NCBI RefSeq assembly: GCF_029910655.1
Contig: NZ_CP123897.1
Coordinates: forward strand, 3,895,547 to 3,959,546
DNA: 64,000 bases
Reading direction: 5' to 3'
Source of the DNA: Methylomonas sp. UP202
GTDB lineage: Bacteria > Pseudomonadota > Gammaproteobacteria > Methylococcales > Methylomonadaceae
Of the stretch, positions 1-64,000 are shown one piece after another; positions within the stretch are counted from its first letter, which is position 1, and each line of letters opens with the position of its first letter. Both the position numbers and the translations under genes were made by a program. The notes below the pieces were generated by a model. The model made no database searches. It worked only from the letters and a program-made list of their open reading frames with translations, and was not told the origin of the DNA.

Positions 1-891
1 GAGATAAGTGTTGCTCAAGTTCAGACTGCCATCCACATTTAATTTGTCGTTGTTTTGTGGCCCGGATAGTTCGATATCCAGAGAACCGCCTAAGATCAGA
101 TCGGCTTTGCTGATGGTCAAAGTACCGATCGGAGCGCCAGGAGAAATTACTCCTTTTGAACCTACAATGGAAGCGGTTCCACTATCGATCTTTAGCGTTC
201 CGTTCCCACTCAGCCTCCCTCCGGATATATTGACTGATTTTGCTCTAAAAAAGCCATTGACTTCGATCTCTCCCTTGGTTTGAACGTAATTGAAGGATTC
301 CTGATAATCTTCTTTCGGGAAATTACCGCGAGAAGTTATTTCAAATTTACCTTGATTTTTAAATGCACCTGCTCCACCCGCCGACCCTATTGAGTCATCA
401 AACCTGCATGTTCCAAAATTGTTAAAGGCACCGTTTATAGCCAGCAAATTATCACCCAAAGCGGCGTCACCATGTATCGGCGCAAAGTTAACCGTCCCGT
501 AATTGTCAAATTTACCACTGTGTACAAATAGCCACTCAGGGGAATTAACAATCCCAGACGCCCGGTTAGTAATAACCGCAGCGTTTCCCCGGAACTGTAA
601 TTCATAGTAGATGTTTAAAGTTCCATAGTTTTCTATCCCACCCTCTAAAACAAGGTTGAAGCCAGGGGCCACGGTAAATTCGCCGTAATTGGTTAAATCA
701 CCGGAATAGGTGACACTCCCGACTCCTCTATCGCAAGAAATGGCAGTTTGATAAGGAATAGTATAAGCAACATTATTTACTAGAGCCTCTCTACATTCAA
801 TCGAATCTGAAATATCCGCTCGCGCCGAATTGACCGAAAACAATATCTGCAGAAAAAATACAACACGGATAACTTGGTTTAATTTATTCAT
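1..891 (-). CDS. Exported beta-rich repeat protein, 3' end beyond window
   Basis: The frame is open from an ATG at 891 to the window edge, 297 codons, so the C-terminus is missing. A strong Shine-Dalgarno (GAGGGAG) precedes the ATG. The N-terminus is a signal peptide (hydrophobic stretch, cleavage near SVNSARA). The mature part is rich in Asn, Gly and short beta-strand repeats (FNNFGT, FDNYGT, FKNQGKFEI), as in beta-helix passenger domains of autotransporters and adhesins. Near its visible end the pattern GRLSGNGTL, then ISPGAPIGTLTI, then NNDKLNVDGSLNL matches the C-terminal part of the plus-strand protein at 17387-18481, so the two are paralogues. Such proteins are exported or surface-located. 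Whether a beta-barrel or PEP-CTERM tail follows cannot be seen here. Confidence 0.75.
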   Translation of the reverse strand, partial: MNKLNQVIRVVFFLQILFSVNSARADISDSIECREALVNNVAYTIPYQTAISCDRGVGSVTYSGDLTNYGEFTVAPGFNLVLEGGIENYGTLNIYYELQFRGNAAVITNRASGIVNSPEWLFVHSGKFDNYGTVNFAPIHGDAALGDNLLAINGAFNNFGTCRFDDSIGSAGGAGAFKNQGKFEITSRGNFPKEDYQESFNYVQTKGEIEVNGFFRAKSVNISGGRLSGNGTLKIDSGTASIVGSKGVISPGAPIGTLTISKADLILGGSLDIELSGPQNNDKLNVDGSLNLSNTYL

Positions 892-1093
892 AACTCCCTC
901 ACTAATATTATCAAAATAACTTCCGACCAGTCTATACACGTAAGGACTTACCTGCTTCTGTGTAATCAATTTCTTACGCTGACACATACTTATTCATCAA
1001 CGCCACGAGTATTAAGGAACCTCTGATTAATTCGCAACCTAGAATTCTATAACTAATTAAATCAGCAGATGTTTAAACCGACTCTCTATTCCA

Positions 1094-1843
1094 CTAAAAA
1101 ACCATGCTTTTCTTATTGAAGCCCAACACTCCCAGCAAACCTATCAAAAAAGACCACGCGGCAGCCGGCAGAGGAACTGGCGCCGCCGACAGCAGATTAC
1201 CCGAGTGATTTAAGTCAATATAAAAAGTTTTAGCATTACTTACGCCATCCAATGTAAAGGTAAAGCTACCCGAAAATTGTTTAGTCCCGGAGGAAAGGCC
1301 CGTGATTAAGGAGCTTGCCAACGCCTCGTCGAATTGATCGATCAATCCATCGCTATCGGTATAATGAATACCGACCGATGTGACGCCATCATTTCCAACG
1401 ATTTCAGTTGACAAGCTATAGGAATAACTCATGGTAATCGAATATGAGTTAACGCCTAAATTATTAAACCCAACATCGTACCAACCGACTTGACTATAGT
1501 CGATCGCACCCGCTGAAACGCCCCCCGCTAAATCAAATTCGTGGGAAAAGCTCGTGCCGACCTGTACCGGTTTAACGCCCGTGGCGAACTCCTCGGTCGT
1601 ATCAAAAACTACCCCGTCTCCGGTCAAGTCGATAAACGTCGCTGGAAAATCAGCTCCCGACCTTACGAACGATGCTGAAAACTCTAAGTCACTCAAATCG
1701 CTGGCCGACGTTTCAATATTTGCAATTGAAAAACTCAAATTGGCTAGACTTGAAAACGTAACGCTCGCCGCGGCGTTGTTAGTACCGGCCATTACAAGCG
1801 CGAACACAGCCACAATCAACACCGATTTTATTTTAAATCTCAT
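1094..1843 (-). CDS. PEP-CTERM-like exported protein
   Basis: 249 residues from the ATG at 1843, chosen over an upstream in-frame start because the signal peptide (MRFKIKSVLIVAVFALV, cleavage near AAAS) begins there and GGGGAT lies 6 bases upstream. The C-terminus is a sorting signal: VPLPAAAW, a hydrophobic helix (SFLIGLLGVLGF) and a basic end. This is the PEP-CTERM pattern read by exosortase in the inner membrane. The middle is beta-rich and Asp/Ser-rich, with no catalytic motif that I recognise. It lies 147 bp downstream of the di-heme peroxidase gene on the same strand, so co-expression is possible. It does not resemble the four tandem PEP-CTERM proteins further right beyond the tail. Confidence 0.8.
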   Translation of the reverse strand: MRFKIKSVLIVAVFALVMAGTNNAAASVTFSSLANLSFSIANIETSASDLSDLEFSASFVRSGADFPATFIDLTGDGVVFDTTEEFATGVKPVQVGTSFSHEFDLAGGVSAGAIDYSQVGWYDVGFNNLGVNSYSITMSYSYSLSTEIVGNDGVTSVGIHYTDSDGLIDQFDEALASSLITGLSSGTKQFSGSFTFTLDGVSNAKTFYIDLNHSGNLLSAAPVPLPAAAWSFLIGLLGVLGFNKKSMVF

Positions 1844-1990
1844 ATAATCCCCAAAACAGAATAAAACACGACACAAATTAGCAAATAACCGTGTTTTCAA
1901 TTTAGATAACGGACGAAGCCAACATCTACCGATATTAAATTTCAATTTAACATCGGACAAGCGGACGACGTCCACTTGTCTTAATGCTGA

Positions 1991-4255
1991 TTATTGCTCC
2001 AAAATATCCGCAAACGATGGCAACGGAGTATCCGCTCCATTCGCGCCGACGGCCGGAATCTCTAAATACTGATCCTTGGCCAAGTTGACGCTTCCAAAAT
2101 TCCCTTCATTCAAAGCGCCAAATTGATCGGCATGTCCGTGTGGCACCTTTATTTGCGGATGATCAAATGGCGCCTTCTCGTAGCGCACCCTCTCGTCGGT
2201 AAAACTCTTTAGTAACGCAATAATTGCATCTCTGGCCGGCGGATAACCGGCAAGGGTGATGTTGTTTACTAAGTTATCCTTGTTCGGATTATTAAAATTC
2301 CCTAATCTGGAATAAAATTCAATAACTTGCTCCAGGGTGGCCATACTACCGTTATGCATATAGGGACCTGTCAATTCAATATTTCTTAATCCGGGAATTT
2401 TAAACGTCCCGGCCGTGCTGGTCGCCAATTTGGTCGGCTTATTAACATAAACATTATTCGCCGTGGTCACGGTAGGAATATATTTCCTCGAGGCCGATAA
2501 ACAATTCTGATCCCGCAAAACACCTTCGCGACTCCCATCGATCTCCAGGGTGCCGTCGGCTTTAGTTATCGTTGCGCTGCTCACCAACGTTGAATTAACC
2601 GCCAATCCGATCGTAAAATCGCAAGCACGAGTCGTAGCGACCACGGAATCCTTGATAGCCGAACTGTTTCCTAGCAGGTATTGCACGTATTGGTCTGCAA
2701 ACGACAACGGGTTATTAAAATCGTCAACGCCACCTATCGCCATATCAGCGAGAGGATCGTTAACGCCCGTATTGGCAAACCCAACATCGACCAGTTTGAA
2801 AGCACCCGATAAATTTCGCCGATCGACAACATTTTTAAACGGGGTAATAGCGGCCGCGGCCGCGCCATTCCCTGTTCCTAATGCATTCGCACCGTAGGGG
2901 ATCCGAAAGTGAGATGGGCCGTAATAACTGGCTGGTGTCGTCGCTGTCACCAAGGTACTGTTGACGTCTATCGTCGCTGTCGTTAAGTTTGGTCCCGCAT
3001 GGCACAGATTGCAGTGATTGCTGACAAAAGCATTCAACCCTTCTTTTAACTGCTCAATTTCAGCCGCGGATTTGCCCAAGCCTTCCCATGTTGGCTCCAT
3101 GGAAGCAGGGTCACGCGGGCTCAAATCGATAGGCGCTTGATCGGATACCAGCGTTGCCTGATACATCTGCAACGCAATACCGAAAAACATAGAGAAGTTT
3201 GCTTCCATTTGGTTGTAGGGCGTCCCGGAACTCGGTGCTCCAAACGGCCCGGCACCACTGTAGGACCAATATTTGTTGTTGAAAGCTTGCTGCACCATCG
3301 TTCGGTACGTCAAATTCAGACCGTTTTTTAACTCGCTCGCGCCACTCAGACTATAGGCGCCTAGAACGCTATCCTGGGGATGAACCTGTTGGTTTTGCAA
3401 AGGTTGACGTAACAGCAATTTGCGACCGATGCTCGGCCAATCGCGTTGTTGGCAAGACATTTCGGCGTCATTTAGCGGCGGCGCCACGGAGAGCGACGCA
3501 AGCGATGAGTTGGTTAAATGCAGCCGTTGCTTACTAACGCTTCGAGCGCCGGTTTTTACCCAAACCCCGATTGGATTGGGATCTCGATCCCCCCAATTGT
3601 TAACACCGTTAAATACGTTGTTGGCGCGTCCGTCCCAGAAGTTTCGGTAATTGAAGATCGAATTGATAACGGATGGAGCGTTACGCGGCTCGACTTTCCG
3701 AGTCCCTATGGACCCTAGATGAAACACCGGATCGGCGGCACGAGCACACTGGTCTTCCATACCCGTCAATTTTGATGCGCCGGTAAACTGGCCGCTGAAT
3801 GTACCGGACGACGATACAACATCATCCGTGGAAAATAGGACACTGCTAGTATTGTCGAAAGGGTTATCGAAACGATAAGTCGGAAAGTCATCGGCATTCA
3901 GCTTGTGATCCGGTGCCGCCAATTCGAAAGTTTGCGCGGTTGCGGAAAGATGGCTTTTTCCACCTGGATTAATCTGATTTTGTACCCGACGATCGGCTCC
4001 GGCGTGAAAGTGGCATGAACCACACGCCATGCCGTCGCTCCCCACGTTAGTATCCCAAAACAACGCTTTTCCAAGCGCTATCGCCTTTTCCTTGTTGACG
4101 ACAATCGGATCGGGATGCGTAGCGTCCAGCAACAAACCCGGCACTGTCGGGACTGGAACGTCTTGTAGCGGCATCGGCAACGGGCCGTGGGCATTTCCGG
4201 CCTCCATGACCAGCACGCCGAAGCCGAAAATAAATAGATTTCTGTTTAAACTCAT
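1991..4255 (-). CDS. Long di-heme cytochrome c peroxidase (surface-associated type)
   Basis: 754 residues. An N-terminal signal peptide (about residues 1-23) is followed by two c-type heme sites, CGSCH at 78-82 and CNLCH at 415-419. The C-terminal third has the [15 protein letters not shown] segment typical of bacterial di-heme cytochrome c peroxidases and MauG relatives. At 754 residues it is about twice the length of ordinary periplasmic enzymes. This matches the long surface-associated peroxidases of methanotrophs (SACCP beside mopE in Methylococcus capsulatus, CorB beside corA in Methylomicrobium album); that comparison is from memory and not aligned. The expected reaction is reduction of H2O2, or oxidation of a protein partner as in MauG. 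In MopE and CorA a tryptophan is oxidised to kynurenine, so a neighbouring W-x-H protein is a conceivable substrate. A promoter with an upstream conserved motif lies at 4367-4429. Confidence 0.9.
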
Positions 4256-4366
4256 TGGTAACCTCTAGGGCAAATATTGGGTGAACGCCTTGCTTGTCCG
4301 GTACCGACACCGCGCAGGTATTGTAAAAGCAATAATTGAGCTAAAACAGAAATACTCAATAGATTC

Positions 4367-4395
4367 ATTATGTTAAAAAATCCGTCCAAGACCAA
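4367..4395 (-). promoter_or_regulatory. Putative sigma-70 promoter of the di-heme peroxidase gene
   Basis: On the minus strand TTGGTC (4390-4395) and CATAAT (4367-4372) are separated by 17 bases, about 110 bases upstream of the start codon at 4255. The conserved motif at 4411-4429 lies 15 bases above the -35 box, a usual place for an activator site. The fit to consensus is moderate and there is no transcript evidence. Confidence 0.4.
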
Positions 4396-4410
4396 CTCTA
4401 GCATCCGTAA

Positions 4411-4429
4411 CAAAAATAGGTGATTTGAC
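4411..4429 (-). promoter_or_regulatory. Conserved motif B, copy 1 (GTCAAATCACCTATTTTTG)
   Basis: Read on the minus strand, this 19-base sequence matches 18 of 19 bases of 14395-14413 (plus strand) and shares the GCGTCAAATCACCTAT-type core with 5795-5810 (minus). In all three cases it points towards the next PEP-CTERM or peroxidase gene. Here it sits just above a plausible promoter, which suggests a regulator site. Confidence 0.45.
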
Positions 4430-4459
4430 ATACTTCGCGCGCGTAAAAATGCTCTTCAT

Positions 4460-4489
4460 AAAAAAGGGCCGGTTACCCGACCCTTTTTT
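4460..4489 (-). terminator. Rho-independent terminator after the 4511-5383 gene
   Basis: A GC-rich hairpin (GGG/CCC plus CGG/CCG with one mismatch and a 4-base loop) is flanked by A6 on the left and T6 on the right. It can therefore act in both orientations. It starts 21 bases below the stop codon at 4511 and insulates the peroxidase gene promoter. Confidence 0.75.
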
Positions 4490-4510
4490 CGCCATTAGCC
4501 CGACAAAACG

Positions 4511-5383
4511 TTAGGCGCTAACGTTATTTCTACGATATGACAAAAGACCCAACAAGCCCGATCCAAACAGCCAAACAGCACCTGGGACAGGAACGTTAGA
4601 CGGGGGATTGACCGTACCAGCGGCAGCCATCGTAATGTTATCGATATAGAGATTAAATACCGGAGTCGTTAACGGACCATCCGATACCAACAAACCTTCG
4701 TCGTCGTATACCGCATCGGGATCGTAAGGCACCTTGCCCCAACCGCCGAAATGAATCCAAAAAGCACTAATGTTGCTAAAGTCGTCGTTAAGCAACAACG
4801 GCGAGGAGGGATCGGACCAATCGAAGGTAGACGGTAAAGTTTGATAGGCCACGCGATTTGCATAGTTAGTACCATCACCCGCCGTCAATGAAGGGTTTAT
4901 CGCATCGCTAAACCCAAGAATCTCCCAATACGCATTGGGGTCGGGATTTCCGGTTCCTTCGGGAGCCTCGAGATTGATAGACAACAAGCTGAATGCGCTT
5001 TTATCCCGCATTCTGACGTAAAGCCCGCCAGAGTCCGCGTGGTAGTGGATTTTTAAATTCGACGCGTCCAAATCGTCCACTTCCTGATGGACGTGCGCAC
5101 CGGAGTCCGCTTCGTCGCGCACGGTTCCGGCAACGATAACATTTTCGGTTACGCTGGACGCGGGAGTTGCGCCGGTGTTATTGGAAATGTAACAGTTTCC
5201 CGACCGCCCAGGTTCGGCGGGACAAGCCCCCGAAGCAGTCGAAGTCACGTTCGAATCGTGGTAAACCGCTACCGGAAAGTCGTTCAAGTTATAGGTCACC
5301 ATCGTCGTCATGGACGCGTTTGCCCCCCCCATCACAGACAGCAACGCAGTCGCTGTCGCAACGCCAAATATGCCTTTATTCAT
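4511..5383 (-). CDS. PEP-CTERM exported protein; domain shared with the mosaic porin
   Basis: 290 residues: a signal peptide (cleavage near GGANAS), an ectodomain of about 225 residues, and a PEP-CTERM tail (VPVPGAVWLFGSGLLGLL, basic end RRN). The ectodomain matches residues 303-520 of the 1396-residue protein at 7068-11258. Shared blocks include SGAH-x-H, YWEILGF, INP, DGTNYA, YQT, W-x-H, a DPD..[FY]D.EG segment, NGP/DGPL and DNI. The function is unknown. The HxH and W-x-H pairs could bind metal. The signal-peptide codons for MGG are a run of eight G, so slippage there would shift the frame before the mature protein and could switch the gene on and off. Confidence 0.8.
   Translation of the reverse strand: MNKGIFGVATATALLSVMGGANASMTTMVTYNLNDFPVAVYHDSNVTSTASGACPAEPGRSGNCYISNNTGATPASSVTENVIVAGTVRDEADSGAHVHQEVDDLDASNLKIHYHADSGGLYVRMRDKSAFSLLSINLEAPEGTGNPDPNAYWEILGFSDAINPSLTAGDGTNYANRVAYQTLPSTFDWSDPSSPLLLNDDFSNISAFWIHFGGWGKVPYDPDAVYDDEGLLVSDGPLTTPVFNLYIDNITMAAAGTVNPPSNVPVPGAVWLFGSGLLGLLSYRRNNVSA
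5323..5330 (-). repeat. G8 homopolymer in signal-peptide codons
   Basis: Eight C on the plus strand, read as G8 in codons 18-21 of the 4511-5383 gene. A one-base slip would frameshift the protein. C7 at 5558-5564 and C8 at 6837-6844 are nearby tracts of the same kind. Confidence 0.6.
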
Positions 5384-5648
5384 TCAAATGTCCTCGCAAA
5401 AATTAATTCCAGCCAAACAAACTCCCATATGTAGACAGGAGAGCATACTATACGCAAGCAATTCATGTACCAAGAACAATCATCGCGTCGTGACAAATTT
5501 ACTACTCAGCCAGCCAGAACAACAACCTACTGATTTAACTGAACAATATCGATATAGCCCCCCCGTTAATAATGCCGACGAGATTTTCTCCAACAACCTT
5601 ACTGAGTAAACCCAAAAGCCTAGAGCGCATTATCAGCATAAAATAACT

Positions 5649-5660
5649 ATGTTATTTAAC
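5649..5660 (+). promoter_or_regulatory. Motif A, copy 1 (ATGTTATTTAAC)
   Basis: The 10-base core GTTA-NN-TAAC is an inverted repeat. The same ATGTTAYTTAAM string recurs at 11538-11549, 14372-14383 and, inverted, at 17298-17309. Each copy lies in the intergenic region above a secreted-protein gene. It may be an operator; this is inference only. Confidence 0.35.
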
Positions 5661-5794
5661 TAGATCGATGCGTGATATGCCTCTAAAACCAACTGCTCCG
5701 CCCATTTTCAGGCGCTTTATCAAGACGTTAAGTCAGAGAAACTCATCCTATGGCAGCCCCAATCTATCTAGTAAACTCTCTAGGCGTCAGGCTG

Positions 5795-5810
5795 ATAGGT
5801 GATTTGACGC
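5795..5810 (-). promoter_or_regulatory. Motif B, copy 2 (GCGTCAAATCACCTAT)
   Basis: It lies on the minus strand about 410 bases above the start of the 4511-5383 gene and is identical to the core of copy 3 at 14393-14408 except one C/T change. The orientation relative to the downstream gene is the same as at copies 1 and 3. Confidence 0.4.
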
Positions 5811-6505
5811 ACTTACCAAACTGACAATAATCATCGTTAAAGCCAGTAATCGATAGCCCACAAATTTAGGCGCTAGCCACGTAAACAAATCGGTTTTCCG
5901 AACCCGCTAAAACCATTGCGCGGATGATGCTAGTCTCAAGGCTTTCCATTCGTACCGCGGAACCGCGAGGTTCCACAGCCCAACCTCTCCGGAAGTTCTT
6001 GGGTGATCTTGCGGCATGGTTTGTGCTTTACCATCAAAATTGTTTATCGCCAACGCTACGTCAGAATGTCGCAACAAGCCCCACTCTTCGCCCGAATCTT
6101 CTGTCCAATTTCAATTAAGAGCGGCACCATTGCAATTGTCACCCGAGGTTACACCCGCCTCAGGTCTAAACGTTCTGGAACACCGTGAACGTGCGCGGTG
6201 AACGTGCGCGACCTTTTAGCGGCTTTGGTGCTCGTATTTTTGAGATTCCATACCGCAAATCTATCGACAGGTCGCGGAAAAACCACAAGCTGGCAAGAAA
6301 GGTTTCAAAATAAACGACCAAACAAAGACTATTCGGCTATCGAGCGGTTGAGAACCGCGAAAGGCAAGCGAATCGACCGCCATTTCGCGATCCACTCGAG
6401 AACCCATGGCGCTAAATGCACTCCGGCAAATGAAAGACAACGACGCTACGGTCTCGGTTGCGATACGAAACAACCAATGCGGCGTTGACTTAAAGGAACC
6501 CTAAA

Positions 6506-7093
6506 ATGAATTCGACAGTAAAGTCCAGCCTAGTGACGCCCCCGATAAAAATTTGTAGCGCCGAGTCTCGTGACGCTAGCCCAACCGTCGCGCTCCCTAG
6601 CGGTGGTTCGGAGCTCTCGCCGATGCCGGTCTGGCGGGTATGCCGTGATAGGTCCGAGCGCCACAGCTACCGCGCTGGATTCCTTCTGGCGAGACAGGAA
6701 GAACCTCGAGTCGTGTCCAAACCGATCTCAGTGGAAGGTGATGGCCGCGCGACGCGTTATACTCGCGCGAGCCATCCAAGATCCGAAGCGATTTCGGCCC
6801 AACGAGATGGACAATTCAGTAATCACAGTTCAAATACCCCCCCCGCTCCCCTCGGGCAAGCGCCCAAGACGCGAATTCGTTGGTCGACGAAGCCGGTCTA
6901 TCTGCTGATCGTTTGCGGCTTCACGCAAGGATGCGCCGACGTCGCGCCCTGGGAGCGGGGCAATCTGGCAAAACCGGAAATGGCCATCACTCCGAATCCC
7001 AGCCAAAACCATTTCCGAGATCACGTTTACACCAGTAAGGAAGCTTCGCAAGGCGGGCACGGAGGCAATGGAGGCGGCTGTGGGTGCAATTAA
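6506..7093 (+). CDS. DUF4266-domain lipoprotein, N-terminus uncertain
   Basis: The last 60 or so residues are a clear DUF4266 domain: a hydrophobic stretch with a lipobox-like TQGC, then ADVAPWERGNLAKPEM, HVYTSKEAS and a final Gly-rich GGGCGCN. DUF4266 proteins are small lipoproteins normally encoded just before a DUF3570 outer-membrane protein, as here (26-base overlap with the next gene). The ATG at 6506 has a good AAGGAA site, but the first 130 residues look unlike protein. A C8 tract at 6837-6844 joins this frame to another that starts at an ATG at 6807. With one base gained or lost there, a compact lipoprotein would be read. So the true start, and whether expression is slippage-dependent, is unresolved. 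Confidence 0.7.
   Translation: MNSTVKSSLVTPPIKICSAESRDASPTVALPSGGSELSPMPVWRVCRDRSERHSYRAGFLLARQEEPRVVSKPISVEGDGRATRYTRASHPRSEAISAQRDGQFSNHSSNTPPAPLGQAPKTRIRWSTKPVYLLIVCGFTQGCADVAPWERGNLAKPEMAITPNPSQNHFRDHVYTSKEASQGGHGGNGGGCGCN
6837..6844 (+). repeat. C8 homopolymer inside the DUF4266 reading frame
   Basis: Eight C in a row, about 50 bases before the lipoprotein signal. A one-base change would connect the ATG at 6807 with the DUF4266 frame. It could be a slippage switch or a sequencing error. Confidence 0.5.
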
Positions 7094-10000
7094 ACCGGAT
7101 TCGAACAAAGCGCTTGCAGCGCTAACGTCGGCCGCGCTAAGTTTACCGGGCCTGAATGCGTCAGCCGCGATTCCCGCTCAACAAATCCACACCAACGTCA
7201 GCTACGGGCACTATCAAGAAAGCGATGAGCGTATGCGTGTCGAGGTCTACCATGCCGATGCGGTGATTCCTCTTTCCGACCGGATCGAACTCAGCTTCAG
7301 TCTCGACCGCGACACTTACAGCGGTGCTACTCCGGCCTACTCGATTCCGACAGCAATAACCAACCAAGCCAAATACGTCTTGGGTGGCGGACGAGATTTA
7401 GTGGAATACGTCGATCTGGTCAGTTCGGCCTCCGGCGGCGTTACAGCGTCAGGGTTAACGGTATTGGGCGGCCTGAACTCCTTTAAGTCCTACGTAGACG
7501 GCATGGACGCCGCTCAAGACAACATCGACGCGGCCAGTCAAATCGCCAACTCGGGCTATTCGGCGCAATACGAAGCCGTAAAGACACCTATCGACGAGGC
7601 TTATCAAGCGTCGCTGAACGCACTAAGTACCCAGCTTAGCGCCGAAAAAGCCAGCGAGGATGCAAAAGCGGCGCTGGAAATATCCCCGTTGACGCAAGAC
7701 CTGAATGCCGACCTGTTGGCCTTGGATATTCAGTTGGCCGCCGACAAGGCGTTGCAATCGAGCGCCTATAATGCGTCGCTTGGCGCCATAGACGCCGAAT
7801 TGCCGGCGTTGCTTGAAAATTACAATGTCTCGGTCAACACGCTGCAATCCAACACGCAGAGCCAACGAAATGCGCTGCAATCGACTTACGATTCGTCGGT
7901 GACCACTCTAAACACGACCCGCACCCAAGCCGAAAACGACTACATTGCCAACACACTAGGCTCTAGGCCGTCAGACCCCATCAGCATTACGGCGACAAGG
8001 ACCATCGATTTTAACAACGTCAGCGGCGCGGCCTACTACGGCATGGCCAACGTCAACCCGACAGCCAGTGGCGTCTGCCGCCTGAATCAAGGCAGCCAAT
8101 GCGTTTACCCGTTCGGCACTTCCTCCCCCACCTTAAACAATTTCGCAGTCGGTATTGTCGAGGATCCAACGGCGTCCGGCGCGCATTTGCACTACGGGAA
8201 CGGACAACTGACCTACCATAACGATTCCAGCGGCGTTTATCTTCGGGCACAGACCGGCGCGGCATTCAGCTTGGACTCCATGGACTTTCTCGCGCCAATC
8301 AGCAACAGCAATCCGGGCACTGGCGCCGAGGATTATTGGGAAATCCTCGGATTCAACCAATCCATCAACCCCGACCTATATAATGGAGACGGTACCAACT
8401 ACGCCACCAAGATCGCTTATCAAACCGTCGCCAACGGCTTTAACGGCACTCTGACTCTGAACAGTTCGTTTGCCAACGTCAACGCCGTTTGGCTCCATTA
8501 TAAAGGCTACCCTAAAACGCCAACCGACCCGGACCAAGTTTTCGACGAGGAAGGCGTGGAAATTTCCAACGGGCCGCTACAAATCAAATCTTTCTCGGTA
8601 ACCCTGGACAACATCGTTGTGTCGCCGGTATCGACGCCAACCAGTATGCAAACGGCCTGGGACAACACGCTACAGCTTTATCGAACTACCTATTCCAATA
8701 CAGTCTATAACCCTTCGTACACCACGCTGACCACCAACTACAATTCGCAATTGAGCGCGCTGAACGCTTCGGAACAAAGCGAGCTGACCCGCTTGGGAAA
8801 CGAATACACCGCCGCCCGTACTGATTTAATCGCGGAACATCAAGCCGAAATAGCGGCTTTAGACAGCAATTACCAAGCTCAATTGGCGCAATTGGACAGC
8901 GCGAATCTGAGCGCTCGGCAACAAGCCACCGCCAGTTACAATGCGGCGACTCAGGCGATCAACGACAAATACGCCGCGAATAAAAACGCGTTAACCGCCC
9001 AATACAACAGTAACGTTGCCACCGTTACCGACAACTACAACCTACAGACCCAGCCTCTCACCGACACCTACAATCAACAAATCAGCCAACAGACGGCGCT
9101 CGACGCCGAACTCAGCAAACAAGCGCAGATCGCCCAATACGCGGCAATCCTGAACAAGCTGGTACCCACCGGCAACGCCACGGTACAACGCTTTCAGTTG
9201 CAACCGCAGGAAACTCGTTCGATGCCGCAATTCGGCACGCGCTATTACTTCGATAATACGACATTGGGCGTCACTGGCGGATTTTCCGAGGAGCCGGATT
9301 TTCTATCCAACTTTGGCAATGTCGACATCAGTCACGAGTTCAATAATAAGTTGACGAACGTGTCGGCCGGTTACGGCATGACCAGTAACACAATCAACCG
9401 CAGTTCCGACAGCCACGCCGGACACGCCGGACACAGCGAACATTTCGGTGCGGCCGACTACCCGCGCCTGAATGAGGAAAGCAAATTTCACAACTTTACC
9501 GCCAGTATTTCGCAAGTATTCTCCAAAAACAGCGTGGCTAAGCTCAGCACCAGTTTTACACATCAAACCGGCTATCTGAGCAACCCTTACAAATTCGTCT
9601 ATGTTCGAGGTGAAATCTCGCCCGAAGAATACTACCAACTAGCAACCGATGCCGAACACGTTGACTGGAAGCGCATCACTCAGCTGGAAGTAGTCGGTAC
9701 GGAACTGTTTCGGGAAAATCGCCCCAGCCAGCGCAATCAATGGTCGCTATCCAGCCGCTTAAACCAGCATGTTCCCGCGCTGGATGCTTCCTTGCATTTG
9801 GACTATCGTTTTTATCTTGACGACTGGGGAATCAACTCCCACACCTTCGAGTTGAAATGGTACCAATCGCTTCCTTGGGGGCTTACCGTGACACCCGGAA
9901 TCCGCTATTACTCACAGTCTCAAGCGGACTTTTTCGCACCCTATTTCTTATCACCGCGCGCGGATGGGTTTTATACCAGCGATTTTCGCCTGTCGGCATT

Positions 10001-11258
10001 CGGCGACTTGAGCGGAGGCTTGACAATAGGTAAGCAGTTTGCGCGCGGCGTTAAATTAGAAGGCGGATTCGAGTACGTGACGCACGCCGGTTCGCTCAAA
10101 TTGGGCGGAGGCGGCATCGGCGACTACGCCGATTTCGACTACTTTATGGCCCACGCTAACTTGAGCGTCGATTTCGCTGCCAAAGGCTTGTTCGAGGAAG
10201 GCTCGAGTCACGAGAGCCATCACCACCATCACGTCCACGGCGCGCCGCCACCCGCCGGGATCATGTTCGGCCACATGATGAATCAAGCCGACTCGATCAT
10301 GGTCGGCTATCGATTTATGTATAACGTCCAAAGCGGCGCCATGCTGCGCGGCAACAGCCCCGCCAGCGACGCGGCAATCGTCGCCGGGGGCTGTAACGGC
10401 TTTAGCAACGGCTGCATCTACAAGCCGACCAAGATGCACATGCAGATGCACATGCTGGATCTGATGTATGCGCCGACCGACTGGTTGAATCTGATGGTCA
10501 TGCCGCAGCTAATGAGTATGGACATGAGCATGAGCAATCCGATCCGCGCCTTCGCCGACCAAGAAGAGCTTAGCGAATACGGCGGACATGGCGGCGCGTA
10601 CCACACTAGCAACGATATTGGCGATACCGTTGTTACCGCGTTAATTAAGCTGGCGGATGACGGTAAACACCATTTACACGCGGGCATTGGAGTCAGCGCA
10701 CCAACTGGCAGTATCGACGCGCAGATGAGCCAAGGCTCTTTGAAAAACAACGCTAAGACGGACGTCACGCCGGGCTCGCCGGTTTTACAAGATTACGGCA
10801 TGCAATTAGGTAGCGGCACCTGGGATTTCAAACCCAGTCTGACTTACGTCGGCGGCATGGACGATTGGGGCTGGGGCATGCAATTGAGCGGTATCAAACG
10901 CTTGGAAAAAAACAAGTACGGTTACGCCTACGGCGACCTTTTTCAAGCCAGCGGCTGGGGCAGCTATCGGATATTCGATTGGCTTTCGGCGTCCATTCGA
11001 GGGGTTTACACTTGGCAAGACAAGATTCAAGGCTCCACGACACAAAACCACGAACCGACAGCCCCAGTGGATTATCCAACCAACTACGGCGGGCGCTATT
11101 GGGATATCGGTTTCGGCCTAAACGCTTACGTTCCTGACGGCCGCTTCGCCGGCCACAGTTTCGGCGTGGAATGGCTTCAACCGGTAGGGACCGATCACCA
11201 AGGTTATCAACTTGACCGGGACGGCGCCCTGACCGCCACCTGGAACTATGCGTTCTAG
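7068..11258 (+). CDS. Mosaic outer-membrane protein: split DUF3570 barrel, inserted ectodomain, second barrel
   Basis: 1396 residues. Residues 1-35 form a signal-like region. Residues 40-125 (VSYGHYQESDERM, DRDTYSGATP) are the start of a DUF3570 porin. Residues 165-300 and 525-695 are Ala/Gln/Asn-rich, repetitive, probably coiled-coil arms. Residues 303-520 are homologous to the ectodomain of the PEP-CTERM protein at 4511-5383. DUF3570 resumes at about 700-1040 with amphipathic strands. After a His-rich linker (SHESHHHHHVH, 1047-1057), residues 1060-1396 form a second, Met/His-rich barrel-like domain (MHMQMHMLDLMYAP, MPQLMSMDMSMS) ending in Tyr-Ala-Phe, as outer-membrane proteins do. A stalked domain appears to be inserted into one barrel, with a second barrel fused behind it. 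The Met/His content suggests copper contact; this is inference. The start at 7068 overlaps the DUF4266 gene; a GTG at 7080 is an alternative. Confidence 0.8.
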   Translation: MEAAVGAIKPDSNKALAALTSAALSLPGLNASAAIPAQQIHTNVSYGHYQESDERMRVEVYHADAVIPLSDRIELSFSLDRDTYSGATPAYSIPTAITNQAKYVLGGGRDLVEYVDLVSSASGGVTASGLTVLGGLNSFKSYVDGMDAAQDNIDAASQIANSGYSAQYEAVKTPIDEAYQASLNALSTQLSAEKASEDAKAALEISPLTQDLNADLLALDIQLAADKALQSSAYNASLGAIDAELPALLENYNVSVNTLQSNTQSQRNALQSTYDSSVTTLNTTRTQAENDYIANTLGSRPSDPISITATRTIDFNNVSGAAYYGMANVNPTASGVCRLNQGSQCVYPFGTSSPTLNNFAVGIVEDPTASGAHLHYGNGQLTYHNDSSGVYLRAQTGAAFSLDSMDFLAPISNSNPGTGAEDYWEILGFNQSINPDLYNGDGTNYATKIAYQTVANGFNGTLTLNSSFANVNAVWLHYKGYPKTPTDPDQVFDEEGVEISNGPLQIKSFSVTLDNIVVSPVSTPTSMQTAWDNTLQLYRTTYSNTVYNPSYTTLTTNYNSQLSALNASEQSELTRLGNEYTAARTDLIAEHQAEIAALDSNYQAQLAQLDSANLSARQQATASYNAATQAINDKYAANKNALTAQYNSNVATVTDNYNLQTQPLTDTYNQQISQQTALDAELSKQAQIAQYAAILNKLVPTGNATVQRFQLQPQETRSMPQFGTRYYFDNTTLGVTGGFSEEPDFLSNFGNVDISHEFNNKLTNVSAGYGMTSNTINRSSDSHAGHAGHSEHFGAADYPRLNEESKFHNFTASISQVFSKNSVAKLSTSFTHQTGYLSNPYKFVYVRGEISPEEYYQLATDAEHVDWKRITQLEVVGTELFRENRPSQRNQWSLSSRLNQHVPALDASLHLDYRFYLDDWGINSHTFELKWYQSLPWGLTVTPGIRYYSQSQADFFAPYFLSPRADGFYTSDFRLSAFGDLSGGLTIGKQFARGVKLEGGFEYVTHAGSLKLGGGGIGDYADFDYFMAHANLSVDFAAKGLFEEGSSHESHHHHHVHGAPPPAGIMFGHMMNQADSIMVGYRFMYNVQSGAMLRGNSPASDAAIVAGGCNGFSNGCIYKPTKMHMQMHMLDLMYAPTDWLNLMVMPQLMSMDMSMSNPIRAFADQEELSEYGGHGGAYHTSNDIGDTVVTALIKLADDGKHHLHAGIGVSAPTGSIDAQMSQGSLKNNAKTDVTPGSPVLQDYGMQLGSGTWDFKPSLTYVGGMDDWGWGMQLSGIKRLEKNKYGYAYGDLFQASGWGSYRIFDWLSASIRGVYTWQDKIQGSTTQNHEPTAPVDYPTNYGGRYWDIGFGLNAYVPDGRFAGHSFGVEWLQPVGTDHQGYQLDRDGALTATWNYAF

Positions 11259-11985
11259 CCGGCGGCATTACTGGTCGCGCACCCGCTATTCATCGCGCGG
11301 AGGATCTCGGTAACAGCCAATACCGGTCGGGTTAGCGAACTCTGACCCGATGCCATACCTTTCATATACCGAAATTTAATTACGAGACGTATAACAAAAC
11401 TCCCAGAGGCCAACCAGGCTTCCCGCAACATGATCCATCACCTCGGGTGAACCGACGCACCGCAACCGATGCGGCCTCGCAATATTGGAGAACGAATATC
11501 AACACCGCCCGCTGCCGGCGGAACCGTAATAAAAACAATGTTATTTAACGCATCATGCACGCTATATCCCACACTTTTTAAAAGCACACTGCCTGCCGGT
11601 TTGCGCGGAGCGTCCAACCCGAGCACGACCGCGAAGTTATCGGATTAGAAAAATAAATATATTTCAATAACTTATATTCATCCCACCGTCCGCGTGCGAA
11701 TCACATACGGAGCAGGGTTCTCAACCGATTCGGGCATGCATCCTGCTTGCTCTAACGTTGCGTTTGACCGTAGTTTTTCGGAGCCCGGCCACGCAACCAA
11801 ACGACACCGAACATTCGCCGACAGACATTGAGCTGCGAACCGATGCTTCGAGAAGCGAATCACGAATTCGTTGCATCCGTCAAGCCACACCAGCGGCAAA
11901 ACAAGTGTTACCGCTTCGTAAGCGAATGGCTGGTAACCGCGCGTCGTTTTGGCGATATTCGTCAATTCAAACCCAGGAACAGATC
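11259..11985. other. 0.7 kb intergenic region with motif A
   Basis: No recognisable gene. It contains motif A copy 2 at 11538-11549. The frame of the next gene is open upstream to 11758, but that stretch lacks protein character and the signal peptide starts at 11986. Confidence 0.5.
11538..11549 (+). promoter_or_regulatory. Motif A, copy 2 (ATGTTATTTAAC)
   Basis: Identical to copy 1 at 5649-5660, about 440 bases above the first PEP-CTERM gene of the duplicated unit. Confidence 0.35.
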
Positions 11986-13029
11986 ATGCTCAACCCTAAA
12001 CCACTTTCCCGCGTCATCGCCATGCTCTTGTCGGGCAGCGCGCTGACCGGATTCGGCTCTTCCGTTGCGAATGCCGCCGCGGTAACCTCCTACAACGCCT
12101 TCAATCACGATCGGTCGGTGCCGAACGCACTGGTTTCTGGTGGCAACGGCACCGACGGCTGGATGCGGACCACCACCAACGCTTGCGGTACTGCGGGCAG
12201 TACCTGCGGTAACGGTCCCGCTACCTTTGACAGTCCAAACAAAACATTATCCGGTGGTAACGCCGCGGTACCCTGGGTCGGCAACGATCCGCGCAACGAT
12301 GCCAATTTCAATTACGCCGGCAATCAAACGCTGAACTGGACCGCGGTGATCGGCGCCGGCGATACCGCGGTGATCTCCAAACTGGACTCCAACGCCCGTT
12401 ACGCCGGCACGGCATTAGCGGACGGCACTACCTTTAACTATGCCGATATCGACACCGCCCGCGGTGCTTGGCACGACGGCGGCAAATCCCCCGGCAGCAC
12501 CCCGGAAGCCGGCGTCGGCTGGAAGCACGACACCGACATAGGCTTGTTCAAATCGACGGTTACCCAGGTCGTGACCTTGTCGATTCACAGTCTTCTGGAA
12601 AACGGTGCCGCCGATCTTACCCCGGACTACGGTTTCACGGTGTTCGAGGGCATGGATACATCCACCGGCAACTACGGCCACCACGGTTCCTGGCACGAAT
12701 GGGATAGCCAAACGGCCGTCGGTGTTGGCGACAACGCCTATCAAATTACCACTGCCAACCCGTTCACGATTGCCGGCGGCGGCGACGGCAACGGCTTGGA
12801 AGCCGACAAATTGATCCTGGACGACGTCTACGGCAACAACGCCAGCTTTTTGGCCGAAGCCGGCAAGGTCTACACCATTTTCTTGGGCGGTTTTCAAGGC
12901 GGCGGCTGGACCTATACCAGAAACGACTACGAATTGACGATTTCCGCGGCCCCGGTTCCGTTGCCGGGCGCCGTTTGGCTGTTCGGTAGCGCGATCGGCT
13001 TGCTGGGCTGGCAGCGGCGCAAGGCCTGA
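11986..13029 (+). CDS. PEP-CTERM surface protein A1, MopE/CorA-like metal-site pattern
   Basis: 347 residues from the ATG at 11986, which has AGGAA 6 bases upstream and begins the signal peptide (cleavage near VANA-AAV). The tail is VPLPGAVWLFGSAIGLLGW plus RRKA, a PEP-CTERM signal. In the middle is GWKHDTDIGLFKS (W179, H181), then a beta-strand region ending FTVFEGMDTSTGNYGHHGSWH (H232, H233, H237). MopE of Methylococcus capsulatus binds Cu(I) through a kynurenine made from Trp130, His132 and His203, that is W-x-H plus a later His. The same order of residues is seen here, so a copper-binding CorA/MopE-like role is plausible, but overall homology was not tested. Nearly identical to A2 at 15047-16090. 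The next gene (B1) starts 69 bases on and is probably co-transcribed. Confidence 0.75.
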   Translation: MLNPKPLSRVIAMLLSGSALTGFGSSVANAAAVTSYNAFNHDRSVPNALVSGGNGTDGWMRTTTNACGTAGSTCGNGPATFDSPNKTLSGGNAAVPWVGNDPRNDANFNYAGNQTLNWTAVIGAGDTAVISKLDSNARYAGTALADGTTFNYADIDTARGAWHDGGKSPGSTPEAGVGWKHDTDIGLFKSTVTQVVTLSIHSLLENGAADLTPDYGFTVFEGMDTSTGNYGHHGSWHEWDSQTAVGVGDNAYQITTANPFTIAGGGDGNGLEADKLILDDVYGNNASFLAEAGKVYTIFLGGFQGGGWTYTRNDYELTISAAPVPLPGAVWLFGSAIGLLGWQRRKA

Positions 13030-13098
13030 TTCGGATTATGGTTAGGCCCCGGTATGATGCCGATGTTCTTAAAACGATTTTTTTAATGTAGAGACCCT

Positions 13099-14034
13099 AT
13101 GAAATACACCACACTCTCCAAAGCCATCGCTTACGCTCTAGCCGGCGGCTCGCTGACGCTGGGCGCGATCAGCGACGCCTCCGCGTCGGCCACCACGATG
13201 TATAACCTGACCACGGCCTATGGCGCCCCCTGCGCGACCGCCGCCTGCGTACCCAAGCTGGGCGGCGGTACCGACGGCTGGCTTTACGGACTTGGCGGCA
13301 GCTCCAACGGTACCGATACTTCGATCGCGGCGTGGGCCGGCACCACCGGCAGCCACAAAACCCCGTTCGGCTACACCGGCGCCCACCTGAACTGGGGCTT
13401 GTCGATGACCGGCTACGACAGCGCCGAAATCTCCAGTGCCGACGCCTTCACCCGCTACGGAGTGCACGCCGATATCGACACCGCCAAGGGCGCCTGGAGC
13501 GATGCGATTTCACCGGATACCAACGACGCGACTAGACATGCCAGCGGCTGGCGCCACGACCTCGAGTTCGGCCTGTTCAAATCCAAGGTGGACGCCCGAA
13601 TCACTTTGTCGGCTTCCGGCGTGAATCAGACCGGCACCCAATTCGGCTTCACGATCTTCCAAGGCATGAGCACCAACGCCGATTACTTCCACCACGACGC
13701 CTGGAACTCCAACAACAATATTTTCGGCCTTACTCAAGATTCGTTACCGGATGGCTATACCACGTTCGCGGTCGGCGACATTGTCGCCTATAGCGTCGGC
13801 GGCGCCACCCCCAGCAACCTCAACACGATCAGCTTCGACGTACTGGCCGACCAGGTCTATACCATCGTGCTGGGCGGCTATCGTAACGGCGGATGGGGCG
13901 ATACCATCGACGGGTACAAACTCAGCGTGACTTCGGCACCGCCCAGCTCGGTACCGGCACCCGGCGCGGTCTGGCTATTCGGCACGGCGTTGGCCGGCTA
14001 CATCGGCGTTCAACGTCGCAAGCGCTCAGTCTAA
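13099..14034 (+). CDS. PEP-CTERM surface protein B1, MopE/CorA-like metal-site pattern
   Basis: 311 residues with a signal peptide (cleavage near SDASA) and the tail VPAPGAVWLFGTALAGY followed by RRKRSV. It is a distant relative of A1: both have ADIDTA-[RK]-GAW, then GW-x-HD (here W151, H153), GLFKS, FGFT-[IV]-F-x-GM-x-T and a later His pair (H198, H199) before a Trp. This W-x-H...H layout resembles the copper site of MopE. The final strands (VYTIVLGGYRNGGW) also match A1. It follows A1 by 69 bases and ends at a stable hairpin. The function is not known; surface copper handling is inference. Confidence 0.75.
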   Translation: MKYTTLSKAIAYALAGGSLTLGAISDASASATTMYNLTTAYGAPCATAACVPKLGGGTDGWLYGLGGSSNGTDTSIAAWAGTTGSHKTPFGYTGAHLNWGLSMTGYDSAEISSADAFTRYGVHADIDTAKGAWSDAISPDTNDATRHASGWRHDLEFGLFKSKVDARITLSASGVNQTGTQFGFTIFQGMSTNADYFHHDAWNSNNNIFGLTQDSLPDGYTTFAVGDIVAYSVGGATPSNLNTISFDVLADQVYTIVLGGYRNGGWGDTIDGYKLSVTSAPPSSVPAPGAVWLFGTALAGYIGVQRRKRSV

Positions 14035-14043
14035 TCGCGACGG

Positions 14044-14059
14044 CCGCCACGGATGGCGG
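14044..14059 (+). terminator. Hairpin after B1
   Basis: CCGCCA-CGGA-TGGCGG, 10 bases after the B1 stop. The equivalent hairpin in unit 2 is followed by ATTTTC, but here the T-rich stretch is missing and the duplicated sequence ends. A second perfect inverted repeat (GATTGTTAG/CTAACAATC, 14084-14092 and 14103-14111) follows. Confidence 0.45.
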
Positions 14060-14371
14060 CGATTATCCACCGCCGACGGGAAAGATTGTTAGTCTGGGAC
14101 GGCTAACAATCGCACCTCCCTCGCTCAAATCCTTCGACGTCGCTGGCTGTCAGCACCACCTCCAAATTTTACTCAACAGGCGGATCGACGTCTTGACTTT
14201 CGCAAGACTTGACGCGTTTCTCGATACCTTGCAGTTTTCTAGCCCAAAAGCCACGCGGCGCTAGCACCTCCAAATACCGCCCAAGCTTCACTCGCCTGCG
14301 CTACGCCTCCAAGGTTTTGCGGCGACGGCATGGTATGAATCACCAAAGCCACTGATCCTTATCACTAAACT

Positions 14372-14383
14372 ATGTTACTTAAA
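14372..14383 (+). promoter_or_regulatory. Motif A, copy 3 (ATGTTACTTAAA)
   Basis: It differs from copies 1 and 2 at two positions, so one arm of the inverted repeat is imperfect. It lies 11 bases before motif B copy 3, the only place where the two motifs stand side by side. Confidence 0.3.
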
Positions 14384-14394
14384 CTAACAAACGC

Positions 14395-14413
14395 GTCAAA
14401 CCACCTATTTTTG
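14395..14413 (+). promoter_or_regulatory. Motif B, copy 3 (GTCAAACCACCTATTTTTG)
   Basis: 18 of 19 bases match copy 1, which lies above the peroxidase gene promoter. It points towards the second duplicated unit, about 630 bases downstream. No good promoter boxes were found at the matching distance here. Confidence 0.4.
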
Positions 14414-15046
14414 GAAAGCACACCTGCTTCCGGGCCTATTGGCAATTACAGATTTCGCCACTGGCTTACTGATCGTGTCGCTAATTTTTAGCTGAATTTC
14501 AATATCTTGGAACAAGCATTATGTCAACGCAGGTTGTCGCATCAATTTGGCGCAAATAATGCTTTCTTTATTCCGTACTCAGTCGCAAGCACCCGCAGCC
14601 AAGCTACGCAACTAGGGGCTCCGGGAGTTTGCTGGGGTGCGTTACCCGGCTCAACGTCCTGTTTTGCAACACTGGAGATAAGATGAAGATTAACTTTCCT
14701 GTTTCTGATTACCACGGTTTTCAGTTTTATCTCGAGCCCTTCGACTGCGATCAGGCGAGCCTAGCCGAAGGGAAATAACAAGGCCCCGCCAAACCGCTGC
14801 TGCTTCGACTGAGCTCTAGGCTATGCCGCCCGCAAGGTTCTGCCTTCCGCATCCATGTAAGTTGAGCACGAACGGTGGGAGAAAAACGTCATTTCGAGAA
14901 GTTATTTTTAGCGGAATCCTGAATCGGAAAAACGCTACAGCTTGACCGCGTCAGCGCTTGACCGAAATTTCGGCGATACGGCGCGGAACACCGACCGTCG
15001 TGCGACGCCAAGTCGGTATTCGTTAATTCAAACCCAGGAACAGATC

Positions 15047-16090
15047 ATGCACAATCCTAAACCACTTTCCCGCGTCATCGCCATGCTCTTATCGGGCAGC
15101 GCGGTGGCCGGATTCGGCTCTTCCGTTGCGAATGCCGCTGCGGTAACCTCCTACAACGCCTTCAATCACGATCGATCGGCACCGAACATACTGGTCTCAA
15201 GCGGTTCCGGAGGCACCGACGGCTGGATGCGGACCAGCGCCAACGCTTGCGGTACCGCAGGCAGTACCTGCGGTAACGGTCCTGCAACCTATAACAACCC
15301 GAATAAAGCCGTTGCGGAAGGCAATGCCTCGGTGCCTTGGGTCGGCAACGATCCGCGCGGCGCTAGTTTCGATTACGTTGGCCGCCAAACGTTAAACTGG
15401 ACCGCCGTCATTGATGCCGGCGATACCGCGGTAATCTCCAAACTGGACTCCAACGCCCGTTACGCCGGCACGGCATTGGCGGACGGCACCATCTTTAACT
15501 ACGCCGATATCGACACCGCCCAGGGCGCTTGGCACGACGGCGGCAAGTCGCCGAAGAGCACTCCCGGCGCCGGCGTCGGCTGGAAGCACGACACCGACAT
15601 AGGCTTGTTCAAATCGACGGTGACCCAGGTCGTGACCTTGTCGATTCACAGTCTTCTGGAAAACGGTGCCGCCGATCTTACCCCGGACTACGGCTTCACG
15701 GTGTTCGAGGGCATGGATACATCCACCGACAACTACGGCCACCACGGTTCCTGGCATGCATGGGACAACCAAGCGGCCGTCGGTGTTGGCGACAACGCCT
15801 ATCAAATTACCGACCCCAACCCGTTCACGATTGCCGGCGGCGGCGACGGCAACGGCCTGGAAGCCGACAAGTTGATTCTGGACGATGTCTACGGCAACAA
15901 CGCCAGCTTTTTGGCCGAAGCCGGCAAGGTTTACACCATCTATTTGGGCGGCTTTCAAGGCGGCGGCTGGACCTTTACCAGAAACGACTACGAATTGACG
16001 ATTTCCGCAGCCCCAGTTCCGTTGCCGGGCGCCGTTTGGCTGTTCGGTAGCGCAATCGGCTTGCTGGGCTGGCAACGGCGCAAGGCCTGA
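15047..16090 (+). CDS. PEP-CTERM surface protein A2, paralogue of A1
   Basis: 347 residues from the ATG at 15047 (AGGAA upstream, same as A1). Signal peptide, GWKHDTDIGLFKS, the GHHGSWH histidine cluster and the PEP-CTERM tail are all conserved with A1. Differences gather near residues 45-115 and around the histidine cluster (STDNYGHHGSWHAWDNQ). Conservation of the W-x-H and HH residues while surrounding positions drift suggests that they matter. The likely role is as for A1: an exosortase-processed surface protein, possibly binding copper. Confidence 0.75.
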   Translation: MHNPKPLSRVIAMLLSGSAVAGFGSSVANAAAVTSYNAFNHDRSAPNILVSSGSGGTDGWMRTSANACGTAGSTCGNGPATYNNPNKAVAEGNASVPWVGNDPRGASFDYVGRQTLNWTAVIDAGDTAVISKLDSNARYAGTALADGTIFNYADIDTAQGAWHDGGKSPKSTPGAGVGWKHDTDIGLFKSTVTQVVTLSIHSLLENGAADLTPDYGFTVFEGMDTSTDNYGHHGSWHAWDNQAAVGVGDNAYQITDPNPFTIAGGGDGNGLEADKLILDDVYGNNASFLAEAGKVYTIYLGGFQGGGWTFTRNDYELTISAAPVPLPGAVWLFGSAIGLLGWQRRKA

Positions 16091-16158
16091 TTCGGATGAT
16101 GGTTAGGCCCCGGCATGATGCCGATGTTCTTAAAACGATTTTTTAATGTAGAGACCCT

Positions 16159-17103
16159 ATGAAATACACCACACTCTCCAAAGCCATCGCTTACACCCTG
16201 GCCGGCGGCTCGCTGACGCTGGGCGCGATCAGCGACGCCACCGCGTCGGCCACCACGATGTATAACCTGACCACGGCCTACGGCGCCCCCTGCGCGACGG
16301 CCGCCTGCGTACCCAAGTTGGGCGGCGGCGTGGATGGTTGGCTATACGGTTTCGGCGGCAGCTCCAACGGCACCGATACTTCGATCGCGGCCTGGGCCGG
16401 CACCACCGGCAGCCACAAAACCCCGTTCGGCTACACCGGCGCCCACCTGAACTGGGGCTTGTCGATGACCGGCTACGACAGCGCCGAAATCTCCAGCGCC
16501 GACGCCTTCACCCGCTACGGAGTGCACGCCGATATCGACACCGCCAAGGGCGCCTGGAGCGATGCCGTGACCGGGGATACCAACGACCCTAACGACCCAG
16601 CCAAACACGCCGCCGGCTGGCGCCACGATCTTGAATTCGGCTTGTTCAAATCGGACATCGACGCCCGAATCACCTTGTCGGCTTCCGGCGTGAATCAAAG
16701 CGGTACCCAATTTGGTTTCACAATATTCCAAGGCATGAGCACCAACGCCGACTACTACCACCATGGCTTGTGGAATTCGGACAACAATATTTACGGTTTA
16801 ACCCAGTACTCGTTGCCGGATGGCTGGACCACGTTCGCGGTCGGCGACATTGTCGCCTACAGCGTCGGCGGCGCCACCCCCAGCAATCTCAACACGATTA
16901 GCTTCGACGTACTGGCCGGCCAAGTCTACACCATCGTGCTGGGCGGCTATCGTAACGGCGGATGGGGCGATACCATCGACGGGTACAAACTCAGCGTGAC
17001 TTCGGCACCGCCCAGCTCGGTACCGGTACCCGGCGCGGTTTGGCTATTCGGCACGGCGTTGGTCGGCTACATCGGCGTTCAACGTCGCAAGCGCTCGGTC
17101 TAA
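16159..17103 (+). CDS. PEP-CTERM surface protein B2, paralogue of B1
   Basis: 314 residues, with the same signal peptide and tail as B1 and three extra residues (NDP repeat, TNDPNDP) near position 142. GWRHDLEFGLFKS and the YYHH pair are kept. It follows A2 by 68 bases and ends just before a terminator-like hairpin. Together A2-B2 form the second transcription unit of the duplication. Confidence 0.75.
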   Translation: MKYTTLSKAIAYTLAGGSLTLGAISDATASATTMYNLTTAYGAPCATAACVPKLGGGVDGWLYGFGGSSNGTDTSIAAWAGTTGSHKTPFGYTGAHLNWGLSMTGYDSAEISSADAFTRYGVHADIDTAKGAWSDAVTGDTNDPNDPAKHAAGWRHDLEFGLFKSDIDARITLSASGVNQSGTQFGFTIFQGMSTNADYYHHGLWNSDNNIYGLTQYSLPDGWTTFAVGDIVAYSVGGATPSNLNTISFDVLAGQVYTIVLGGYRNGGWGDTIDGYKLSVTSAPPSSVPVPGAVWLFGTALVGYIGVQRRKRSV

Positions 17104-17112
17104 TCGCGACGG

Positions 17113-17133
17113 CCGCCACGGATGGCGGATTTT
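17113..17133 (+). terminator. Rho-independent-like terminator after B2
   Basis: Hairpin CCGCCA-CGGA-TGGCGG followed by ATTTTC, 9 bases after the B2 stop codon. The stem is short but GC-rich. Confidence 0.5.
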
Positions 17134-17297
17134 CATTGAGACAGCCGGATTCGGCGTGCCTGGAAAAGTGAGATTTATAGACTAGCTTGCAAACTGACGT
17201 TAACTATCCGAGCTTCGTCACAATCTCCGGTTTTGCAATATTGGAAAACGCGGGAGGTAAACGAATACCGGCCAGGGAAAATTGAGGCGTTTTAAAA

Positions 17298-17309
17298 GTT
17301 AAGTAACAT
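17298..17309 (-). promoter_or_regulatory. Motif A, copy 4 (ATGTTACTTAAC, inverted)
   Basis: The core GTTA-AG-TAAC is a perfect inverted repeat, so strand matters little. It lies 78 bases above the start of the 17387 gene, the closest of the four copies to a start codon. Confidence 0.4.
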
Positions 17310-17386
17310 CTTAGCGGGAGGCGCGGATATTTTGCTAATTTCAATTTAACGTCATTGCAAACACACAAAAAAAATAGGAATAAATT

Positions 17387-18481
17387 ATGTTACAAGCCAA
17401 ATTAAAAATACGTACCGCAATATCGATGCTGCTGGCTCTACCCGCCATCTCCGGTCAGGCAGCGGTTGTTAGCCTCCCGCCGCTCATTCCAGCCGGACAA
17501 ACCGTAACGGTTGCCTCTACCGACAGAGTGGTTACCTCGGGTTTGTCCGGTACAAGCGGTTCCGGCCTCAGCGTCGCCGGGGTTTTAAATAACCAAGGTC
17601 AAATATTTACTAGCAATTTTGCAGTAACCGGCATATTCGAAAACGACGGATTGCTGATCGCGAATTACAACTTCAATATCGGGCCCGACCCATCCGACGG
17701 CACGAACCGAAAAATCATCAATCACCTCAACGGCACCATCCTGGTTAACGGCTACATGGATTTATATTCTCCGGATGCGGTCGTGGAAAATGCCGGGAAT
17801 CTACTGTTCGGCCAGCCCGGACAATACTCCGGTCAAATTTTTCCGTTTTTTTTAGGGTTGATTCATAACACCGGAAAAATGTCATTCAACAAACCGTTAA
17901 CGGACTCCCAGGGGCAGTTGCTCGACACATGTGGTGCCTCCGGCAACGTCGGCGACGGGCAAATCGTTAACGATGGACTATTCGAAATTGCCCAAAACAC
18001 TAAATGCCACTTGGGTGACCACCCTTATACCCAAAACTCCGGAACCACGAAAATAGACGGCGTTTTCGACAGCGATGCGGAAATAGACCTTAACGGCGGC
18101 GTGCTTACCGGCGGTGGAACTTTAGCATTCCCTGGATTGAGCCCAATGGTAACGATTGCCCCTGGCTCCGATCTTGGCATTCTCACCATTGATGGCGACG
18201 GGAGTTTTGGAGGAACGATCGAAATGCAGCTCGGCGGCGCGGCCGGTAATGACAAACTGGTCGTCAACGGCAACCTGAACCTGGATGGCGCCCGACTGTA
18301 CGTCTCGTTTCGCGAACAATATATGCTGGGGTTTGGCCAAGAAGTCACGCTGATCACCGCCGACAACATTACCGGATACCCGGTTTTAGCGAGCTATCCA
18401 ATATTGCCTGGGAACTTGGGTTACGAGCTGGTGCAAACCGCGACATCGATAAAAATGCGTATCAGCACCAAGCCTCGCTGA
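17387..18481 (+). CDS. Exported beta-rich protein, paralogue of the 1-891 gene
   Basis: 364 residues. The ATG at 17387 has AGGAA 6 bases upstream and starts a signal peptide (cleavage near SGQAA). The body is a Gly/Asn-rich repeat with NQGQI, NDGLF, NAGNL units, typical of a beta-helix. The end (GVLTGGGTL, IAPGSDLGILTI, NDKLVVNGNLNL, YPVLASYPILPGNLGYELVQT) matches autotransporter-associated passenger ends, but no beta-barrel and no PEP-CTERM tail follow. It could be secreted by another route or stay periplasmic. A paralogue begins at 891 on the other strand, so the two flank the whole surface region. Motif A lies in its leader. Confidence 0.75.
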   Translation: MLQAKLKIRTAISMLLALPAISGQAAVVSLPPLIPAGQTVTVASTDRVVTSGLSGTSGSGLSVAGVLNNQGQIFTSNFAVTGIFENDGLLIANYNFNIGPDPSDGTNRKIINHLNGTILVNGYMDLYSPDAVVENAGNLLFGQPGQYSGQIFPFFLGLIHNTGKMSFNKPLTDSQGQLLDTCGASGNVGDGQIVNDGLFEIAQNTKCHLGDHPYTQNSGTTKIDGVFDSDAEIDLNGGVLTGGGTLAFPGLSPMVTIAPGSDLGILTIDGDGSFGGTIEMQLGGAAGNDKLVVNGNLNLDGARLYVSFREQYMLGFGQEVTLITADNITGYPVLASYPILPGNLGYELVQTATSIKMRISTKPR

Positions 18482-18503
18482 TCGTCCGCCGTTAGCCTGA
18501 AAC

Positions 18504-18532
18504 CGCGCCATATCCGTCCGCGATATGGCGCG
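18504..18532. terminator. 11-bp perfect inverted repeat
   Basis: CGCGCCATATC and GATATGGCGCG with a 7-base loop, 23 bases after the stop at 18481. No T-run follows, so it is a stable hairpin that could stop transcription or protect the mRNA end rather than a standard terminator. Confidence 0.5.
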
Positions 18533-18699
18533 ATCGCTTACCGCGTCGCGCGCTAGGCGCATCGTTCGAGCCAACGCTGGCATCGCCGCGCAATGGGCTC
18601 GGCAGTCTCAAAAATCAACGCTGATCCACCGCGCGGCAAATTCCATTCACACATCCCACTAATCCAATTTAAACTTGCGGTTTTTTTTGCGAATTCGAA

Positions 18700-20226
18700 A
18701 TGGCGTCATTCATGGAACGCGGCCAAGCCGCAGTGCAACAAAAAAACTTCGCGGCCGCGGCCGAATGCTTCGGCAAGGCCCTGGCCGAAAGCCCTAAGGA
18801 TCCCCAAATCGCCGCCTGTCTCGGCCAATCCTTATGTTGGTTGGGCGATCGCGACGCAGGGCTGAAATATTTGCGCCTATCGGGCCAATGGCTGCTGAAA
18901 AAAGCCAAAAAAAGCCGCGACACCGGCTTAGCCTTGGACTTGGCCGATCAGCTGCAACACTGGAGCGACTACGACGGCGCACTCGAACTTTGCAAACAGG
19001 CGGTACAAATCGCGCCCAACCACGTTCGCGGTTTCCAACTGTTGGCTCTGAGCCATTCCCGGCTGAATCAAAAAAAGCCGGCACTGGCCGCCGCCAAACA
19101 AGCGTTGAAATTGGTGCCTGACAATCCGATGCTGACGATACTCGTCGCGACGCTGGAAATATCGGACGGCCAATACCACCCGGCGCGCGAACGTTTAGCC
19201 AAGGCCTTGAGCCACCCCCTGTTGAAACCGGAAGAAAAATTTCGCGCGCACAAGGAGATGGCCCGGTTGCTGGATAGGCTGGGCGAGTTTTCCCAAGTTT
19301 TTGCCCACTTGCGTTCCGCCGCCGATATAGCGCCGCAACTCGTCGAGGTCAAACGGCAAGACGCAACCTTGGTCCCCACGATGTTGGCTGACTATAAAAC
19401 AGCCTACACCCGCGACTTGCTTGGCCGCTGGGCCGGCCGCGAGTTTCCGGCCGACCTGCCCCCGCCGGTCTTCGTGCTGGGTTTCATGCGTACCGGAACC
19501 ACGCTGACCCAGGAAGTGCTGGGCACTCACCCCGATTTATTCGTTGCCGACGAAACCGACCTGATCGCCGCGACGGCCAAGGAACTCAGACGCATCAACC
19601 CGCAAAGCACCCGACAGACCGAATTGTTGGCCGGTTTGGATTGGGACGGCGTATTGCATCTGCGACGGTTTTACTGGGATCGGGCGCGAGCACTGTTCGG
19701 CGACCTGATCGGCACGAAACACCTGCTCGACAAAACCACGATGAATTCCATCGATCTTGGCTTCATCAACGCGATCTTCCCGGATGCCAAGCTGGTGTTT
19801 TTGCTGCGCGATCCGCGCGACGTTTGCCTGAGTTGTTTCATGCAGACCATGGTTCCCACGCCGTCCACGGTGCCATTGCTGACTTGGCCCGGCACGGCGC
19901 GCTTTTACGGCCAGGTGATGGATTGGTGGCTGACCGTCAAGCCAATGTTGACGATGGACTTTGTCGAACTGCGTTACGAAGATGCGGTATTCGACTTCGA
20001 AGCAGCGTTCCGGCGGGTGTTCTCGCTGATCGGTCTGGATTGGAACCCCGCTGTCGCCGAATTCCACAAGCGAGCGGCCGGCAAATACATTGCTAGCCCA
20101 AGTTACGAGCAAGTCGCCCAACCCTTGTATTCGTCGTCGGTCGGCCGTTGGCGCCATTACGCCGATGAGTTCGAGGAAATTGAAGCCGAACTGAAACCCT
20201 TTCTGGCCGCGCTGGGCTACGACTGA
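18700..20226 (+). CDS. TPR-containing sulfotransferase
   Basis: 508 residues. Residues 1-200 are tetratricopeptide repeats (AAECFGKALAESPKDPQ, GALELCKQAVQIAPNH, LAAAKQALKLVPDNP). From about 250 a sulfotransferase domain begins with PVFVLGFMRTGTT, the 5'-phosphosulfate loop for PAPS, and continues with VFLLRDPRDVCLS, the 3'-phosphate motif. These enzymes move sulfate from PAPS to a hydroxyl or amine; the TPR part suggests a protein or peptide acceptor. It has no signal peptide and is cytoplasmic. There is no clear Shine-Dalgarno at 18700, and the second Met (18712) is an alternative. It stands alone between the surface region and the rluB group. Confidence 0.85.
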   Translation: MASFMERGQAAVQQKNFAAAAECFGKALAESPKDPQIAACLGQSLCWLGDRDAGLKYLRLSGQWLLKKAKKSRDTGLALDLADQLQHWSDYDGALELCKQAVQIAPNHVRGFQLLALSHSRLNQKKPALAAAKQALKLVPDNPMLTILVATLEISDGQYHPARERLAKALSHPLLKPEEKFRAHKEMARLLDRLGEFSQVFAHLRSAADIAPQLVEVKRQDATLVPTMLADYKTAYTRDLLGRWAGREFPADLPPPVFVLGFMRTGTTLTQEVLGTHPDLFVADETDLIAATAKELRRINPQSTRQTELLAGLDWDGVLHLRRFYWDRARALFGDLIGTKHLLDKTTMNSIDLGFINAIFPDAKLVFLLRDPRDVCLSCFMQTMVPTPSTVPLLTWPGTARFYGQVMDWWLTVKPMLTMDFVELRYEDAVFDFEAAFRRVFSLIGLDWNPAVAEFHKRAAGKYIASPSYEQVAQPLYSSSVGRWRHYADEFEEIEAELKPFLAALGYD

Positions 20227-20398
20227 AGAATCGGCCGGCGCATCGCGGGCGCTCCGGCCAACCGCAATCGCCGGATGCGACAGCGATGCGTTACTTGGGA
20301 ATCGTTGAGCAAATGACATACATACCGGTGTCGGCACACCATTGATCGCGACCGAAGCCGCTCCCGCCGAAATTTTCCGCTCGGGCAATACCCGCGCG

Positions 20399-21283
20399 TT
20401 AGGCAAGGCCGACAAAAGCCAGTAATTCCTGCAATTCCTTGGCTTCCAGTTCGTAGAACGAATGGGCCCGCACCCGCTCCGGCAGTACGATATCGCCGTA
20501 ACGCACCCGTATCAGGCGACTGACTTTGACGCCTTGCGATTCCCACAAGCGGCGCACCAAGCGATTACGGCCCTGCTTGACCGTCGCGTAAAACCACTTG
20601 TTGGCGCCCTCGCCGGCATAGAAACTCACCTCCTCGAAATGAGCGGGGCCGTCTTCCAGTTCCACCCCGTTTTTCAGGCGTTCCATCATGTCGTCGCCGA
20701 CCTCACCGAGGATGCGCACCGCGTATTCGCGTTCGACCTCGCGCGACGGATGCATCAAACGGTTGGCCAGCTCGCCGTTATTGGTGACCAACAGCAGGCC
20801 GGAGGTGTTGATGTCCAAACGGCCAACCGCAATCCAGCGGCCGACGGCCAAGCGCGGCAACTGGGTAAAAATCACCGGCCGGCCTTCGGGATCGCGACGG
20901 GTCACCAATTCGCCAACCGGCTTGTGGTACACCAACACGCGGGTCGGTTGCTCGGCATACTTCTCCCACTTGACGATGCGGCCGTTAACCGCCAAATGAT
21001 CGCCAGGTTTCAAGTGATAACCCGGCTGGATACGGTTGCCGTTGACCGTCAGCTTGCCTTCCTCGATCCAACGCTCGATTTCTCGCCGCGAGCCCAAACC
21101 GGCCCGCGCCAGGAACTTCTGGATGCGTTCGCCGCTCGCGTCAGTGGAGAGTGCGCTCGGGAGTGTCGCCGGACCGGGTTTCGTCGAGCCGGGCTTCGTC
21201 GGACTCGGCTTCGGAAGGTTGGTTTTGCGCTTGGGCGGTTGGGCCTTCGCCGACTGGGGTTTGCTCGGTTTGCGGTCTTTCAC
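20399..21283 (-). CDS. rluB: 23S rRNA pseudouridine synthase RluB
   Basis: 294 residues. A Lys/Pro-rich N-terminal extension (1-50) is followed by an S4 RNA-binding domain (ERIQKFLARAGLGSRRE) and the catalytic RsuA-family domain with GRLDINTSGLLLVTN, whose Asp is the catalytic residue. RNRLVRRLWE and SRLIRVRYG are family motifs. It makes pseudouridine 2605 in 23S rRNA. The start lies 142 bases inside scpB, in another frame. The order scpA-scpB-rluB is common in gammaproteobacteria. Confidence 0.95.
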   Translation of the reverse strand: MKDRKPSKPQSAKAQPPKRKTNLPKPSPTKPGSTKPGPATLPSALSTDASGERIQKFLARAGLGSRREIERWIEEGKLTVNGNRIQPGYHLKPGDHLAVNGRIVKWEKYAEQPTRVLVYHKPVGELVTRRDPEGRPVIFTQLPRLAVGRWIAVGRLDINTSGLLLVTNNGELANRLMHPSREVEREYAVRILGEVGDDMMERLKNGVELEDGPAHFEEVSFYAGEGANKWFYATVKQGRNRLVRRLWESQGVKVSRLIRVRYGDIVLPERVRAHSFYELEAKELQELLAFVGLA

Positions 21284-21842
21284 GGGGTTCCTGTGGTGCT
21301 GGCGGTTGAGCGGACGGGCCGAGGTCCATTTCGACGATCTCTTCCAATGGCGGTAATTCGCTCAACGACGTTAAATTGAAATAATCCAAAAACTGCTTGG
21401 TTGTGCAGTAAAGCGCCGGCCGGCCGGGCACTTCCTTATGGCCGACCACCTTGACCCACTCGCGCTCCAGCAGCGTCTGGACGATGGAGGTACTGACGCT
21501 GACGCCGCGAATGTCTTCGATCTCGCCGCGCGTCACCGGTTGCCGGTAGGCGATAATGGCCAGCGTTTCCAGCAGAGCTCGCGAATAACGCGCCGGGCGC
21601 TCCTCGAACAGCCGGCCGACCCAATGCGCCAAACCTTCCCGCACCTGAAAACGATAACCGCTGGCCAGGTGTTTCAGGCCGACCGGCCGATCGGCGTAGT
21701 CGCGGGCGATTTCTTCCAACGCGATCTGAATCGCCAGCGTATCTGGCTGTTCCAGTTCGGGAAAGGTTTCCTGAATCTGTTTGACCGTCATCGGCCGATT
21801 GGCGGCGAACAGAATCGCTTCGACAATGCGTTTGGTGTTCAC
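21141..21842 (-). CDS. scpB: Segregation and condensation protein B
   Basis: 233 residues from a GTG at 21842 preceded by GGAGG five bases upstream, reading NTKRIVEAILFAANRPMT, the usual ScpB beginning. Two winged-helix domains follow (RALLETLAIIAYRQPVTRGEIE is the family signature). It joins SMC and ScpA in chromosome condensation. The C-terminal 55 residues are acidic and disordered and overlap rluB. The same frame stays open upstream to 22565, which would give 474 residues and run into scpA. That longer start lacks domain support, so the GTG is preferred. Confidence 0.85.
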   Translation of the reverse strand: MNTKRIVEAILFAANRPMTVKQIQETFPELEQPDTLAIQIALEEIARDYADRPVGLKHLASGYRFQVREGLAHWVGRLFEERPARYSRALLETLAIIAYRQPVTRGEIEDIRGVSVSTSIVQTLLEREWVKVVGHKEVPGRPALYCTTKQFLDYFNLTSLSELPPLEEIVEMDLGPSAQPPAPQEPRERPQTEQTPVGEGPTAQAQNQPSEAESDEARLDETRSGDTPERTLH

Positions 21843-22350
21843 ATTGGCCTCCAGCGGATAGTCGAAGACCGCCGGCCTTGGTTCGCTCCGCTCGGTAACC
21901 GCCACCCGCCAACCGTCGGCCAAGGCCAACGGCAATCTCGGCACGCGCTTACGCGGGCTAACGGCGGGCGCGGCCGGCCGCGGCATTCGCCAGTCACCGC
22001 GCCGGCTGGGCAGCAAGCGCGTGGAAGACTTGTGGCGCCCGACCGATCTTGAAGCGGATACCGGGCCTTGCCAATCGCCGCGCCGGCCAGCCGCCAGGCG
22101 CGCCTTACTGGGTCTGAAACCACGCGAAACGTCGGCATCGATCGCCGCCGGCTCCACCGGTTCGACGTTTGCGATTGCTTCGGTCCGCGCGGCGATGCCG
22201 GCATGGCGCTCGACCGACCAACCTCGCGGAAAACGCACGGCTCGGCGCCGGACCTGCACATAGATCGTGACTGGCTCCGGCTTGACTCTGGGCTTGCGCG
22301 GTTTGGCTCTGACTGGAACATCGGCGACGGTAGCGGCGAACGACGGCGAA
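21843..22350 (-). other. 508-base scpA-scpB gap, open in the scpB frame
   Basis: No stop codon interrupts the scpB frame across this gap. The translation is rich in Arg, Pro and Ala, with two RRGDW-x-x-P copies, and looks like a disordered linker rather than a domain. It may be a real N-terminal extension of ScpB, or GC-rich DNA open by chance. Confidence 0.4.
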
Positions 22351-23172
22351 TCAGTCGCCTGTAGCGGTATTGGCTCTAAGCCGGACGTGGATGCCGGCGT
22401 AAGGCTCGGGCTGGAAGATGTCGAGGAGTCGCTCCTTGGAGAGCTCAAGGATGGCAAGAAACGCGACAACCACCCCGTTTTTTCCTTCACTTCGGGTAAA
22501 ACACGCTGAGAAATGGAGCTGATCTGCTCCGTCAAGTTTTTCCAAAATGGCTGCCATTCGTTCACGGACTGATAAAGGCTCTTTACTGATATGGTGGTGA
22601 CTAAGTCGTTCGGCGCGCTTCAAGACATCCTGGAGGGACAGTAACAGCTCGCCGAGCTCGATGTCCGGCAGAATCTGCCTGATGCCGATTGTCGAAACGT
22701 CGACAACCGTTTCGAACGTATCGCGTTCGTGGCGCGGCAAGCGGTCGATTTCCTCGGCGACTTTTTTGATCGCTTCGTATTCCTGCAATTTACGGATCAG
22801 GAAGGCGCGCGGGTCCTCCTCCTCTTCCTCGCTTTCCGGCTGGCGCGGCAGCAGCATCCGCGATTTGATTTCCGCCAGCAGCGCGGCCATCACTAGATAT
22901 TCGGCCGCCAGCTCCAGACGCAAATTGTCCATCATGTCGATGTAGGCGATGTATTGCTTGGTGATTTGGGCGATCGGGATATCGAGAATATCCAGATTCT
23001 GTCGGCGGATCAAATACAGCAGCAAGTCCAACGGCCCTTCGAAGGCATCCAGAAACACTTCCAGCGCATCCGGCGGGATGTACAAATCGTCGGGCAAGGT
23101 TTGGAACGGCTCGCCGAGCACCAGCGCAATCGGTTCCGGCGCCGTTTCCACCGGTAACTCCACCGCATTCAT
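22351..23172 (-). CDS. scpA: Segregation and condensation protein A
   Basis: 273 residues with the ScpA pattern: FEGPLDLLLYLIRRQNLDILDIPIAQIT near the N-terminus, EYLVMAALLAEIKSRMLLPR, an acidic stretch (SEEEEEDPRAF), and a C-terminal winged helix (GVVVAFLAILELSKERL). It is the kleisin of the SMC-ScpAB complex and bridges the SMC heads. It is first in the scpA-scpB-rluB group. Confidence 0.95.
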   Translation of the reverse strand: MNAVELPVETAPEPIALVLGEPFQTLPDDLYIPPDALEVFLDAFEGPLDLLLYLIRRQNLDILDIPIAQITKQYIAYIDMMDNLRLELAAEYLVMAALLAEIKSRMLLPRQPESEEEEEDPRAFLIRKLQEYEAIKKVAEEIDRLPRHERDTFETVVDVSTIGIRQILPDIELGELLLSLQDVLKRAERLSHHHISKEPLSVRERMAAILEKLDGADQLHFSACFTRSEGKNGVVVAFLAILELSKERLLDIFQPEPYAGIHVRLRANTATGD

Positions 23173-23223
23173 CGGTTTAAGCGAACATCCGCTCGGCGCT
23201 TAAAAAACCCATCCGAAACCGCT

Positions 23224-23877
23224 TCACATGCCGGCGAGCGTGAAAAACAATTGCTGCGCATAAAACATGGGATAGGCCAGTAAAAAGCTGAGCACGTCGG
23301 TCGCCAGTAAAATCAGCAACACGATGAAACCATAACGTTCGAATTGGTTATAACGCCATGCCCAATAATCCGGCAACAATCCGGACAATACCCGGCTGCC
23401 GTCCAACGGCGGAATCGGTAGCAGGTTGATCATCATCAACACCAGATTGATGGTAATGCCGGCCACGCCGCTGTAAATCAACGGCATCGAGACGAATTCG
23501 AACTCCAGCGCGACCCCTATCCTAGCCAGCAAGGCCCAGGCTATCGCCATGCACAGGTTGGCCAACGGACCGGCCAACGCCACCATCATCATGGCTTTTT
23601 TGGGCTGCTTGAAGTTGCGGGCGTCGATCGGTACCGGCTTGGCCCAGCCGAAGATAAAACCGGTAAACGTGATTAACAGCAGGCCGGGGATGATGATGGT
23701 GCCGAGCGGGTCGATATGCCGCAACGGATTCAGCGTCAAGCGGCCTTCCCGTTCGGCGGTTTTGTCGCCGTAGCGTTTGGCCATCCAGCCATGGGCGACT
23801 TCGTGGCCGGTAATCGCGAAGACTACCGGCAAACTCCAAACCACGACACGTTGCACCAAGGTCAGTTCTTCCATCAT
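23224..23877 (-). CDS. Site-2 protease family (M50) membrane protein
   Basis: 217 residues. HEVAH (about residues 25-29) is the zinc-binding HExxH motif, and LLPIPPLDGSRVL carries the NPxPPLDG-type third ligand of M50 proteases. There are several hydrophobic membrane segments and no PDZ domain. Such short rhomboid-sized M50 proteins are common next to tRNA-modification and scp genes; their substrates are unknown. It is five bases from the next gene upstream, so it is part of the same minus-strand transcription unit. Confidence 0.85.
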   Translation of the reverse strand: MMEELTLVQRVVVWSLPVVFAITGHEVAHGWMAKRYGDKTAEREGRLTLNPLRHIDPLGTIIIPGLLLITFTGFIFGWAKPVPIDARNFKQPKKAMMMVALAGPLANLCMAIAWALLARIGVALEFEFVSMPLIYSGVAGITINLVLMMINLLPIPPLDGSRVLSGLLPDYWAWRYNQFERYGFIVLLILLATDVLSFLLAYPMFYAQQLFFTLAGM

Positions 23878-23881
23878 AGTC

Positions 23882-24505
23882 TCAAGCCTCCAGCATCGGC
23901 GCGATGCCTATGCCCTGTCTGACGATTTCGATGCCGTTGTCGCCGCAGGCGATCACAGTCGTGGCGCGCGCTTCGATAGTTCCCGTGCTCATCACCAAAT
24001 CCAGTTCGTGTTCCAGGCCGAGGCGGATTTCGTAAGGGTCGCTCAGCGCCTCTTCGTCGCCGGGCAAAATCAAGGTCGCCGTCAGTAGCGGTTCGCCCAG
24101 TTCTTCCAACAACATCGCCGCCACCCGGTTGTCCGGAATTCTGACGCCGATGGTTTTTTTCTTGGGGTGTTGCAAGCGCCGAGGCACCTCACGGGTGGCG
24201 TCCAACAAAAACGTAAACGGTCCCGGCGTCAACTTCTTGATCAGCCGATGGGCGTCGTTACCCATCTTGGTGAAGGTCGACACCTGGGTCAGATCGCTGC
24301 AGCACAGTGTGAAATTATGCTTGTCGTCGAGTCGGCGAATCCGGCGAATGGTGTCCATTGCCGCCTTGTCGCCGATATGGCAACCCAGCGCGTAGGAAGA
24401 GTCGGTCGGATAGGCAATGACGCCGCCCTTCCGAACGATTTCCGCCGCCTGCCGGATCAAGCGCTGCTGCGGATTGTCCGGATGAATCTCGAAGAACTGT
24501 GCCAT
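23882..24505 (-). CDS. yciO: YciO-type Sua5/YrdC family protein
   Basis: 207 residues from the ATG at 24505, whose start MAQFFEIHPDNPQQR matches the E. coli YciO N-terminus. GGVIAYPTDSSYALGC is the YrdC nucleotide-binding core, and TPGPFTFLLDAT and KTIGVRIPDN are family motifs. Relatives (TsaC/Sua5) make threonylcarbamoyl-AMP for the t6A tRNA modification; the role of YciO itself is less clear. An in-frame start 33 bases upstream is less likely. tsaB, another t6A gene, lies 39 bases upstream. Confidence 0.88.
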   Translation of the reverse strand: MAQFFEIHPDNPQQRLIRQAAEIVRKGGVIAYPTDSSYALGCHIGDKAAMDTIRRIRRLDDKHNFTLCCSDLTQVSTFTKMGNDAHRLIKKLTPGPFTFLLDATREVPRRLQHPKKKTIGVRIPDNRVAAMLLEELGEPLLTATLILPGDEEALSDPYEIRLGLEHELDLVMSTGTIEARATTVIACGDNGIEIVRQGIGIAPMLEA

Positions 24506-24544
24506 TGACCCGATGAAACTGCCGCGTAAGGGCGGCATTGTACC

Positions 24545-25231
24545 TTATCTTTCCGATTCCTTTTTCGCCACTTTGTCGCGCAGGTAGACCGGCATGGCCT
24601 CCTCGACCGGCACGGCCAGCCCCTTCATAAAGTCGCGCACGCCCAATTGAGCGATACAGGCGGCCCTCGGCCAAACGTCGATTTCGACGCCTTGCACCAG
24701 TTCGCCCAGGCATTCAGCCAACTGGGCACAATACACGCCCCAGCCCGAACCGACGCCAAAACCGACGGCTTCGGGAAACGCCACCTCTCCCGCCGGCGTC
24801 ACGACTTCTATGCCAAGCAATTTGGCGAAATGTTCGGTATCTCGCTGATACACCGCCCAGTAAATTTCATCCATCCGGGCGTCCATCGCGGTAAACGCCA
24901 ACTCGGCCAATGATTGTTTGTTGAAAAAATCCTGGGCGATCGCGGCCAAGGTCGATACCGGCACCACCGGCAGATCCGCGCCGAACGCGATGCCCTGAAC
25001 GAGGCCGCCGGCAATTCTAACCCCGGTGAACGACCCCGGCCCGCGACCCACCGCGACCGCGTCGAGTTGCCGAGGTTTTAGTTCGGCGTCGGCCATCAGC
25101 TCGTCTATCATCGGCAAAATCAGTTTGGTGTGGTCGCGCGGCGCGACGGCGAAGCGCTCGACGATCTCGCCGTCGAAAAACAAGGCGGCCGAACAAGCAT
25201 CGGTGGAAGTTTCTACTGCCAGTAATTTCAT
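24545..25231 (-). CDS. tsaB: tRNA threonylcarbamoyladenosine synthesis protein TsaB
   Basis: 228 residues. MKLLAVETSTDACSAAL and VGRGPGSFTGVRIA are typical of TsaB, an inactive ASKHA-fold partner that holds TsaD and TsaE in the t6A complex. Its length matches the family. Next to it is yoaA, the same neighbour as in E. coli. Confidence 0.93.
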   Translation of the reverse strand: MKLLAVETSTDACSAALFFDGEIVERFAVAPRDHTKLILPMIDELMADAELKPRQLDAVAVGRGPGSFTGVRIAGGLVQGIAFGADLPVVPVSTLAAIAQDFFNKQSLAELAFTAMDARMDEIYWAVYQRDTEHFAKLLGIEVVTPAGEVAFPEAVGFGVGSGWGVYCAQLAECLGELVQGVEIDVWPRAACIAQLGVRDFMKGLAVPVEEAMPVYLRDKVAKKESER

Positions 25232-25306
25232 AATTCAGTTCGAGTAACAGAGTTGATCAAAAACGCGTCCGATGCTTCGCTGGCCAGTTCCGGCCCCAGT
25301 ATCGAG

Positions 25307-27226
25307 CTAATCCGATACTTCGTTAAAAAACCGCCGCACATCTTCGATGTCGCGACTACGCCGCATCGCCGGCACGCTATCCAAAAACATCTGTCCGTAG
25401 GAACGCTTTAACAAGCGCGGATCGCAAACCATCAGTACTCCGCGATCGTTGACATCGCGGATCAGGCGTCCGATACCTTGCCTGAGCATGATAATCGCAC
25501 TGGGTAATTGGTGTTCGAAAAACGGGTTGCGGCCCTGCTTTTCGATGGCGCTCATCCTGGCCTTCAACACCGGATCGCCGGGCGAGGCGAACGGCAGTTT
25601 GTCGATAATGACGCAAGATAAGGCATCGCCGCGCACGTCCACGCCTTCCCAGAAACTGGCGGTGGCCAATAGTACCGCGTTGCCCAGCTCCTTGAACTGG
25701 TCCAATAGGGCAGCCTTGGACCGGGTACCTTGCACCAGTAGCGGATGATCGATCCGACCGTCCAGTAATTGGGCGGCTCGTTGCAAAGCCCGGTGACTGG
25801 TGAATAGAAAGAACGCCCTGCCCCGGCTGGCTTCCAGCACCGGCAGCGCGAATTCGACGATTTTGTCGGTGAAATCCTGATCGTTAGGTTGCGGCAAGCC
25901 CTTGGGGTGGTAAAACAACGCTTGATTCGGGTAGTCGAACGGACTTTCCCAACTCCGGCTGTCGGCGCCGCTCAAACCCAGACTGCGCGAGAAATGCGCG
26001 AAATTGTTGGCGACACTTAACGTCGCCGAGGTGAATATCCAGGCCGCCTTGTGGCGGGCCATGAAGCCGCGAAACTCCTTGGCGATGTCCAGGGGGGTAC
26101 GGCTGAGCGTGAACGATTTGTTATAGGTTTCGTACCATTTGATCCACTGCCCGTCCCGGTCGTTGATCAACGTTTCCAATTGCATGTCCAAAGCTTCGGC
26201 GCGATCGAAACAAGACTCCAGCCCTTTGCTACGCACCGAAGCGCGTTCGAGTTGATCGGTCAAACGCGCCAATTGCTTTTGCAAGGACTCCAGCGCGCCG
26301 GCGATTTTCGGGTTGGTCTCGATATCCTGCCAGTCGCCGCGCCGCAATTCCAAGCCGAAGGCCAGACGCATGTCCTTGACCTCGTGCTGCAAATCTTCGC
26401 AAGCGGTGCGTAGATCCGGCATATCCTTGGCGTCGGTGAAATATTCGGCCAACGCGTCGTCGGCCAGATCGGTCAGTTGTTTGCCGCTGATCGTCACGCC
26501 GAGGAAATTGGATGCGGTATCGGCCAATTGATGGGCTTCGTCGATGATGACGACTTCGGCGTCCGGCAACAATTCGCCGAAACCGGTTTCCCGAATCGAC
26601 CAATCCGCGCACAACAAATGGTGGTTGACCACGACGACGTCGGATTCCTGGGCCTGCTTGCGGGCCTTGACCAAAAAGCAATCGGCGTAATCCGGGCATT
26701 CCTGGCCAAGGCAATTGTCGGCGGTCGAGGTGGCGTGAAACCAGATCGGATCGCCGTCCTGGACGTCGGCGACTTCGGAAACGTCGCCGACCTTGGTGCG
26801 CTTACCCCAAGCCTGAATTTTGGCCAGCGCCGCGGCGTCTTCCTGGCTGTAGCCGAAGGCCGAATTCAAGGCCTGATCCAAACGGTAAGTACACAGGTAA
26901 TTGGCGCGCCCCTTTAGCAGGCTGGCTTTGAACGGCGTGCGGGTCAGCGCCTTGCGGATAACCGGAATGTCCTTGTTGAACAATTGGTCTTGCAGATTCT
27001 TGGTGCCGGTCGAAACAATGACTTTCTTACGCGACAGGATGGCGGGAATCAGATAAGCAAAGGTTTTACCGGTCCCGGTGCCGGCCTCGGCAATCAAATG
27101 TTGCCCGGCGGAGATGGCGTCGGCAATGGCTTGCGCCATTTCGATTTGCGCGGCACGCGGCGCGTAGCCGGGGATGGCCTCGGCCAACGCACCGGCATCG
27201 CCAAAGATGTCGGCGAGTTCGGCCAT
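25307..27226 (-). CDS. yoaA: ATP-dependent DNA helicase YoaA (DinG/XPD family)
   Basis: 639 residues from the ATG at 27226; a TTG two codons earlier is possible. EAGTGTGKTFAYLIPAIL is Walker A, VVIIDEAHQLAD is the DEAH box, and four Cys (in CTYR, CLGQECPDYADC) between them bind the 4Fe-4S cluster of XPD-type helicases. QGIGRLIRD near the end is motif VI. The length fits YoaA rather than the longer DinG. It unwinds 5'-3' at damaged DNA and in E. coli works with the HolC clamp-loader subunit. Confidence 0.93.
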   Translation of the reverse strand: MAELADIFGDAGALAEAIPGYAPRAAQIEMAQAIADAISAGQHLIAEAGTGTGKTFAYLIPAILSRKKVIVSTGTKNLQDQLFNKDIPVIRKALTRTPFKASLLKGRANYLCTYRLDQALNSAFGYSQEDAAALAKIQAWGKRTKVGDVSEVADVQDGDPIWFHATSTADNCLGQECPDYADCFLVKARKQAQESDVVVVNHHLLCADWSIRETGFGELLPDAEVVIIDEAHQLADTASNFLGVTISGKQLTDLADDALAEYFTDAKDMPDLRTACEDLQHEVKDMRLAFGLELRRGDWQDIETNPKIAGALESLQKQLARLTDQLERASVRSKGLESCFDRAEALDMQLETLINDRDGQWIKWYETYNKSFTLSRTPLDIAKEFRGFMARHKAAWIFTSATLSVANNFAHFSRSLGLSGADSRSWESPFDYPNQALFYHPKGLPQPNDQDFTDKIVEFALPVLEASRGRAFFLFTSHRALQRAAQLLDGRIDHPLLVQGTRSKAALLDQFKELGNAVLLATASFWEGVDVRGDALSCVIIDKLPFASPGDPVLKARMSAIEKQGRNPFFEHQLPSAIIMLRQGIGRLIRDVNDRGVLMVCDPRLLKRSYGQMFLDSVPAMRRSRDIEDVRRFFNEVSD

Positions 27227-27250
27227 TTGCAAGTCAGCGCGGCGCGAAAA

Positions 27251-27955
27251 TCAATGCCCGAAAAAGCTGTCCGCCTTGGCCTTGGCTTCCTTGGCACCTT
27301 GCGGATTTTGCTGCATCTGCCGGGCTTCGGAGATCAGCAACCAGCTTTTGCGTTTCAAGCTCAAATCGCCGCCGGCCAACAATGCGGCCTTACCGGCCAG
27401 CTCCTCGGCTTGCGGTGCCTTATTCTGCTTGAGCCGCAACAAGGCCAATTTGTAAGTCAATAGCGGATTACGCGCATCGATGCGCAAGGCCCGCTCCATC
27501 ACCACCACCGCGGCATCCAGGTCGCCGGCATTACGGCTACGGTCGGCTTCGCTAACCAGCGCGACGACGGCCGGCGACGTGCCGCTGGGAATCTGCGCGT
27601 CTTCGATATTCAGGCGCACCGCCTCGGCGGTCGGCGCCACCGGCGTGGTGGCGGCCGATTCAACCGGCGGCGTCAACGGCTCGGCTCGAAACGCCGGCAG
27701 ATTCGGTTCGTCCTTAAAATTGGTGGTGACCTCTTCGATGGCGTAGGTACCGGTACCGGGCACATTGGGTTGTACTTTCTTGGCGACCGGCGGTATCGGC
27801 GCCTTATCCTTGGCGGCCGGATTTTTCTTGGACTGGGCTTTCTTGGCGGCGGCCTGGCCCGCGGTCGGGCTGGGCCGTTCGGATTCCGAAACGCCGGCGC
27901 AAGCCGACAACAACAGCACTAGCGGGAACAGGACGAGCAAGGATGATTTCTTCAT
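27251..27955 (-). CDS. TPR lipoprotein
   Basis: 234 residues. The signal peptide ends in a lipobox (LLSAC), so it is lipid-anchored. After a Lys/Ala/Pro-rich linker, residues 120-230 form TPR-like helices (AGDLDAAVVVMERALRIDARNP, YKLALLRLKQNKAPQAEELAGKAAL). It probably sits on the periplasmic side as a scaffold. It follows yoaA's start by 24 bases on the same strand. No specific partner can be named. Confidence 0.8.
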   Translation of the reverse strand: MKKSSLLVLFPLVLLLSACAGVSESERPSPTAGQAAAKKAQSKKNPAAKDKAPIPPVAKKVQPNVPGTGTYAIEEVTTNFKDEPNLPAFRAEPLTPPVESAATTPVAPTAEAVRLNIEDAQIPSGTSPAVVALVSEADRSRNAGDLDAAVVVMERALRIDARNPLLTYKLALLRLKQNKAPQAEELAGKAALLAGGDLSLKRKSWLLISEARQMQQNPQGAKEAKAKADSFFGH

Positions 27956-27982
27956 TAAACCTTATGCAATGGAGGTGTGGAT

Positions 27983-28528
27983 TTAAAACAACTGGATGTC
28001 CGGATCGCCACCGGTCTGATTGGCGGCCTCAAACAACGCCAGCGCTTCCTCTATGGATTTGCCTTGATGAATCGCGTCGAACATCACCTTCTCCGCCTCC
28101 ATCGTATAACGGCCGCGAATCGCGTCCTGCAATGCGCACCATTCGGCGGGATTATACAACCTGTGCGGGGTTTCGATCATCGCCGACAAATCCTTCAGGT
28201 TGGCCGACACATGCTGGAGACATTGTTGTAGCCGGTCGTAGAATTGGAATTCAACGATGGCGTCGTCGATCTTGCGGCGAGCGGCATCGCACTGCGCTAA
28301 GGCGTTTTCCCGATTTTCGCTCTCCGCCAAACCGGTCAATTGTTCGCGAATCGCGGCCAGATTTTCGACCATGCCGGTAAACGCCGTGGCCAGCGCATTG
28401 ACCGATGCGTCGCCGTCTTTCATGCTGCCGTCCATCTGCGCGGCGGACACGGTCAACAGTTTGATGGTTTCTCTAATCTGGCTCCAATCCAAGTCGGGCC
28501 GGCTTGCGTCTGAATAGGTCATAGTCAT
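27983..28528 (-). CDS. Conserved helical protein of unknown function
   Basis: 181 residues from the ATG at 28528 (another ATG at 28522). Mostly alpha-helical, with a central FYDRLQQCLQHV segment and a short acidic-hydrophobic end (DPDIQLF). This layout, a helical bundle with an aromatic DRLQQ-like core and a separate C-terminal peptide, recalls CheZ-type phosphatases, and a large chemotaxis operon lies 3 kb away. The similarity is weak and I do not assign it. A longer in-frame start at 28597 adds residues without protein character. Confidence 0.6.
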   Translation of the reverse strand: MTMTYSDASRPDLDWSQIRETIKLLTVSAAQMDGSMKDGDASVNALATAFTGMVENLAAIREQLTGLAESENRENALAQCDAARRKIDDAIVEFQFYDRLQQCLQHVSANLKDLSAMIETPHRLYNPAEWCALQDAIRGRYTMEAEKVMFDAIHQGKSIEEALALFEAANQTGGDPDIQLF

Positions 28529-28744
28529 GGGTGTAGCGGACAAACCGTAATGAAAGTGCGGTGTTGGGATTCTAGTTGAATCGCCGAAGCAACACAAATC
28601 ACGCCAACCGACGGACGCGGCGGCGACACTCTAAAAACGTACGCGGCTTCGTGAAGAATTTGACGCTGGCTCGGCGGATGAGTTAGAAAGGTAGCTGAGC
28701 GGAAAGCCGCCCAACGTTACTTCACCCCATCGTTCAAGGACTCC

Positions 28745-30157
28745 ATGAATATTCAATCTTCGGGCAAAAAATTGTTTGTGCTGGACACCAACGTTTTGAT
28801 GCACGACCCAACCGCCATCTTTCGCTTTCAGGAACACAATATTTTCATTCCGATGGTGGTCCTCGAAGAACTCGACCATGCCAAGAAAGGTTTATCCGAC
28901 GTTTCCCGTAATGTCCGCCAAGTCAGCCGTTTCTTGGACGAACTGATCCGCGACGCCAATCAACAGACCATCAACGACGGCCTGCCGCTGTCCCGCATCG
29001 AACACGGTTTAGCCGTGGACGCCGATTACGACGGCCGCCTGTATTTCCAAACCAAGCAGTTGTCGCATCTGCTGCCCGATAATCTGCCCGGCCAGATTGC
29101 CGACAATTCGATTTTGAGCATCGTACTGGCCTTGGGCAAGGAATACCCGGACGTCAACGTCATCCTGGTGTCCAAGGACATCAATATGCGCATCAAGGCC
29201 GCCGCGCTGCAACTGAACGCCGAGGATTACCACAACGACCAGACCATCGAAGACATCGATCTGCTATACAACGGCACGATGGCGCTGGAAGCCGATTTTT
29301 GGGAAGAAAACGGCGGTAAGATGGAGTCCTGGCAGGAAAACAACCACACTTACTACAAAGTCAGCGGGCCGGCGGTGGCCGACTGGTTTCCCAACCAGTT
29401 TGTGTATATGGACGACGAATCCGGCTTCGAAGCCATCGTCAAAACTTGCGACGGCCAGAGCGCGGTCTTGCAACTGGCCCGCGATTTTCGCACCAAGCAC
29501 AACAGCGTTTGGGGCGTGTGCGCCAAGAATCGCGAACAAAATTTTGCGTTGAACGCACTGCTCGACCCCAATATCGATTTCGTCACGCTGCTCGGCACCG
29601 CCGGCACCGGCAAGACGCTGCTGGCGCTGGCCGCCGGCTTGTCGCTGACGATGGAACATAAGCTCTACCAGGAAATCATCATGACCCGCGAGACCGTGCC
29701 TGTCGGTCAGGACATCGGCTTTCTGCCGGGCAGCGAGGAAGAGAAAATGGCACCCTGGATGGGCGCGTTGATGGACAACCTGGAACTGCTGGGCAGCCGC
29801 TCCGGCAACACCGAATGGGAACAAGGCGCGTCGCAAAACGTGCTGATGAACCGGGTCAAAATCCGCTCGCTGAACTTCATGCGCGGCCGGACCTTTCTGA
29901 ACCGCTTCTTGATCATCGACGAGGCGCAAAACCTGACGCCCAAGCAGATGAAAACCCTGATCACTCGCGCCGGTCCCGGCACCAAAATTATCTGCATCGG
30001 CAACCTGGGACAGATCGATACACCCTACCTGACCGCGACCAGTTCCGGTTTGACTTACGTCGTCGACCGCTTCAAGGCCTGGGCAAACAGCGCGCACATC
30101 ACGTTGCGGCGCGGCGAGCGTTCGCGGCTGGCGGATTTCGCGTCGGATAATTTATAA
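28745..30157 (+). CDS. PIN-PhoH family ATPase
   Basis: 470 residues. Residues 9-150 are a PIN domain with acidic residues in place (D14 of FVLDTN, E41/E42, D120, D145), so RNase activity is possible. Residues 265-465 are a PhoH ATPase with Walker A GTAGTGKT (284-291) and Walker B FLIIDEAQN. This PIN-PhoH (PhoH2) fusion is known as an RNA helicase/RNase. AAGGA precedes the ATG by four bases. It is transcribed divergently from the upstream helical protein. Confidence 0.93.
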   Translation: MNIQSSGKKLFVLDTNVLMHDPTAIFRFQEHNIFIPMVVLEELDHAKKGLSDVSRNVRQVSRFLDELIRDANQQTINDGLPLSRIEHGLAVDADYDGRLYFQTKQLSHLLPDNLPGQIADNSILSIVLALGKEYPDVNVILVSKDINMRIKAAALQLNAEDYHNDQTIEDIDLLYNGTMALEADFWEENGGKMESWQENNHTYYKVSGPAVADWFPNQFVYMDDESGFEAIVKTCDGQSAVLQLARDFRTKHNSVWGVCAKNREQNFALNALLDPNIDFVTLLGTAGTGKTLLALAAGLSLTMEHKLYQEIIMTRETVPVGQDIGFLPGSEEEKMAPWMGALMDNLELLGSRSGNTEWEQGASQNVLMNRVKIRSLNFMRGRTFLNRFLIIDEAQNLTPKQMKTLITRAGPGTKIICIGNLGQIDTPYLTATSSGLTYVVDRFKAWANSAHITLRRGERSRLADFASDNL

Positions 30158-30161
30158 CAAC

Positions 30162-30211
30162 GGCCAGGATTGGCCCTGGCCCTGCTGCGGTGCCAGGCAG
30201 ACGCGGTTTTT
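30162..30211 (+). terminator. Probable terminator after the PIN-PhoH gene
   Basis: A perfect GGCCAGG-ATTGGC-CCTGGCC hairpin (30162-30181) lies just after the stop. A second possible CTGC...GCAG stem and a run of six T follow at 30206-30211. The distance between the best hairpin and the T-run is larger than usual. Confidence 0.45.
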
Positions 30212-30301
30212 TATCGTCGCGGCGCGGATTGTTTACCTAAGCCCCGACCTGGGTGACCGCCGTCGCCATGTCGGCCGCACCGGCGACATGGCGCACGCCC
30301 G

Positions 30302-30408
30302 CGCCGGGTCTATCAATGGCTTAAACCAATCGGCATAAGCTTCCGGCTGAATCACGACCGGCATCCGGTCGCGTATCGGCGACACCGAGGTTTGCGCGAC
30401 CGTGGCTC
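30302..30408 (-). pseudogene. Remnant of a SRAP-domain (YedK/HMCES) gene
   Basis: On the minus strand the DNA reads ATVAQTSVSPIRDRMPVVI and then QPEAYADWFKPLIDP. SPI-x-DRMPV-I is the C-terminal signature of SOS-response-associated peptidases, which trap abasic sites in single-stranded DNA. No N-terminal part with the catalytic Cys2 is present: upstream lies the end of the permease gene. So only a fragment remains. Confidence 0.6.
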
Positions 30409-30419
30409 GACAGCCGGCA

Positions 30420-31514
30420 TTAAACGTCGACGCTTAAGCCGTCCGAATTCGGCCAGGCCGTCAATACCGCATTGACCACGGTCGCCAACGGGATTGCGAA
30501 GAACACACCCCAAAATCCCCACAAGCCGCCGAAAAACAGGATCGCGACAATGATGGCGATCGGATGCAAATTCACCGCCTCGGAAAACAGCAAGGGTACC
30601 AGAATCACGCCATCCATCGCCTGCACCACGGAATAGGCGACGAACACGTACATAAAATGGTCGCCGTTCGCCAAGCCCCATTGCAAATAGGCCACCGCCA
30701 GTACCGGCAGCGTCACCAGCGTGGCGCCGATATAGGGAATCACCACCGATAAGCCCATCAAGACCGCCAGCAGCATCGCGTAATTCAGATCCAGCCACCA
30801 AAACACCAGAAAACTGACTGCCCACAAAATGAAGACCTCGACGAATTTACCGCGCACGTAGTTGGCAATCTGTCTATCGACCTCCCGCCACACCCGCAGG
30901 CTCAAATGCCGGTCCTTGGGCAAGAACTGTTGAAACCAACTCAATAGGACGGCCTTATCCTTGAGCAGAAAAAACACCATCATCGGTACCAAAAACAGAT
31001 AAATCACCAACGCGACCAAGCCGACGAAGGACTGCGCCGAACCGGAAATCAGATCCTGGCTGTATTTGAGTAAATCCTGCTGAACCGAAAACATCAATTG
31101 GCGAATCCGCGCCTCGGTAATCAACTCCGGATGACGCTCCGGAAACCGCATGATTTCGGCTTCCGCGCTATGTATGAAGTCGGGAATGTGCTGGACCAAT
31201 TGTACGGTTTGTTCCGAAACGACCGGGACGAGCACGAACAACACGAAGCCGAAAACGGTCAGAAACGTGAAATACACGAGATGTACCGCCACGATGCGAC
31301 TGACGTTCCGCTCGACCTTGACCACCATGCCCTCGAGCAGATAGGCCAACACGATGGCAACGAATACCGGCATCAGCAAACCCAACAGGCTGTAGATCAA
31401 GACCGAGCCGACCAATAAAATAATGGCCAACGATACGGCTTGCGAGTTAGGCAAAATCCGCTTAATAAGCCGCGTCAGCAATCGGGAATTGGCGTGGTCG
31501 CCGTATAGCATCAT
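30420..31514 (-). CDS. AI-2E family transporter (PerM-like)
   Basis: 364 residues with about eight hydrophobic membrane segments. The N-terminal pair (AIILLVGSVLIYSLLGLLMPVFVAIVLAYLLEG region) and the C-terminal YIGATLVTLPV and FGGLWGFWGVFFAIPLA segments are typical of the AI-2E transport family (PF01594). Members export AI-2 or act as Na+/H+ antiporters. It lies 103 bases below cheB on the same strand and could be the last gene read from the chemotaxis operon, though a link is not expected. Confidence 0.85.
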   Translation of the reverse strand: MMLYGDHANSRLLTRLIKRILPNSQAVSLAIILLVGSVLIYSLLGLLMPVFVAIVLAYLLEGMVVKVERNVSRIVAVHLVYFTFLTVFGFVLFVLVPVVSEQTVQLVQHIPDFIHSAEAEIMRFPERHPELITEARIRQLMFSVQQDLLKYSQDLISGSAQSFVGLVALVIYLFLVPMMVFFLLKDKAVLLSWFQQFLPKDRHLSLRVWREVDRQIANYVRGKFVEVFILWAVSFLVFWWLDLNYAMLLAVLMGLSVVIPYIGATLVTLPVLAVAYLQWGLANGDHFMYVFVAYSVVQAMDGVILVPLLFSEAVNLHPIAIIVAILFFGGLWGFWGVFFAIPLATVVNAVLTAWPNSDGLSVDV

Positions 31515-31617
31515 TCAAAGTCTCCAGACGACGGCCGCAACCGCCACCGCGATCGGAAACCGCCTAGTAATGCGGAAAAGAAACAGTACGGCCTGTTTGG
31601 CGCCGGTCGAAACTCGA

Positions 31618-32673
31618 TCAACGCGTCAAGGCCAAGATTTGCGCGGCGATCCGTTCCAGCGGCACGACGTGATGAGCCGCTCCCAGGCGATAAGCTTCGC
31701 CGGGCATCCCCCAAACCACGCTAGTCGCTTCGTCCTGTACGATATTGACGGCACCGGCATCTCGCATTTCCAGCATGGCCTTGGCACCGTCGGCACCCAT
31801 GCCGGTCAGCATCACACCGATCGCGGCAGCGCCGGCGTGCTCCGCCACCGACTTGAACAAGACCTCCACCGACGGCTTATGCCGATTGACCGGCGGCCCG
31901 TCCAACAAGCGGCAAACCCAGCCTTGCCGCTCCAGCGCCACGGCCAGATGGCGATCACCGGGCGCTATATAGATATGCCCCGCCATCACGGGTTCGCCGT
32001 CAATGGCCAGGCCAGCCCGCATCTCGGTCGCATCGTTGACGTGTTTCGCAAACGACGCGCTGAAGGCAACCGGTAAATGCTGTACGACCAGAATCGCCGG
32101 CGCGGTGCTAGGCAAACCGCCAACCAGCAAGCGCAAGGCCTCGGTGCCGCCGGTCGACGAACCCAACGCGACGATTTTGCGAGACGACGCCGTAATCCGC
32201 CGGCCGGTCTCCGAGGAAGGCGCCGTCGCGGGCTCCGCCGCGTGCGCTCGATTGACATCCCACACCTTCATGTTCGCTTTTGCAGCTGTTCTTATTTTAT
32301 TAACGATTTCATCGGCGTATTGCCGCAGGTTTTCGACGCTGTTCAATTGGGGCTTGGCAACGAAATCTACCGCTCCCAGGGTTAGCGCCGCCATGGTCGC
32401 CTCCGCGCCTTGCGCGGTCAAGGTCGAAATCATCACAACCGGCATTGGCCTGAGCCGCATCAAATTGCTCAGAAAGGTCAAGCCGTCCATCCTAGGCATT
32501 TCAATGTCTAACGTTAACACATCCGGATTCAGCGTCTTGATTTTTTCCCTGGCTTCGTAAGGGTCGCCGGCGGTACCGACCACTTCGATATCGTCGACTT
32601 CGCCGACGATTTTAGCCAATACTTGCCTAATCAATGCCGAATCGTCGATGATCAATAGTTTTATTTTCTTCAT
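31618..32673 (-). CDS. cheB: Chemotaxis protein-glutamate methylesterase CheB
   Basis: 351 residues from the ATG at 32673, which starts MKKIKLLIIDDSALIRQ; an upstream in-frame start overlaps cheD. The receiver domain has D56 as phosphate acceptor (LTLDIEMPRMDG). The C-terminal esterase has the Ser of GSSTGGTEALR, the His of QHLP and the Asp of TGMGADGAKAM. It removes methyl groups from, and deamidates, receptor glutamates once phosphorylated by CheA. Last che gene of the operon. Confidence 0.95.
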   Translation of the reverse strand: MKKIKLLIIDDSALIRQVLAKIVGEVDDIEVVGTAGDPYEAREKIKTLNPDVLTLDIEMPRMDGLTFLSNLMRLRPMPVVMISTLTAQGAEATMAALTLGAVDFVAKPQLNSVENLRQYADEIVNKIRTAAKANMKVWDVNRAHAAEPATAPSSETGRRITASSRKIVALGSSTGGTEALRLLVGGLPSTAPAILVVQHLPVAFSASFAKHVNDATEMRAGLAIDGEPVMAGHIYIAPGDRHLAVALERQGWVCRLLDGPPVNRHKPSVEVLFKSVAEHAGAAAIGVMLTGMGADGAKAMLEMRDAGAVNIVQDEATSVVWGMPGEAYRLGAAHHVVPLERIAAQILALTR

Positions 32674-32683
32674 CCCGTCGCCC

Positions 32684-33319
32684 TCAAAACAACTCGATAC
32701 TACCTTCCGGCGCCGTGCCGTTGACAATTTGCTGGTAACTGGATTCGCGCCGCATGATCGTATCGTTGGCCAATTGCTCGAGCTTTTTCAATTTCACCGA
32801 GCCGGTGCGCGGATCGAAAACAATCTTGCGCGGAAACACGCCGCCCAAATCGTAGGACACCAATGCCATGCCTTCCCGCTCGACATAGGCCATCACGAAT
32901 TCGACATTGCTAACGCCGACGCGGCCAAGATTGGCGACGACGCTGGCGCCACCGAACAGTTTGATTTGCAGGTCCCGCCGGCATCCACCATAGCGTAAAA
33001 CGCCATTGATCAGAAATTCCATCGCGAAATTACCGTAACGCGAGGCGCGGCCGAGACATTGCTCTTCGGAAGAAGCAAAGCGAGCATGGTCGGTGTGCGG
33101 CAACATGAAATGATTCATACCGCCGGCGCCGGTGCCAGGGCAGTAAACGCAAGCCGCGACGCACGACCCCAAGACCGTCGTGATAAGCTCGGCCCGATCG
33201 GTAACATAATAGTCGCCGGGCAGCAGCTTGGCGGCTTCTATCCCGCGCTGGCGGTCCCAATAGCGATTGATATGTTCGAACCCTTGAATCGGCGCCGAAA
33301 CTAAAATACCCGCCGTCAT
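32684..33319 (-). CDS. cheD: Chemoreceptor glutamine deamidase CheD
   Basis: 211 residues from the ATG at 33319, which overlaps the cheR stop as ATGA. LGSCVAACVY carries the catalytic Cys and MNHFMLPH the His. KLFGGASV and NVEFVMAYVEREGM are family motifs. It deamidates receptor glutamines and in some species works with CheC; no cheC is seen here. The longer frame up to 33433 lies inside cheR and is rejected. Confidence 0.95.
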   Translation of the reverse strand: MTAGILVSAPIQGFEHINRYWDRQRGIEAAKLLPGDYYVTDRAELITTVLGSCVAACVYCPGTGAGGMNHFMLPHTDHARFASSEEQCLGRASRYGNFAMEFLINGVLRYGGCRRDLQIKLFGGASVVANLGRVGVSNVEFVMAYVEREGMALVSYDLGGVFPRKIVFDPRTGSVKLKKLEQLANDTIMRRESSYQQIVNGTAPEGSIELF

Positions 33320-34191
33320 CGCTCCGGTTTCCGGTAAACCGTCTGCCCCAACGCTTCGAACCCGGTATCGAGCTGGTGTAGCGACTCGGAATGGCCGATG
33401 AATAAATACCCACCGGGGCGTAGCGCTTGCCAATAGCGTTTTACCAAGGCTTCCTTGGTGGTTCGGTCGAAATAAATCAGCACGTTTCGGCAGAAAATCA
33501 AATCAAAGCCGTCAAGCCCCTGCCAATCCCGCGTCAAATTGAGCTGGCGAAACTCAATGGATTCGCGCAACGCGGCCTTGACCCGCACTCTCCGATCTTG
33601 CCGACCAACGCCTTTTTGAAACCACTGCTTCAATCGTCGCTCGGCCAAATTCGCGACCGCTTCGAGCGGATAAACGCCCGCGGCGGCCGTCCGCAAAACC
33701 TGGGTATCCAAATCGGTCGCCAGCACTTGAAACCGCCAATCGCCCGGTAAATGTTCGTGCAGCGTCATTGCCAACGAATACGCTTCCTCGCCGGTCGAAC
33801 AGCCGGCCGACCAGGCACTCAACGTTTTTCGCCCCACGGACTGCCTACAAATTTGCGGGATGGCTTGTTTCGCCAGAAATTCGAAATGATGGTTCTCGCG
33901 AAAAAACGCCGTGAGATTGGTCGTCACCGAATTGATGAATTCGGTAAACTCGAGGTCGGGATGGGCACTCAAATAATCCGCGTAAGACTGAAACGTCGAC
34001 AAGTCCAAGGCCCTCAAGCGTTTGGCCAAGCGCGAATAGAACATATCGAACTTGTCGTCGGGAACCTGGATGCCGGAATAATCCCGAGACAACTGCCGAA
34101 GTCGGTCGAAATCGGCGCGGGTGTAGGCAAATTCGCGCTGGCTATCGCGCACAAGCCATGGACTCTCGGTCAAATCCGGCTCCCGACCCAC
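33316..34191 (-). CDS. cheR: Chemotaxis protein methyltransferase CheR
   Basis: 291 residues with a GTG start directly after the STAS gene stop (TAAGTG). The N-terminal helical domain is followed by the SAM-binding domain: LSAWSAGCSTGEEAYSLAM and DLIFCRNVLIYFD are signatures. It methylates receptor glutamates. The xWxxF-type tail of the receptor in the same operon (EWQDF) could tether it. The 4-base overlap with cheD points to translational coupling. Confidence 0.95.
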   Translation of the reverse strand: MGREPDLTESPWLVRDSQREFAYTRADFDRLRQLSRDYSGIQVPDDKFDMFYSRLAKRLRALDLSTFQSYADYLSAHPDLEFTEFINSVTTNLTAFFRENHHFEFLAKQAIPQICRQSVGRKTLSAWSAGCSTGEEAYSLAMTLHEHLPGDWRFQVLATDLDTQVLRTAAAGVYPLEAVANLAERRLKQWFQKGVGRQDRRVRVKAALRESIEFRQLNLTRDWQGLDGFDLIFCRNVLIYFDRTTKEALVKRYWQALRPGGYLFIGHSESLHQLDTGFEALGQTVYRKPER

Positions 34192-34665
34192 TTAGAAAAA
34201 ACCGGCGTAAGCCTGATCGACCTCCAGCAACTCGGCAATGCCGAGCAGTTGGGCCGCCTCGACAAAACGGTCCGACGGAAAATCGAAACTGACTTGCTTG
34301 CCGGCGTCCAATGCGGTCCGCTTCAACACCAACAGTAGTTGCAAGGTCGCGGTATCGACCACGCTCACCGCCGACGCGTCGATTTCAATGGCCTCGGCGT
34401 CCGCCAGCGCGGTCAAAAGCCGCTCATGCAAATTGCAAACGTTCTGGATGCTTTGCACCGCCTCCAACGCAATACGCGTGGCATGGGCCATCGACGTTGT
34501 CGCGCTATCGGCAACGCCGTCGGCGTCGGCTTCCGCCAAAACGGGCTGCTTGGGTTCCGGGATAGCCAATACCTCGCTCGGTTCGGACGATTTCGCCACG
34601 CCGGGCTCGCGCAACCAAGCCAGAGGGTCGTAACCGATCAAACTGGGTTCGTGTTTATCCGCCAT
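34192..34665 (-). CDS. STAS-domain protein of the chemotaxis operon
   Basis: 157 residues. After a Pro/Ala-rich N-terminal half, residues 65-155 fold like a STAS domain (EIDASAVSVVDTATLQLLLVLKR), as in anti-sigma antagonists and MlaB-type proteins. The residue in the phosphorylated position is within VDTATLQ rather than the classic DSSG. Genes of this type are often found in operons with CheA, ParA and CheW. It overlaps parA by one base (TGATG). The partner is unknown. Confidence 0.75.
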   Translation of the reverse strand: MADKHEPSLIGYDPLAWLREPGVAKSSEPSEVLAIPEPKQPVLAEADADGVADSATTSMAHATRIALEAVQSIQNVCNLHERLLTALADAEAIEIDASAVSVVDTATLQLLLVLKRTALDAGKQVSFDFPSDRFVEAAQLLGIAELLEVDQAYAGFF

Positions 34666-35426
34666 CAGATCACCGTTCCGCTCAAAAAGTCACGCGCCAA
34701 CGCGTTGAAATCCCGCGCCGAGCGACAACCCGGCCGGTACTCGAAGATCGTTTTGCCAAAACTTGGGCATTCCGCCAAGAATGCGGTCTCGCGTATCGGC
34801 GTCGCCAGAATCTTGCCGCTGAAATACTCGCCCAAGGTCCGCAACACATCTTGCGACAAGCGCCGCGTCGGCACGTAACGGGACATGATCAAGCGCAGCG
34901 AGTAGCGCTTGTTTAGGGCCGCCTCGAATTTCAGCAAGGTCCCCATCAAGTGCGACAAGCCCTGCAAGGCCAGATAATCGCTGGTCATCGGTATCAAAAT
35001 CTCGTCGGCGGCCATCAATGCGTTCGCCACTAGAATGCCGGACGACGGCGGGCAATCGATGAACACCGAGTCGATCTCCGTCAGGCTATTCGCCAGCGCG
35101 ATCGCCAGCAAATCGCCACGGTGAGTTTCACCCTGGCTGAGCTGTTCGATTTCTTGCAAGCGCGGCCCCGGCGGTATCAACCACAAATTTTCCCGCGCCT
35201 GGACCGCGCAACCGTCCAGATTAGCGCCGCCCAACATCGCTTCATCGACGCCTGACCGAGTGTTGGACCTGACGCCCAACGATACCGAGAGATGGCATTG
35301 CGGGTCCAAATCGATCACGGCTATCCGTTGACCCATCCTAGCCAAGGCGTGGCAAAGATTAACCGCGGTCGTGGTTTTGCCGACGCCACCTTTTTGATTC
35401 AGGATCGCGACGATGCGCCGACTCAT
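34665..35426 (-). CDS. ParA-family ATPase of the chemotaxis operon
   Basis: 253 residues. NQKGGVGKTTTAVNL near residue 10 is the deviant Walker A of ParA/MinD ATPases, and VIDLDPQCHLS and VFIDCPP are the other nucleotide motifs. In Vibrio and Rhodobacter, ParA homologues in che operons (ParC, PpfA) place and segregate chemoreceptor arrays. The position between cheW and cheR supports that role. No parB gene is nearby. It overlaps cheW by four bases. Confidence 0.9.
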   Translation of the reverse strand: MSRRIVAILNQKGGVGKTTTAVNLCHALARMGQRIAVIDLDPQCHLSVSLGVRSNTRSGVDEAMLGGANLDGCAVQARENLWLIPPGPRLQEIEQLSQGETHRGDLLAIALANSLTEIDSVFIDCPPSSGILVANALMAADEILIPMTSDYLALQGLSHLMGTLLKFEAALNKRYSLRLIMSRYVPTRRLSQDVLRTLGEYFSGKILATPIRETAFLAECPSFGKTIFEYRPGCRSARDFNALARDFLSGTVI

Positions 35427-35914
35427 GACGCGGCGCCGAGACCGACGAATTCTTCCGGGTCCAGTAATTTATCGACATTCAGGACCATCACCATGTGCTG
35501 CTTGGCCACGTAGATTCCGCGCATGTAGCGGGTATCGATCCTCGCGCCCAGATTCGGCGCTGGTTTGATCTCGGCGGGATCGACATCCAGCACATCGGAA
35601 ACCGCATCGGCAATGACGCCCATGACCACTTGGTCGTGCGCGGCGGTCTCCACGCATGCCACAATCACCACCGTGGTCGGCGTGTACTCCGCTCGCTCGA
35701 TTCCGAAGCGAATCCGTAAATCGACGACCGGCACGATCATGCCGCGCAAGTTGAGCGCCCCGACGACGAAAGCCGGCGTATCCGGCAGTTTGCGCACAGG
35801 TTCCCAACCGCGAATTTCCTGGACCTTCAAGATGCTCAGCGCATAGGCATCGCCGGCCAACTCGAATGTCAAAAATTGTTCGATATTGCGGTCGGTCGCG
35901 TTACTGTCGTTCAT
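35423..35914 (-). CDS. cheW: Chemotaxis adaptor CheW (first copy after the receptor)
   Basis: 163 residues of CheW fold (FLTFELAGDAYALSILKVQEIRGW, LNLRGMIVPVVDLRIRF, DAVSDVLDV). It links CheA to receptors. The other CheW in the operon (38327-38833) is about half identical by eye, so the two may serve different receptor contacts. Start context and spacing fit, with the receptor gene ending 39 bases upstream. Confidence 0.93.
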   Translation of the reverse strand: MNDSNATDRNIEQFLTFELAGDAYALSILKVQEIRGWEPVRKLPDTPAFVVGALNLRGMIVPVVDLRIRFGIERAEYTPTTVVIVACVETAAHDQVVMGVIADAVSDVLDVDPAEIKPAPNLGARIDTRYMRGIYVAKQHMVMVLNVDKLLDPEEFVGLGAAS

Positions 35915-35953
35915 ATTGAATTGGAAGGTTAAGGCCGCGATGACAGGCTACAA

Positions 35954-38293
35954 TTAGAAGTCTTGCCATTCGTCGTCGTCGCTCGCCGGTTTAAACGCCG
36001 GAGAAATCGGACGCTTGCTGAAAGCCGGCGCGGCGTTATTCGCAATGTCGGGCGTTACCGCAGACTTTTGCGGCGTATTCGCCTGCCGCTGCTGGCGCTC
36101 GTCCAGCTTAAAAAACGACAGCAGTTCTACCATGTTCATCGACAAATCGCTCATCGATACGCTGGCCGCCGAAGCTTGCTCGGCCAACGCGGCGTTTTGT
36201 TGAGTGATCTCGTCCATTTGCGCCACGGCTTGGTTCACTTGAGCAATGCCGGCCGATTGTTCGGCACTGGCATTCGCTATTTCGGCGACGATATCGCCAA
36301 CCTTTTTGACGCTGGCGACAATTTCGACCAGAGCCTTACCGGTTTGATTGACAAAATCGGTCCCGACCCGAACTTTTTGCACGCTGGACTGAATCAGTTC
36401 CTTGCTTTCCCGCGCGGCGGTAGCGCTACGTTGCGCCAGATTTCTAACTTCAGTCGCGACCACCGAGAAGCCACGGCCTTGTTCGCCGGCTCGGGCCGCT
36501 TCCACCGATGCGTTCAACGCCAGTAGGTTGGTCTGGAACGCAATTTCGTCGATAACGCCAATAATGTCGGCGATTTTATTGCTGCTTTCGTTGATATCCT
36601 GCATGGCCTTGACGGCCGCGGTCACCACGTTTCCGCCCTTCTCGGCGAGTTCTCTGGCGTTGTCCGCCACCAAATTCGCCTGCTGGGCGTTCTCCGCGTT
36701 GTTTTTGACGGTACTGGTCAATTCTTCCATGCTGGCCGCGGTTTCCTCCAGGTTTGCGGCCTGTTGTTCGGCGCGTTGCGACAGATTATTGTTGCCGCTG
36801 GCGATTTCCCGCGACGAATTGTTGATGAAGTTCGCCGACTCGGTAACTTCGCCGAAGATGTCGCCCAACTTATCGATCGTGCTGTTGATGTCGTTCTTAC
36901 AGGTCAGGTAGACCCCCTGATAATCGCTGGTAATCCGGTTACTCAGATCGCCTTCGGCCATGCTTTTCATCGTGCTGCCGACTTCTTCGAATACCCGTTC
37001 GATCACATCGGTCAGGTCGTTGATTTCTTGGCTTAACTTGGCGAAAAAACCTTGTTTGTCGTCGAGGGCCAAGCGCTTATCCAGTTGTCCGGTCTTGACA
37101 CTTTGAACGATGGCCTCGATCTCCCGTTCGACCTTGACCTCGCGCGTGCGATCTAGCCATTCGACCACGACACCGATACGGGCGCCTTCGTCGTTAACCA
37201 CCGGATTCGCGACGATATTCATATGTCGGCCACCGATGACCAATTGCGAGCTAAAGGTTTTCACCAAGCCGGCCATTAATCCGCGCTGGTGCGCCGGGTG
37301 TTGGTGAAACTGATCGATATTGGCGCCCAGCAAGGCATCGGCATTGAAATTCGGCAATTGCCGGCGAATGTCGGCCTCCGCGTTTTTAAACATCGCCTTG
37401 ACGGTATTATTCATGTAGATGATGTCCAAATCGTTATTGGCCACCATCACGCAAGACTCGACATTGTCCAAAGCCTGTTTGATGCGGGTGGCTTCGTAGG
37501 CGACCTGCTTCGAGTAAGCCAAATCCGCGATCAGTTTGACTTGGGTGGTATACAAAGCCCGGTTGAACGCGCCGATCTGATCGTTGCGGTTCAACTCGAT
37601 CTCGTTCCGGAATTGGTCGTCGGCTAGGCGGTAACAAATCCGCGTCGACTCGCGTAAATGTTCGAGAATGCGGCGTACCGCCGATACACCTATCCAACCG
37701 CCAACCGTGATCATCGCGCCTACCACGGCCGCCATCGGGTATTTTTGCTCGGCAATCGCTTGCGCAAGCCAAATCAGCGTGGGCAAGGCCAATAGCAAGC
37801 CAGCGATCGCCATTTTAGTACCGATACCGATGTCGGCCAATTTCGCCCACGCCGCCCGCAAGCCAACCGGCCGGATCGAGGCCTGCTTGTTCGCCAATTT
37901 TTCATAGAACGCTTCGGCCTGATTGATTTGCTCGCGACTGGGCGCATAGCGAACCGACAAATACTCGTGGACTTTACCGTTCTTCCGGACCGGCGTGACA
38001 TTGGCTTCGACCCAATAAAAATCGCCGGACTTGGTGCGGTTCTTGACCGGCGCGGTCCAGGGGAGGCCCGCTTTCAGGCATTGCCAAAGATCGGCGAATG
38101 CCGCCTCCGGCATGTCGGGATGGCGAACCAGATTGTGGTTGGCACCGATTAATTCATCCCGACTGAAACCGCTAATTTCAATGAACGCTTCATTGGCGTA
38201 AGTGATGATGCCTTTCAGGTTGGTCCGCGTCACCAGCACCGTACCCGGTGTCATCGTGACTTCGCGGTCGGTCACAGGTTGGTTCACTCTCAT
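35954..38293 (-). CDS. PAS-containing methyl-accepting chemotaxis protein with pentapeptide tether
   Basis: 779 residues. Residues 15-125 form an Aer-like PAS domain ([35 protein letters not shown]). Two short membrane helices (about 158-205) follow without a large periplasmic loop, so it senses from the cytoplasm. A second PAS lies at about 265-390. The signalling part has the hairpin tip [14 protein letters not shown] and [12 protein letters not shown]. The final residues DDEWQDF end in an xWxxF pentapeptide that can bind CheR. Energy or redox taxis, as for Aer, is the likely job; the ligand (FAD or heme) is not visible. Confidence 0.92.
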
Positions 38294-38326
38294 TGCAATT
38301 TCTCCGTTGAAATTCGGCCTTGCGCG

Positions 38327-38833
38327 TCACGGGGTCCGACCATCGTCGGCGTCTTCCAAACCTTCAAGCTTTAACAATCGATCGACATCGAGCAACATCA
38401 CCATCTCGTTACGCACCGACGCGAGTCCTGCGATAAATTCGGTACTGACCTTGGTGCCAAAATGCGGCGCGCTTTGGATTGCATTTTTTTCAACGTCAAC
38501 GACATCGGATACCGCGTCGACGACCACGCCCATGATTTTTATCGCGGCCCCTACATTGACCTGCAACACGACCACGACGGTCATCGGGCCGACTTGACCG
38601 GTACCCAGCTGAAAGCGCTCGCGTAAATCGATAATGGGTACGATGGCGCCACGCAAATTGACGACGCCTTTTTCGTAAGACGGGACGTTGGGTATCCGCG
38701 ACACCGGCTCCCAGCAGCGCAGTTCCTGAACCCGCAAAATATCGACGCCGTAACGCTCGTCGCCCAAAACGAAAGTCAGAAATTGCCGAATATCGCCGGC
38801 CTTATTGGCGACCGCTGGCGCTGCATCGCTCAT
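38327..38833 (-). CDS. cheW: Chemotaxis adaptor CheW (second copy)
   Basis: 168 residues, with FLTFVLGDERYGVDILRVQELRCW and VNLRGAIVPIIDLRERF as CheW signatures. It is placed between cheA and the receptor gene and couples the kinase to receptors. It is 30 bases from the cheA stop. See the other copy at 35423-35914. Confidence 0.93.
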   Translation of the reverse strand: MSDAAPAVANKAGDIRQFLTFVLGDERYGVDILRVQELRCWEPVSRIPNVPSYEKGVVNLRGAIVPIIDLRERFQLGTGQVGPMTVVVVLQVNVGAAIKIMGVVVDAVSDVVDVEKNAIQSAPHFGTKVSTEFIAGLASVRNEMVMLLDVDRLLKLEGLEDADDGRTP

Positions 38834-38863
38834 ATTGCCTCCATTAGCATGCGTAAGTTTCGC

Positions 38864-40912
38864 TCATTGATTGGCCAAGGCGACCAACCCCGGAATATCC
38901 AGAATGAGCGCCACGGACCCGTCGCCCAGAATCGTCGCGCCGGATACGCCGTCGATCCGCCGATAATTGGCTTCCAGGGACTTAATCACCACTTGTTGCT
39001 GGCCAAGTAGATCGTCGACAAACAGACCGCAGCGCACGCCGTGACTTTCCACGACCACCAACAACCCGTCGGTCAATTTGGTCGCTTTGGCGCCCGGCAC
39101 CTGAAAAATTCGATGTAGGCGAATGATCGGCAGATATTGGCTGCGCAGGTGGAAGGTCTCGCCTTTGCCGGCTACCCGATTGACTCTGTCTTCGCTGATA
39201 TTCAACGATTCGACGATCGCACCCAGCGGCAGGATGTAGATCTCGTCGCCGACCGCTACCGATTGACCGTCCAGTATCGCCAAGGTCAGCGGCAAATAGA
39301 TTGCGAAGGTGGAACCCTTGCCCAATTCCGAAGCGATTTCTATATTGCCGCCCAAGGCTTGAATATTACGCCGCACCACGTCCATGCCGACGCCCCGCCC
39401 GGAAATATCGGTCAACTTGTCCGCTGTCGAAAAGCCGGGCAGGAAGATCAGGTCGTACAACTGCCGTTCGGATAGCGCGGCGTCCGCGCCAATCAATCCT
39501 TTCTCCACCGCTTTGGCGCGTAGTTTGGCGCCGTCCAAACCTTGGCCGTCGTCTTTGACTTCGATGACAATATTGCCGCCGCGATGATAAGCCTGTAGCG
39601 TAACGGTGCCTGTCTCCGGTTTGCCGGCCGCCAGACGAACCTGGGGCATTTCGATGCCATGGTCCAAGCTGTTGCGAACCAAATGGACCAAAGGATCGGC
39701 CAATAACTCGACCACGGTCTTGTCGACCTCGGTGTTTTCGCCGATCAGCTTCAATTCGATTTTCTTGCCGAGTTTAGTGCTTAAATCGTGTACCAGGCGC
39801 GGAAAACGGCTGAACACAAAACTGACCGGCAACATCCGAATGTTCATGACGCTTTCCTGCAACTCGCGGGTATGGCGTTCGAGTTGAGTCAATCCGTTGC
39901 GCAATTGGTCCAGTTTGCCGGCCTCGAAGCGCTCGCCGACCAAACTGAGCATCGATTGGGTGATGACCAATTCGCCAACCATGTTGATCAAATGATCGAT
40001 TTTCGCGATATCCACCCGAATCGAACCCGCGCTCTTCGCGGCGGGCTTAGCGTCTTCGTGAGCGGTCGGCTCGGCGCTGTTAGGGATGATTTGGAAAGGC
40101 GCCGCTTGGATCGTCTTGACCGCCTCCGCTTCACCCTGCCGCTGCTCGGCCACGACAGCAGCCGAATCGTGTTTTAGTAACGGGTAGATGGCCAGATCGC
40201 AATCATTTTCCACCCAATCGAACACCTCGGCGACATCATCCCGCCCGACATCGCCGGTTAACGTCAACTTCCAGGACAGGTAGCATTCCTCGGGGTCCAA
40301 ATCGAAAAAATTTGGCACGCCCCGCAAATCGACGGCAACCTTCAAATCGCCCAAACCGGCCAATTCGCGGAACATCCGTACCGGATCGTTGCCGGTTTTC
40401 AGTAAATGCCGATGCGGGCTGAACGCGATCGCCCAAGCGCTCCCCGGCAAATCGGTCGCGTCGGCGCCGATGGGTTCAGGCGTGGCCGGCAAGCCGTTGC
40501 TAGCGTTTCGATCTTCAGAATGCGCACCGGCCAATTCGGCTTCCAACACGGCTTTGGTTTGAGCGATGCGCGCTTGATCCAACGGCTCGGCGCCTTTCAA
40601 GCGGCCCAGCATGTCTCTTAGACAATCGACCGATTCCAACAATGCCCTCACCGTCCCATCGGCGACTTGCCGACGACCGTCGCGCATTTCGTCCAGCAAG
40701 GTTTCCATGACGTGAGTAAAGTCGGAGACTTCGGTGAAGCCGAATGTGCCGCTACCGCCCTTGATCGAGTGGGCCGCCCGGAATAGAGTATTGATTGATT
40801 CGGCGTCCGCCGAACCAACATCAAGGCTTAACAACCCGGATTCCATGACATCAAGCCCTTCGAAGCTTTCTTCGAAGAAGACTTGATGAAACTGGGACAT
40901 GTCGATAGTCAA
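38864..40912 (-). CDS. cheA: Chemotaxis histidine kinase CheA
   Basis: 682 residues. The Hpt domain has H48 (AAHSIKGGSGTFGF) as the phosphorylation site. A linker of about 170 residues follows, then dimerisation and ATPase domains (HLVRNSLDHGIE is the N-box; DDGQGLD and FLPGFSTADKLTDISGRGVGMDVV are the G-boxes) and a C-terminal CheW-like domain. It phosphorylates CheY and CheB when receptors are active. It lies 21 bases below cheY. Confidence 0.96.
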   Translation of the reverse strand: MTIDMSQFHQVFFEESFEGLDVMESGLLSLDVGSADAESINTLFRAAHSIKGGSGTFGFTEVSDFTHVMETLLDEMRDGRRQVADGTVRALLESVDCLRDMLGRLKGAEPLDQARIAQTKAVLEAELAGAHSEDRNASNGLPATPEPIGADATDLPGSAWAIAFSPHRHLLKTGNDPVRMFRELAGLGDLKVAVDLRGVPNFFDLDPEECYLSWKLTLTGDVGRDDVAEVFDWVENDCDLAIYPLLKHDSAAVVAEQRQGEAEAVKTIQAAPFQIIPNSAEPTAHEDAKPAAKSAGSIRVDIAKIDHLINMVGELVITQSMLSLVGERFEAGKLDQLRNGLTQLERHTRELQESVMNIRMLPVSFVFSRFPRLVHDLSTKLGKKIELKLIGENTEVDKTVVELLADPLVHLVRNSLDHGIEMPQVRLAAGKPETGTVTLQAYHRGGNIVIEVKDDGQGLDGAKLRAKAVEKGLIGADAALSERQLYDLIFLPGFSTADKLTDISGRGVGMDVVRRNIQALGGNIEIASELGKGSTFAIYLPLTLAILDGQSVAVGDEIYILPLGAIVESLNISEDRVNRVAGKGETFHLRSQYLPIIRLHRIFQVPGAKATKLTDGLLVVVESHGVRCGLFVDDLLGQQQVVIKSLEANYRRIDGVSGATILGDGSVALILDIPGLVALANQ

Positions 40913-40933
40913 CGGCGCCTCGCAGACAGCGGC

Positions 40934-41296
40934 TTAACCCAAAACCTTTTGGATCGTTTTCAACAACTGCTCCGGATTGAACGGCTTGACGATCCAGCCC
41001 GTCGCCCCTGCCTCCTTACCCAGTTGCTTCTTATCCATACCGGCCTCGGTGGTCAGCATCAGCAACGGCGTATATTTGTAGTTCGGCAGGGCGCGCAAAT
41101 CCCTGATCAGCTGGATACCGTCCTTGTTCGGCATGTTGACATCGGTGACAACACAATCGAAGGCTTGGCTCTTGGCTTTATTGAGTCCGTCGACGCCATC
41201 AACCGCTTCCACGACGTCGTAACCCGCCCCTTTCAAGGTAAAACACACCATTTGGCGCATGGATGCGGAATCGTCCACAGCAAGTATCGAGGTCAC
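40934..41296 (-). CDS. cheY: Response regulator CheY
   Basis: 120 residues from a GTG at 41296 with GGAGGA seven bases upstream. D8/D9 and D52 (CVVTDVNMPNKDG) form the acidic pocket, and the K of WIVKPF is conserved. It binds the flagellar switch when phosphorylated. The same frame has an ATG at 41440 with its own AGGAG site, which would add 48 residues without domain character. The GTG gives a canonical CheY and is preferred, but both starts have good ribosome sites. First gene of the operon. Confidence 0.92.
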   Translation of the reverse strand: MTSILAVDDSASMRQMVCFTLKGAGYDVVEAVDGVDGLNKAKSQAFDCVVTDVNMPNKDGIQLIRDLRALPNYKYTPLLMLTTEAGMDKKQLGKEAGATGWIVKPFNPEQLLKTIQKVLG

Positions 41297-41440
41297 TGAG
41301 ATTTCCTCCAAATTGAAGATTTTGTCATCCGCCGTTCGCAACCCGGCGAAACGTTTTATCGCCTGGAATAGGCGAGCCGGCGATCTTAGAAGTCGGTTGA
41401 CAGTATAGTTAACCGAAACAAAGTTTCCGGCGAAACTCAT

Positions 41441-41894
41441 GGGCGCTCCTGATCATTAGCTGAATTTTGCGAAGATGTCGCCAGATAAACAAACAAAACC
41501 GGCTATCGGCCTGATTACTCGAATTGGGAAAAAGCCCATTCGCCATCGAAGTAAGTACCTGATCGACCGTAGGCGTTGACGCTCGCAGTCGCTAAGGTCT
41601 TACCGTTTTGCCTCAAGCTTGAGGACAGTTCCGCTTGCGAACGGACCTTAGGGCCAGCCAAGCCTGTATATTTCTGTGATCGACACCGCATTTAGCCGTA
41701 TCAATCACGCCACCCAACCTACTACTCTGCATCAAGATCAAGCATTAACTAACTGATTGAATTCACGTTACAAATTCACCACTTTTGTTGCGAATAAACA
41801 TATTGAAAATCTTATCGAAAGTCTTGAAACTTAGCGCCCGCCGACCTGATTGGCGGTGATTTCTAGTCATAACCCTAAGTAAGTGGAGGACAAT
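41441..41894. other. Intergenic region above the chemotaxis operon
   Basis: The region between the two divergent units probably holds the che promoter. A GCCGATAG, close to the sigma-28 -10 box, is present on the minus strand near 41500, but no matching -35 was found. Otherwise AT-rich with nothing recognisable. Confidence 0.4.
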
Positions 41895-42035
41895 ATGAAA
41901 GTCGTGTTAATGCTGTTTGCCGGATTCTCGATTGGCGCCATATTAGCGGTCGCCGCGATTCAATTGGTGCGCGCACTCTATCTGGAACTCTCGGCCTTTT
42001 TCTCTGAAGCTTGGCACAGCGCAGATACGCGTTAG
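41895..42035 (+). CDS. 46-residue single-span membrane protein
   Basis: ATG at 41895 with GGAGGA five bases upstream, an ideal ribosome site, and 46 codons to TAG at 42033-42035. The protein starts MKVVLMLFAGFSIGAIL with one hydrophobic helix of about 22 residues, followed by an amphipathic stretch (LVRALYLELSAFFSEAW). It could be inserted in the inner membrane. No family is recognised. It lies 75 bases above tRNA-Gly. The strong ribosome site and clean helix favour a real gene. Confidence 0.65.
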   Translation: MKVVLMLFAGFSIGAILAVAAIQLVRALYLELSAFFSEAWHSADTR

Positions 42036-42110
42036 CCACCCGCACTGACTTGAGATAGAATTCGATTCGGCAGGCCTGCTCACCGATATGCCGGCCGCCC
42101 TCACCGCTTA

Positions 42111-42185
42111 GCGGGCGTCGTATAACGGCCATTACCTTGGCTTCCCAAGCCAAAGACGTGGGTTCGACTCCCATCGCCCGCTCCA
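42111..42185 (+). tRNA. tRNA-Gly (anticodon CCC)
   Basis: The acceptor stem GCGGGCG pairs with CGCCCGC. The anticodon stem TTGGC/GCCAA encloses the loop TTCCCAA, giving anticodon CCC. The T-arm GTGGG-TTCGACT-CCCAT is intact, and CCA is encoded (42183-42185). D-arm present. All four arms fold cleanly. Confidence 0.93.
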
Positions 42186-42186
42186 A

Positions 42187-42247
42187 GCCGCCTAGCTCAA
42201 TAGATCGAGCGCGTTGACTTTTGAAACGCTAGCGTTCGAGGTTCGGC
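42187..42247 (+). pseudogene. tRNA-like remnant after tRNA-Gly
   Basis: GCCGCCT is followed by a good D-arm (GCTC-AATAGATC-GAGC), an anticodon-like stem (CGTT/AACG around GACTTTTGA) and a TTCGA-like stretch. The 3' side AGG-TT-CGGC would pair with the acceptor if TT were removed. The T-arm does not fold properly and there is no CCA. It looks like a decayed tRNA copy, perhaps a duplicate beside the functional one. Confidence 0.4.
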
Positions 42248-42249
42248 AT

Positions 42250-42788
42250 TTTTTACACGGAAATGTCGCTTTCGTTGGACCGGTGCGGGTCGCGTACCGA
42301 ACCTATCAAATCATTCTCCGCTTCATCTATGCGTAGCTTAGCAACCACGGATGCGCGCACGACACTAGACGCTAGCGAGTCGCGGCAGCTATTCTCGGTT
42401 TGCTCGGAATTGCCGACAAGCTTACACATTCTGATGCGTTCGAAATAAACCGGCGCCTTACCGCCGCCGGACTTGATATCAACGCCCCATTTTTCGGGGG
42501 CCTAAATCTGCTCCCCGCGTTCCCTAGCTCCCAATAGCGTCTCGGCGTGACGGATGTTCCAGCCCTTTTTGCCTCAACAATTTGGTCCCAAACACCTTGG
42601 CTTACCGGCAATCCTCTCGCCCGTAGGGGCAGTCCCGCGTATCGCAAGTGTTGCCTGGAAAATCGCTGGCTGCTCGCGGGCAGACTCGTAGCGAAACGTC
42701 CTTGAGCGCCCCAAAATCTCTACGGTCTACTGAGCTATTATTCTTGTTAGAATCGCTCCAGCCATCGCCACACCGGGAGACTTCGGGA
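42250..42788. other. 0.5 kb region without a recognisable gene
   Basis: Contains only short frames without ribosome sites. The frame of the following gene is open from a GTG at 42648, but that part has no protein character. Confidence 0.4.
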
Positions 42789-43229
42789 TTGTTATCGACA
42801 CTGCGCTCCAATGCGAAATGCCTGTCGCTGTTGTTTGTGCTCTGGTGGCAGATGGCCGCCGGACAGCCGCGCATTGCGGTCATCGTTCACCCGGACAACG
42901 GTTTCGCCGACATGTCGCGCAAGCAAATCGTCGACATCTATTTAGGCCGATTGGTGAGCCTTCCCAACAATCGCATTCCGTTGCCGCTGGACCAGCAGGG
43001 CGGCTCGCCGTTACGCGAGCGTTTTTACGAAACGCTAACCGAAAAGCCGTTGGCGCAAATCAATGCCTATTGGGCTCGGCTGATGTTCAGCGGCCGCGCC
43101 ACGCCGCCGCGCATGTTGCCGGACAGCGCCAGCGTGTTGGAAACGGTATCCCAAAACCGCGACGCCATCGGCTATGTGGAAGACGACAAAGTCAGCCCGT
43201 CGGTACGGGTTCTGTTTTATCTTGAATGA
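42789..43229 (+). CDS. PstS-like periplasmic substrate-binding protein
   Basis: 146 residues from a TTG at 42789, which begins a signal peptide (STLRSNAKCLSLLFVLWWQMAAG). An in-frame GTG at 42648 would add 47 residues that do not look like protein. The mature part (IAVIVHPDNGFADMSRKQIVDIYLGR, then AIGYVEDDKVSPSVRVLFYL) is the phosphate-binding-like fold seen in short PstS-related proteins. It likely binds a small ligand in the periplasm. It precedes a porin (gene start 14 bases after its stop) and a GGDEF protein, which suggests ligand-controlled cyclic-di-GMP signalling. Confidence 0.75.
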   Translation: MLSTLRSNAKCLSLLFVLWWQMAAGQPRIAVIVHPDNGFADMSRKQIVDIYLGRLVSLPNNRIPLPLDQQGGSPLRERFYETLTEKPLAQINAYWARLMFSGRATPPRMLPDSASVLETVSQNRDAIGYVEDDKVSPSVRVLFYLE

Positions 43230-43243
43230 TCGGGAGCCCAGAG

Positions 43244-44500
43244 ATGAAAACCAACACGCTACCCCGAGTCGCGGCGGTCGGACTACTGTTCGCGGCGGGT
43301 ATTCGAGCGGAATGGAATATCGACCTTAGCGACGAATCCCGACTGCGCATCAGCGGCTTCGGCACATTGGGTCTGGCGACCAGCGATCAATCCCAAGCCG
43401 AATTGACGCGCGACATTGCCGATCGCGAAGGCATTAGCAGCAACAGTTCGCCGCTATCGGCCGATAGCCGTCTGGGGCTACAGATCGACGCCATTATCAA
43501 TCCGCGCTGGTCGGCTACCGTGCAGGCGGTTTTGAAGGACAGACCCTCGCAAAGTATCGAGGAAAGCCTGCAATGGGCCTTCATCAGTTACCGGCCGGAC
43601 AGCCATTGGCAGTTGCGGGTCGGCCGGGTCGGGCTGGATATGGGATTGGTATCCGACCAACGCAACATCGGCTACAGCTACCTATGGGTAAGGCCGCCGA
43701 TCGAATTTTACGGTCGTTTACCCTTGTTTCATTTCAACGGCGGCGACGCAAGCTACAACTTCGACGTCGAAAATCTGAATATCAGTGTCAAGGCCTTTGC
43801 CGGCGAAGCCTCGCCGTATTACCCCGCCCGGCCGGATTACAACATCAATATCGCTCCGCTGTGGGGCGGCAACGTGAATTTGCGCTGGCAGGACTGGCAC
43901 GCTCAAATGTCCTACGTGGGTACCGAATTGCATAGCGACCATCCCGGACTAACCGAATTGCGGCATGCGATCGATCAACTGGGCGCGGCCGGTTTTTATC
44001 CGGACGCCAACAATTTAAGCGGCCGCTACATCCTGCGCGGCACCCAGAATCACTTTCTGTCCGCCGGCTTGGGTTATGAAGGCGATCCGTGGCGGGCCCA
44101 ACTGGAATTTGGTCATCTGTTTCACGGCAACGGCTTTGTTACCGACCTTTACATGATTTACGCCACCGTCGGTTATCGGCTGGGTTCGGTCACGCCGTTC
44201 ATCGGCTACAGCAGTCTGTGGCCGTCCGAGAAACGACCGCAAGTGCCCAGTCCTCTGCCGGATCCCCGTCTGCAAGCCGCTGCCGAAACCCCGTTCTTAG
44301 AAGCCTATTCCAACCAGGAAACCTTATCGCTAGGCGGACGTTGGGACTTTTACAACAATCTGGCGTTGAAATTACAGTACGATCTGGTTCACGTCCGCAA
44401 TCATAACGGCATTGGCCTATGGCATACTCAGGCGGCCGGACTGCCGGCCCCCGCCGAATTTTCCAATCTGTTTTCGGCGACACTGGACTTCGTGTTTTAA
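43244..44500 (+). CDS. Outer-membrane porin-like protein
   Basis: 418 residues from the ATG at 43244 (GGGAG upstream). A signal peptide (cleavage near GIRA-E) is followed by alternating amphipathic strands, for example LRISGFGTLGLAT and WRAQLEFGHLF, and the final residue is Phe (LDFVF), the usual signal for BAM insertion. It resembles the short beta-barrels found beside PstS-like/GGDEF gene pairs. The ligand is unknown. It ends 38 bases before the cyclase start, so the three genes form one unit. Confidence 0.78.
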   Translation: MKTNTLPRVAAVGLLFAAGIRAEWNIDLSDESRLRISGFGTLGLATSDQSQAELTRDIADREGISSNSSPLSADSRLGLQIDAIINPRWSATVQAVLKDRPSQSIEESLQWAFISYRPDSHWQLRVGRVGLDMGLVSDQRNIGYSYLWVRPPIEFYGRLPLFHFNGGDASYNFDVENLNISVKAFAGEASPYYPARPDYNINIAPLWGGNVNLRWQDWHAQMSYVGTELHSDHPGLTELRHAIDQLGAAGFYPDANNLSGRYILRGTQNHFLSAGLGYEGDPWRAQLEFGHLFHGNGFVTDLYMIYATVGYRLGSVTPFIGYSSLWPSEKRPQVPSPLPDPRLQAAAETPFLEAYSNQETLSLGGRWDFYNNLALKLQYDLVHVRNHNGIGLWHTQAAGLPAPAEFSNLFSATLDFVF

Positions 44501-44538
44501 CGGCGAAGCGCCTTCGCCCCACTTTTCAAGCCTTCGCC

Positions 44539-46167
44539 ATGAAAGGTCACGTCGTCCACAGCCTGAAAACCCGTCTGTCGATTCGGGTATTCCTTGGCAT
44601 GTTGGTTCTCAGCGCCGCGATTGTGTTGGGGGCTTATATCCTGACTTTTGAAGGCGCCGAACAGGACGCCAGACAACAAACCGGCGAATTGCTGGACGCC
44701 ATGGAATATTCGGCCGCGATCGCGTTGTATGCCAGCGATGCGCGCATCGCCGACGACGTGGTGCGCGGCGTTCTGCGCGGCAGCTTCGTGGCCTCGGTGC
44801 GCTTAGCCAACGACACTGGTCTGGATGTCAAGCTGGCCAAGGCCCCGGACGCCCCAAACCAACCGATAATCGCACGGGCATTAAAATCGCCGTTCGATAA
44901 CAACGAAACGCTAGGTCAGTTGCAAGTCGCCCTGCATCCGCCGGCGATTCATCAGCGTGCCGCCGCCAGCGCCAGAAACATGGCACTGGCGCTGGGCGGA
45001 ATCGTCTTTTTCCCCACGCTGCTGTTTTGGGTGGCAATTAGCCGGCTGGTCACCACGCCTTTACTGAAATTGTCGGCGCAACTGGCCGCCATCAAGCCCG
45101 GCGACCAACAATGCTTGAGCCTGAGCGGCGACCGCCAGGACGAGCTCGCCGGGCTAACCCAAGACATCAACGCCTTGTTAAGCGCCGTATCGGTTTCGAT
45201 GCGGAAAGAACGCCGGCTCCGGCAACACGTCGAAGCCCTGGAAAAGCAGTACGAAGCGATTTTTACCCAAGCCTCCACCGGCATCCTGCTGCTGAACCCG
45301 GACGGCCAATGTCTGATCGCCAATCCGGCGGTCAGTCTTCTATTCGAAGATTGGCGGCATGCGGTGGACAGCGTGTTCTCGCTGTTACCCAACTGGGAAG
45401 TTCAATTGTTTTCGGAACCCGACGAATTTCGAGCCTTGCTGGTGCAAGCCGCATTGACCCAAATTCCGCAGGCCATGGATTTACGCTTGCAACGCCAGAA
45501 CGACGAAGTCCGAGAGTGGATGCATTTGCTGGTGTCTTGCTATCCGCATCCGGAACACAAACTGGTCGCCGAATGCCTGTTTATCGACATCAGCCAACGC
45601 AAACAGCAGGAAGACGAAGCGGTATTTCAATCGCATCACGACATCTTGACGCAACTGTTGAATCGGCGCGGCCTGGAAGCCCGCCTAAACCTGAATTACG
45701 CGGCCAGGGAAAACGACACGCTGTCCTTGCTGTTGCTGGACCTGGACCGCTTCAAGCAAATCAACGACCGCTGGGGACATTTGGCCGGCGACCGGGTGTT
45801 GATCGAAGTCGCCAAGCGCATGAAGAATTTGGTGCGCGGCGCGGACCTACTGACCCGTTTGGGCGGCGACGAATTTTTGATTTGCTTGCGCCGGTCGCGC
45901 AGCGAACCCGCCTTGCACCAGTTTCTGTTGCGCTTGATCGAAAGCATCAGCGCCGACATCGAAATCGAAGCGACCACTCGAGATTACGTGGGTGCCAGTA
46001 TCGGCGTCGTCGAATACCCCAGGGACGGCACCGATTTGGTCAGCCTGTTGCACAAAGCCGATATCGCGCTGTACGAAGTCAAACGCCTGGGCCGTAACGG
46101 CTACTGCCTGTACGGCGACTGCGGCTTGTCGCCGGTAATCATCGCTCGAGAAGACACTGCCGAATAA
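44539..46167 (+). CDS. Diguanylate cyclase with CHASE8-like sensor, HAMP, PAS and GGDEF
   Basis: 542 residues from the ATG at 44539; an earlier in-frame ATG overlaps the porin gene. The first helix (RVFLGMLVLSAAIVLGAYIL) and a periplasmic domain with AMEYSAAIALYASDA resemble CHASE8 of YfiN. A second helix, HAMP (about 190-235), a PAS-like region (245-370) and GGDEF (RLGGDEFLICL) follow. The intact GGDEF predicts c-di-GMP synthesis. Lack of a C-terminal EAL means no hydrolysis. The module recalls YfiBNR, with the PstS-like protein in the YfiR position; this is an analogy. Confidence 0.88.
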   Translation: MKGHVVHSLKTRLSIRVFLGMLVLSAAIVLGAYILTFEGAEQDARQQTGELLDAMEYSAAIALYASDARIADDVVRGVLRGSFVASVRLANDTGLDVKLAKAPDAPNQPIIARALKSPFDNNETLGQLQVALHPPAIHQRAAASARNMALALGGIVFFPTLLFWVAISRLVTTPLLKLSAQLAAIKPGDQQCLSLSGDRQDELAGLTQDINALLSAVSVSMRKERRLRQHVEALEKQYEAIFTQASTGILLLNPDGQCLIANPAVSLLFEDWRHAVDSVFSLLPNWEVQLFSEPDEFRALLVQAALTQIPQAMDLRLQRQNDEVREWMHLLVSCYPHPEHKLVAECLFIDISQRKQQEDEAVFQSHHDILTQLLNRRGLEARLNLNYAARENDTLSLLLLDLDRFKQINDRWGHLAGDRVLIEVAKRMKNLVRGADLLTRLGGDEFLICLRRSRSEPALHQFLLRLIESISADIEIEATTRDYVGASIGVVEYPRDGTDLVSLLHKADIALYEVKRLGRNGYCLYGDCGLSPVIIAREDTAE

Positions 46168-46376
46168 GCGCCCGAGAGCGGTTAAATGGCCGATCCCGCG
46201 GCCTTGCTCGACCGCTTTTTTAGCCCCTAGTCACACTCGTTGCCCGACCGGCCATCGCGTACGATACCGCCGCCGGCTGGGCCTGCGAGCTGTTTTCGTG
46301 TTTACCGACGGTAGCCGCTATAATGTCGGGCTTTTTCGACCTGTCCCAGCCGAAATTCGCTACGCGACTGACGCCC

Positions 46377-46889
46377 ATGAATTTATTACTAAAATACCTC
46401 TCATCCTGCTGGTTTCTGAACGACCCGACCGAACTGACGCCGCCTAAGTCGTTCATGTGGAAGAACGTGACCTTTTACTTTATCTCCGGCTGCATCGTCG
46501 AAGGCTTGATCGCCGATCCGGCCGACGGCACCCTGGAAGTGACCGGCCGCACCATCATGGCGTTTAGCAGCGTGGCCTTGCTGCTACTGAAGGAAAAGCA
46601 ATGGCCGCGCTTCAGCCAGTTGTACACGTCGATTTTCGTCTGCGAAAACTTCATCATGACTCTAGCGGTGGCCGCCGAAGGCCTGGACTTTTGGTTGGTG
46701 ATGAAACATTACCCCTACCGCGAGGAAGTCGGCATCGGCATCGCGGTATTTTTGGTCATTTGGTATATCGCCATCGTCAGCTACATCTTCCGGCGCTTTT
46801 TTACCTACCCCACCGGCACCAGTGTGGCCTTCGCGTTCAGCTATTTCGTGATGACGTACGGCATCCCGATGTTGCTGATGGACATCTAG
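46377..46889 (+). CDS. Multi-span membrane protein of unknown function
   Basis: 170 residues from the ATG at 46377; the frame extends to 46323 without protein character. Four hydrophobic segments (around VTFYFISGCIVEGL, IMAFSSVALLLL, EEVGIGIAVFLVIWYIAIVSYIF and SVAFAFSYFVMTYGIPMLL). No family recognised. It lies between the GGDEF gene and tgt on the same strand, with room for its own promoter. Confidence 0.7.
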   Translation: MNLLLKYLSSCWFLNDPTELTPPKSFMWKNVTFYFISGCIVEGLIADPADGTLEVTGRTIMAFSSVALLLLKEKQWPRFSQLYTSIFVCENFIMTLAVAAEGLDFWLVMKHYPYREEVGIGIAVFLVIWYIAIVSYIFRRFFTYPTGTSVAFAFSYFVMTYGIPMLLMDI

Positions 46890-46973
46890 GATTCCGATTA
46901 CTAAACCTCGGTTTGGCGCTACACAAACGCCGTCATTTATTCGCTTGGCGTTAGCCTGACAAAGACAGGATAA

Positions 46974-48113
<1,140 letters not shown>

Positions 48114-48122
48114 TTGCGGTGT

Positions 48123-48148
48123 GTAGGGGCGGCGTTTGCCGCCCCTAC
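48123..48148. terminator. Hairpin between convergent tgt and lysC
   Basis: Perfect 11-base inverted repeat GTAGGGGCGGC / GCCGCCCCTAC with a 4-base loop, ten bases after the tgt stop and 57 bases from the end of lysC. No T-run. It probably ends both transcripts, or it is a dispersed repeat of the kind that starts GTAGGGG. Confidence 0.5.
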
Positions 48149-48204
48149 TCTCGGTGTTTGCTCTGTCAGAGCACGGACCGAAACGGCCCGGACCAACCTT
48201 AATC

Positions 48205-49425
48205 TTATTCTTGATCCAGCCCGAACGCGGTGTGCAGCGCACGCACCGCCAGTTCCAGATATTTCTCGTCGACGACTACCGAAATCTTGATCTCCGAGGT
48301 CGAAATCATCTGAATATTGATGCCTTCGTCGGCCAGTACCTTGAACATGGTGCTGGCGATGCCGGCGTGCGAACGCATGCCGACGCCGACGATGGACACT
48401 TTAACAATCGTGTTATCGCCGATTACCGCAGTATTGCCGCCCAGTTCGACGCGTAAGCCCTCCAGGACTTTTTGAGCGCGGGCAAAATCGTTACGGTTGA
48501 CGGTAAAGGTAAAGTCGGTGGTGCCGTGCGCGGAAATATTTTGCACGATCATGTCCACTTCGATGTTTTCGGCGGCGATCGGTCCCAGGATTTTCGACGC
48601 CACGCCCGGCAGATCGGGTACGCCGGTCAACGTCAGTTTCGCCTCGTCGCGATTGAAGGCAATACCTGAGATTAACGCTTTTTCCATTTCTGATTCCTCG
48701 TAGGTGATAAGCGTGCCGTTGCCTTCCATAAACGAAGACAACACACGCAGTTTGACGTTGTATTTACCGGCGAATTCGACCGAACGGATTTGCAGGACTT
48801 TCGAACCCAGGCTGGCCATTTCCAGCATTTCCTCGAAGGTGATCCGGTCCAGGCGGCGGGCCTTCGGCACCACGCGCGGATCGGTGGTGTAGACGCCGTC
48901 GACGTCGGTATAGATATGGCATTCGTCGGCTTTCAATGCCGCCGCTAGTGCCACGCCGGTAGTATCCGAGCCGCCGCGGCCCAGCGTGGTGATATTGCCG
49001 TCCTCGTCCACGCCCTGGAATCCGGCGACGACGACGACCCGGCCGGCGTCCAGATCCGCGCGGATATTGGCTTCGTCGATCTCGCGAATCCGTGCTTTGG
49101 TGTGAGCGCTGTCGGTCAGAATCCGCACCTGCGGACCGGTATAGGACTTAGCCTCGACACCCACGTGGTGCAAGGCCATCGCCAACAACGCGATCGTCAC
49201 TTGCTCGCCGGTGGACAGCAACACGTCCAACTCGCGGTCGGTCGGTTGCACCTGCACTTCCTTGGCGAGCGCGACCAAACGGTTGGTTTCGCCGCTCATC
49301 GCCGACACCACAACGACGATTTGATCGCCCTTGTCGTGGGCTGCTTTAACTTTCTCGGCCACCGCCTTGATACGTTCCACCGTACCAACGGAAGTGCCGC
49401 CAAACTTATAGACGTACAATGCCAT
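48205..49425 (-). CDS. lysC: Aspartate kinase
   Basis: 406 residues from the ATG at 49425, beginning MALYVYKFGGTSVGTVERI; the frame upstream has no protein character. The kinase domain includes GRGGSDTTGVALAAAL. Two ACT domains follow (TLTGVPDLPGVASKI, then VSIVGVGMRSHAGIASTMF), the pattern of lysine/threonine-inhibited single-function aspartokinases. It makes aspartyl phosphate, the first step to lysine, threonine and methionine. Confidence 0.96.
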   Translation of the reverse strand: MALYVYKFGGTSVGTVERIKAVAEKVKAAHDKGDQIVVVVSAMSGETNRLVALAKEVQVQPTDRELDVLLSTGEQVTIALLAMALHHVGVEAKSYTGPQVRILTDSAHTKARIREIDEANIRADLDAGRVVVVAGFQGVDEDGNITTLGRGGSDTTGVALAAALKADECHIYTDVDGVYTTDPRVVPKARRLDRITFEEMLEMASLGSKVLQIRSVEFAGKYNVKLRVLSSFMEGNGTLITYEESEMEKALISGIAFNRDEAKLTLTGVPDLPGVASKILGPIAAENIEVDMIVQNISAHGTTDFTFTVNRNDFARAQKVLEGLRVELGGNTAVIGDNTIVKVSIVGVGMRSHAGIASTMFKVLADEGINIQMISTSEIKISVVVDEKYLELAVRALHTAFGLDQE

Positions 49426-49461
49426 GTTTTTATTGACCCTTGGCTTTTTTGGTTTTTTTAA

Positions 49462-49493
49462 TGTGTCGCGTAGCGACGGTAATTTTAATGCCG
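49462..49493 (+). repeat. Short palindromic repeat, left copy
   Basis: TGTGTCGC-GTA-GCGAC followed by GGTAATTTTAATGCCG. A similar sequence in the same direction lies at 50043-50078. The two enclose the DUF2442/DUF4160 pair. Confidence 0.45.
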
Positions 49494-49520
49494 AACAATT
49501 CCGGCACACTTTTAGACAAT

Positions 49521-49766
49521 TTATGCGGCTTGTTGTTGATGACTCGCTTCGCGAGCATATCGATACAAGGTTTTTGGTTCAATATCAGCAGCACCTCGAT
49601 TAAACTCCAAACATCCCCAATCCGGATCAATTCGGGCGGTATGCAAGGCGTCCTCGACTACCGACGAACCAATCAACGCTTTCAAATCAGCCTGTATGAT
49701 TTCGCCGTTTTCGAACGTCAATGTAAAACGGTAGCCTTCAATCTGTTCAATCTGCTTTAGTTTCAT
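49521..49766 (-). CDS. DUF2442 domain protein
   Basis: 81 residues from the ATG at 49766 (start MKLKQIEQIEGYRFTLTF). The pattern ENGEIIQADLKALIG and GCLEFNRGAADIEPKTLY is that of DUF2442, usually the partner of a DUF4160 protein, and the two are suspected to act as a toxin-antitoxin-like pair. It begins four bases after the DUF4160 stop. Confidence 0.85.
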   Translation of the reverse strand: MKLKQIEQIEGYRFTLTFENGEIIQADLKALIGSSVVEDALHTARIDPDWGCLEFNRGAADIEPKTLYRYAREASHQQQAA

Positions 49767-49770
49767 TTTG

Positions 49771-50025
49771 TTACTCCAACGGCGCAATACTATGAAAATT
49801 CTGGGTATCCCACATTTCTATCAGCTCATCCTGATGCAACTCCGCCCATTCCCTAACCAATTGCCGACATTTTCTGGGGATGCCGCCATCGATAATATTA
49901 AAATTTTCCAATTCCATCACCGCCTGATATTCGCCGTACTTGATATGAATATGGCGCGGCGGATGTTCTCGATCTATCAAGAACATCCGAATGATGATTC
50001 CATAAAATCGGCAGATTTCCGGCAT
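49771..50025 (-). CDS. DUF4160 domain protein
   Basis: 84 residues. MPEICRFYGIIIRMFLIDREHPPRHIHIKYGEY is the DUF4160 signature, with the PPRHIH segment typical of the family. The function is not known; DUF4160 genes almost always precede DUF2442, as here, and the pair behaves like an exchangeable accessory module. The two share one transcription unit between similar repeats. Confidence 0.88.
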   Translation of the reverse strand: MPEICRFYGIIIRMFLIDREHPPRHIHIKYGEYQAVMELENFNIIDGGIPRKCRQLVREWAELHQDELIEMWDTQNFHSIAPLE

Positions 50026-50042
50026 TAAGTTGTACTTTAGTT

Positions 50043-50078
50043 TGTGTCGCTATTGCGACAGGTTATTATTAATGTCGG
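50043..50078 (+). repeat. Short palindromic repeat, right copy
   Basis: TGTGTCGC-TATT-GCGACA followed by GGTTATTATTAATGTCGG. Similar to the left copy at 49462-49493 in order, spacing and direction. Divergence suggests an old duplication or members of a dispersed family. Confidence 0.45.
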
Positions 50079-50289
50079 TTCTCGGATCGACGACCGAGAT
50101 ACTTTCACTACGAAAGCCATCCCTGGCTTTCACCCTTCGGGCCGGCCTATAGGCGGTTCAAATTCGTTCCAGACGAATGTGTGCTTGTCCTCGACAATTG
50201 CTCCTGCATTGCCCTACCTCCCATATCCACACAGTCGAAAGATAAAGTATCCAAAAGATAAAGCTGACCGGATAATTTCGATTTCATAT

Positions 50290-50314
50290 GTAGGGCACAC
50301 ATTGCGTACCCTAC
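50290..50314. terminator. Hairpin after the P-loop ATPase gene
   Basis: GTAGGG-C-AC ... GT-A-CCCTAC pairs over six plus two bases, five bases past the stop codon at 50319. The GTAGGG...CCCTAC ends look like a dispersed repeat type seen in many genomes. No T-run. Confidence 0.35.
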
Positions 50315-50318
50315 TTGG

Positions 50319-51863
50319 CTATTCATCAACCAATAGCGATTCTAGTGGATTCTTTGGAGAATTAACCCAAATGCTTTCAAAATTGGTTTCGTCAAGTATT
50401 GGAGCTGAGCGCATTTTCTCCTTAGCACCCGATTCAGCAAAATCAATCTCCTTAAACTTGCCATGCAACTTTCTTAAATGGGCATAACAACCAATATCAA
50501 TAGCAAATGCCTGGTACGTTCCTGATTGTGATTTATGTGTCAATGCTGAGCCAGCACCATGAATAATTCTATAATCTAATAACCTATAAATAAGATCGCG
50601 TATCCGATCTCTTTGTTGCATTAACTGTTCTGAAACTAGAAATATATTAGTTTCTTTATCAATGCAAAACTGCCTAAAAACATAAATCCCTCGAATCAAC
50701 GAGTCCTGCTCACCTCCCTCAGAATCCTGTTTCAATTCATCAATTCTTCTTTCAAAATTTGATCTACTAAGAATACGAACATCATCTTTACCAATTTTCC
50801 CATCGCCAGAATCTGACTGAACAGTTCCGATAATTTCAAGAAACAATGAAAGACAATCTCGAGGCACACCGCCTCCAGCCATCACAAGCCGATCAAAACC
50901 TTGCCCTTTAAATAAGTCATCTATATCGCCAGACTTCATTTTTGCAAGCTTACCGAACTCGTATAGAATACTTTTATTATGACTTCTAGTCTTAATGAAA
51001 TCGCTGAAAGTATAATCAATGTTCACAGGTTGATAATCGTGCCGTTCCTGGGCGCCGATTGGCTGCCCGTCTCGATCAGCATATAAATTTGTCGCATGCC
51101 GTAGTGTTGCGACTTTGAAATATAAGGGCACGTCCTTACAAAGGCGATGAATATAATCCATCACAAGAGGTTGGTCGCCACGTTTCAAATGGTAAAAATC
51201 ATCAATCTGAAGAAATACAGCTTTTACTGATTTAGATAATTCAAAAAACTCTCGGATTTGCGCTTTAAGTCGTGGTAGCCATAAGTCTAATTCCTCTAAT
51301 TTATGACGAACCATCTGATAGCGGCGTTCTGTTTCTGCTTTAGTTTTTTTAGAAAACTCAAGAGCAGCAGTTGTATCTTCGGAAATATCTGCTTCAATAT
51401 TAGCCGAACCAGATTTCTCTGATTCGAATGTTTCTACAATCTCAGTTTCCTTTTTATCTTCATTTAGTCGATATTTAGCAAGATCGTGTCTAATATTATA
51501 GATAAGTTCCCGTGAGCGTTTTTTCTTTCCAAACCAACCTGGAAGATGGCGTTCTAATTCAGCAAACAATGCGTCAAGTATCTCAATCAGAACATTTGGA
51601 AACGAATGCCTCTTAAAGTCTTCGCAATTAAGATAAACAGCCTTTATTGATGAATGTATCAGCAACTGACTCGAATGATGCAATAAAAGTGTTTTTCCAC
51701 AACCTCTTCGCGCAAATATCACATGATTTTGCCGCGCACAAATATCATCCAAAATATTTGAGACATCAATATAAGGAACAGGATCAGCGCCACCTCGTTG
51801 AATACGAAGATTTTCCGTTATCATTCTTCGGAGCGCGCTTAAGTTTTCACTTTTTTTCTTCAA
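50319..51863 (-). CDS. P-loop ATPase of unknown function (ORC/Cdc6-like type), foreign composition
   Basis: 514 residues. FARRGCGKTLLLHHSSQ (residues 50-66) is a Walker A of the type [AG]xxxxGKT, and AVFLQIDDFYHL near residue 215 is a Walker B with two Asp. The C-terminal third is helical with winged-helix-like segments (LIRGIYVFRQFCIDKETNIF). The layout fits ORC/Cdc6-like or STAND ATPases of mobile and defence regions. The gene is clearly more AT-rich than its neighbours, with different codon use, so it was probably acquired by transfer. No partner nuclease gene is adjacent. The function is not assigned. Confidence 0.65.
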   Translation of the reverse strand: MKKKSENLSALRRMITENLRIQRGGADPVPYIDVSNILDDICARQNHVIFARRGCGKTLLLHHSSQLLIHSSIKAVYLNCEDFKRHSFPNVLIEILDALFAELERHLPGWFGKKKRSRELIYNIRHDLAKYRLNEDKKETEIVETFESEKSGSANIEADISEDTTAALEFSKKTKAETERRYQMVRHKLEELDLWLPRLKAQIREFFELSKSVKAVFLQIDDFYHLKRGDQPLVMDYIHRLCKDVPLYFKVATLRHATNLYADRDGQPIGAQERHDYQPVNIDYTFSDFIKTRSHNKSILYEFGKLAKMKSGDIDDLFKGQGFDRLVMAGGGVPRDCLSLFLEIIGTVQSDSGDGKIGKDDVRILSRSNFERRIDELKQDSEGGEQDSLIRGIYVFRQFCIDKETNIFLVSEQLMQQRDRIRDLIYRLLDYRIIHGAGSALTHKSQSGTYQAFAIDIGCYAHLRKLHGKFKEIDFAESGAKEKMRSAPILDETNFESIWVNSPKNPLESLLVDE

Positions 51864-51893
51864 AAATCCTCCTTCAAAGCTTAGGGCATCCCG

Positions 51894-51995
51894 TTATACA
51901 TAACTCGGGGCCTCTCTTGCTGCCCTGATTCCCATGGCGAAGTCCATGACGCGCTGTAGTCCTTGCCAGAGACTTTTTACACCCGGCTTAAGAGT
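51894..51995 (-). pseudogene. C-terminal remnant of an IS transposase
   Basis: The minus strand reads LKPGVKSLWQGLQR, VMDFAMGIRAARE and APSYV then TAA. This is the look of the C-terminus of an IS4-type transposase. Its first codons overlap the last codons of the truncated DUF2442 gene in another frame, so the junction lies there. No upstream transposase part is present. Confidence 0.5.
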
Positions 51996-52176
51996 CTATA
52001 CTCCAGCCATCGACAAAAAAATTCTGAAAATACTGTTTATCCTTCAACGGATCAAAAACTTCGCCATTCAGCCACTTCAAACAATCAGTTATTCGTGTTT
52101 CGCCATTATCGAAAGTCAGTTTAATTTTGTAATTTCTTAAATATTCAGCATCAACAACTACGAGCATATACGCCAT
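51988..52176 (-). CDS. Truncated DUF2442 protein
   Basis: 62 residues. EYLRNYKIKLTFDNGETRITDCLKWLNG and VFDPLKDKQYFQNFFVDGWSI are DUF2442, but the family's C-terminal segment (WPNGAD-type) is missing. The frame ends in SIDS at the junction with a transposase remnant. No DUF4160 gene precedes it. It is probably an inactivated gene. Confidence 0.6.
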   Translation of the reverse strand: MAYMLVVVDAEYLRNYKIKLTFDNGETRITDCLKWLNGEVFDPLKDKQYFQNFFVDGWSIDS

Positions 52177-52223
52177 AAAAACGCTCGATCACTTGAACAA
52201 TTCTTATTAGCTGAAAAATTCCA

Positions 52224-52601
52224 TTACTTTTTAAAAAAATACCTTACACCAGACAATTTCTCGAAATGATCGTCCGCAGTTACCAATTCGGCATTCTGCT
52301 GCTGAGCTGTCGCATAAATTATCGCATCGGCAAAACTGAGTTTATATTGCTGCGACACTTGGGAAGCGAGCAATGCCAATGGTTCACTCAACACCACCAC
52401 CTCGGCTTGCTGTGTGAGTTCAACGACTTGCAAAGCAACTACTTCGTTTCTCTCGCGGCAAATCCATTTATGCAATTCATACTGAATCGACGTTGGCACG
52501 ATCAAATTAGGGTTATCGGCTAAATAAGGTGCAAATCGATCCGCCAATATGCCGTCAGTTAACCACTCTATCCAGCCACAAGTATCGACGACAAATTTCA
52601 T
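52224..52601 (-). CDS. PIN-domain toxin, VapC-like
   Basis: 125 residues. D6 (FVVDTCGW), E42 (QYELHKW), D92 (FADAIIYA) and D110 (TADDHF) are the acidic residues of a PIN RNase. Short PIN proteins after an AbrB gene are VapC-type toxins that cut tRNA or rRNA. It overlaps its antitoxin gene by four bases (ATGA). Confidence 0.87.
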   Translation of the reverse strand: MKFVVDTCGWIEWLTDGILADRFAPYLADNPNLIVPTSIQYELHKWICRERNEVVALQVVELTQQAEVVVLSEPLALLASQVSQQYKLSFADAIIYATAQQQNAELVTADDHFEKLSGVRYFFKK

Positions 52602-52807
52602 ACTCTATCGTTACGATCTCGAATATCTTCGGTATTAGCGCCTTTCAAGATGCCACGAAATGACGCTATCGATTGCTTAGGTACCAAAGAGATCAAATTG
52701 CCTTTCACCACTAAATCAAATTTTTGCCCAGCCTTAAAATTCAAGGACTCCAATATTTCTTCAGGTATTTCGACTTGATGTCGCTCCGACAAAGTAACTT
52801 CCAACAT
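52598..52807 (-). CDS. AbrB-type antitoxin, VapB-like
   Basis: 69 residues from the ATG at 52807. MLEVTLSERHQVEIPEEILESLNFKAGQ is the swapped-hairpin AbrB/MazE DNA-binding fold. The C-terminal tail (SIASFRGILKGANTEDI) should bind and block the PIN toxin. Translation of both genes is coupled. An in-frame ATG eight codons earlier is less likely. Confidence 0.85.
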   Translation of the reverse strand: MLEVTLSERHQVEIPEEILESLNFKAGQKFDLVVKGNLISLVPKQSIASFRGILKGANTEDIRDRNDRV

Positions 52808-52837
52808 ACCGACCTCCAACCCAACCAACAAAAATAC

Positions 52838-55447
52838 TTAACCCAACCGCTCCCTCACCCACTCCGGTACCGCAGCCAATGCCGCCGGCAATCCGGCGGG
52901 ATCGTTACCCCCAGCTTGGGCCATATCCGGCCGACCGCCGCCTTTGCCGCCGACTTGGGTCGCGACGAAATTGACCAACTCGCCGGCCTTGACCTTGTCC
53001 ATCGCGTCTTTCGATACGCTGGCGATCAGGCTGACTTTATCGCCGCTGACGGCAGCCAATACCAGCGCGGCGCTGCCCAGCTTGTTTTTCAACTGATCGG
53101 CCAAATCGCGCAAAGCTTTCGGATCGACGTCGTCGAGTTTGACGGCCAAAACCTTGACACCGTTGACGTCGACGGCCTGGCTGGTCATCTCGTCGCCGGC
53201 CGAGCTGGCCAGTTTGGATTTGAGTTTTTCCAGCTCTTTTTCCAGGCCGCGAGTTTTTTCCAGCAACTGATGGACTTTGTCTGCGGCTTTATCCGGCGCG
53301 GCTTTCAGCAGGCCGGCGATGCTGAGCAAGGCTTGCTCGCGATGGGCGATCCATTCCAACGCGCCTTGGCCGGTCACTGCTTCCAGACGGCGGACGCCAG
53401 CGGCAACGCCGGTTTCTCCAACGATTTTGAACAGACCGATGTCGCCGGTACGTTGCACGTGAGTACCGCCGCACAGCTCGGTCGAGAAATCGCCCATCGT
53501 CAACACCCGCACTTCGTCTCCGTATTTTTCGCCGAACAATGCCATCGCGCCAGCCTTGACCGCCTCGTCTTTCGCCATGATTTGCGCGCAGACGGCGTTG
53601 TTGCCGCGGATTTGTTCGTTGACGATGCGCTCGACGCTGGCGATTTGTGCGGCGCTCATCGGCTCGAAATGCGAGAAGTCGAAACGCAGCCGTTCGGCAT
53701 TGACCTGCGAACCTTTCTGGGCGACGTGTTCGCCCAACACCGCGCGCAAGGCCGCGTGCAGCAAGTGAGTCGCGGAGTGGTTACGTTCGGTGGATTTGCG
53801 GATGTCGGCGTTGACGCTGACTTCGCAAGCCATGCCTTCGGCAATCACACCTTTGACCACTTTGCCCTTATGCAGGAACAACTGGCCGCCCTGCTTTTGG
53901 GTGTCGCTGACTTCGAAGGTGCCGCCGGTGCATTCGATCACGCCGCTGTCGCCGACCTGACCGCCGGACTCGGCATAGAACGGGGTTTGGTCCAGTATCA
54001 CGACGCCTTCGTCGCCGACTTCCAGGCTTTCGACCGGCTGGCCTTTTTTAAACAGACCGATGACTTGCACCGAGCCGTCCAAATGCGAGTAGCCGGTAAA
54101 TTCGGTGACGCTGTCGTGGCGAATATCCTGGTCGTAATCGGCGGCGAATTGACCGCCGGCCCGAGCCCGGTCGCGCTGGGCGCTCATTTCGATTTCGAAA
54201 CCGGCATGGTCCACGCTCAAGTTGTGCTCACGGGCAAAATCGGCGGTCAAATCCACCGGGAAACCGTAGGTGTCGTACAGCAAGAACACCACGTCGCCGG
54301 GAATCACATGACCATCCAGCTTGGCGACGCAGTTTTCCAGGATGCGCATGCCCTGGCCCAGTGTTTCGGCGAAGCGCTCTTCTTCCTTCTTCAACACCCG
54401 CTCGACCTGATCTTGCGCCTTGACCAATTCCGGATAGGCTGCGCCCATTTCGGCGGCCAGCGGCGCGACCAATTTGTAGAAGAAGGTGTCCTGAATGCCC
54501 AGGCGGTAACCGTGGCGGATCGCCCGACGGACGATGCGGCGCAACACGTAGCCGCGACCTTCGTTGGACGGCAACACGCCGTCGGCCACCAAAAATGCGC
54601 ACGAGCGAATGTGGTCGGCGATCACCCGCAACGAGCTGTTGGTAAGATCGGTCGTACCAGCCAATGCAGCGGCGGTTTTGACCAGATTTTGGAAAATGTC
54701 GATCTCGTAATTGCTATGCACGCCCTGCATCACCGCCGCGATCCTCTCCAGACCCATGCCAGTATCGACCGACGGCGCCGGCAGCGGCGTCAGGTTGCCG
54801 TCCTTGTCGCGCTCGTATTGCATGAACACCAGGTTCCAGATTTCGATGTAGCGATCGCCGTCGTCGTCGGGACTGCCCGGCGGGCCGCCGGCGACGTGCT
54901 CGCCGTGGTCGTAAAAAATCTCGGTGCACGGGCCACACGGGCCGACATCGCCCATAGCCCAGAAATTGTCCTTGGCGCCGATCCGCGAGAAGCGAGTCGG
55001 GTCGATTTTGACCTCTTCCAGCCAGATCGCTTCGGCTTCCGAGTCTTCGTCGAACACCGTCACCCACAATTTGGCCGGCGGTATGCCCATTTCCTGGGTC
55101 AAAAAGTCCCAGGCGAAATGGATCGCGTCACGCTTGAAATAATCGCCGAAGCTGAAATTGCCCAGCATTTCGAAGAAGGTATGGTGGCGAGCGGTATAGC
55201 CGACGTTCTCCAGATCGTTATGCTTGCCGCCGGCCCGCACGCAACGTTGACTGGTCGCGGCGCGGCTAAAGTCGACTTTCTCCCTCCCCAGAAACACGTC
55301 CTTAAACTGCACCATGCCGGCATTGGTGAACAGCAAGGTCGGATCGTTGCCCGGCACCAAGCTGCTGGACGGACGCACGGCATGGCCGCGTTGGCGAAAG
55401 AATTCCAAAAAGGCGGCGCGGATTTCGGCGCTGGTCATGTTTTTCAT
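52838..55447 (-). CDS. alaS: Alanine-tRNA ligase
   Basis: 869 residues from the ATG at 55447 (another ATG three codons on). [19 protein letters not shown] and [17 protein letters not shown] are class II motifs; [11 protein letters not shown] and [13 protein letters not shown] are the editing and zinc sites; the C-terminal DHHA1 domain ends [11 protein letters not shown]. It charges tRNA-Ala. Length is like E. coli AlaS (876). It lies between two toxin-antitoxin pairs. Its usual neighbours in gammaproteobacteria are recX, recA and lysC: all three are in this window. Confidence 0.97.
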
Positions 55448-55596
55448 GGTGGTTAGGTCGTTAATGTTTATATTCTTCAAAAATATTCGTTCGTTGGTCG
55501 AGTTTGATTCTCGCATTTAGCCTTTCGAGGTTTACCCTAGGACTAATCTAAGGCTCGCTAATATGATTCAACGTTACAAATTCAACGGCTACGCGA

Positions 55597-55917
55597 TCAT
55601 TGACTCTGCCGCCCATGTCGCTCCTTGTCCAATCGGGTTTGAATATTGGTCGGATTGCGGCGACAATCCAATACCGCAAAAACCGAAACAAACTCGCTAT
55701 CGAAGGTATAGTAAATTGCATAGGGGAAGCGCTTGGCCAACAGCCAATAAAAATCGCCAAACTTTTTGGGATGCACGCCGGCATATAGCGCCAAAGAGTC
55801 GATATCAGCAGACAGCGAGTCTAAAAAGTACTGACCGACACCCTTTTGCTGTCGTTCGTAAAACTCGAAACCGTCCAACAAATCAAACTTGGCATTGTCA
55901 AAGATGCGAATTTTCAT
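55597..55917 (-). CDS. RelE/ParE family toxin
   Basis: 106 residues. MKIRIFDNAKFDLLDGFEFYERQQKGVGQYFLDSL and YAIYYTFDSEFVSVFAVLDCRRNP form the ParE/RelE fold. The C-terminal Arg-rich strand with a DCRRNP end is typical of the ParE branch, which targets gyrase, though RelE-like RNase activity cannot be excluded. It overlaps the antitoxin by four bases. Confidence 0.85.
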   Translation of the reverse strand: MKIRIFDNAKFDLLDGFEFYERQQKGVGQYFLDSLSADIDSLALYAGVHPKKFGDFYWLLAKRFPYAIYYTFDSEFVSVFAVLDCRRNPTNIQTRLDKERHGRQSQ

Positions 55918-56132
55918 CGAATCCTATCTTGAATTTCCTTTTTTGCCTCGTCCCAATCGGTAAACCCCACCAAGCCGGCTTTCGCCAAACGCGTTCTCTC
56001 CATCAATATTTCACCATGCCAATCAGGAGATGAATATTCAGCGGCCTGAATGGATAAGTCATTCCATAAAGCTTCCATCGCGGCAATTTTCTCGGCGACC
56101 GACATTTCATTTAATGGTAGCGTCACTTTCAT
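55914..56132 (-). CDS. Antitoxin of the addiction-module family
   Basis: 72 residues. MSVAEKIAAMEALWNDLS followed by SPDWHGEILMERTRLAKAG and FTDWDEAKKEIQDRIR is the unstable-antitoxin pattern (PF09720) that pairs with ParE/RelE toxins. It comes first in the two-gene unit. Confidence 0.85.
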   Translation of the reverse strand: MKVTLPLNEMSVAEKIAAMEALWNDLSIQAAEYSSPDWHGEILMERTRLAKAGLVGFTDWDEAKKEIQDRIR

Positions 56133-56317
56133 ATTCTCTATCCTTTAATGCAACAACATACGGTCGTACTTAGTTACCAACTTCCGTTATCAGAGCTATT
56201 ACCATCGCTCTTCAAATTTCGGTTTTTTGATACCCTCACCCCGTCCCTTTCCCGGATGGCGAGGGAGCGGATGCGCAGAAATTTGAAGTGCGAAAGGTAT
56301 CGCTTCACTATTCGGAG

Positions 56318-56806
56318 TCAAGAACTCCGCATTTTAATCTTCAACACCACAAACACCCGCTTAATCGTCTCGCCGCTAAAGCCGCGCTGTTGCAAGAACC
56401 GGCTGCGTTTGGCCCATTCGTTGGGCGGCAGCGAGGTTTCATCGCCGTATTTGCCCGCATAAACATTCAAGGCCAGATTCAGCCAACCGCCTTGTTCCTC
56501 GGCTTGCGCGTCCAGCTCGGCGCCGACGACGCCGCGTTGCTGCAATTCGTAAGCGATCCGCAGCGGCCCGTAGCCCTTGGCGATCCGCTCGCGGATATAG
56601 CATTCGGCGTAGCGCGCGTCGTTTTGCCAGTTTTGCCGGCTCAAATCGTCGATCACCGCCGCCACCTCGTCGCGCTCGAAACCGCGCATCGCCAGTTTGT
56701 CCAGCAACTCGCGGCGGCTGTGCTCGCGGCGCGCCAGCAAGCGCACGCAGATGGCCTCGATGCGTTGGCGGCGTTCCAGCGGGTTGGCTATCGATTCGTC
56801 CGTCAT
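56318..56806 (-). CDS. recX: Regulatory protein RecX
   Basis: 162 residues from the ATG at 56806. LLARREHSRRELLDKLAMRGF, GYGPLRIAYELQQRGV and KRSRFLQQRGFSGETIKRVF are three-helix RecX repeats. RecX blocks RecA filament growth. It normally follows recA directly; here about 3.6 kb of accessory DNA with repeats lies between recA (60417) and recX on the same strand. Confidence 0.92.
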   Translation of the reverse strand: MTDESIANPLERRQRIEAICVRLLARREHSRRELLDKLAMRGFERDEVAAVIDDLSRQNWQNDARYAECYIRERIAKGYGPLRIAYELQQRGVVGAELDAQAEEQGGWLNLALNVYAGKYGDETSLPPNEWAKRSRFLQQRGFSGETIKRVFVVLKIKMRSS

Positions 56807-56907
56807 TCGGCGCGGGCCGCAAAATGCGGACATTATCACACAGATAGCCGCCCCCTTAAACCGGCATACCGGCCCGATGCGCGCGGGCGCGGCGACCGGG
56901 CAGCGGC

Positions 56908-56913
56908 TATAAT
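56908..56913 (+). promoter_or_regulatory. TATAAT -10 box above the 56942 gene
   Basis: A perfect TATAAT 29 bases before the start codon. No clear -35 at 17 bases, so only weakly supported. Confidence 0.3.
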
Positions 56914-56941
56914 CGCGCTAGCAAACTTCGGGAGGCGGCTG

Positions 56942-57430
56942 ATGAAGCTGAAAGATTGGTTCGAACATTGGGGCTTGACCAAAATCAAGCTGACGGCCGG
57001 CTTTTTCGAATCGGAATGGCAGGCACAAACCGCCGACCGGGACGCGGCCTGGGAACTGTACGTGGAACTGCTGACCCGCATCGTCACCCAGCCCTTGCCG
57101 GACCGCGACGGCGACGAGCAAGCCGCGCTGAACAGCGTGCATAGCCTGTTCGGCATCACCCGCGAGATTCTGCGCCGCCAGGGCCGCAACTGCGAACAAT
57201 TCAGCAAGGTGGCAATCGTGGTCTTAAACCAAATCGTCCGGCCGTTTACCGCGAAATGGCACAAGCTGGCCTTGGCCGGCGCCTTCGACCAGCCGGAACG
57301 CTGCCGGGAGTTCCGCGCCGAATTAAAAGCGCTGCAACTGGATTTGCTGATTTACGCGAAAGCGCTGGCGGCGATCGCCCAAGTGGAAGACTTGACCGCG
57401 GCGGCCTTCGACGACCCGGCTGGCCGGTAA
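56942..57430 (+). CDS. Conserved cytoplasmic protein of unknown function
   Basis: 162 residues from the ATG at 56942, with GGGAGG six bases upstream. The longer open frame from 56288 runs antisense through recX and is rejected. MKLKDWFEHWGLTKIKL, then WELYVELLTRIVTQPLP, SLFGITREILRRQGRNCEQFSKVAIVVLNQIVRPFTAKWH and CREFRAELKALQLDLLIYAKAL. The protein is helical and soluble. No enzyme motif. It stands back-to-back with recX and tail-to-tail with the TIR-FGE gene, so it may belong with the latter in one accessory module. Confidence 0.75.
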   Translation: MKLKDWFEHWGLTKIKLTAGFFESEWQAQTADRDAAWELYVELLTRIVTQPLPDRDGDEQAALNSVHSLFGITREILRRQGRNCEQFSKVAIVVLNQIVRPFTAKWHKLALAGAFDQPERCREFRAELKALQLDLLIYAKALAAIAQVEDLTAAAFDDPAGR

Positions 57431-57503
57431 AAAATCGCGAGCGGCCTGACGGCCGCTCGACAACGCAAAAACCAAAACCGAAAAGGGTAAAAGGACAAAG
57501 GGC

Positions 57504-58664
57504 TTAGGGTAAGTCCTGGGCAAGACGGAAGCCAATGAGGCCGCTGCGGAAGCCGGCGGTGCCCGCGCTACGGTACGCCGAACGCAGGTTGTCCGGTTTG
57601 TTGAACCAGGAGCCGCCGCGCAGCATACGCAGGGCACCGTCGCCCCCTATCCAGGCCGAGCCGTCGTTAGGCGCGCCTTGGTAGTATTCGAGCCAACCAT
57701 CTTGCAGCCATTCCCAGACATTGCCGGCCATGTCGTGCAGACCGAATGGATTGGCGCGCTTTAGGCCGACCTCATGGGTTATGCTTGCGGCATTTTGGTC
57801 AAACCAGGCATAGTGTTTAGCCAAACTGGCGTCGTCGCCCCAAAAAAATTCGCCGCGACTACCGGCGCGGCAAGCATATTCCCATTCCGCTTCGCTGGGC
57901 AGCCTGTAGGGTTGGCCGGTCGTTTCCCGTAGCCAGGCCGCATAAGTGATGGCATCTTGCCAACTGGCGTTGATGACCGGCCGCCGTCCACGTCCCAAAC
58001 CTTCGTCGTCGGGCTTGGCGAGCCCGGTTTGTTCGGCAAAAACGTCGTATTCGTCAAACGTCACCGGGTATTTGCCCAACTTGAAAGGCTTGGCGAAGGT
58101 CACGGTGTGAATTGGCTTTTCGTTGTCGTATTGATCGCCGCCCATCGCAAACGAGCCGGCGGGGATTACGATCATTTCGGGTTCGGTGACCAACCGGTTA
58201 GCCTGGATTAACGGTGGGCTAGTTTCAACGGCTTTGGCAAGGTCGGCGGCGGGCGGCGAGAATTGCGCGGGTTCGCCAAGCAAACGTCTGACCGATTTGC
58301 ATAAGGCCTGGAACTCGCTGCTAGCCTCTTCCCCACGCCAATTGCAGAAATCCTCGGTACGTATGCGGCGAAAAACAATCGGCGGTTCGACGGCTTCAAA
58401 CTTCAGAGGCAGCAATATGCGGCGTTCCCGGCCGGTGTTCGCTTCGCCCCACACCCAGTCGGATTTGTTGGCAAGCCGCGACCAGCCGACGATCATGCAA
58501 CGGCATTGCGCGATGGCGTTTTCGATCACCTCGTCCAGAGCCTCGCCGATATGAATCGACGACCGGTCCCAAAACACGCACCAGCCTTGGCGCTCCAAGG
58601 CTTGCGCCAGGCGTTGCGCTTGGTCCTTGTCTTCGCGCACGTAGCTTAAAAAGATGTCAGGCAC
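57504..58664 (-). CDS. TIR domain fused to a formylglycine-generating-enzyme-like domain
   Basis: 386 residues. Residues 1-130 are a TIR domain (DIFLSYVREDKDQAQRLAQAL, then SRLANKSDWVWGEANTGRERR). E74 sits in the place of the catalytic glutamate of NAD-cleaving TIRs. Residues 160-385 are FGE/SUMF1-like (IPAGSFAMGGDQYDNEKP, LPSEAEWEYACRAG, NPFGLHDMAGNVWEW, RGGSW, RSAYR, GFRLA). FGE-like domains in such fusions often lack oxidase chemistry and act as binding or sensor modules. A role in phage defence by NAD depletion is possible, not shown. Confidence 0.85.
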   Translation of the reverse strand: MPDIFLSYVREDKDQAQRLAQALERQGWCVFWDRSSIHIGEALDEVIENAIAQCRCMIVGWSRLANKSDWVWGEANTGRERRILLPLKFEAVEPPIVFRRIRTEDFCNWRGEEASSEFQALCKSVRRLLGEPAQFSPPAADLAKAVETSPPLIQANRLVTEPEMIVIPAGSFAMGGDQYDNEKPIHTVTFAKPFKLGKYPVTFDEYDVFAEQTGLAKPDDEGLGRGRRPVINASWQDAITYAAWLRETTGQPYRLPSEAEWEYACRAGSRGEFFWGDDASLAKHYAWFDQNAASITHEVGLKRANPFGLHDMAGNVWEWLQDGWLEYYQGAPNDGSAWIGGDGALRMLRGGSWFNKPDNLRSAYRSAGTAGFRSGLIGFRLAQDLP

Positions 58665-59718
58665 CGGGTCCTCGTTCCGTTATCGTTGTGGCATTGGCAA
58701 AAGCGGCTGAGTTGTTCGGCCAGCGCGGTTCCGTTCGATTACTATCTCGGAAAACCGGCGCGACCGCAAGACCGGGCGATGCGTTGCTTGCGGGGTGGAA
58801 AATCGCCTGGCTTGCGGGATTGGTGCTGTCGTGGGGGTGGCCTGTTCCCTTCGACTCCGCTCAGGGAACGGCGCTTTAACCGGGGAACGGCGCTCTAACC
58901 AGGGAACGCCCCCAACCAGAACCAACCAGAACCAACCAAAACCAACCAAAACCAATCCGCTCAGGGAACGGCGCTTTAACCGGGGAACGGCGCTCTAACC
59001 AGGGAACGCCCCCAACCAGAACCAACCAGAACCAACCAAAACCAACCAAAACCAACCAGGACAAACTAGAATCAACCAGGGGCAACCATAACCAATCTGT
59101 ACCGCGTTACGCAAGGGCGCTCAAGTCGGCACGCTTCCGCTAGCCAATCGAGCAAGTCACGCTTTCGCCGCCAGCTGCTATCCGCGCTTCTCTGACTACT
59201 CGCCGATTCAATTTCGGTAGCTTCCTGCGCTCTGTAATCTTCACCGCCCGTTAGCCGAGCGGAATCCAGCTTTTCAGGTCGATCAGACCTCGCCAACTGA
59301 ACGGAACCCGAACTTGCTGATCGTCCGAGTCTCATCGGCTCAACGGACCTCAATCTTTCAGGTCGCTCGGACCTCATTTGGCTGAACGCTGCCCAACCTT
59401 GCTAGTCATTTGAGCGCCATTGGTTGAACGGAGCCCAATATTGCAGATTGTTTGGAGCTCATCAGCTTAACGAACCTCGATATTTCAGGTCGCTCGCACC
59501 TCATTTGGCCGAACGCTGCCCAATATTGCCGGTCGTTTGAGCCCGATTGGTTAAACGGAGCCCAATATTGCAGATCGTTTGGAGCTCATCAGCTTAACAG
59601 ACCTCGATATTTCAGGTCGCTCTAGCCTTATTGGCTCAACGGAGCCGAAAATTTCAGATTGCTTAGAATTTCTTGATTTAACGGAACCCGGCGTTTTACG
59701 TCACTTGGAACCGGTTGG
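58665..59718. other. 1 kb repeat region without a convincing gene
   Basis: Between the TIR-FGE gene and the GIY-YIG gene. Small frames here (58686-58898, 59072-59377 and others) follow the repeats and have no protein family. It holds the 100-base tandem repeat at 58856-59055 and most of the degenerate 42-base array that runs into the GIY-YIG gene. Confidence 0.6.
58856..59055. repeat. Exact 100-base tandem duplication with an ACCAACC-rich microsatellite
   Basis: 58856-58955 and 58956-59055 are essentially the same. Each begins TCCGCTCAGGGAACGGCG, continues with two further GGGAACG copies, and ends in ACCAACCAGA/ACCAACCAAA steps of ten bases. The near identity shows a recent duplication. Confidence 0.85.
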
Positions 59719-59870
59719 CTAGACGGCACCCTGTATTTCAGGTTCTTCGAAACCCGTCGGCTGAGCGGCGCCGGGCTTTTCAGGTTGCTCGGGAGTCGTT
59801 GGCTGAGCGGAGTCAGGGACCGTTGGCTGAGCGGAGTCGAAGCCAGCGTTTTGGCTATGACTCGCATTCC
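59255..59870. repeat. Degenerate 42-base tandem repeat array
   Basis: About thirteen units of 42 or 43 bases, each ending TTGGCTGAACG or similar (plus strand) and many carrying TTTCAGGT or CAATATTGC in the middle. Two units, GAGCCCAATATTGCAGAT(C/T)G..., are near identical. On the minus strand 42 bases equals 14 codons, and the right end of the array is the 3' part of the GIY-YIG gene (AQPT every 14 residues). The array then continues past its stop codon as non-coding sequence. Confidence 0.8.
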
Positions 59871-60141
59871 GGCACTCGGCCAATCGGTGCAATAAATTAC
59901 TGTCGCCAGCCATCAGCGCCTGCTTCTTGTTGCGGCTCCAGCCTTGAATCTGTTTTTCCCGGATATAAGCGTCTTCAATCCGCTCGCACATCTCGCAATA
60001 AACCAATTGGACCGGCAATCGCGTTGCGGTGTGCTTGGCGCCCAAGCCGTTTTGGTGTTCCCACAAGCGGCGCTCCAAATCCCAGGTACTGCCGGTGTAA
60101 TAGCTGCCGTCCGAGCATTGCAAAATATACAGGTAAGGCAT
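59719..60141 (-). CDS. GIY-YIG nuclease with a repeat-encoded C-terminal tail
   Basis: 140 residues. YLYILQCSDGSYYTGST is the GIY-YIG core; R of ERRLWEHQ and E of IREKQIQGW are the catalytic Arg and Glu, so the site is complete. The nuclease domain ends near residue 88. The tail (FDSAQPTVPDSAQPT, then PEKPGAAQPTGFEEP) is written by the 42-base repeat array. Small GIY-YIG proteins of this UPF0213 group include single-strand DNA nucleases that act at dispersed repeats (as I recall for Neisseria). The neighbouring repeats may be its target. A G10 tract replaces the ribosome site. Confidence 0.85.
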   Translation of the reverse strand: MPYLYILQCSDGSYYTGSTWDLERRLWEHQNGLGAKHTATRLPVQLVYCEMCERIEDAYIREKQIQGWSRNKKQALMAGDSNLLHRLAECRNASHSQNAGFDSAQPTVPDSAQPTTPEQPEKPGAAQPTGFEEPEIQGAV

Positions 60142-60416
60142 TGAGTCGCCCCCCCCCCAAAAAAGATTCGGCTAGGTTCGCCGAGTTGAGCGACGGAGTA
60201 CGTTAAGCCGGGAGCCACGTTCGCTGATGAGACTGCGCTTCGTTAGCTGAAAGCGGCGTTCGCCGAGCTGAGCAGTGAACTGCATTAAGCCGGAAAAGCC
60301 GTTCGCCGTTCGGAGCCACGTTCGCTGAGCGGAGTCGAAGCGAACATCGCGGCCAGCCAACCCGACTCCGCCCGGCTTCGATTCCGCTCGGCTTCGGCTC
60401 CGCTCAGCCGACGGAG
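60142..60416. repeat. Repeat-rich spacer between the GIY-YIG gene and recA
   Basis: Contains several TTCGCCGAG, GTTCGCTGAG and GCTGAGCGGAGTCGAAG elements and, next to recA, CCGCTCAGCC. These are the same sequence family as the array on the other side of the nuclease gene. Confidence 0.6.
60149..60158 (-). repeat. G10 tract at the ribosome site of the GIY-YIG gene
   Basis: Ten G on the coding strand, ending seven bases before the ATG at 60141, where the Shine-Dalgarno should be. Change in length would alter spacing to the start codon and so the translation rate. Confidence 0.6.
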
Positions 60417-61469
60417 TTAGTCGGCGTCGTTGAACTCGGCGTCTTCGTCGTCGGCCGGCGCTGGGGCGTTGGTCACGCGGCTGACGAAGGCTTTTTCGCG
60501 GATGGCTTTTTCCAATTCGGCGGCGGCCTCCGGGTGTTCGCGCAGGAATTGCTTGGCGTTGTCCTTGCCTTGGCCGATTTTGTCGTTGTTGTAGCTGTAC
60601 CAGGAGCCGGATTTTTGGACGAAGCCGAATTCGACGCCCAAATCCACCAATTCGCCGAAGAAGGACACGCCTTCACCGTACAGAATTTCGAAGTCGGCTT
60701 GCTTGAACGGCGGCGCGACTTTGTTTTTGACGATCTTGACGCGGGTTTCGTTGCCGATCACTTCGTCGCCTTTCTTGATCGCGCCGATGCGGCGAATGTC
60801 CATCCGCACCGAGGCGTAGAATTTCAGCGCGTTGCCGCCGGTGGTGGTTTCTGGGTTGCCGAACATCACGCCGATTTTCATCCGCAACTGGTTGATGAAG
60901 ATCACCAGGGTGTTGGAGCGCTTGATGTTGGCGGTGAGTTTGCGCAAGGCTTGCGACATCAGGCGCGCCTGCAAACCCATGTGCGAGTCGCCCATGTCGC
61001 CTTCGATTTCGGCTTTCGGGGTTAACGCCGCCACCGAGTCGATAACCACGATATCGACCGCGCCGGAACGGACCAGCATGTCGGTGATTTCCAGGGCCTG
61101 CTCGCCGGTGTCTGGCTGGGACACCAAAAGGTCGTCGATGTTGACGCCGATTTTTTGGGCGTAGATCGGATCCAACGCGTGCTCGGCATCGACGAAGGCG
61201 GCGGTGCCGCCCAGTTTTTGCACTTGCGCGACGGTTTGCAAGGTCAGCGTGGTTTTACCGGACGATTCCGGGCCGTAGATTTCGATGATCCGGCCACGCG
61301 GCAGACCGCCGCAGCCCAGCGCGATATCGACCGACAACGAGCCGGTCGAAACGACTTCGATGTCGCGGGTCGCGGCGACGTCGCCCATCCGCATCACCGA
61401 GCCTTTGCCGAATTGTTTTTCGATTTGGATCAGCGCCGCGCCCAGCGCCTTTTTTTTGTTTTCGTCCAT
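60417..61469 (-). CDS. recA: Recombinase RecA
   Basis: 350 residues from the ATG at 61469 ([21 protein letters not shown]); an upstream in-frame start at 61580 overlaps the cobyrinate synthase gene and is rejected. [11 protein letters not shown] is Walker [18 protein letters not shown] includes loop L1; the C-terminus is acidic ([11 protein letters not shown]). Strand exchange and LexA cleavage follow. Its downstream neighbour recX has been moved away by the repeat/TIR island. Confidence 0.98.
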
Positions 61470-61552
61470 TGTTGCCTGCCTTGGTTTGGCTACTGAAAGC
61501 CGGCGATTATCCCATAGGCCGAGGCCTCGAAACAGCTTTTCTCGCGGCCGGC

Positions 61553-62851
61553 TCAGGCGAACAGCGCGGCCGCCTGGCATGGATTGAACGGAAAATACAG
61601 ATGTAGATAGGAGGCTTGCAAGCGGCCGACCCGGTAAAACGCTTCGGCTTGACCGTGATGGCGGCGGGTAGTGGATTGGGTGTGCGGCGCCAGCGAGGTC
61701 TGCAAGGTCGAGAAATGAAAACTGTGGCCGCGAATTTCGCCGTACTCCAGTTGCAGACTGTGCATACCCAGATTAGCGAGTTGGGTCTGCATCCGGGCCT
61801 GGCCGGGCAACAGGCCGACCATCTCGGCGGCCTGTCCGTCGCGGTCGGCCAGGCTGCCCAGCAAATACAAAAAGCCGCCGCATTCGGCGTACATCGGCTT
61901 GCCGGCTTGGTGATGCTGGCGCAAGGCCTGTTTCATCGCCTCGTTGCCGGCCAGTTCGGCCAAGTGCAATTCGGGATAACCACCGGGCAAGTAAACGGCG
62001 TCGGCCGCCGGCAAGCCGCTGTCGGCCAACGGCGAGAAGAAGGTCAAGGTTGCGCCCAAGGCTTGCAGGCACTCCAGATTGGCCTGATAGAGAAACGAGA
62101 ACGCCGCATCCCTGGCGACCGCGATGGTCCGGCCGGCCAACAGGCGCGGCGGCGACTCGCCCATTTGCGCCGCGAAGACCACCGGCTCCGGTAGTCGGCA
62201 ATCGCTGAGCAGATCAGCGGCGCGGGCCAAGCGCTGATCGAGGTCGGCAATTTCGCCGGCTTGGTGCAAGCCCAAGTGACGCTCTGGCAAACCGACCGAA
62301 GCGGCGCCGCGCATAGCCGCCAACAACGGCATGTCGTCCGGAAGGACTTCGGCCAGCAGATTGGCGTGGCCGGCGCTGCCGACCTTGTTGGCGATGACGC
62401 CGGCGAAGGCCAAACCCGGCCGGTAATAGGCCAAGCCGTAAGCGACCGCCGCAAAAGTTTGCGCCATGCCATGAGCATCGATCACCGCCGCGACCGGCAC
62501 AGCAAGCGTTTGGGCCAGATCGGCGCTACTGCTGTCGCCGTCGTACAAACCCATCACCCCTTCGATCAGGATCAAATCGGCTTCCCCGGCCGCGCGATAC
62601 AGCAACTCGCGGCAGTGGGCCTCGCCCATCATCCACAAATCGAGCTGATAGGCTGGGTGTCCGGATGCAAAGGCCAAAATCTGCGGATCGATGAAGTCCG
62701 GCCCGGTTTTGAATACTCGCACCTCGCGACCAAGCCGCCGATGGTAATAGGCCAGCGCGGCCGTCACCGTGGTTTTACCCTGGCCGGACGCCGGCGCGCT
62801 GATTAGGATGGCCGGACAAGGCTTAACCGGCGTAACGTGAACGTCGATCAC
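61553..62851 (-). CDS. cbiA: Cobyrinate a,c-diamide synthase
   Basis: 432 residues from a GTG at 62851. [19 protein letters not shown] is the ATP-binding loop; [11 protein letters not shown] and [11 protein letters not shown] are family motifs; the C-terminal class I glutamine amidotransferase has AECGGFLYL with the catalytic Cys. It amidates side chains a and c in cobalamin synthesis. No other cobalamin gene is in the window. Confidence 0.93.
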
Positions 62852-62854
62852 CCG

Positions 62855-63577
62855 TCAGTCCCTGGGGTAAAACCACATTTGATACACGCTGAGCAGGATT
62901 TGCACGCCCATCGACAAGCCCATCAGCGCGCCGCTCAGCACCACCACGTAAGCGAACTCGCGGACATGTTTGGTGACGAACCAGGAGCCGACGTCCAGCA
63001 GCATCGCGACGAACGGAATCACCACCGCGATCCGTTTGACGTAAATATTCATGTCGCACAATAAAAAGATCTTGCCGATGAAAAACAGGATGAAGGCGAT
63101 GCCGAACAAATGGATGTGCGATACCCTGACCAAGGCGGGAATCGACGCGCCGCCGGTGTGGGCAACTTCGGCGACGCCCGTAAAAGTGGTCAAATCCGGC
63201 AGCGACGGATTGGCGGCCGGATTGTGGCAATGCACGCAATCGCGGTTCAGAATCGGCGCGATTTTTTCGTCGTAGCCGTCCTTTTCCGCGCCGTCCTGTA
63301 TCCATTTTTGAATAACTTCCTTGTCGCTCTTGTATTTCAGGTTAGGTTCCATAATGCCGTTGATCGCCGCGCCCAGGCGGGTTTGGCTGTTGGAACCGTG
63401 GTACATGATGACGATGTCGTCGATCGACAAGCCGCGCTTGCCGTCGCGGCCCTGGTGGGTGTAGTACATATTGACCAGGGCCATCAGGTAGCCCAGGCCT
63501 ATCGTCAATAAAAACACGGTGTTGAGGATACGTTCGCTGACGGAAATATCCTTGAAACGGGTGTATTGCTTGCCCAT
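62855..63577 (-). CDS. Membrane-bound mono-heme c-type cytochrome of unknown role
   Basis: 240 residues. An N-terminal membrane helix (VFLLTIGLGYLMALVNMYY) precedes a periplasmic domain with CVHCH (114-118), and four hydrophobic segments follow (IHLFGIAFILFFIGKIF, IAVVIPFVAMLL, EFAYVVVLSGALMGL region). His residues in VRVSHIHLFG could be further metal ligands. It is probably an electron carrier attached to the inner membrane. The next gene upstream is an outer-membrane protein, and the gene lies three bases before cbiA on the same strand. Confidence 0.75.
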   Translation of the reverse strand: MGKQYTRFKDISVSERILNTVFLLTIGLGYLMALVNMYYTHQGRDGKRGLSIDDIVIMYHGSNSQTRLGAAINGIMEPNLKYKSDKEVIQKWIQDGAEKDGYDEKIAPILNRDCVHCHNPAANPSLPDLTTFTGVAEVAHTGGASIPALVRVSHIHLFGIAFILFFIGKIFLLCDMNIYVKRIAVVIPFVAMLLDVGSWFVTKHVREFAYVVVLSGALMGLSMGVQILLSVYQMWFYPRD

Positions 63578-63620
63578 GCGATCCCTCGGAGATTGATTGG
63601 ATGGATAGTTTAACTTGGCA

Positions 63621-63649
63621 AAAAAAGACCGGCACGCAAAGTGCCGGTC
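63621..63649 (-). terminator. Rho-independent terminator after the outer-membrane protein gene
   Basis: Perfect 9-base stem GACCGGCAC/GTGCCGGTC with loop GCAAA, followed on the minus strand by T6. It lies 43 bases past the stop at 63692. Confidence 0.85.
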
Positions 63650-63691
63650 AAGCGGGAGCCACGAGGTTTATCGAGGTCTTTAAGGACGACT

Positions 63692-64000
63692 TTAAAAACT
63701 TAACCAGGTATTGAAATACAAGGTGTTGTTGTCGCTGGCGTTGCGTCCCGAGCCGTCGTAATTCTTGTCGCCGCCGTCGAAACGCGTGTAAGCCACATAT
63801 TGGGCCGCGAAACGCAGATTCAAGTAGGACTCGGCAACACCCGCCGTTTTACCGAACGGGATGTAGTTCAACTCGAAGGTAAAGTAATCCGAATTCGGCC
63901 GCCTGTTCGGCGATGCTTCATACAACACCGCGTCCTGGTTACCGTGGATATGGTTGTATCCAACCGTTAAGCCGTAGGTTTGATCGAAAGTGTAAGCGCC
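63692..64000 (-). CDS. Outer-membrane beta-barrel protein, C-terminal part only
   Basis: The frame is open to the window edge, so the N-terminus is missing; 102 codons plus stop are seen. Amphipathic strands (YFTFELNYIPFG, YLNLRFAAQYVAYTRF, TLYFNTWLSF) end in Phe, the outer-membrane insertion signal. It reads like the cytochrome-associated OM proteins of methanotrophs, and is upstream of the membrane cytochrome gene, but a terminator separates them. Confidence 0.7.
   Translation of the reverse strand, partial: GAYTFDQTYGLTVGYNHIHGNQDAVLYEASPNRRPNSDYFTFELNYIPFGKTAGVAESYLNLRFAAQYVAYTRFDGGDKNYDGSGRNASDNNTLYFNTWLSF

Follow-up and report, generated by a model that had tools for sequence, protein, structure and literature searches.

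A stalked ectodomain embedded in a DUF3570 protein and a fused second predicted barrel in Methylomonas sp. UP202, with a possible role in metal acquisition

INTRODUCTION

The closest described systems in methanotrophs are CorA/CorB and MopE/SACCP, in which a surface Trp-x-His site with a further His lies near a MauG-like diheme enzyme (PMC3912023, PMC3423442). In CorA, a surface protein co-transcribed with the MauG-like CorB, the site is described as a Trp-derived Kyn62-x-His64 plus His114 (PMC3912023). MCA2590 is listed as a surface protein of the MauG family that changes by 12.0 in sMMO- versus pMMO-producing cells, and the same source implies that it is the MopE-linked SACCP (PMC4831470). 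A second related system is the ApbE-flavinylated set of DUF3570, DUF4266, thioredoxin-like and DsbD proteins, with DUF3570 flavinylation demonstrated in Chlorobium (PMC8238504).

The window analyzed here is the whole stretch of 64,000 nt from Methylomonas sp. UP202 (assembly GCF_029910655.1, contig NZ_CP123897.1, positions 3,895,547 to 3,959,546 of the forward strand). Its genome carries two PmoA/AmoA-family genes. The locus shares with the methanotroph systems the surface Trp-x-His, further His and diheme-enzyme combination at the level of predicted features, and differs from CorA and MopE in having no detectable sequence homology to them and in an ectodomain embedded in a barrel.

RESULTS

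Architecture of the fusion gene

The central gene of the locus is divided as follows.

7068..11258, plus strand: DUF3570 / stalked ectodomain / second-barrel fusion of 1396 aa, a single intact open reading frame
7173..7433, plus strand: predicted barrel 1, N-terminal part, about 3 strands counted by eye (DUF3570 N-terminal stretch), with a degenerate second motif, SSAS, at residues 119-122 (motif scan)
nt 7320-7331, plus strand: candidate flavinylation motif S85-G-A-T88 (motif scan)
7473..7958, plus strand: first arm of the stalk (residues 136-297), a single long helix in AlphaFold2
7968..8639, plus strand: ectodomain, residues 301-524, modeled as a jelly-roll and homologous to the 4511-5383(-) product
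8640..9149, plus strand: second arm of the stalk (residues 525-694), a single long helix in AlphaFold2
9153..10175, plus strand: predicted barrel 1, remainder, residues 696-1036, ending ...SVDF (best DUF3570 stretch, 628-1026)
10176..10253, plus strand: His-rich linker, residues 1037-1062, read from the sequence
10254..11255, plus strand: predicted barrel 2, residues 1063-1396, with a Met/His ladder (stand-alone relatives and ladder conservation)

The DUF3570 profile (PF12094) matched in two stretches around the insert, above the cut-off at both ends of the domain (2.2e-78, 264 bits versus a cut-off of 25). An ectodomain embedded in a DUF3570 gene was found in 19 of 61 genomes, UP202 included, and in 5 further loci out of a 201-genome family sample, which gives 24 loci with L038 and L047 counted once each. 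The sequence-only reading had proposed a domain mosaic in this gene, and the single open frame, the two-stretch DUF3570 match and the recurrent layout bear it out. The order of the parts was likewise as claimed, judged from the Pfam stretches, neighbor homology, modeled helices and the stand-alone proteins related to barrel 2. The sequence-only reading had named a frameshift or assembly join as a result that could overturn the proposal; this is excluded because the 24 loci share the layout. A sequencing or annotation error that joined two genes would explain the odd domain order and nothing else, and with this order shared by all these loci and no internal stop in the listed matches for fusion genes its probability is negligible. 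No described protein with this order, as the earlier reading had also stated, was found in a library of 5.39 million open-licence papers, one of which names DUF3570 or DUF4266. The architecture of the fusion protein is firm, and homology points to two barrels in one chain. One genome of the same species lacks the fusion gene, and one relative carries two ectodomains.

Barrel 1 and flavinylation

In the AlphaFold2 model of residues 36-1050, built from 5 alignment rows, both halves of barrel 1 had a pLDDT of about 25 and no barrel was resolved, so that the model decides neither for nor against one barrel only, the other refuting result named by the sequence-only reading; the predicted barrel topology therefore rests on the sequence only. 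The insert follows the SGAT motif, in a loop that should face outward, and surface exposure is deduced from the strand parity counted by eye and from loop-length variability. Barrel 1 has a variable His-rich loop near 784-793 and indels in two loops ahead of the linker.

Of the two [ST]GA[ST] motifs of ApbE-flavinylated DUF3570 proteins, the first is intact (SGAT, 85-88) and the second reads SSAS. The first motif, S-G-A-[ST], is intact in 21 of 22 embedded-type proteins for which the N-terminal sequence was available, the exception being L071 with GGAS, and the second is degenerate in all 21 embedded-type proteins where it was found. A single site may be enough, because flavinylation was lost only when both motifs were mutated (PMC8238504). 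Barrel 1 probably bears a flavin. All three ApbE genes of the genome lie elsewhere, none near the locus.

The DUF4266 protein is encoded directly upstream.

6506..7093, plus strand: DUF4266 protein with a lipobox (by eye) and a C-terminal CxC (Pfam 9.5e-23)

This gene shares 26 nt with the DUF3570 gene and lies directly upstream of the fusion in 17 of 17 untruncated loci. Its true start is probably near 6866, because homologues are mostly about 75 aa long. No thioredoxin was found among the nine window genes scanned. DUF3570, S-G-A-T and the CxC-bearing DUF4266 partner directly upstream are common to this locus and the flavinylated system described in PMC8238504. The differences are the insertion, behind the motifs, of an ectodomain with its stalk (about 540 residues), the degenerate second motif, the fused second barrel, and the ApbE genes placed elsewhere.

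Stalk arms

The best-modeled blocks of the two arms have pLDDT values of 68-91 over about 166-295 (36-68 closer to the barrel) and of 64-91 over about 526-675 (lower closer to the barrel). Arm lengths covary among relatives (r=0.94, n=16; r=0.95, n=22 with near-duplicates), which is what an antiparallel coiled-coil stalk requires. The smaller test was made without the near-identical loci L041, L045, L046, L049, L068 and L073 and the odd loci L038 and L047; arm ends were set by motif, those of L052 from the first flavin motif alone. Sequence, homology and covariation show that the stalk is a coiled-coil hairpin whose length varies, as had been suggested from the two coiled-coil-like arms.

Ectodomain and its free-standing copy

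4511..5383, minus strand: free-standing ectodomain protein that ends in a PEP-CTERM-like sorting tail; its gene and the barrel operon are divergent

Residues 306-523 of the fusion are 41-45% identical to this product, in agreement with the proposed homology of the inserted domain to a neighboring PEP-CTERM protein; the PEP-CTERM score of the neighbor is 20.0 bits, slightly below the Pfam cut-off of 20.7. All 17 untruncated loci contain a free-standing equivalent, which lies on the opposite strand in 14.

Conserved residues of the ectodomain are H373, H375, H384, D386, W475, H477 and the pair C337/C345. The HxH is kept in 53/53 copies, the third His in 51/53 (it is missing in one embedded copy), the Trp in 52/53, and the W-x-H His in 46/53, being absent from 6/27 free-standing and 1/24 embedded copies. 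The ectodomain tree and this 53-row count leave out L047 and one free-standing row, L039, which was dropped by a name filter; the 24 embedded rows represent 23 loci (L038 twice, L047 absent); the free-standing copy of L075, missed by the motif pattern, is outside both. The other conserved His residues lie upstream of the W-x-H, whereas in CorA and MopE, as described, the further His lies 50-71 residues downstream. From these residues, the ectodomain is a possible metal-binding domain.

The ectodomain model (4 rows) reached a pLDDT of 62.6 and a pTM of 0.68, and its best fold matches, which at this low confidence are hints, were B12-binding DUF4465 proteins and carbohydrate-binding modules. MopE and CorA were not among the 50 matches listed in each fold search, an absence that excludes nothing. 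The ectodomain profile gave 0 matches at E<=10 against PDB sequences, MopE/CorA included; the presence of MopE in this set was taken from its PDB code, 2VOV, in PMC3912023. Sequence homology to CorA/MopE was thus not found. PDB sequence searches with the ectodomain, each barrel and the PEP-CTERM family 11758/13099 gave no or weak matches, of which the best (E 0.054) and the others were set aside as chance. In overall fold the low-confidence model resembles the DUF4465/BtuJ B12-binding jelly-rolls (PMC13398666). Unlike them, the ectodomain has no DUF4465 profile match (0/36 ectodomains at E<=0.1), no HI-loop motif [GN]TPAY as given in PMC13398666 (0/53), and the His/Trp set instead, and it was not assigned to this family.

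In some genomes the embedded and free-standing copies show gene conversion; in UP202 none is visible. Comparison of sequences and homology demonstrates that conversion homogenizes the two copies in several relatives. A sharp flank pattern in L072 and L073 was considered as a recombination boundary and rejected, because the homology between the embedded and free-standing genes is confined to the domain.

Diheme enzyme and small partner

1991..4255, minus strand: diheme enzyme of the MauG/MbnH type, 754 aa, with two CxxCH (CCP_MauG 9.4e-15)
1094..1975, minus strand: small partner gene, PEP-CTERM-like, which follows the diheme gene by 16 nt

Tyr648 of the enzyme aligns with Tyr294 of MauG, an axial residue in place of the axial Met, and the alignment extends to MbnH; both c-type heme motifs and the Tyr replacing the Met, the marks of the class, are present. 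The Tyr is kept in 19 of 19 diheme ORFs examined. The enzyme shares with MauG and MbnH the two CxxCH and the axial Tyr position. It differs in length (about 750 aa versus 355-388 in solved chains), and its NCBIfam scores lie far below the curated cut-offs (82.6 versus 362.85 for MbnH TIGR04039; 54.7 versus 443.85 for MauG TIGR03791); it is a related class, a member of neither equivalog. The gene is present in 17 of 17 untruncated loci at 0.9-9 kb from the free-standing ectodomain gene. MauG-type genes are also found where the ectodomain is missing (38 versus 19 of 61 genomes).

The small partner was considered as the substrate of the diheme enzyme and set aside, because an alignment of 20 sequences had no His conserved at >=85% and, the sorting tail apart, no Trp either.

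Linker and barrel 2

Linker residues H1051, H1055 and H1057 are kept in 22/27, 24/27 and 25/27 fused relatives. The ladder of barrel 2 (M1066, H1069, M1078, M1123, M1125, M1127, H1128, M1129, M1133, M1143, M1145, M1153 and M1245) is kept in 26-27/27 fused and 6-7/7 stand-alone copies, in a test of 7 stand-alone copies restricted to columns with Met, His, Trp or Cys in the window sequence. These 7 stand-alone copies, which come from families of the class other than this one, keep 12/13 positions equally fully, and the ladder is therefore not special to methanotrophs. Most relatives of this porin-like region are stand-alone proteins about 340-430 aa long, and PF13557 (Phenol_MetA_deg) exceeded its cut-off in 4/4 stand-alone relatives scanned. 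By this homology, barrel 2 appears to be a fused relative of stand-alone Phenol_MetA_deg-type proteins, differing from them in its position behind DUF3570 and in the lack of a Pfam match in the window copy. The Met/His-rich second barrel after a His-rich linker, part of the original description, is in keeping with these data. The neighbors of barrel-2 relatives, inspected by eye in 10 regions, showed no theme; in L087 and L093 the overlap filter had retained a different ORF at the place of the barrel-2 gene, and the L094 copy is not stand-alone but part of a DUF3570 fusion.

DISCUSSION

The conservation of the layout across the genus and the flavinylation motif were absent from the sequence-only reading, as were two findings new here, gene conversion between the embedded and free-standing copies and a diheme enzyme with the MauG tyrosine near the ectodomain. 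The near-invariant HxH/H/WxH set is also new here, as are the relative with two ectodomains and the same-species genome without the fusion gene.

The interpretation given by the sequence-only reading is partly supported: an ectodomain held on a stalk beside a putative metal pore is the best reading, and the working mode would most resemble that of CorA/MopE with CorB, without detectable homology. We tentatively favor, at somewhat less than even confidence, a methanotroph protein of the outer membrane that acquires a metal, copper being the likeliest; both the metal and the mechanism we infer. The loop bearing the stalk and ectodomain would be extracellular, and the ectodomain would capture copper at the surface via H373/H375/H384 and W475-x-H477, with W475 oxidized by the diheme enzyme, perhaps to kynurenine as in MopE/CorA. 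ApbE would attach FMN in the SGAT motif of barrel 1, the DUF4266 CxC protein and a thioredoxin would feed the flavin, and the flavin would reduce Cu(II). Cu(I) would then enter the periplasm via the Met-lined barrel 2 and from there reach particulate methane monooxygenase. In favor of the copper reading are the architecture, the intact first flavin motif together with the Chlorobium precedent and the three ApbE genes, the His/Trp set, the MauG Tyr of the enzyme and its place in the same region, the CorA/CorB and MCA2590 precedents, the Met ladder, and the two PmoA/AmoA-family genes. The points weighed against the copper reading comprise the lack of PDB homology, the B12 and carbohydrate fold matches, the W-x-H His missing from some copies and the third His from one embedded copy, GGAS in L071, the degenerate second motif, distant ApbE, no thioredoxin among the genes scanned, the ladder in stand-alone relatives from other families, and MauG-type genes without an ectodomain.

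Extracellular electron transfer or surface redox not dedicated to copper, in which the surface flavin and diheme enzyme exchange electrons, is unlikely. In this case the stalked ectodomain would dock redox partners or reduce iron or other metals. The flavinylation motif and the MauG-type neighbor would fit it, but the MauG-type Tyr suits Trp/Tyr oxidation more than electron shuttling, the conserved His/Trp set resembles a binding or modification site, and the Met ladder suits a soft metal. An iron transporter present in some DUF3570 gene clusters (PMC8238504) is in favor of electron transfer. Adhesion or polysaccharide display, with a jelly-roll that binds extracellular polysaccharide and is varied by recombination with its neighbor, is about equally improbable: near-invariant HxH, H and WxH would be unusual for a variable sugar site, conversion homogenizes the copies within a genome, and every untruncated locus (17/17) has the MauG-type enzyme. 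Cobamide (B12) scavenging by a distant DUF4465/BtuJ relative at the surface is very improbable, given the negative profile and motif searches, the modest pLDDT of the ectodomain model, and a scan of the window and 3 other loci in which no Rfam cobalamin riboswitch reached the gathering score.

Returning to copper, a single-chain intake machine that combines a surface covalent flavin, a stalked Trp-derived copper site, a fused methionine-lined Cu(I) channel and an exchangeable domain is rather doubtful. Such a machine would have its Trp converted by the neighboring MauG-type enzyme, a copper fold unrelated to MopE/CorA, a stalk of evolving length, and a copper domain kept exchangeable with the free-standing copy by gene conversion. 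Irrespective of that proposal, the locus has a candidate capture domain, a candidate reductase and a candidate channel on one chain, with a candidate modifying enzyme near. The fusion would exemplify two outer-membrane barrels in one chain, and the barrel loop would serve as a slot for a domain shared with a neighboring gene through gene conversion.

A scan of viral contigs found no relative. The genome has two exosortase genes, and further PEP-CTERM proteins follow the fusion gene.

11758..17103, plus strand: four more PEP-CTERM proteins that form two near-duplicate pairs, with a W-x-H and then a His about 50 residues on

Alignment A6 of this family contains 12 of the 19 proteins of alignment A5, after near-duplicates had been dropped together with L100, L101, L106 and L107, in which the W-x-H-plus-52 pattern is not at the same columns.

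Organization of the fusion gene and its host genome

The fusion gene (7068–11258, +) reads as one uninterrupted frame of 1396 codons. Its product matched DUF3570 in the Pfam scan (2.2e-78) in two stretches with the insert between them, the two pieces scoring 230 and 42.6 bits in the whole-genome search. A second DUF3570 gene, without insert and encoding 939 aa, lies about 16 kb upstream. Two PmoA/AmoA-family genes and two exosortase genes were found in the genome, so the host is a methanotroph, and one that can probably sort PEP-CTERM proteins. At the Rfam gathering score, the window has a single match, a tRNA gene (42111–42182, +).

The order of the parts, the covariation of the stalk, the flavinylation motif, the conserved residues, the neighboring genes, and sequence exchange in relatives are shown by the data. 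The parts fit a surface machine for metal intake, for which we infer the topology, a flavin, the metal, tryptophan oxidation, and transport; copper is the best guess for the metal, given the methanotroph host.

Conservation of the layout

The profile of the ectodomain (fusion residues 301–524) matched 19 of 61 genomes, the own genome and 60 relatives, and in all 19 the ectodomain lies within a DUF3570 gene, counting G028, whose fusion gene is truncated at the edge of a contig. At E ≤ 0.001 the profile had 19 matches in a sample of 201 genomes from the family, including four weak ones (E, 7e-6 to 7e-4), and regions from this sample added 5 embedded cases, for a total of 24 embedded loci. All 17 loci free of contig-end truncation have a DUF4266 gene directly upstream of the fusion gene, and their fetched regions also contain a large diheme gene and a free-standing gene for the ectodomain. 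In 14 of the 17, this free-standing gene is encoded on the opposite strand; its start lies 0.9 to 9 kb from the diheme gene. One relative carries two ectodomains, both preceding the second barrel half, and the stretches between them are longer:

L034 103–6018 (the same locus as L038 5461–11376), two-ectodomain relative, ORF of 1971 aa

One same-species genome (L100/L101; 99% complete, 240 contigs) lacks the fusion gene and retains the uninserted DUF3570 paralogue; conspecific genomes thus differ in whether they carry the fusion gene, unless it was left out of the assembly. Before it ends, the paralogue contig also carries a further MauG-type gene as well as PEP-CTERM proteins with W-x-H. In locus L075, an uninserted DUF3570 fusion of 885 aa adjoins a free-standing ectodomain gene, an arrangement that resembles a pre-insertion or post-loss state. 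Giant repeat-rich proteins bear the ectodomain as well (L069 3–4829, −; L070 3068–10036, −), and the one scanned, from L069, matched DUF4347, cadherin-like, and Ig-like families.

Exchange between embedded and free-standing ectodomains

The barrel tree (38 rows) requires three changes for 24 inserted copies, with which a single origin of the insertion may still be compatible. In the ectodomain tree (53 rows), embedded and free-standing copies are intermixed, and the well-supported branches require no fewer than 10 changes. The bootstrap of this tree is not fully settled, and several long branches meet in it.

For the pair of loci L072 and L073, the sequences flanking the embedded domain are orthologous, whereas inside it 57 sites unite the two copies of one genome versus 13 for orthology. 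It is this site count that argues for exchange; the contrast with the flanks is expected, since the embedded and free-standing genes share no homology outside the domain. The two copies of L072 have a 105-bp exact tract in common and 93 to 100% DNA identity over three 20-codon segments in a row; in these segments, identity between the embedded copies of L072 and L073 is 67 to 72%. In L044/L046 the tract is shorter and confined to the middle: overall, 27 sites stand against 139, and three bins contain 22 of the 27. Within-genome copies were closer than orthologues, or partly as close, in L072, L073, L046, L050, and L037. No recent exchange was visible in the window's own embedded and free-standing (4511–5383, −) pair, at 44% identity. 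Gene conversion would account for the exchange between ectodomain copies in relatives; a similar picture would arise if one copy had repeatedly been re-inserted or re-derived from its counterpart.

Stalk

AlphaFold2 predicted one single helix each for residues 136–297 and 525–694, with block pLDDT of 64 to 91 in the outer parts (about 166–295 and 526–675), dropping towards the barrel; the barrel parts of the same model, at pLDDT of about 25, are too low for interpretation. Arms paired as an antiparallel coiled coil must match in length. In 16 dereplicated loci, arm 1 spans 52 to 190 and arm 2 spans 36 to 180 residues, so stalk length differs several-fold among relatives. The two lengths covary (r = 0.94, slope 0.83, median difference 12), a correlation that takes the loci as independent, uncorrected for shared descent, and that was equaled by 0 of 20,000 shuffles.

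Flavinylation motif and position of the insert

Work on Chlorobium luteolum has described the flavinylation motifs of DUF3570 and put them to the test (PMC8238504). The fusion protein has SGAT at residues 85–88, and S-G-A-[ST] is intact in 17/17 proteins of the first scan and in 21 of the 22 embedded-type proteins with the N terminus present. The second motif is degenerate in all 21 embedded-type proteins where it was located. The exception to the first is possibly a non-flavinylated variant:

L071 6934–10758 (−), embedded-type fusion, flavin motif GGAS, ectodomain without the third His

The insert follows the motifs in sequence, and with strands counted by eye both come after strand 3 of about 16, which would place motif and insert outside if the N terminus is periplasmic. 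Between the insert and the linker, barrel 1 varies in length at a His-rich loop (about 784–793) and at a loop at about 860–877; by strand parity, these would share the face of the insert.

Barrel 2

Relatives of residues 1063–1396 occur in 42 of 274 class-level genomes, the own genome counted. Those outside DUF3570 fusions are mostly frames of about 340 to 430 aa, and PF13557 matched all four that were scanned. Among 27 fused copies, thirteen Met/His positions are each retained in 26 or 27; of these positions, twelve are present in 7/7 stand-alone copies and M1143 in 6/7. Other Met/His residues, M1070 and H1179 among them, are retained in the fused copies only, with 27 fused and 7 stand-alone copies compared. 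Methionines 1123, 1125, 1127, and 1129 have i, i+2 spacing, which would place them on a single strand face.

Diheme enzyme and PEP-CTERM neighbors

MauG and MbnH oxidize tryptophan in partner proteins. The 754-aa diheme neighbor (1991–4255, −) has two CxxCH motifs. In alignments, its Tyr648 falls at MauG residue 294 and at the MbnH tyrosine, where a peroxidase has Met; this tyrosine is retained in all 19 diheme ORFs examined. In L050 (4199–6504, −), the diheme gene is split between two ORFs of 547 and 232 aa. A role in making the CorA/MopE kynurenine has been proposed for CorB/SACCP, and an M. alcaliphilum knock-out strain lacking the enzyme is reported to have grown faster, not slower, on methane (PMC3912023).

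Six MauG-type matches were found in the own genome at E ≤ 1e-60. Several paralogues have other PEP-CTERM proteins with W-x-H in their vicinity; none was found near those of L103 or L104. Loci L102 and L103 (own genome, C1 1.44–1.46 Mb) hold three MauG-type diheme genes in about 19 kb among PEP-CTERM genes; two ApbE genes lie roughly 17 to 24 kb beyond them. In the 11758/13099 family of PEP-CTERM proteins, W-x-H and a His 52 residues downstream (window numbering) are invariant across alignment A6, which comprises 12 of 19 proteins. The spacing is like that of CorA 62/64/114, and a search for a sequence link of this family to MopE/CorA found none. Within 11758–17103 of the window, two PEP-CTERM genes are duplicated as a pair, the copies being 90 to 91% identical.
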